A DNA stretch of 21,443 nucleotides from Candidatus Mcinerneyibacteriota bacterium (GCA_016937175.1 JAFGWL010000017.1:1-21443), one strand, 5' to 3'; positions 1-21,443 are shown, numbered from the stretch's first letter. The notes: a model not told the origin generated them from the letters alone. Made by a program: numbers and translations.

Positions 1-96
1 GGAAGATAAAACAATATCAACCATGGTCACATCATCTTTTTTATTGATAAAATCGTAAATCTCCATGATCTTTTCTGCCAGGTCACTTTTTGTCAT
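1..96 (-). CDS. Unknown protein, N-terminal 32 residues only (runs off window)
   Basis: The reading frame opens with ATG at 96 and stays open to the window edge. It begins MTKSDLAEKIMEIYDF and continues with a Lys/Asp-rich stretch. A G-rich ribosome binding site (AAGAGGGGGG) lies just upstream, and a promoter-like TTGACA/TATGTT pair lies about 60 bases further up. The visible part looks like an amphipathic helix, possibly the start of a small helical or helix-turn-helix domain, but no family can be named from 32 residues. The gene is co-directional with the 86-residue gene upstream but separated by 100 bases, so it probably has its own promoter. Confidence 0.6.
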   Translation of the reverse strand, partial: MTKSDLAEKIMEIYDFINKKDDVTMVDIVLSS

Positions 97-134
97 ATAT
101 CCCCCCTCTTAACCAATACAATCTCCATATATAT

Positions 135-172
135 GTTCGGCCTCACTTGGTAAACATACCATACAGCCGAAC
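135..172. repeat. 7-bp inverted repeat spanning a promoter
   Basis: GTTCGGC at 135-141 and GCCGAAC at 166-172 form a perfect 7-bp inverted repeat, with arm centres 31 bases apart, about three helical turns. The right arm sits between the -35 and -10 elements of the predicted promoter and the left arm just downstream of the -10. That is where a dimeric repressor operator could lie. With 7-bp arms, chance is a real alternative. Confidence 0.3.
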
Positions 173-180
173 GATGTCAA
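153..180 (-). promoter_or_regulatory. Predicted sigma70-type promoter for the left-edge gene
   Basis: On the minus strand a perfect TTGACA (180-175) is followed after 16 bases by TATGTT (158-153). The predicted transcript would start near 146, giving a leader of about 50 bases before the ATG at 96. Confidence 0.5.
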
Positions 181-196
181 GATAAAAGGCTTCTAT

Positions 197-457
197 TCAA
201 GAAGTTAAACAATGTAAAATCGCTTCTGCCAGAGCTTCTCTGCGGCAGGGAAGAGTAAGAGAACAGACAGAAGAGGACGGGACCCTCTTATCCGTCAGCA
301 AAAGGACTCTCTGTTCGCTCATTTTATCCCGGTACTCCTCATCATCGGTCACAACCAGATCCTGCTTAGGAGATATTCGTCCCTCTTCAATCAGGGCCGA
401 AACATATTTCCGGACAACCTTCCCCAACTCTTTATCTATGAAGAGACACTCAATCAT
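197..457 (-). CDS. Small hypothetical protein, 86 aa, coupled to the IMPase gene
   Basis: I do not recognise a family. The ATG at 457 lies inside the last codons of the upstream inositol-monophosphatase-family gene. The two frames share 8 bases (ATGATTGA), so translation is probably coupled. The sequence is compact and soluble-looking. An N-terminal stretch rich in hydrophobic and acidic residues is followed by SPKQDLVVTDDEEYRD and RVLLLTDKRV, which read like alternating strands and helices of a small alpha/beta fold, somewhat like a truncated receiver domain. No signal peptide, membrane segment or cysteine motif is present. The coding frame is supported by position and overlap rather than homology. 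Confidence 0.55.
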   Translation of the reverse strand: MIECLFIDKELGKVVRKYVSALIEEGRISPKQDLVVTDDEEYRDKMSEQRVLLLTDKRVPSSSVCSLTLPCRREALAEAILHCLTS

Positions 458-1238
458 AGCGATCCATCAATCCCGCCAGAGATTTATGAAGGGCCGGGAC
501 AGCTGCCAGTATATCATCCCGTTCCGGGTCCCAGGGAGAAGTGTTCAAGCGTGTGACCCTCCCGCCGGCTTCTAGGACAAGAAGGACACCGGCAGACATA
601 TCCCAGATCTTCAGATCTGTCTCCCAGTATCCGTCAAACCGTCCGCAGGCCACATAGGCCAGGTCGAGGGAAGCGGCTCCCATGCGGCGGATCCCTCCAC
701 AGCGCAGGACTACGCGTTTAAAATTTTCTGTATTATTGTAATTCTCTTCGCTTCTATGATAGGAAAAACCCGTCGCCAGGAGAGCCTGCGACAGCTTTGT
801 TTGTCCGGAGATGCTGATTCGTCTCCCGTTGAGATGACTCCCTCCACCTTTGACAGCTGTAAACTCTTCTCTTTTCAAAGGGTCGATGACCACCCCCGCT
901 ACCGGCAGTCCCTCTTCCATCAGGGCGATGGATACTGCAAAATGGGGGACCCCATGAGCGAAATTGTTGGTCCCGTCCAGGGGATCGACGGCCCAATAGG
1001 CTTTCGGGTTCCCAGTAAGACGGGGCTTCGACTCTTCAGCGATGACAGGCCAGCCGCTTCTTTCCAGTTCACGGATAATAAGCTCTTCTGCTTTTTTGTC
1101 CCAGGCGGTGACCAGTTCGCGCCCCTCTTTGCCGGAGATCTCCAGCTGGCTTCCTCCGAATCCTGAAATCAGGAGACGTGCTGCGTCCCGTCCTGTCTTC
1201 AGGCTCAGATCCAAGGCTTCTTTCCATTCTTTTTTCAT
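450..1238 (-). CDS. suhB: Inositol monophosphatase family phosphatase (SuhB/IMPase)
   Basis: This is a Mg-dependent, lithium-sensitive-type phosphatase of about usual length (262 aa). The family motifs are all present in order. AEES (67-70) supplies the metal-binding glutamate. DPLDGTNNF (85-93) is the two-metal centre. RRMGAASLDLAYVA (184-197) is typical of the SuhB/IMPase group. WDMSAGVLLVLEAGG (212-226) is the C-terminal WD..AG signature. Likely substrates are inositol-1-phosphate or related sugar phosphates; 3'-phosphoadenosine 5'-phosphate (CysQ-like) cannot be excluded from motifs alone. It is cytoplasmic. The start is set by ATG at 1238 with GGGAGGG just upstream, under its own promoter divergent from the phosphofructokinase gene. 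The next gene (457) overlaps its end by 8 bases. Confidence 0.9.
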   Translation of the reverse strand: MKKEWKEALDLSLKTGRDAARLLISGFGGSQLEISGKEGRELVTAWDKKAEELIIRELERSGWPVIAEESKPRLTGNPKAYWAVDPLDGTNNFAHGVPHFAVSIALMEEGLPVAGVVIDPLKREEFTAVKGGGSHLNGRRISISGQTKLSQALLATGFSYHRSEENYNNTENFKRVVLRCGGIRRMGAASLDLAYVACGRFDGYWETDLKIWDMSAGVLLVLEAGGRVTRLNTSPWDPERDDILAAVPALHKSLAGLMDRYD

Positions 1239-1252
1239 ATCCCTCCCGGAAC

Positions 1253-1281
1253 AGTATACGATGAAGCCTGATTCTTTTCAA
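1253..1281 (-). promoter_or_regulatory. Predicted promoter for the IMPase gene
   Basis: On the minus strand TTGAAA (1281-1276) and TATACT (1258-1253) are separated by 17 bases. The predicted transcription start, near 1246, falls on the Shine-Dalgarno GGGAGGG (1247-1241), so the leader would be only about 8 bases. Confidence 0.55.
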
Positions 1282-1295
1282 CGCATAAAAAAGGC

Positions 1296-1323
1296 TTGAT
1301 AAAGCAGTAAGCTTAATTACAAT
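1296..1323 (+). promoter_or_regulatory. Predicted promoter for the phosphofructokinase gene
   Basis: TTGATA (1296-1301) and TACAAT (1318-1323) are separated by 16 bases. The predicted start near 1330 is immediately before the Shine-Dalgarno GGAAAGGAG (1331-1339). This argues against the in-frame GTG at 1324, which would lie upstream of the transcript, and supports ATG 1345. Confidence 0.55.
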
Positions 1324-1344
1324 GTGAAGGGGAAAGGAGTATCC

Positions 1345-2562
1345 ATGAAAAGATCTTATCGCGGAACAGTGGCTATTCTCACAGGGGGCGGGGACACCTG
1401 CGCCTTAAACCGAAGCATCGAAACGATTAAAAACGTCGCCTATCTTCTCGACTACAGGGTCCTGGGTATCTATGCTGGATGGAAGGGGCTTTTGGGCGAG
1501 GGTTTTATCGTCGATATATCAGAACAGTCCATCAACGGCCACATCGGAGGCTCAATCCTCGGCTCCTCCCGGACGAATCCATATAAGGAGGGGCAGAATA
1601 GGGTCGATGAAGTCCTTTCCAATATCAAGCGATACGGAATCGATATCATCGTCTCCATCGGAGGTGATGATACCAATGGAGTCGCACAAAGACTCTATAA
1701 AGACCACGGCATACCTGTCATCGGGTTTCCCAAGACCATCGACAATGATATCAAAACACAGACGATGCACCACCTTCAAAACGGACAATCTGTGGAAGCG
1801 GCCCTATGTCCCGGGTTTCCTACCGCAGCCCGAAATATCGTCCATCTGACAGCTTCTCTTCGCACCACCGCTATGACCCATAACCGCATCTTCGTTCTCG
1901 AGATCATGGGGAGGGATGCCGGCTGGCTTCCGGCCTCGTCTGCCCTGGGCGGCGCTGATTTTATTCTTGTCCCGGAAGTCCCTATGACAGAGGAAAGGAT
2001 CCAGCGTTTTTACGATCTCGTCCGTTATATGCACGACCATGAACACAACGATATTATTATCGGAGTCTCGGAAGGGGTCCGGTGGTGGAATGAAAAATCA
2101 GGGACATGTGACGTCGTCATGGAAAGCCGTGAACTTGACGCCTTTGGCCACCCCCGCCTGGGCGGAGTCGGGGCGATGATCGCTAACCGGCTCAGAGAAG
2201 AGGGGATCAACCAGCCCCGGACACAAGTCGCAGGATATATTCCCCGGTCCGGCCGTATTTCCGAATATGACCACCAGGTCGCATCAGCCCTGGGTCAGAT
2301 GGTCCTGAAGATGATCCTCCATGAACAGTTCGGCCATATGCCTGTGTTAGATCACATGGCGCCTTTCCGGGAAGTCGAAGCCTACAACACAAAAACCATT
2401 CCCCTTGCATCTCTGGGGAACAAGGGTTTCCCGGCGGATGTCTACTATGATGAGGGCCGGTTTACGGTGACAGACCACTATAGGGAATATCTCAGCATGA
2501 TGATCCCGGAACCGCCTAAGCTTCCTCAAAAGATCGAATATTCCAAATTTCTTCCCGATTGA
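1345..2562 (+). CDS. pfp: Phosphofructokinase, pyrophosphate-dependent type
   Basis: The product (405 aa from ATG 1345) phosphorylates fructose-6-phosphate at C1 in glycolysis. GGGDT (14-18) is the phosphate-donor loop. GGDD (106-109) and PKTIDND (129-135) replace the GGDG and PGTIDND of ATP-dependent enzymes. In the PFK family an Asp and a Lys at these two sites mark use of pyrophosphate, and such enzymes can run reversibly. MGRDAGW (188-194) is the conserved substrate-binding segment. The length exceeds the ~320 aa of E. coli PfkA, as is usual for long and PPi-type enzymes. An upstream in-frame GTG at 1324 is rejected because GGAAAGGAG sits correctly for ATG 1345. The gene ends 14 bases from the convergent membrane-protein gene with no obvious terminator. 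Donor specificity is inferred from the two residues. Confidence 0.88.
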   Translation: MKRSYRGTVAILTGGGDTCALNRSIETIKNVAYLLDYRVLGIYAGWKGLLGEGFIVDISEQSINGHIGGSILGSSRTNPYKEGQNRVDEVLSNIKRYGIDIIVSIGGDDTNGVAQRLYKDHGIPVIGFPKTIDNDIKTQTMHHLQNGQSVEAALCPGFPTAARNIVHLTASLRTTAMTHNRIFVLEIMGRDAGWLPASSALGGADFILVPEVPMTEERIQRFYDLVRYMHDHEHNDIIIGVSEGVRWWNEKSGTCDVVMESRELDAFGHPRLGGVGAMIANRLREEGINQPRTQVAGYIPRSGRISEYDHQVASALGQMVLKMILHEQFGHMPVLDHMAPFREVEAYNTKTIPLASLGNKGFPADVYYDEGRFTVTDHYREYLSMMIPEPPKLPQKIEYSKFLPD

Positions 2563-2576
2563 TTAAAAGCTATGGG

Positions 2577-3638
2577 TCAGGGGCGGGCCTTGACGATACT
2601 TTCCAGGACCGGCGCAACCTCTTTTTCATAGTTCGGAGAAATTACCCGGACACGGCCCTCCTCCCAGGCCGTTGCGTAATAGGAAACCCCCTCCTCCGTC
2701 TGAAAGATGATGATCCGCCCCGGCTGGCTGAACAGGTCCAGGTCGGGTTCTTTCGGACTCATCCTGAAGACCTGGACCGGGGCCCGATGCCATCCTCTCA
2801 TGAGCCTGGTTTTTTCCGTTAACTCACAGCCGGTGCCTCCCTCTGCTATATACGGAGGTTTGATTTTTTCAAAACGGGCGGTCTCACATTGATATTTGAC
2901 ATCCACAAGGATCCTGAACATCTCGGCTTCATGTTTTTGGGAAGAATAGTCCTGTAAAAAGAGATAGAGTAGCCCCAGGATGACAAGATGGAGAAAAACC
3001 CTTGAAAAGAAAAGACGGTACTCGCTCTGTCTCAAGAACAAAAACAACCTGGACAGGATAAAAATAGTAAAAAGCAGGAAGATGAGCCAGAGGAAGAGAT
3101 GGTTATAGATGTGCCAGCCCCCGGAGAGAGCCGCCTGCAGGAAGGTATAACCCCGGGACAGGACTTCTCTCAAAAGAGCCAGGCCGAAGAATGAGACAAT
3201 ACCGAACAAAACCCAGGCTACATAATCCTTTTTCTTCTCTTTGTGGGAAAGGGAGAGCCCCTTCTCTTCCAGACGCTCCATCAGCTCCGGAAGATGAGTA
3301 AACATATACGAGTGGAGCTTGAGGACTCTCTTTTTGCCTCCCGACTGATAAAAGATCCGATAAAACTCGCGCCCTCCCACCTGGTGGATGTATGTGACCC
3401 GGAAGATCTCTTTATAGGGGATCCTCACTGAAGCCCAGCCCTTTCTAACCAGGAGAAAACCCGAATAGACTTTTACAAAAGAGAGAATCTCACTTGTGAG
3501 ATGAACAGAAAAAAGAAGGGCCAGGCCGGCGGCGGGAAGGCCGCCGCCTAATCGGAAAGTCAAATAGAGGAGGATAATAAAAATAAGGATCTGGACACTG
3601 ATATAGGCAGGATGCTTCCGTGTTGTCCGCTCACGCAT
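2577..3638 (-). CDS. Five-helix membrane protein with PH-like insert; unknown function
   Basis: No named family is recognised. From ATG 3638 the protein is 353 aa, with predicted membrane helices at about 12-30, 33-54, 139-159, 180-202 and 211-229. Between helices 2 and 3 lies a soluble segment (60-127) whose strand-rich pattern (GFLLVRKGWASVRIPYKEI, then RIFYQSGGKKRVLKL, then a helix) resembles bacterial PH-like domains. The last ~120 residues form a soluble domain with two cysteines (251, 271); with five helices it would be on the opposite side of the membrane from the N-terminus, possibly periplasmic. ATG 3638 overlaps the korC stop by 8 bases (ATGCGTGA), so the two are translationally coupled. 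A TTG start at 3665 is open in frame but less likely. It is the last gene of the long operon. Confidence 0.75.
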   Translation of the reverse strand: MRERTTRKHPAYISVQILIFIILLYLTFRLGGGLPAAGLALLFSVHLTSEILSFVKVYSGFLLVRKGWASVRIPYKEIFRVTYIHQVGGREFYRIFYQSGGKKRVLKLHSYMFTHLPELMERLEEKGLSLSHKEKKKDYVAWVLFGIVSFFGLALLREVLSRGYTFLQAALSGGWHIYNHLFLWLIFLLFTIFILSRLFLFLRQSEYRLFFSRVFLHLVILGLLYLFLQDYSSQKHEAEMFRILVDVKYQCETARFEKIKPPYIAEGGTGCELTEKTRLMRGWHRAPVQVFRMSPKEPDLDLFSQPGRIIIFQTEEGVSYYATAWEEGRVRVISPNYEKEVAPVLESIVKARP

Positions 3639-4170
3639 GACGGCCCAGATCGAACCCGGCCTCAAAAGCAGCTATATTCTTCTCCTCGGTCCCTGCAGGG
3701 ACATTATGCCTGATTGCTTTTTTACAAGCATCGGGCGAGATCATCTCTGTCACAGCGGAAAAAAATCCCAAAGCGACGATATTGGCTGCCATGGGCCGGG
3801 CCATGATTCGGATGGACTCTTCCGTAAAGGGAGCAGAGGAGAGAGAAAAAGTCTCAGGAAGGTTTTCAACACTGACCTTTCCTTTGTCAATGACGACCAC
3901 AGCATTCTCATGGAGGTGCTCCAGATGTCTTTCAAGCCCGGACTGGCTCATAGCCACCAGGGCGTCGGCTTTCGTGATCTTCGGATAATCCACGGGCTCA
4001 TCGGAGATGATCACATATGATTCGGCTATGCCGCCCCGGGATTCGGGGCCATAATAGACGGTCTGTACGCTATGCTTTTTCTCATATAAAGAGGCTGCTT
4101 CAGCTGCGATTTTCCCGCAAAGGATCATTCCCTGTCCTCCGATGCCGCTAAAAATGATCTCATAGCGCAT
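3631..4170 (-). CDS. korC: 2-oxoacid:ferredoxin oxidoreductase, gamma subunit
   Basis: This 179-aa protein is the gamma subunit of the CoA-dependent 2-oxoacid:ferredoxin oxidoreductase family, the domain that contributes CoA handling at the interface with the alpha/beta core. The N-terminus carries the family hallmark FSGIGGQGM (residues 7-15), followed by QTVYYGPESRGG and the AxxxSxSGLE-like middle region. The open frame extends further upstream, but ATG 4170 is preceded by GGAGGAGG and begins exactly at the conserved first strand (MRYEIIFSG). The gap to the korB stop is one base. It completes a four-subunit set (D, A, B, C) in consecutive order. 2-oxoglutarate as substrate is inferred from the adjacent sucCD; other 2-oxoacids are possible. 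Confidence 0.88.
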   Translation of the reverse strand: MRYEIIFSGIGGQGMILCGKIAAEAASLYEKKHSVQTVYYGPESRGGIAESYVIISDEPVDYPKITKADALVAMSQSGLERHLEHLHENAVVVIDKGKVSVENLPETFSLSSAPFTEESIRIMARPMAANIVALGFFSAVTEMISPDACKKAIRHNVPAGTEEKNIAAFEAGFDLGRHA

Positions 4171-4171
4171 A

Positions 4172-4990
4172 TCAGTTTCCTCCTCCGGCTTTCTGCATGA
4201 CAAAGCTGTCATAGGCCTCCACATATTCAGGCCGGGTCTCCTGGCGGAAGATCCCTGTAATGATCTTTCCTTCCAGCTCTTCGGGCTCCATAGTCTCAGC
4301 CTTCACTTTGGATACCGCGCGGCTCCTGATCCATTCGATCATTTCGTAAGGGGATTTCATCTTGTTTCTCTTGCCGAAGCGCTCATGACAATTGCTCACA
4401 ACCTCGATGAGGGAAAATCCTTTATTCTTCAGGCCTTCATGGATGAACTTTTCCATCTCCCTGGGGTTAGCCACCGTTGAACGGGCGACAAAGGTCGCTC
4501 CCGATCCCATGGCCAACTGGACAATATCAAAAGAAGGGTCGATATGGCCGTAGGGAGCCGTTGAGGCAAAATAGCCCTGGGGTGTGGTGGGCGAGTACTG
4601 CCCTCCGGTCATCCCGTAAATATTATTATTGAAAAGAACCACCGTCAAATCGATGTTTCTCCGGGCCGCATGGATGAAATGGTTCCCCCCTATGGCAGTA
4701 GCATCCCCGTCTCCCGTAAAGACGATGACGTTCAGGTCCGGCCTGGACATCTTGATCCCTGTGGCATAGGGAATGGCCCGTCCGTGAAGAGTATGGAGTG
4801 AATTAAAGTCTACATAACCCGTAGCCCTGCTGGAACAACCGATCCCGGACACAGCCATTACCGAATCCTTGTCCCAACCCATCTTATCGATGGCCCGGAC
4901 CGCCCCTTTGAGGATGATCCCGTTTCCGCACCCGTAACACCAGATATGGGGCAGTTTATCCATTCTTAAGTATTTCGAGTAATCAAACAT
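4172..4990 (-). CDS. korB: 2-oxoacid:ferredoxin oxidoreductase, beta (TPP-binding) subunit
   Basis: This subunit binds thiamine diphosphate and an iron-sulfur cluster and carries out decarboxylation of the 2-oxoacid, or carboxylation in reverse. GDGD (93-96) begins the TPP/Mg motif, followed by NNNIYGMTGGQ (121-131), which is strongly diagnostic of the KorB/VorB group. CYGCG (18-22) together with Cys52 and a later Cys in VSNCHERFG provide the expected cluster-binding cysteines. Length (272 aa) is normal for short beta subunits. ATG 4990 overlaps the korA stop by one base (TGATG) and is preceded by AGGGGGTG. Partner subunits flank it on both sides. Confidence 0.92.
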   Translation of the reverse strand: MFDYSKYLRMDKLPHIWCYGCGNGIILKGAVRAIDKMGWDKDSVMAVSGIGCSSRATGYVDFNSLHTLHGRAIPYATGIKMSRPDLNVIVFTGDGDATAIGGNHFIHAARRNIDLTVVLFNNNIYGMTGGQYSPTTPQGYFASTAPYGHIDPSFDIVQLAMGSGATFVARSTVANPREMEKFIHEGLKNKGFSLIEVVSNCHERFGKRNKMKSPYEMIEWIRSRAVSKVKAETMEPEELEGKIITGIFRQETRPEYVEAYDSFVMQKAGGGN

Positions 4991-6108
4991 CAGAGCACCC
5001 CCTTGGCCGTCGATATGATTTCCCGGGGCGAGATCATTTCACTGTTGAGCTGATTCAGGGCGATGATCTTATCCCCGTCTATAAATTTCCGACATTCATC
5101 AGCCAGCTGTCCCTTGTTCATCTCGATGATCAGGACTTTCTTTGCTTTCCGGGATAACTCGGCCAGGCGCTTCTCCGGGAAGGGCCAGACTGTGACCGGC
5201 CTGAAGACTCCTGCGGATATACCCTCCCTGTTAAGTTCTTTGCAAGCCATTTTCGCGCTCCTGGCCTGGGTTCCTACAGAGACCAGAAGGATATCGGGAT
5301 CAACGGTTCCGGTCTCTTCCCATTTACCGATGACGTCCTCGTGCTCCTCTATTTTACGGAACATACGGTCGATACTTCTTTGAATATTGTCCCCGCTCAC
5401 ATCAGGGAAGCCGGTCTCGTCATGAAAAAGTCCTGTCACATGAAAACGGAGTCCTTCTCCGTAATTGGCAGTCTGAGGGATATCCTCTTTCATGGCGTAG
5501 GGCGCATACCTGGAGGGGTCGCCTTCGATTTTCCGGCGGGGGATGATCTCGATATCATCACGGATCTCCACCGATTCGTTCATCTTCCCCAGGATCTCAT
5601 CCATCAGAAAGACGACAGGCTGTCTGAAGCGTTCTGCAAGGTTAAATGCCCGGATGATCTCGTAATAGGTCTCGGGGACAGATTCCGGATAGAGTGCGAT
5701 GACAGGATGGTCACCGTGTGTGCCCCAACGTGCCTGCATGATGTCTCCCTGAGAAGGCCCTGTAGGATGTCCCGTCGACGGGCCGCCCCTCATGACATTG
5801 ACCACCACAAAGGGGACCTCGGCCATGATCCCATACCCCAGGGCCTCCTGCATAAGAGAAAAACCCGGGCCTGATGTCGCTGTCATGCTTTTTGTTCCGG
5901 CCAGAGACCCGCCGATGATAGAAGCGATGGAAGCGATCTCATCTTCCATTTGAATAAAACGCCCTCCCACACGGGGCAATAATCTGGCACACTGTTCCGC
6001 GATCTCTGAAGACGGGGTAATCGGATATCCTCCGAAAAACCGAAGGCCTGCCCGGACAGCTCCCAGGGCACAAGCTTCGTTTCCCTGTAAAAATTTGATC
6101 TCTCCCAT
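4990..6108 (-). CDS. korA: 2-oxoacid:ferredoxin oxidoreductase, alpha subunit
   Basis: The alpha subunit (372 aa) supplies the pyrimidine-side TPP domain and the transketolase-C-like domain. Family segments are clear: QGNEACALGAVRAG near residue 9, YPITPSSEIAE, QMEDEIASIASIIG, TATSGPGFSLMQEALGYG, and RGGPSTGHPTGPSQGDIMQARWGTHGD split over the middle of domain I. There is no fused gamma domain, consistent with the separate korC. ATG 6108 has a GGGGGAG ribosome site and starts 12 bases after the korD stop. The RGGPSTGxPT pattern and the neighbouring sucCD favour 2-oxoglutarate (KGOR), linking 2-oxoglutarate and succinyl-CoA through ferredoxin. A branched-chain 2-oxoacid role is the main alternative. 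Confidence 0.92.
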   Translation of the reverse strand: MGEIKFLQGNEACALGAVRAGLRFFGGYPITPSSEIAEQCARLLPRVGGRFIQMEDEIASIASIIGGSLAGTKSMTATSGPGFSLMQEALGYGIMAEVPFVVVNVMRGGPSTGHPTGPSQGDIMQARWGTHGDHPVIALYPESVPETYYEIIRAFNLAERFRQPVVFLMDEILGKMNESVEIRDDIEIIPRRKIEGDPSRYAPYAMKEDIPQTANYGEGLRFHVTGLFHDETGFPDVSGDNIQRSIDRMFRKIEEHEDVIGKWEETGTVDPDILLVSVGTQARSAKMACKELNREGISAGVFRPVTVWPFPEKRLAELSRKAKKVLIIEMNKGQLADECRKFIDGDKIIALNQLNSEMISPREIISTAKGVL

Positions 6109-6120
6109 GATCTCCCCCTC

Positions 6121-6327
6121 TTACTTTTTTTCTTCAATTTCTATAGCGAAATCAGGACAGTAATTTTCACATTGCAGACATCCGATACACTTGGCCACAT
6201 CCTTTACTGAGGCCCGAAACTCATGATCAGGGCCGATGGCCTTTGTCGGGCAATAACTGTAACATAGTCCGCAGGCTTTACAGAAATCCAGATTGATCTT
6301 GATCAGAAATTCTTTTTTGCCAGCCAC
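6121..6327 (-). CDS. korD: 2x[4Fe-4S] ferredoxin-type delta subunit
   Basis: This 68-aa protein carries two complete CxxCxxCxxxC motifs (Cys16/19/22/26 and Cys47/50/53/57), each followed by Pro, typical of low-potential bacterial-type ferredoxins. Placed first in korDABC, it is the electron-transfer subunit that passes electrons between the TPP core and soluble ferredoxin. The start codon is GTG at 6327, preceded by AAGGAGG at good spacing. No other in-frame start precedes the first motif. A promoter with a perfect -10 lies in the 71-base gap to sucD, so korDABC can be transcribed apart from the upstream genes. Confidence 0.93.
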   Translation of the reverse strand: MAGKKEFLIKINLDFCKACGLCYSYCPTKAIGPDHEFRASVKDVAKCIGCLQCENYCPDFAIEIEEKK

Positions 6328-6363
6328 GATATCCTCCTTGTCATTCCCAGGTCACCTGCCGCC

Positions 6364-6391
6364 ATTATAATCAGCGAAGGTAATAAGTAAA
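6364..6391 (-). promoter_or_regulatory. Predicted promoter for korDABC
   Basis: A perfect TATAAT (6369-6364, minus strand) lies 16 bases downstream of TTTACT (6391-6386), a 4/6 match to the -35 consensus. It falls in the only sizeable gap (71 bases) between dnaB and the end of the operon, and would give a leader of about 30 bases before korD. Confidence 0.55.
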
Positions 6392-6398
6392 GGACATT

Positions 6399-7265
6399 TT
6401 AGAAAAAAGCTTTGACAGCCGCGGCAATGTCCACCGGTAGGTCCACGACGACAGCTCCGGCTTCCCGAAAGAGGGCTACTTTGCTTTCGGCGGTCCCTTT
6501 TCCGGCATGGATGATCGCACCGGCATGCCCCATCCTTTTTCCTTTGGGGGCAGTTTTCCCTGCAATAAAGACGGCCACGGGTTTACTGAAGTGCTTTTTG
6601 ATATAGTCAGCGGCCATCTCTTCATCACTTCCCCCGATCTCACCGATCAGAACCACTGCTTTTGTTTCGGAATCTTCTTTAAAGGCCTCCAGGCAATCGA
6701 CGAACTTCGTCCCGATAATGGGGTCCCCTCCGATCCCGATGACCGTCGACTGGCCGAGTCCGGCACTCGACAGGTTGTGAACGACTTCGTAGGTCAGGGT
6801 CCCGCTGCGGGAGATCACACCCACAGGGCCGCGAGAAAAGATATGCCCCGGCATGATCCCGATCTTCGTCTCCCCGGGTGTGATGATACCGGGGCAGTTA
6901 GGGCCGAAAAGGCGGGCTCCTTTAGATCGGACATAATGAGCCACGGTCATCATGTCAGTGACCGGGATGCCTTCTGTGATACAGACGATGTTTTTGATTC
7001 CCGCTTCCACTGCCTCGATGACAGACCCGGCTGCAAAGGCCGGAGGAATATAAATAATGGAAGTATCCGCCCCTGTCCTGGAAACAGCTTCAGCAACGGT
7101 ATTGAAGACAGGGACCCCCTCGACCTCCAGGCCCCCTTTGAAGGGGGTGACACCGCCTACTATCTTAGTCCCGTATTCCAGCATCTTCCCGGTGTGAAAG
7201 GACCCGTCCCGGCCGGTGATCCCCTGTACAATGACTTTTGTCTCTCTGTTCACAAAAATAGCCAT
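6399..7265 (-). CDS. sucD: Succinyl-CoA synthetase, alpha subunit
   Basis: The alpha subunit binds CoA and carries the phosphorylated histidine for interconversion of succinyl-CoA and succinate with nucleotide triphosphate formation. It is 288 aa, the usual size. Visible motifs are [21 protein letters not shown] (split at 18-38) for CoA binding, [12 protein letters not shown] (121-132), and [16 protein letters not shown] with the phospho-histidine at 247 (His246 in E. coli). ATG 7265 overlaps the sucC stop by one base (TGATG), with GGGAGGG upstream. With sucC it joins the Kor complex to fumarase in a TCA-cycle branch. Identification is secure. Confidence 0.97.
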
Positions 7266-8434
7266 CAGTTTCCCTCCCTTATCCCGTTGCGGACCTCTTT
7301 CAGCCTGGCGACGGCCTCTTTAAGGTCGGTAAAGGCCTCATAACCGATCTCTTCCAAAATACGGCGCCCCTCTTTTTCATTTGTCCCGGTGAGCCGCATG
7401 ACCATGGGGATCTCCAGGGAACGCCGGGAAAGGGCTTTTTTAAACCCGTTGGCCACATCATCACACCTGGTGATCCCGCCGAAGACATTGATAAAGATCA
7501 CTTTGACTCTGGGGTTCTTCATAATGATATCAAGAGCTTCGATCACCTTCTGGGGATTGGAGGAGCCGCCGATATCCAGAAAGTTGGCAGGCTCCATCCC
7601 ATTGTGCTTGATCATATCCATGGTGGCCATGGCCAGCCCGGCTCCGTTCACCATACAGGCCACATCGCCATCCAATTTGACGAAACTGAGGCCTTTTTCC
7701 CTGGCTTCCACCTCCTGCTGCTCATCATCGGGGACTTTTCGGATCTCCACCAGGTCTCCGTGCCGAAAAAGGGCATTATCGTCGATGATCATCTTAGCAT
7801 CAAGGGCCAGAAAAGTATCGTCCGGGAGAAGGACCAGGGGGTTGATCTCCACCATGGCTGCGTCCCTCTCCATATAGAGTCTGTAGATATTTCTCACAAG
7901 TTCGGTGAAAGCCCTGTACCCCTCTTTGCCCCGGCCCAGGGAGAGATAGAGCTCTCTGATATGATGCTCCTGTATCCCTGTCAGGGGATTTACATGGACT
8001 TTTCTGATGCTGTCGGTTTTTTTTACAGCGATCTCTTCGATCTCGACACCCCCTTCAGCAGAAAGCATCATAACAGGAGTCTGTGTCTCCCTGTCGTAAG
8101 TCACACTGAAATAGAGTTCTTTGAGGAAGGAGAGCTGCTCTTCGATGAGAAGGGCATTGACCATCTCTCCCTGTCCTGCTGTCTGGTAGGTCTCCAGGGG
8201 TTTGCCGAGGAGGTCTTCTGCAGCAGCGGCCGCTTCGCGCAGCGTTCCCGCCAGCCGGACTCCTCCGGCCTTCCCCCGCCCTCCTGCGAGGATCTGCGCC
8301 TTGACTACGCATCTTCCCCCCAGCTGCTGGACGACTTTGTTCAGCTCCGACAAGCCTTTCACCACAAACCCTTCGGGAATGGGGACATGATACTCCTTCA
8401 ACAGATGTTTTGCCTGATATTCCAAAAGCTTCAT
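7265..8434 (-). CDS. sucC: Succinyl-CoA synthetase, beta subunit
   Basis: This 389-aa ATP-grasp subunit binds the nucleotide and succinate. It begins with the canonical [15 protein letters not shown] and shows [17 protein letters not shown] (nucleotide-binding loop), VEINPLV (metal ligands), [13 protein letters not shown] and [16 protein letters not shown] (the succinate/phosphate power-helix region). Length matches bacterial SucC. ATG 8434 overlaps the fumarase beta stop by four bases (ATGA), and GGGAGG lies within the end of that gene, so expression is coupled. Whether ADP or GDP is preferred cannot be read with confidence. Confidence 0.97.
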
Positions 8435-8970
8435 CTTGTGTCCTCCCTCATAGTATAGATATCTCCTCCCTGTGTATCCAATCCGACAAAACAGGGAAAT
8501 CCGTTCAATTCCACGCTATAGACCGCTTCCGGCCCAAGGTCCTCAAAGGCGACCAGTTCTATTTTTTTCACGAACCGTGATAAGAGGGCCGCAGCTCCCC
8601 CAACAGCCACAAGATAAACGGCTCCCCGGCGCAGGAAAGCCTCTTTGACGGCCGGGCTTCTTCTCCCCTTCCCCAGTGCCCCCAGGATCCCCTGTTCCAG
8701 GAGAAGCGGGGTGAAGGGATCCATACGGCTGCTGGTCGTAGGGCCGATAGCGCCGCAATCCAGCCCCGGAGGAGCCGGGGCGGGGCCTGCATAAAACAGG
8801 AGTGCACCCTTCAGGGGAAACGGGAGAGGCTTTCCATTTCGGATCATAGAGGAGAGGCGCTCGTGGGCAGCATCCCGGGCTGTATAGACCACTCCCGAAA
8901 GAGCAAGGGATGTCCCCGCGCTCAGGGATAAAAGCTTTTGGTCGTCTTTTCCCAGCTGAATGGAGATCAC
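8431..8970 (-). CDS. fumB: Class I fumarate hydratase, beta (C-terminal) subunit
   Basis: This 179-aa protein matches the C-terminal domain of class I (iron-sulfur) fumarases and the beta subunit of tartrate dehydratases. GPTTSSRMD (76-84) is the signature substrate-binding segment, followed by GKG and the hydrophobic VYLVAVGGAAALL and a late FEDLGPEAV segment. The start is GTG at 8970, overlapping the alpha-subunit stop by four bases (GTGA). It forms the active enzyme with the adjacent alpha subunit. The sucCD/kor context favours fumarate-malate over L-tartrate. The symbol follows two-gene class I fumarase usage and does not imply the E. coli single-chain FumB. Confidence 0.92.
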   Translation of the reverse strand: MISIQLGKDDQKLLSLSAGTSLALSGVVYTARDAAHERLSSMIRNGKPLPFPLKGALLFYAGPAPAPPGLDCGAIGPTTSSRMDPFTPLLLEQGILGALGKGRRSPAVKEAFLRRGAVYLVAVGGAAALLSRFVKKIELVAFEDLGPEAVYSVELNGFPCFVGLDTQGGDIYTMREDTR

Positions 8971-9815
8971 AGTACCACCCCTGCGTACCGGGCAGAATGA
9001 CAGTTGATATTCACAGCCACGGGAAAACTGGCTATATGACAGGGAGCCTCTTCGATGAAGGTATCCAGGACAGTCACCCCCTGTCCGAATCCCTGGATCC
9101 CTACGCCGGACTTGAGGTTCACTATATGGGTTATCTCCTCTTCCAGATCAGCCAGCGCCGCATCGGGATGGCGTTCTCCGGGACGGCGGAAGAGAGCCTT
9201 TTTAGCCAGCCAGGGCGCTGTATCGAAACTTCCCCCCAGCCCGACGCCCAAAAAGAGAGGGGGACAGGGATCCGGCCCCGCGGCCTGAACCGTTTCCAGG
9301 ACAAATTGAAGGACGTCCTCTTTTCCGGCATGCGGTGTCAGCATGGCCATGCGGCTTTTATTCTCACTGCCGCCTCCCTTGGCCATAAATCTGATCTCCA
9401 ATTCATCTCCTTCCACGATCTCATAATGGATCACTGCCGGAGTATTCGAGCCCGTATTGACTCGCCTGAGCGGGCTCTCCACAACAGATTTTCTCAGATA
9501 GAGGGAAGTATACATGGCGGCAGTGGCCTCATTCAGGGCCCCTTCCAATGTCCCTCCCTCTATGACCACAGATGAACCGGCTCGGACATAGAAAAACGCC
9601 AGCCCGGTATCCTGGCAAAGGGGGACTTTCCCGTCTCCTGCGGCTTCTATATTCTTTTTGATCAGTTCCAGGGCTTCTCTCCCGGGGCCCTCCCCTCCGG
9701 GATCAGCCTCTTCAAGGCTTTTGCGCACTCCTTCGGGAAGATAAAAAGAAGCTTCCCGAATCAGGTTCCCGGCAGCCCGGACAACTGCTTTGTAGGGTAT
9801 ACTGCGACAGAACAT
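8967..9815 (-). CDS. fumA: Class I fumarate hydratase, alpha (N-terminal, Fe-S) subunit
   Basis: This 282-aa subunit carries the labile [4Fe-4S] cluster for hydration of fumarate. All three expected cluster cysteines are in conserved settings: PLCQDTGLA, CPPLFLGVGLGG and VNINCHSARYA. RVNTGSNTPAVIHYEIV and KGGGSENKS are further family segments. ATG 9815 overlaps the dnaB stop by one base (TGATG), and its ribosome site GGGGAGG is embedded in the last codons of dnaB. A TTG three bases further up (9818) is also in frame. Oxygen-sensitive class I enzymes suit an anaerobe. Tartrate dehydratase alpha is the alternative family member. Confidence 0.93.
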   Translation of the reverse strand: MFCRSIPYKAVVRAAGNLIREASFYLPEGVRKSLEEADPGGEGPGREALELIKKNIEAAGDGKVPLCQDTGLAFFYVRAGSSVVIEGGTLEGALNEATAAMYTSLYLRKSVVESPLRRVNTGSNTPAVIHYEIVEGDELEIRFMAKGGGSENKSRMAMLTPHAGKEDVLQFVLETVQAAGPDPCPPLFLGVGLGGSFDTAPWLAKKALFRRPGERHPDAALADLEEEITHIVNLKSGVGIQGFGQGVTVLDTFIEEAPCHIASFPVAVNINCHSARYAGVVL

Positions 9816-11242
9816 CAAGCCTCCCCGGGGTAGTCATCCCGCCCGGAATAATTCTCAAATCTTCCGAATTCCTTAAGGAAGGTCAGTTTTTTGGTTCCGA
9901 TGGGCCCGTTTCTGTTTTTGGCCACATTGATCTCCACCGATTTGTCTTCTCCTCCATCTTCACGGTCCTGATAGTAGTCCTCCCGGTAGAGAAACATGAC
10001 TATGTCCGCATCCTGCTCGATGGATCCGGACTCCCTCAGATCCGAGAGCATGGGCCGTTTCCTGTCTCTTTTTTCCACGCTCCGGGAAAGCTGAGAAAGG
10101 GCGATGACCGGGACTTTGAACTCTTTAGCGATCTCCTTCAGATGCCGGGAGATCATGGTGATCTTGGCATTCATGCTCTCATAATTCTCCACAGTATTCA
10201 TAAGCTGCAAGTAGTCCACGATGACCAGATGATACTCCTTCTGGGTAAAGAGGCGGCGGAGCTTGGCTTTCAGCTGGAGAGGGGTAAGCCCCGCAGAGTC
10301 ATCCACGTAGATGGGGAGCCGGGAAAGCTGAGACCCGGTGGCATGAAGCTTTTTGAGATCATCTTTTGTGATATACCCTTTCATGGCCTCATGGCCCCGG
10401 ATCTTCGAGTGCATAAAGATGAACCGCCGGGCGATCTCCTCTTCTGACATCTCCAGGCTGAAGACGACGACGCCTTTGTCGCCGGTTTCGGCGACATTCA
10501 GCGCAACATTTAGGGCAAAAGCCGTCTTACCCATCCCCGGGCGTCCCGCTACAATGATCAGCTGTCCGGGTTTAAACCCGCCGGTGATCTCATCCACGAG
10601 GAGATAGCCGGTCTCGATATCACTTTTGGTAATCTTTTTATCTTTAATATCTTCGATATAACTGATCTGATGAGCGACCAGCTCTTCCAGGGTGGAAAAC
10701 GACTTCTTGATCTTCCGCTCCTGCACGATATCAAATATACGGGCTTCGGCTGTCTCCAGGATCCTGTCCACATCATAAGGCAGATTCTCGATATCATTGG
10801 AGGTAGAGACCAAAGCGCTTCTCAGGCGGCGGAGGATATATTTATGACGGATAATATCCATATAGCCGTCATAATTGATGTAAGCGGAACTCTTTTCCCA
10901 TAAAGCGCTGAGGTATTCAAACCCCCCGGCCTCTTCCAGAAGAGACCCTTTCTGATTCAGTGGAAGTCCCTCGGGTGTATTTTTTCTTTCGCTGAGGTAA
11001 TTCTTCAGGACAACAGGATCGATCCTTGAGTTTACATCTCTGCGGAAAAGATCCAGAATAGCATAATAGATCAACTGATGGGAACGTGAATAGAAGATAT
11101 CGATATTCTCCCCCAACTCGTCCAGGACATGGGGGATGATGGTATTATCCAGCAGAAGAGCGCCCAGAAGGGCGCTCTCTGCATCAAGGTCACAGATCTC
11201 TTGAAATACAGTCTTATCAGAGAGCCGTGGGTTGCGGTCCAT
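9815..11242 (-). CDS. dnaB: Replicative DNA helicase DnaB
   Basis: This 475-aa hexameric helicase unwinds DNA ahead of the replisome. The N-terminal primase-interacting domain starts at about residue 17 (DLDAESALLGALL). The RecA-like ATPase core has Walker A GRPGMGKT (233-240), the EMSEEEIARRF segment, Walker B LVIVDYLQLM (339-348) and the DNA-binding/arginine-finger region LSQLSRSVEKR with SDLRESGSIEQDAD. No intein is inserted. ATG 11242 lies 15 bases after the rplI stop, with GGGAG inside a small possible hairpin. Its stop overlaps the fumarase alpha start. The rpsF-ssb-rpsR-rplI-dnaB order is common in bacteria; the continuation into TCA genes is not. Confidence 0.97.
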   Translation of the reverse strand: MDRNPRLSDKTVFQEICDLDAESALLGALLLDNTIIPHVLDELGENIDIFYSRSHQLIYYAILDLFRRDVNSRIDPVVLKNYLSERKNTPEGLPLNQKGSLLEEAGGFEYLSALWEKSSAYINYDGYMDIIRHKYILRRLRSALVSTSNDIENLPYDVDRILETAEARIFDIVQERKIKKSFSTLEELVAHQISYIEDIKDKKITKSDIETGYLLVDEITGGFKPGQLIIVAGRPGMGKTAFALNVALNVAETGDKGVVVFSLEMSEEEIARRFIFMHSKIRGHEAMKGYITKDDLKKLHATGSQLSRLPIYVDDSAGLTPLQLKAKLRRLFTQKEYHLVIVDYLQLMNTVENYESMNAKITMISRHLKEIAKEFKVPVIALSQLSRSVEKRDRKRPMLSDLRESGSIEQDADIVMFLYREDYYQDREDGGEDKSVEINVAKNRNGPIGTKKLTFLKEFGRFENYSGRDDYPGEA

Positions 11243-11245
11243 GAA

Positions 11246-11258
11246 ACCGGCTCCCGGT
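11246..11258 (-). promoter_or_regulatory. Small hairpin over the dnaB ribosome binding site
   Basis: ACCGG-GAG-CCGGT (5-bp stem, 3-base loop) covers the GGGAG that would serve dnaB. A competing pairing, GAAACC (11269-11264) with GGTTTC (11248-11243), would leave GGGAG in a loop. Stems are short, so a role in tuning dnaB translation is only a possibility. Confidence 0.3.
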
Positions 11259-11710
11259 CACTGGGTTTCTTCCGCTTCCACAACGACTTTGAAGGGAGCT
11301 TCAAAACCCTGGGCGAATTTCAGAAGAATATCATACTCTCCGATTTTATTGATATGGTCTGTGATGACCAGGTACTTTTTATCGACATCGATATTCTGTT
11401 CCTTCAAAGCATCAATGATCTCGGCAGGAGTGACAGAACCGAAAAGCTTCCCGTTTTCCCCGGCCTTTTTTGTGAAGGCGAGGGTGATACCCTTCACCTG
11501 TTCCAGAAGAGCCTGATACTGCTGTTCTTTCCGGGCGACCTTTCCCTTCTGCTGTTTCATCACATGATCCACGGCTTTTTTGGTCTTCTCGGTATAGGGG
11601 ACAGCCATTCCCTGGGGAACCAGGAAATTCCGGGCATATCCGTCACGGACTTTGACGATCTGTCCCACTTCTCCCAATTTCGGAACATTCACTTTCAATA
11701 CGACTTTCAT
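11258..11710 (-). CDS. rplI: 50S ribosomal protein bL9
   Basis: bL9 is a two-domain protein of the large subunit near the L1 stalk base; at 150 aa this copy is typical. The N-terminal domain is clear (MKVVLKVNVPKLGEVGQIV, then KVRDGYARNFLVPQG), followed by the long Lys-rich connecting helix and a C-terminal domain with VKGITLAFTKKAGENGKLFGSVT. The in-frame GTG at 11719 would add three residues, but ATG 11710 aligns with the family start and has AGGCGGTGA at suitable spacing. It lies 12 bases after rpsR. Confidence 0.97.
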   Translation of the reverse strand: MKVVLKVNVPKLGEVGQIVKVRDGYARNFLVPQGMAVPYTEKTKKAVDHVMKQQKGKVARKEQQYQALLEQVKGITLAFTKKAGENGKLFGSVTPAEIIDALKEQNIDVDKKYLVITDHINKIGEYDILLKFAQGFEAPFKVVVEAEETQ

Positions 11711-11722
11711 CTCGATCACCGC

Positions 11723-11992
11723 CTATGACTTTCTGCTGCTTCTGTAATACTCTACCTTAAAGGGCAGCAATGCGATCATACGGGCCCGTTTGATCTCACC
11801 TGTGACCAGCCTCTGATGTTTGGCGCACAAGCCGGACCGTGTCCTGGATGAGATCTTTCCCCGCTCGGTAATAAAATTTTTCAAGATATCAACATTTTTA
11901 TAGGTAATGTCCTTCTCTTTAATTTCACCCGAGCATAATTTGCAGTACTTTTTCTTTCTGAAAAAACGTCTTCCACTACTACGCTCAGCCAT
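11723..11992 (-). CDS. rpsR: 30S ribosomal protein bS18, zinc-binding (C+) type
   Basis: bS18 (89 aa) pairs with bS6 on the 30S platform. The conserved core [22 protein letters not shown] then [21 protein letters not shown] is present. Unlike the E. coli protein, it keeps four potential zinc ligands: Cys17, Cys20, Cys56 and His59 (CKLC and CAKH). Many bacteria have cysteine-free copies used under zinc limitation, so this copy is the zinc-dependent form. Its partner rpsF is two genes upstream, and both products may repress translation through the rpsF leader. GAGGAGG precedes the ATG. Confidence 0.97.
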
Positions 11993-12012
11993 TTTTCCTC
12001 CTCTGACTTTGT

Positions 12013-12468
12013 TTAAAAGGGGATATCATCTTCGCCGCTCTCTTCAAAGAATTCCCCTTCGTTGTTCTCCACTGTCTCCTCCCCTTTGCGGCGGATCTCT
12101 TCTTCAGGACGGTCGTCGGATGAACCGGTTTTCCGGGATCCGCCGCCCTCGCTGCTGCTTCCCGAGGAGAGGAACTGGACGTTTTGAGCCACGATCTCCA
12201 CGACGTTGCGTTTCTCCCCGTTCACTTCATAATTGCGGCTCTGCAGACGTCCTTCTACAAGAACGGGGCTTCCCTTGGATAGATATTTCTGGCAATTCTC
12301 CGCCTGGCGCTCCCAGACGACGACCCGGAAAAACGAAGCTTCCTGGGAAAAATAGTCGTTAACGGCTACAGTGAGCGTCGTGACAGCTTTTCCCGATCCG
12401 GTATACCGGATCTCAGGATCCCGGGTGATATTCCCTGCGATAAAGACTTTATTCACAGAAACAGCCAT
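12013..12468 (-). CDS. ssb: Single-stranded DNA-binding protein
   Basis: SSB (151 aa) coats single-stranded DNA and recruits replication and repair proteins. The OB-fold spans about residues 1-105: [19 protein letters not shown] near the N-terminus, then [21 protein letters not shown] and [18 protein letters not shown] Gly/Ser/Glu-rich disordered linker follows. The acidic tip DDIPF at the extreme C-terminus is the conserved partner-binding peptide. Its position between rpsF and rpsR is the classic arrangement. GAAGGAAG precedes ATG 12468, which is one base from the rpsF stop. Confidence 0.97.
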
Positions 12469-12469
12469 A

Positions 12470-12757
12470 TCAATCTTCCTTCTTTACGAACATGTGACGT
12501 AAAAAGTTTTCATCAATACGCATAATCCTGGCCATCTCGTCTAAGATATCGACATCGGCCATGAATTCCATATAGGTGTAATGCGCTTCTGATTCTTTGT
12601 CGATCAAATAGGCCAGCCTCTTCTTGCCCCATTCATCCTTTTTCAGGATCTTACCTTCTTTTCCGGTAACGATCCCTTCCAGTTTCTGAATGAGAGAATC
12701 CCTCTGTTCGCTGTCCAATGAAGAACGTGTCAGAAAAACACCTTCATAGATTCTCAT
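12470..12757 (-). CDS. rpsF: 30S ribosomal protein bS6
   Basis: bS6 (95 aa) starts MRIYEGVFLTRSSLDSEQ and shows the conserved WGKKRLAYLIDKESEAHYTYMEF strand-helix region (split at about 42-65). It binds bS18 and 16S rRNA in the central domain. There is no glutamate-rich C-terminal tail of the enterobacterial type. The Shine-Dalgarno AGGGAGG lies inside a foldable leader (see the 12765-12808 entry), suggesting feedback by the S6:S18 pair. It starts 63 bases after the lipoprotein gene. Confidence 0.97.
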   Translation of the reverse strand: MRIYEGVFLTRSSLDSEQRDSLIQKLEGIVTGKEGKILKKDEWGKKRLAYLIDKESEAHYTYMEFMADVDILDEMARIMRIDENFLRHMFVKKED

Positions 12758-12764
12758 CTCTACA

Positions 12765-12808
12765 CCTCCCTTCGGCTTAAAGTCCTGCGCACCGCGCAGA
12801 ACAGGGAG
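12765..12808 (-). promoter_or_regulatory. Probable S6:S18-binding autoregulatory leader of rpsF
   Basis: On the minus strand CTCCCT (12808-12803) can pair with AGGGAG (12771-12766), extendable outward by G-U pairs. Inside, GTTCTGCGC (12802-12794) pairs with GCGCAGGAC (12790-12782) around a GGT loop: 9 bp with one wobble. The 3' side of the internal loop is TTTAAGCCGA, containing an unpaired CCG (12775-12773), directly followed by the rpsF Shine-Dalgarno, which forms the 3' strand of the outer stem. A hairpin with a 3'-side CCG bulge that takes in the ribosome site is the layout described for S6:S18 complex-binding rpsF leaders. The match is to layout; no alignment was run. Confidence 0.62.
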
Positions 12809-12820
12809 ACAGACGCCTCA

Positions 12821-13123
12821 TTACTTCCGCCGGGCGAACTGTCTGTTTATTTCATCAATCTTCCTGATAAAGGTCTCTTTGTCGCGGTCCAGAAGCCTTT
12901 TCCCGGTTTCCTGGTAACTCTCCATGGTATAGCCGGCTTCTTTCAGGATCCTGTCCACGCCCTCTTTGACGACACCTTCCTCTTTCTCTATATTGTCATA
13001 GGTAAAGCGGACGATCTTCTCATAGGTTGTAAAATATCGTTCTGTCTCCGCGGCAATCCCCTCTCCTCCGGCACATGCAGCCAGAATCAGGGCAGCCATC
13101 ATGAAAACTCCCAATGTCTTCAT
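12821..13123 (-). CDS. Small lipoprotein, unknown function
   Basis: The 100-aa product starts with a lipoprotein signal peptide: MKTLGVFMMAALILAAC, with lipobox LAAC and the acylated cysteine at 17. The residue after Cys is Ala and then Gly-Gly, with no Asp at +2, so outer-membrane sorting is plausible if Lol rules apply. The mature part (~83 aa) is charged and helical (IEKEEGVVKEGVDRILKEAGY, then KRLLDRDKETFIRKI), predicted to be one or two amphipathic helices, possibly a coiled coil. Family unrecognised. It has a strong promoter and a GGAGGTG ribosome site, and lies at the head of the rpsF operon with no terminator before rpsF. Confidence 0.82.
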   Translation of the reverse strand: MKTLGVFMMAALILAACAGGEGIAAETERYFTTYEKIVRFTYDNIEKEEGVVKEGVDRILKEAGYTMESYQETGKRLLDRDKETFIRKIDEINRQFARRK

Positions 13124-13140
13124 GTCTCACCTCCGGCTCT

Positions 13141-13168
13141 ATGATAGTTAAAAAACGGAGCCTGTCAA
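13141..13168 (-). promoter_or_regulatory. Strong predicted promoter for the lipoprotein-rpsF operon
   Basis: On the minus strand perfect TTGACA (13168-13163) is followed after 16 bases by TATCAT (13146-13141). The predicted start near 13134 coincides with the Shine-Dalgarno GGAGGTG (13134-13128), giving a leader of only about 11 bases. It is back-to-back with the rpsT promoter, with 21 bases between the two -35 boxes. Confidence 0.65.
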
Positions 13169-13189
13169 CATCAATTGTCGCCTTTTATC

Positions 13190-13218
13190 TTGACACCCGA
13201 CGCCTTTTCTGTTAGTTT
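13190..13218 (+). promoter_or_regulatory. Predicted promoter for rpsT
   Basis: Perfect TTGACA (13190-13195), a 17-base spacer and a weak -10 TAGTTT (13213-13218) lie upstream of rpsT. The predicted start near 13225 leaves about 25 bases of leader containing AAAGGAGGAGG. Confidence 0.55.
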
Positions 13219-13249
13219 TCCTCAGCGAATAAATAAAGGAGGAGGATTT

Positions 13250-13504
13250 ATGCCGCATACCAAACAGCAGAAAAAAAGAATGAAAAAAGACATACAGCTA
13301 CGTCTGCGCAACCGGGCTTACAAATCCCAGGTCAAGACTGCTAAGAAGAAAGTCCTGGGGGCTGAAAACAGGGAAGAAGCTCTCAAAGCCCTTGAAAATT
13401 TCTATAAAGTCGCCGACAGCGTAGCTCAAAAAGGGATCTTGCACAAGAACAAAGCATCCCGTGACAAGTCTAAACTCGCCCGCTACGTAAATTCCCTGAA
13501 ATAG
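13250..13504 (+). CDS. rpsT: 30S ribosomal protein bS20
   Basis: bS20 (84 aa) is a three-helix 16S rRNA-binding protein. The product is highly basic and begins MPHTKQQKKRMKKDIQLRLR, with the family pattern NRAYKSQVKTAKKKV and the C-terminal KGILHKNKASRDKSKLARYV. The frame is open further upstream, but ATG 13250 has AAAGGAGGAGG directly before it and matches the family start. It is monocistronic: a divergent promoter lies upstream and an intrinsic terminator follows the stop codon by 12 bases. Confidence 0.97.
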   Translation: MPHTKQQKKRMKKDIQLRLRNRAYKSQVKTAKKKVLGAENREEALKALENFYKVADSVAQKGILHKNKASRDKSKLARYVNSLK

Positions 13505-13516
13505 GGCTTCCCAGTG

Positions 13517-13541
13517 GCGGGAAGGATCCCTTCCCGCTTTT
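13517..13541 (+). terminator. Intrinsic terminator of rpsT
   Basis: GCGGGAAGG (13517-13525) and CCTTCCCGC (13529-13537) form a perfect 9-bp GC-rich stem with a 3-base loop, followed by TTTT. It ends eight bases before the stop of the convergent DUF4388 gene. On the minus strand the hairpin is not followed by a T-run, so it terminates best in the rpsT direction. Confidence 0.88.
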
Positions 13542-13548
13542 CCCGTTC

Positions 13549-14613
13549 TTATTTTTTCGGAAGATACTTGATTCCCAGAACTGCTTCGGCCGGACGGTCC
13601 ATCTTGCTGGCGTCTTTCACCACGTCTTCACGGACCTCCCTGAACTTATCAAGAGCAGGCGCTTCTCCCGCTTCCTGCCTGGCCAATTCAAAGATATATT
13701 CGAGGATCTCGGAAAGTCCTTTGAGAACCGCCTCGGGTGTCTCCGCTGTCTCATCCCAGTCAAGCTGATCAGAATTAAAACGCTCCGTCACTTTGGAAAA
13801 GACGACCCCTTCCATATCAGGGTAAATCATCTTCAACTCCTCGAATTTATCGGTGATCTCTTTCATGGGGACCTGGATGATGGGCGAATCCAGAAGAAGT
13901 GAATCCAGATAGCGGTTAATGGCATCGATGATAAGCCCCGCGGCACTGTTCACGATCTCATATTTTCTTTTGCGCTTCCTCTTGAAGATCGAGGTGAGCA
14001 TGCTTTTGTTTTTTTCCACATCTACGCCGCTCTTTTTAAGCTTTTCTTCCATCCGACGCTGATGTTCCTCTTCGGTCATCCTGATGTCCACAAGATTGGC
14101 TTTTATCAGAGATGCCAGGGTCTTACTGGCTTCCACATTGTCAAGACTGCTTTTGGCGATGACTTCATCCACCGTCCGTTTCCCGTTGATCAGCGAAAGG
14201 ACTTTCAGGTCTTCGTTATTCAATTTGATTGTATCAATATCCCTCTGTCCTTCATCGATAAGAGTCAAAATAGCATTCCCGTCGGGGATCGTCTTCTTGA
14301 CTTCGGAGAGTTCATCATTTCTCCTGGCTGCTTCCAGGATAAGGTTCTGCCAGTCAATCATCATATTCTCACGGAGAGGCGCTTTGTCGTTCTCGAAGAC
14401 AAACCGGCCATTGCTCCAGCCAAAACAGTGATAGACCGCCTCTTCGGCTTCGAACTTGCCTCCTTTGGCAGCGACGATCATTCCGTTTTTAAAATAGATC
14501 TCCCCCTGTTCGGCATTATGCTCCAGCTTAAGACAGCCTGTCCGTTGGCCAAGCCCCAGAAGCTGGAAAAGGTCGGCGATGGAAAAATCCGCTAATGTCC
14601 CCTGTAACGACAT
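13549..14613 (-). CDS. DUF4388 (PATAN) domain protein of the mgl operon
   Basis: The N-terminal ~100 residues match the DUF4388/PATAN family: SLQGTLADFSIADLFQLLGL (2-21), then RTGCLKLEHNAEQGEIYFKNG (24-44) and YHCFGWSNGRFVFE (61-74). This domain occurs in bacterial signalling proteins linked to motility and polarity. Residues ~110-180 (LKVLSLINGKRTVDEVIAKSSL, then LASLIKANLV) read like the winged-helix segment often found after PATAN. A very basic patch KRKRKRK (211-217) leads into an unassigned helical C-terminal domain. Total 354 aa, cytoplasmic. It starts 12 bases after the second mglB-like gene, so it is probably an effector or scaffold for the MglA/MglB switch. Confidence 0.85.
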   Translation of the reverse strand: MSLQGTLADFSIADLFQLLGLGQRTGCLKLEHNAEQGEIYFKNGMIVAAKGGKFEAEEAVYHCFGWSNGRFVFENDKAPLRENMMIDWQNLILEAARRNDELSEVKKTIPDGNAILTLIDEGQRDIDTIKLNNEDLKVLSLINGKRTVDEVIAKSSLDNVEASKTLASLIKANLVDIRMTEEEHQRRMEEKLKKSGVDVEKNKSMLTSIFKRKRKRKYEIVNSAAGLIIDAINRYLDSLLLDSPIIQVPMKEITDKFEELKMIYPDMEGVVFSKVTERFNSDQLDWDETAETPEAVLKGLSEILEYIFELARQEAGEAPALDKFREVREDVVKDASKMDRPAEAVLGIKYLPKK

Positions 14614-14625
14614 GAACCCCCCTTC

Positions 14626-15090
14626 CTACATATCTTTCAAGAGATTGTTGATCTCGTCACGCAGGGTATTGTTCACTTTTTTGATGGGCTTTTCTTCGAC
14701 CCCGGGGATCTGGCTGACGATATCATTGATCTTCTGAATCGTCTTCTCCGTCTCTTCTCTCAGGATACCCAATACTGTCTTTTGCCCGAATATGGTAATG
14801 AGCAGCAACTTATTGCCTACGCGGTTGATATCAATATTTTCCGAAAGACCTTTATGGAAAAGGACGGTGAACTGCTTCTCGCTGAGCATCCTGGCCAGAG
14901 CGACTGTCGCGGCGAAATGACTCGCCGACAAGGAAGCCAGCGCCACAGCGTTGATATTTCCGGTATATCCGGCAACGGCGATGAGCTCTCCGTTGATATC
15001 AACCAGGAATACACTTTTCGAGGAAGTCTTCCAGATGAGTTCCGAAAGGACTTCTTCTAATTGTTCCACCTGTTCGTTTCCGATTTTCAT
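14626..15090 (-). CDS. Second MglB-like Roadblock/LC7 protein
   Basis: This 154-aa Roadblock/LC7 protein is a paralogue of the first gene of the operon. It shares the pattern VFLVDINGELIAVAG (27-41), ALASLSASHFAAT (50-62), FTVLFHKGLSENIDI (74-88) and LGILREETEKTI (107-118). Both paralogues end in a short acidic-hydrophobic peptide (EINNLLKDM here, EIDSLFKD in the other), corresponding to the C-terminal helix that contacts MglA in Myxococcus. It starts two bases after the mglA stop. It may form a heterodimer with MglB or act as a second regulator of the same GTPase; which one cannot be read from sequence. Confidence 0.88.
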   Translation of the reverse strand: MKIGNEQVEQLEEVLSELIWKTSSKSVFLVDINGELIAVAGYTGNINAVALASLSASHFAATVALARMLSEKQFTVLFHKGLSENIDINRVGNKLLLITIFGQKTVLGILREETEKTIQKINDIVSQIPGVEEKPIKKVNNTLRDEINNLLKDM

Positions 15091-15092
15091 TT

Positions 15093-15680
15093 TTATCGAC
15101 CCTCACTTATTGCTTTTAGAACCAGTTTGCTTATTGCTTTCAACGTATCAAAGACACCGATCCCCTCTACGGCGATGGCTTCGAAAGAGAGGTACCCTTT
15201 GGGGTTCAGTTGCTGTTCCAGCTCTTCTGAACTCATGACATTGGCCAGGTCCATCTTGTTGTACTGCATGACAAAGGGGATGGTCTCGGGATCAAGGTTC
15301 TGGCTGATAAGGTTGACCCTGAGGTTTTCAAGGCTTTCAATATTCTGTTCCAGCCGTTCCCGCTGGGCATCGGCGACAAAGACAACTCCGTCGGCCCCTT
15401 TCAGAATGAGCCTCCGGCTGGCGTCATAGTGGACTTGCCCCGGGACTGTATAGAGGTGAAAACGTGTCTTGAAGCCCTGGACCTGTCCCAGATCCAGGGG
15501 AAGAAAGTCAAAAAAGAGTGTCCGGTCCGCTTCCGTGGCCAGAGAGACCAGTTTGCCTCGGGCCGAAGGATCGATCTGTTTATAGACATATTTGATATTT
15601 GTCGTCTTCCCGCCGAGGCCGGGGCCGTAGTAGACGATCTTGCAGTTTATTTCCCGTGAAGCATAATTGATTAATGACAT
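15093..15680 (-). CDS. mglA: MglA-type small Ras-like GTPase
   Basis: MglA is the bacterial Ras-like GTPase that marks the leading pole in Myxococcus and directs motility machinery. This 195-aa copy has the P-loop GPGLGGKTT (19-27), Arg53 in [12 protein letters not shown], Thr78 in TVPGQ (78-82) where Ras has Asp, Gln82, and NKMD (141-144). By recall these positions match Myxococcus MglA residue for residue (Arg53, Thr78, Gln82), so it should be a GAP-responsive active GTPase. There is no lipidation motif. The start [20 protein letters not shown] is the canonical one. The gene is flanked on both sides by MglB-like genes, upstream by 13 bases and downstream by two. Confidence 0.95.
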
Positions 15681-15693
15681 GCATCCTCCTCAC

Positions 15694-16191
15694 TCAGTCT
15701 TTAAATAAACTGTCGATCTCATTCTCGATGGCCTGAGTAAAAGATTCGTCAAGTTTTTTGATCTGGCCGTCTCTCTTGCTCCGCTCTACCATCTCCTTCA
15801 GGACATGGGCCAGATGCTCGACACTTTTCTTGACCTCAAGCCGGACCAGGCCCAGGGAAGTCTTGACCACTCGAAAAACAACGACCATGATAATCGACCC
15901 GGCGACTATGGAGATATGAATACTGTCTTTGACCCCTTCATGGAAGAGGACTGAAAATTCCGTCTCCCCGATAAGCTTGGCCAATTCACTGGTCGCGGCA
16001 AAATTCCCGGCGGAGAGCGAAGCGAAGGCTGTGGAGTCGAACTGTTCCATATTACCACGCATGGTGATAAGCTGCCCGCTTTTATCCACTAAAAAGACAC
16101 ATTCTGATTTGGAATTCTTCATTAATTCGTCAAGGATGAGATTTATTTTTTCGAAGCTGTCTTCATACATGATCAGTCCATCTTGCAACAT
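15694..16191 (-). CDS. mglB: MglB, Roadblock/LC7 GTPase-activating partner of MglA
   Basis: MglB dimers stimulate GTP hydrolysis by MglA and mark the lagging pole. This 165-aa protein follows recalled Myxococcus MglB closely: MYEDSFEKINLILDEL (8-23), CVFLVDKSGQLI (31-42), FASLSAGNFAATSELAKLIGE (56-76), LFHEGVKDSIHISIV (82-96), LGLVRLEVKKS (113-123) and a final DSLFKD. The start is ATG 16191, with GGGAGG six bases upstream; an in-frame ATG at 16170 has no such site. It is the first gene of the operon, as mglB is in Myxococcus mglBA, and is transcribed from a good promoter divergent to the PHP gene. Confidence 0.93.
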   Translation of the reverse strand: MLQDGLIMYEDSFEKINLILDELMKNSKSECVFLVDKSGQLITMRGNMEQFDSTAFASLSAGNFAATSELAKLIGETEFSVLFHEGVKDSIHISIVAGSIIMVVVFRVVKTSLGLVRLEVKKSVEHLAHVLKEMVERSKRDGQIKKLDESFTQAIENEIDSLFKD

Positions 16192-16214
16192 AGGAACCTC
16201 CCTTTATCTTCTCA

Positions 16215-16243
16215 AGTATAGAAGTCGAGAATACCATTGTCAA
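16215..16243 (-). promoter_or_regulatory. Strong predicted promoter for the mglB-mglA operon
   Basis: Perfect TTGACA (16243-16238, minus strand), a 17-base spacer and TATACT (16220-16215) precede mglB. The predicted start near 16208 gives a leader of about 17 bases with GGGAGG in its first part. This is the best promoter in the window by consensus. Confidence 0.7.
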
Positions 16244-16266
16244 TATAATTTCCCTAAAAAGGGCTG

Positions 16267-16294
16267 TTGTCAACGAGGCGAAAGCTGTTATCAT
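16267..16294 (+). promoter_or_regulatory. Predicted promoter for the PHP-ahcY gene group
   Basis: TTGTCA (16267-16272), a 16-base spacer and TATCAT (16289-16294) precede the PHP gene. The predicted start near 16301 coincides with the Shine-Dalgarno AAAAGGAG (16299-16306). Confidence 0.5.
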
Positions 16295-16312
16295 GAGCAA
16301 AAGGAGTATTTT

Positions 16313-17071
16313 TTGAATTTCGGCCGGTACGATCTTCATATCCACTCATCCTACTCTGACGGCTCTCTCTCTCCGGGGTCTCTGGCAGACCTGGCGCTGA
16401 CAGAGGGGATAGACGTCATCTCCATCACCGACCATGATACGATAGAAGCCTATTCAGGAGGGCTTCACCTGGATGTCCGTCGCCCCCGGATCATACCGGG
16501 GGTGGAGATCACCGCACGTATCCAGCATGAGACGGTCCATATTCTGGGGTACTGTTTCGACCCCTCCGACAAGGGGCTGGAGACTCTCCTCCTTCATCAG
16601 CGGAAAGCCAGGGAGGAATGGGCCCGCTCTGTCTTTCCGCATGCCTCCCATACCCTTCTGTTCAAGGGGAAGTCCCTGACACAGAAAGAGCTGATACGGG
16701 AGTCTGTGCACAAGAGAGGGAAAAGAAACCCCCTGAATAAAGTCACGGCGGGAAAAGCCATCCAAGTCCTTCATGGCGCAGGGGGCATCGCTGTCCTGGC
16801 CCATCCCGGCCTTTACCCTTCGCCTCCGGAGAGACTTCTCAGAGCTCTGAGGCCTCTGGGGCTCGACGGCCTTGAAGTCTACTACCCCTACCGGAGAAGA
16901 GCCCCTGCGCGATTCCCCAGCCGGGAAGAGGAACACTCCTTTCACTCGTTTCTTCTCTCCCTCGCTTCCAAATACGGACTTCTGGCCACAGGAGGATCTG
17001 ACACCCATCACCGCAGCCTCCTGGGCTGGCCGCTGGAAAAAGTCAAGACGCTTCCTTGTCTTTTCTCATGA
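16313..17071 (+). CDS. PHP-domain phosphoesterase (YciV/RNase AM-like)
   Basis: The 252-aa product is a trinuclear-metal PHP phosphoesterase of the type that includes YciV (RNase AM) and 3',5'-nucleoside bisphosphate phosphatases. Metal ligands are visible in order: DLHIHSSYSDG (His9, His11, Asp16), TDHDT (39-43), PGVEI (Glu65), HILG (His76), AHPG (His164) and GSDTHH (Asp230, His232). The middle region (about 105-145) is more basic than is usual in the parts I recall. The start is TTG at 16313, six bases after AAAAGGAG; no ATG or GTG is available close to the first motif. Likely substrates are pAp-type nucleotides or short RNAs, inferred from family only. It leads a plus-strand gene group. 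Confidence 0.87.
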   Translation: MNFGRYDLHIHSSYSDGSLSPGSLADLALTEGIDVISITDHDTIEAYSGGLHLDVRRPRIIPGVEITARIQHETVHILGYCFDPSDKGLETLLLHQRKAREEWARSVFPHASHTLLFKGKSLTQKELIRESVHKRGKRNPLNKVTAGKAIQVLHGAGGIAVLAHPGLYPSPPERLLRALRPLGLDGLEVYYPYRRRAPARFPSREEEHSFHSFLLSLASKYGLLATGGSDTHHRSLLGWPLEKVKTLPCLFS

Positions 17072-17089
17072 CGGGATTTATATTTATCC

Positions 17090-17299
17090 ATGAAAGATGA
17101 CGCTTCCCTTTCTCATGACCTCAATATCCCTGTGAAGGCTGTTTGTCCCCGCTGCGGGACGGAGAACTCCTTTGTCCCTGCCCGGACACCCTACCTCTAT
17201 TGCCGCCGCTGCCACTATGTCTACGCCTGGGTCAGCAAAGAAGGACGGCTCATCATCGAAGGGAAGAGGCTCTATTCCCCGGAATCCTCTGATAAATAG
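17090..17299 (+). CDS. Small zinc-ribbon protein, 69 aa
   Basis: The protein has a CPRC (19-22) and CRRC (38-41) pair, a typical zinc ribbon, followed by an aromatic/hydrophobic strand ([15 protein letters not shown]). It could bind nucleic acid or be a protein-interaction module; no specific family is recognised. It begins 18 bases after the PHP stop. No good Shine-Dalgarno precedes ATG 17090 (the nearest purine run, ACGGGA, is too distant), so translation may depend on the upstream gene. It is followed by ahcY after 49 bases. Confidence 0.72.
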
Positions 17300-17348
17300 G
17301 TTGCATCTTCTTCCTCTTCTTATTATCCTGAACCCGAAGGAGGTTCTT

Positions 17349-18653
17349 ATGAAACAATATAAAGTCAAGGATATGGGGCTGGCCGACTGGGGCCGTAAAG
17401 AAATCGCCCTGGCAGAACAAGAGATGCCCGGGCTTATGGCCCTGAGAGAAAAATACGGCCCGAAGAGGCCCCTTGAAGGAGCCCGTATCGCCGGATCCCT
17501 TCATATGACGGTCCAGACCGCCGTCCTCATGGAAACACTTATCTGCCTCGGAGCGGAGATCCGCTGGGCTTCATGCAACGTCTTTTCCACCCAGGACCAC
17601 GCCGCCGCGGCCATGGCTCAAGCAGGAGTCCCTGTCTTTGCCTGGAAAGGGGAGACGGAGGAGGAGTATTGGTGGGCTATGGAGCAGACGCTTTTATGGC
17701 CTGACGGAAAAGGGCCGAACCTGCTTATCGACGACGGCGGCGATCTTACGGCCTTTGTCCACGAAAAACATCCCGCCCTCCTGGAAGGGATCATCGGCGT
17801 CAGTGAAGAGACGACCACAGGGGTCCACAGGCTTTACCAGATGGCACGGGAAGGACGCCTGAAGACCAGGGCGATCAATGTCAACGACTCGGTCACCAAA
17901 TCCAAATTCGACAATACCTACGGCTGCCGGGAATCCCTGGCTGACGGGATCAAAAGGGCTACAGACATCATGATCGCCGGAAAGACCGTGGTCGTGTGCG
18001 GATACGGTGAAGTGGGGAAAGGGTGTGCCCAATCCATGCGGGGATTCGGCGCCCGGGTCCTTATCACAGAGACAGACCCCATCTGCGCCCTTCAGGCTGC
18101 CATGGAAGGATATGAGGTCACTACCCTGGAAAAGATCCTTGAAGCCGGGGAAGGAGATATCTTTGTCACGGCTACAGGAAACGTCAACGTCATCCGCTAC
18201 GATCACATGCTCGGGATGAAAGACCGGGCCATCGTCTGTAACATCGGCCACTTTGACCATGAGATCGAGGTGGCACCCCTTTTCAGCCGGACCGACATCA
18301 AACGAAACAAGATCAAACCTCTGGTGGACCAATTTTTCCTCCCCGGGGGAAAATCGGTCATACTTCTCTCTGAAGGGCGCCTTGTCAATCTCGGGAATGC
18401 AACGGGACATCCCTCATTTGTCATGAGCGCCTCTTTTACCAATCAGGTCCTGGCCCAGCTCTCCCTTTTCACTGAAAGCGGCAGCTACCAAAAGGGACAG
18501 GTCTACATGCTTCCAAAGAGCCTGGACGAAGAAGTAGCCCGACTCCATCTGGGACATCTGGGGGTCACCCTGACCAGGCTTACCGAAGAACAGGCCCGTT
18601 ATATCGGGGTCCCCGTCAACGGCCCCTTCAAACCGGACCATTACCGCTACTGA
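17349..18653 (+). CDS. ahcY: S-adenosylhomocysteine hydrolase
   Basis: This cytosolic NAD-dependent enzyme (434 aa) splits S-adenosylhomocysteine into adenosine and homocysteine, relieving product inhibition of methyltransferases. Motifs include [14 protein letters not shown] (75-88), [20 protein letters not shown] (178-197) with the catalytic Lys/Asp/Asn, the NAD loop GYGEVGKG (218-225), [14 protein letters not shown] and the C-terminal [10 protein letters not shown]. The open frame runs well upstream into the zinc-ribbon gene, but ATG 17349 has AAGGAGG and fits the family start. There is no space for an SAH riboswitch. The next gene starts six bases downstream, so a shared transcript is likely. 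Confidence 0.97.
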
Positions 18654-18659
18654 GGAAAA

Positions 18660-19433
18660 ATGAAAGAGATCCTGGCCATCAACGGCAGTCCGAGAGCGAA
18701 GAATACCTTTCAGTCTCTGATCCGCCTCAAAGGGATCCTGGAAGAGGAGCCGGGAGTAAGGGTCACCCTCCTCTCCCTCTCCGAGATGAGGATCCTTCCC
18801 TGCTCGGGATGCATGGCCTGCCTTACTCATGGAATCGGGTTCTGTCCTCTGAAGGACGACTTCCCCTCATTACTCAGCCGGGTCATGAAGGCAGACGGGC
18901 TCATCCTCGCTTCCCCTGTCTATGTCCTCAATGTCAGCGGCCTCATGAAGAACTTCATCGACCGCCTGGCTTTTCTTTGTCACAGGCCGGCCCTCTTCCG
19001 CCAGAAAGGGTTCATTCTGGTCACTGTTGGAGGGTACGGCGAAAAAGAGGCTTCCGCCTATCTGCAGAAAGTCCTCAGGACTTGGGGACTCTCATCGCTG
19101 GTAACCACAAGGCTGAAGACCCCACCGGGAAAAAGCCTTTCTCCTGAACAGAAAAACAAAAACCGAAAAGCTCTTGAGAAAGGAGCTGCCCGCTTTATAA
19201 GTCATCTTATGAAAGAGGGAGACCCGGTACCTCCCCTGGGACATGTGATGCAGTTTCATATGCAGCGGATGATCTTCACCCGCCCCCGGGCAGCAGAGGT
19301 CTTCCCAGCTGATTACCGTTTTTACACTGATCTGAAAGGAAAAGCCTACTACACAAAGGCCCGCATCAACATCTTTAAGAGAGGAGCAGGGATCCTTGCC
19401 GAATCCCTGCTCGGTAAATCGATCCGTCTTTGA
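18660..19433 (+). CDS. NADPH-dependent FMN reductase / iron-sulfur flavoprotein-like
   Basis: The 257-aa product has a flavodoxin-like fold: INGSPRAKNTF (7-17) binds the flavin phosphate, and SPVYVLNVSGLMKNFIDR (about 84-101) is the flavin ring-binding signature. A compact cysteine cluster CSGCMAC then C (Cys48, 51, 54, 62; spacing 2-2-7) matches the iron-sulfur flavoprotein (Isf) type that binds a 4Fe-4S cluster, as found in anaerobes. The C-terminal ~80 residues beyond the core fold are unassigned. TGAGGA overlapping the ahcY stop serves as ribosome site, six bases from that stop. Redox partner and substrate are unknown; a role tied to ahcY is only suggested by position. Confidence 0.85.
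   Translation: MKEILAINGSPRAKNTFQSLIRLKGILEEEPGVRVTLLSLSEMRILPCSGCMACLTHGIGFCPLKDDFPSLLSRVMKADGLILASPVYVLNVSGLMKNFIDRLAFLCHRPALFRQKGFILVTVGGYGEKEASAYLQKVLRTWGLSSLVTTRLKTPPGKSLSPEQKNKNRKALEKGAARFISHLMKEGDPVPPLGHVMQFHMQRMIFTRPRAAEVFPADYRFYTDLKGKAYYTKARINIFKRGAGILAESLLGKSIRL
19384..19412. repeat. Perfect 10-bp inverted repeat at the end of the flavoprotein gene
   Basis: GAGCAGGGAT (19384-19393) and ATCCCTGCTC (19403-19412) are perfect complements around a 9-base loop, within the last codons of the flavoprotein gene. The convergent pepF stop is 25 bases away. There is no T-run on either side, so it is not a classical intrinsic terminator, but it is the only strong structure at this convergent junction. 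Confidence 0.5.
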
Positions 19434-19436
19434 ACT

Positions 19437-21209
19437 CTACATAAGAGCGAGAAGCGTATCGATCTCTTCTCCTATGAGAGCGAGTGAAGAGCGCCAGAAG
19501 GCTTCATCCCTCGTCTCGATTCCCACCAGGGCCGCCACATCACGGACACTCATCCGTCCCGTAGCCCTGAGCAGTTCATCGTAACGGGGGACAAAAGATT
19601 CGCCCTGTCTCTGATATTCCGCGTAGAGCCCTTTGGCAAAAAGAAGCCCGAAGGTATAGGGGAAGTTGTAGAAGTGTCTCCCAGGCATATAGTAATGGGG
19701 TTTGTTGACCCACATATAGGGATGGAGGGAATCGGGGTCGAGCCCCTCACCGTAGGCCTTCTTCTGGGCCTCTGCCATGATCTCCTTCAACTCTCTCACA
19801 GAGAGGGACGCTTCTTCCCTGCGTTTGAAGAGTTCCGTCTCAAAAAGATACCTGCTGTAGATATCCACTATGATCTGTCCGTAACCGGTGACCGCACTTT
19901 CCAGGATCGTCTTCTTCTCCTCGGAGCCCAATCCTTTGAGAAGAGCATTCTTCACAACGGTCTCGCTGAAGATGGATGCTGTCTCCGCCAGGGGCATGGG
20001 ATAGCCGGCGTTAAGAGCCTTTTCATCTTTCAAACAGTGGCCGTGATAAGCATGCCCGAGTTCATGGGCCAGGGTGATGACATTTTTCAGGCTGTTACTG
20101 AAGTTAGCCATAATACGGCTCTGGCCGATGGGATGGAGATTGGAACAGAAGGCTCCGCCCCTTTTCCCCTCCCGCGGCTCGGCATCGATCCAGTTCTCTT
20201 CAAAGGCCCGCCGGGCAAAATCGCTCAGAGCGGAGCTGAAGGAGCTGAATTTTTCGACAATCAGCTCTTTAGCCTCATCAAAGGAGATATCCTTGTCGCT
20301 TTCCCCTACCGGAGCGAAAAGGTCGTAAAACTGTAAGCCTCCTTCATACCCCAGAGCCTTTGCTTTTGCCCTGAAATAGGCCCGGAAACGGGGCAGGGCT
20401 TCTTCGACGGCTCTGAGCATGGCCTCGAGAGACTCCCTGTCCATGCGTGAATCCTCCAGAGTCATCTCAAGCGGAGAGGTATAGCCCCGTATCTCTGAAA
20501 GAGTGAGGATCTCGCCCTTGATGGCGTTTAACGCCGCTGCCGATGCATCTTCGATTTTTCCGTAGGCCTGCATCTCCCCCAGGAAGGCGGCCTTTCTCTC
20601 TTTCCTGTCACGGGAGTGAGCCATGTTCCGGGCCACTGTCAGAGGAACCCGCAAAGTTCCGTCCGGGCCCTCGACATCCACCATGAGATTGGCTGTAAGA
20701 AGGTTCTGCAATGTACTCCAGGCCCGTCCTCCGGTGTTGGAGAGTTTAGCAGCCAAGTACTCTTCCCTGTCTTCCAGGATCCTGGCAGCTTTGGCCTTCA
20801 TCTCTTCGAGGATAAAGGCATGTTCTTTAAGAAGTTCACTTTCAGAGATAATTCCGTCCAGGTCTCCGGCCTCTTTCAACCATCGCTGAAAACGGACTTC
20901 GGGGACACGGAGCTCCACAGCCTTCTTCATAATACGGTCCATGACAGCCTGAGCTGTTTCATTCTTCGTCTCCACGCTGAGGGTCAGCGAAGCAAATGAG
21001 AGAAGACGGGAGAGATGGTCTCTGAGGATATTGGAACGGTCAAGATATCCTTCCATGACCTCCACAGGAGAGAGTCCGGGATCACGGAACTCCGTCCATC
21101 GCGCCATATCCCCGATAAGCCGGTCCAGCTCCTCCATGTCTCTATGAAAAGATTCGGATTCAAAAGATGTGTAGAGGGGTGTCAAATCCCATCGCATTTT
21201 CTGGTCCAT
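19437..21209 (-). CDS. pepF: M3-family oligoendopeptidase F
   Basis: This 590-aa zinc metallopeptidase cleaves short peptides in the cytoplasm. The active site HELGH (382-386) is followed by PLAETASIFSE (406-416), which carries the third zinc ligand. YYMPGRHFYNFPYTFGLLFAKGLY (split) is the conserved C-terminal substrate-binding region, and MRWDLTPLYTS at the N-terminus is the classic PepF opening. The frame is open upstream to 21305, but ATG 21209 has AAAAGGAGG at ideal spacing. That ribosome site lies in a 13-bp hairpin. Its stop is three bases from the stop of the convergent flavoprotein gene. Confidence 0.95.
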   Translation of the reverse strand: MDQKMRWDLTPLYTSFESESFHRDMEELDRLIGDMARWTEFRDPGLSPVEVMEGYLDRSNILRDHLSRLLSFASLTLSVETKNETAQAVMDRIMKKAVELRVPEVRFQRWLKEAGDLDGIISESELLKEHAFILEEMKAKAARILEDREEYLAAKLSNTGGRAWSTLQNLLTANLMVDVEGPDGTLRVPLTVARNMAHSRDRKERKAAFLGEMQAYGKIEDASAAALNAIKGEILTLSEIRGYTSPLEMTLEDSRMDRESLEAMLRAVEEALPRFRAYFRAKAKALGYEGGLQFYDLFAPVGESDKDISFDEAKELIVEKFSSFSSALSDFARRAFEENWIDAEPREGKRGGAFCSNLHPIGQSRIMANFSNSLKNVITLAHELGHAYHGHCLKDEKALNAGYPMPLAETASIFSETVVKNALLKGLGSEEKKTILESAVTGYGQIIVDIYSRYLFETELFKRREEASLSVRELKEIMAEAQKKAYGEGLDPDSLHPYMWVNKPHYYMPGRHFYNFPYTFGLLFAKGLYAEYQRQGESFVPRYDELLRATGRMSVRDVAALVGIETRDEAFWRSSLALIGEEIDTLLALM

Positions 21210-21215
21210 ATCGAC

Positions 21216-21249
21216 CTCCTTTTCTCCCATTGTACCGGGAGAAAAGGAG
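21216..21249 (-). promoter_or_regulatory. Hairpin sequestering the pepF ribosome binding site
   Basis: CTCCTTTTCTCCC (21249-21237 on the minus strand) and GGGAGAAAAGGAG (21228-21216) are perfect 13-bp complements around an 8-base loop GGTACAAT. The 3' arm contains most of the pepF Shine-Dalgarno AAAAGGAGG, which ends six bases before ATG 21209. If transcribed, the fold would block initiation unless opened by temperature, a protein, a ligand or an antisense RNA. No T-run follows on either strand, so it is not a terminator. Confidence 0.75.
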
Positions 21250-21282
21250 ATTGCAAGAAATATTCCTACGTAATACGAAACA

Positions 21283-21443
21283 TCAATCGAGGAGGGCCTC
21301 TTCATGCTCCTCCATGAACTGATTTGTGTAGAGGCGGTAATAGTATCCCTTCTTCAGGAGAAGCTCCTCGTGGGTACCCGATTCCGTCACGACCCCTTTT
21401 CGGACAACCAGGATCCTGTCGGCGTTTTTTATCGTCGAGAGCC
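21283..21443 (-). CDS. ABC exporter ATP-binding domain, C-terminal end (partial)
   Basis: The last 53 codons of a gene entering from the right edge are visible. The frame begins [13 protein letters not shown], the stretch just after the H-loop histidine of ABC exporters (HRLSTI), and continues [20 protein letters not shown], the standard end of the nucleotide-binding domain in MsbA/LmrA-type fused exporters. It ends with [19 protein letters not shown] and TGA at 21285-21283. Such proteins export lipids, drugs or peptides; which one cannot be told from the tail. pepF starts 73 bases downstream on the same strand, so read-through transcription is possible. Confidence 0.9.

Follow-up and report, generated by a model that had tools for sequence, protein, structure and literature searches.

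A probable lineage-specific extension of the rpsF-ssb-rpsR-rplI-dnaB operon into fumarase and succinyl-CoA ligase genes in a Candidatus Mcinerneyibacteriota genome

The bacterial rpsF-priB/ssb-rpsR-rplI(-dnaB) operon has been described in detail (Babina et al. 2015, PMC4647458; review PMC10931766), and the published S6:S18 leaders have a conserved CCG in the bulge that separates stem from hairpin, with its C pair contacted by S18 and with the ribosome site held inside the structure (PMC4647458; PMC10931766). In Campylobacterota the oorDABC genes, which are relevant to the metabolic half of our locus, are cj0535-cj0538 (PMC4178425). The window analysed here, a single stretch of 21,443 nt from a Candidatus Mcinerneyibacteriota genome (G000; 1.88 Mb, 98.7% complete), has the same ribosomal-protein gene core. 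The operons in PMC4647458 and PMC10931766 end at rpsR or rplI, whereas in the window the run goes on, on the same strand, through dnaB and four metabolic genes with overlapping ends. Like the published one, its predicted leader has a bulged C pair and encloses the ribosome site; unlike the known rpsF_leader, it has no Rfam match. A full-text search of partial coverage returned no description of a dnaB-fumarase fusion, in agreement with a preliminary description of this DNA that knew of no such standard operon. What is known here is the operon core; what is new is its fusion to fumarase and succinyl-CoA ligase genes, which looks like an unusual case of ordinary operon extension.

Gene order and junctions

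The cluster rpsF-ssb-rpsR-rplI-dnaB-fumA-fumB-sucC-sucD lies entirely on the minus strand, from 12757 down to 6399, and all nine genes scored above the cut-offs of their NCBIfam models. The first five are rpsF (ribosomal protein S6, 12470..12757, TIGR00166), ssb (single-stranded DNA-binding protein, 12013..12468, TIGR00621), rpsR (ribosomal protein S18, 11723..11992, TIGR00165), rplI (ribosomal protein L9, 11258..11719, TIGR00158) and dnaB (replicative helicase, 9815..11242, TIGR00665). By equivalog matches and coordinates, rpsF, ssb, rpsR and rplI stand in the order and on the single strand that define an rpsF-rpsR operon, and both relatives described below are alike in this. There follow fumA (8967..9815, NF004885, PF05681) and fumB (8431..8970, GTG start, TIGR00723, PF05683), the alpha and beta subunits of a class I (Fe-S) fumarase, identified as the two-subunit type by the presence of PF05681 and PF05683 in adjacent genes, and then sucC (succinyl-CoA ligase beta, 7265..8434, NF001913) and sucD (succinyl-CoA ligase alpha, 6399..7265, TIGR01019).

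The junctions proved to be as the preliminary description had read them. The dnaB stop and fumA start share one nucleotide (TGATG), and the fumA ribosome site, GGGGAGG, lies within the last dnaB codons, ending 4 nt ahead of the fumA ATG; the remaining joins are overlaps of 4 nt at fumA/fumB (GTGA), 4 nt at fumB/sucC (ATGA) and 1 nt at sucC/sucD (TGATG). A longer form of fumA beginning with TTG at 9818 was rejected, because the aligned place is ATG in both relatives.

The chain is longer than had been stated, since the genes of a 2-oxoacid:ferredoxin oxidoreductase, korDABC, begin 71 nt past sucD, also on the minus strand: korD (4Fe-4S ferredoxin-like delta subunit, 6121..6327; a Fer4 protein with OorD as its best NCBIfam match, below cut-off), korA (alpha, 4990..6108, NF006412 above cut-off), korB (beta, 4172..4990, NF007207 at 364.1 bits against a cut-off of 364) and korC (gamma, 3631..4170, NF006323 as best match, below cut-off, with PF01558 on a longer ORF, 3631-4224). 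Past korC, and overlapping its end, is a 362-aa ORF (2577-3665, minus strand) with no Pfam or NCBIfam match; it keeps its position though fast diverging (50% and 26% in the relatives). At the other end, a small ORF of 100 aa (12821..13123, minus strand), with a start that looks lipoprotein-like by eye, precedes rpsF. A Pfam search assigned it no family, and it has a homologue in the same position in both relatives (60% and 31%).

Expression signals and a putative leader RNA

Comparison was made within a sample of 98 genomes, only two of which are relatives of G000: G001, of the same genus (the congener, locus L064), and G002, of the same order (locus L062; 88% complete). All others are related to it at the domain level only. 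The congener's record is filed under Bacillota at NCBI, a filing that may be wrong. As a separate observation on this lineage, nadB at G000:C8 (L179 10136-11597) has as neighbours, by eye, genes for an LptE-like lipoprotein and a HolA-like protein, an arrangement that suggests an outer membrane.

Promoter-like sites were called as consensus matches only. In all three genomes the best such site on the coding strand precedes the small gene, which is thereby the first gene past it: TTGACA-16-TATCAT in the window (13141..13168, minus strand, 11/12 consensus), with TTGACA-16-TATGAT in the congener and TTGACA-16-TATTAT in the order-level relative at the same place and score. A second site, TTTACT-16-TATAAT (6364..6391, minus strand, 10/12), occupies the gap between sucD and korD and is likewise kept in place at 10/12 in the congener (TTTACT-16-TATAAT) and the order-level relative (TTTACA-16-TATACT). 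In the latter, which is AT-rich, promoter-like matches were fewer than chance expectation. A consensus scan of the coding strand over the last 600 nt of the window's dnaB gave neither promoter-like nor terminator-like matches; just before this stretch is a weak terminator-like match at 10436-10422. This result, together with the presence of the join in both relatives, supports the earlier claim that the cluster goes on past dnaB. A strong hairpin, GAGAGCGCCCTTCTGGGCGCTC, occurs in the first dnaB codons of both congeners (L064 8637-8660; by eye in the window at 11158-11179, minus strand). The L064 copy is stable and has a T-containing tail; if the stretch were untranslated, it could lower read-through.

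In all three genomes, the stretch that separates the small gene from rpsF can fold into a hairpin resembling the S6:S18 leader (12766..12808, minus strand, in the window, as called by fold and covariation). Its outer stem (CUCCCU/AGGGAG) holds the rpsF ribosome site, and an inner hairpin and a bulge with GCCGA complete it; each genome's version has the outer stem with the ribosome site, the inner hairpin and, in the bulge, a pair of neighbouring C residues. The bulge has CCG in two of the three sequences and CC in all three, the order-level relative reading GCCA in place of GCCG and having only four pairs in its outer stem. As a single-sequence fold the leader is not exceptional by itself (z −1.5). 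Over the three sequences, its 15-pair structure has 95.6% of cells paired and 4 pairs changed on both sides; 4 of 500 shuffles did as well, and slid versions were much worse. No ribosomal leader was matched in Rfam at any threshold used, whether the full window was scanned or, permissively, the leader region. We consider this element a probable autoregulatory RNA of the S6:S18 type.

Taken together, the locus is probably the standard rpsF-ssb-rpsR-rplI-dnaB operon as extended in this lineage, with a coupled transcript, an S6:S18-type leader and a catabolic segment at its end, and a single transcript from the rpsF-side promoter through sucD is likely. Indirect support for it comes from the overlaps, from the empty consensus scan over the end of dnaB and from the conservation described below. 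Such a transcript would start near 13141-13168 and carry the small gene, the leader, rpsF, ssb, rpsR, rplI, dnaB, fumA, fumB, sucC and sucD, while korDABC may be supplied partly by read-through and partly from its own promoter at 6364-6391. The stop/start overlaps of the fumarase and succinyl-CoA ligase genes would couple the translation of each gene to that of the preceding one. With more S6 and S18 present than rRNA can take up, the unbound S6:S18 pair would close the leader and rpsF translation would fall, and this repression might reach the downstream genes through coupling and mRNA decay.

Conservation, and how ordinary the parts are

The run from the small gene to korC and the following ORF is collinear in all three genomes. 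DnaB is 88% identical to that of the window in the congener and 59% in the order-level relative, and FumA 75% and 50%, respectively. At the dnaB/fumA join, G000 and the congener have a 1-nt overlap and the order-level relative a 2-nt gap, and the fumA ribosome site is inside dnaB in 3 of 3 genomes. The preliminary description had named absence of the junction from all relatives as a finding that would count against it; the junction is present in both relatives available. A FumA search of genome contigs (80 loci, some with short flanks) found a dnaB match in the flank only at L064.

In a synteny control comparing ~626 kb of G000 with 217 kb of the order-level relative (69 reciprocal best pairs), the longest collinear block was that of the window. 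Besides it there were one block of roughly twelve ORFs and two short blocks, and the remaining orthologues were scattered. The window block extends past the operon and beyond a divergent rpsT, taking in two roadblock-type genes, a gene for a GTPase and a DUF4388 gene. Conservation is thus wider than the proposed transcript, and part of the operon's conservation may reflect slow rearrangement. With three genomes only, the conservation may also trace to one evolutionary event. The upstream genes are themselves a conserved block: directly upstream of the operon (13549-16191, minus strand; L062 3236-5903) lie a roadblock-type gene, a gene for an MglA/Arf-like GTPase that is 83% identical in the order-level relative, a second roadblock-type gene and the DUF4388 gene.

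These results bear on an alternative in which the arrangement is a fixed neighbourhood with no regulatory meaning: the fumarase, succinyl-CoA ligase and kor genes landed behind dnaB in an ancestor, the stretch rearranges slowly, and internal promoters in dnaB or rplI drive the genes. Synteny reaching beyond the operon in the distant relative is what this account expects, a tight gene after dnaB is generally common (see below), and the congener has a weak promoter-like site directly before fumA (TTGAAA-17-GATTAT, 9/12, L064 9958-9986). That site, however, was not found in the window, where the aligned sequence is GACTAC; the tight join and the ribosome site within dnaB persist at 50-59% protein identity; and orthologues elsewhere in the sampled genomes are mostly scattered, bar operon-like blocks. 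On balance we regard a fixed neighbourhood as unlikely, and retain the coupled operon extension as the better account.

The individual junctions are unremarkable. Of 67 genomes from other phyla, searched mechanically, 49 have a co-directional ORF no more than 100 nt behind dnaB, and in 35 of the 67 the distance is at most 30 nt. A crude gene call of G000 gave overlaps of 1-8 nt, mostly 4 nt, in ~21% of 365 adjacent pairs on the same strand. Neither a gene lying close behind dnaB nor a short overlap is thus out of the ordinary, and it is this particular gene set that is unusual; short overlaps were rejected as a sign of a special link, being common in G000. The non-random feature is the gene order and its conservation, not the overlaps. 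Among the matches listed, the families found behind dnaB in other phyla were alanine racemase (alr, 8 cases), MlaE (6), RadA (4) and BamA (2), with single cases of enolase, PurA, LeuS, RelA/SpoT and fumarase. The proposal that the sequence ties helicase synthesis to fumarase and succinyl-CoA synthetase is therefore not supported, given how common tight genes after dnaB are in other phyla and short overlaps are in G000.

The single fumarase case was followed further. In G076, of another phylum, a single-chain class I fumarase (511 aa) lies 6 nt behind dnaB on the same strand, and this adjacency is kept in G123 and G124 (L244, L245 and L246 for the three genomes, all of one family); six genomes from two other families of the same phylum have the same fumarase without the adjacency. 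The dnaB of G076 is outside any rpsF cluster, being preceded by a uracil-DNA-glycosylase-like gene (by eye) and not rplI, and sucCD and kor were unmatched near the pair. We give the second adjacency little weight, as coincidence or a weak hint. A specific functional link, in which the DnaB level must match the enzymes of fumarate and succinyl-CoA, could draw on a full-length class I fumarase recurring directly behind dnaB in an unrelated phylum, in G076 without rpsF genes in front, but the fumarases are built differently (from two subunits here, as one chain of 511 aa there), the same fumarase lacks this neighbour in other families of the phylum, and the gene behind dnaB varies widely across the 67 genomes (alr, mlaE, radA, eno, purA, leuS and others), which makes such a link very improbable.

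The metabolic half and its counterparts elsewhere

The earlier label of TCA-cycle genes is misleading. PF00285 (citrate synthase/ATP-citrate lyase; Re-type citrate synthase lies outside this search) was not found in any of the 3 genomes, with detection in 13 of 14 controls, as was PF00180 (isocitrate/isopropylmalate dehydrogenase), with detection in 14 of 14; the absences in the order-level relative are weaker because its genome is 88% complete. With neither family found in any of the three genomes, neither a complete oxidative nor a complete reductive cycle was found. A single succinate dehydrogenase/fumarate reductase-like flavoprotein with a C-terminal domain was seen in G000, which NCBIfam identifies as L-aspartate oxidase, and a wider search of that genome found no other full-length FAD_binding_2 member. 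A reductive-TCA carbon-fixation cassette was rejected because no PF00285 protein was found. The failure to find PF00180 in the three genomes also implies that LeuB is lacking, a hint at amino-acid auxotrophy and a peptide-fermenting life.

Kor and SucCD convert 2-oxoglutarate to succinate with ATP, and for this reason our best guess, on gene content and a predicted Kor substrate, is a glutamate-fermenting role for the Kor-SucCD half. Kor specificity is tentatively read from a beta subunit just at the cut-off of a 2-oxoglutarate model, an alpha subunit at a generic 2-oxoacid model, and gamma and delta subunits below cut-offs. Proteins of the glutamate dehydrogenase type occur in 3 of 3 genomes (outside the operon in G000), and sucC is single-copy in each. 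The genes would then form a catabolic segment and not a cycle, in which glutamate yields 2-oxoglutarate (glutamate dehydrogenase), then succinyl-CoA (Kor), then succinate and ATP (SucCD), with fumarase handling fumarate and malate beside it.

The main rival to this role, for the metabolic half only, is a reductive horseshoe running from malate through fumarate and succinate to 2-oxoglutarate for glutamate. Fumarase, SucCD and Kor are fitting enzymes for it, and with no member of the citrate synthase or isocitrate dehydrogenase families found, another source of 2-oxoglutarate is needed. The path has, however, a break in G000: apart from L-aspartate oxidase, the searches there gave no flavoprotein of the fumarate reductase kind, which leaves fumarate and succinate without a dedicated connecting enzyme. 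We consider the horseshoe unlikely, and the glutamate-fermenting role remains our preferred reading.

Under the operon extension that we favour, the cell would gain by having its energy-yielding enzymes rise and fall with growth. A stronger form, that the output of both the helicase and a fermentative energy pathway is set by an S6:S18 feedback switch through one coupled transcript, such that ribosome assembly throttles ATP-yielding glutamate catabolism, is speculative, and we put it forward with considerable doubt. Should the transcript exist, a single promoter and feedback leader would serve replication, the making of ribosomes and one energy-yielding step, and the coupling of catabolism to growth rate could be tested in one natural operon. 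Otherwise, the gain is annotation of a poorly known lineage: an operon, its likely promoters and leader, and a pointer to a metabolism without a TCA cycle.

Three other arrangements resemble parts of this locus. The genomes G076, G123 and G124 are like the window in that dnaB is followed at once, on the same strand, by a class I fumarase gene, and differ in that their fumarase is a single chain, as against the two subunits here. An archaeal ribosomal-protein cluster contains enolase and is similar in bringing a central-carbon enzyme into a ribosomal-protein operon, with other genes, another domain of life and other regulation. In Campylobacterota, oorDABC presumably adjoins mdh-sucCD; the sucCD-oorDABC clusters are like the window in their order of sucC, sucD and korD-A-B-C, whereas in the window fumarase replaces mdh in front and the set is joined to a ribosomal-protein/helicase operon.
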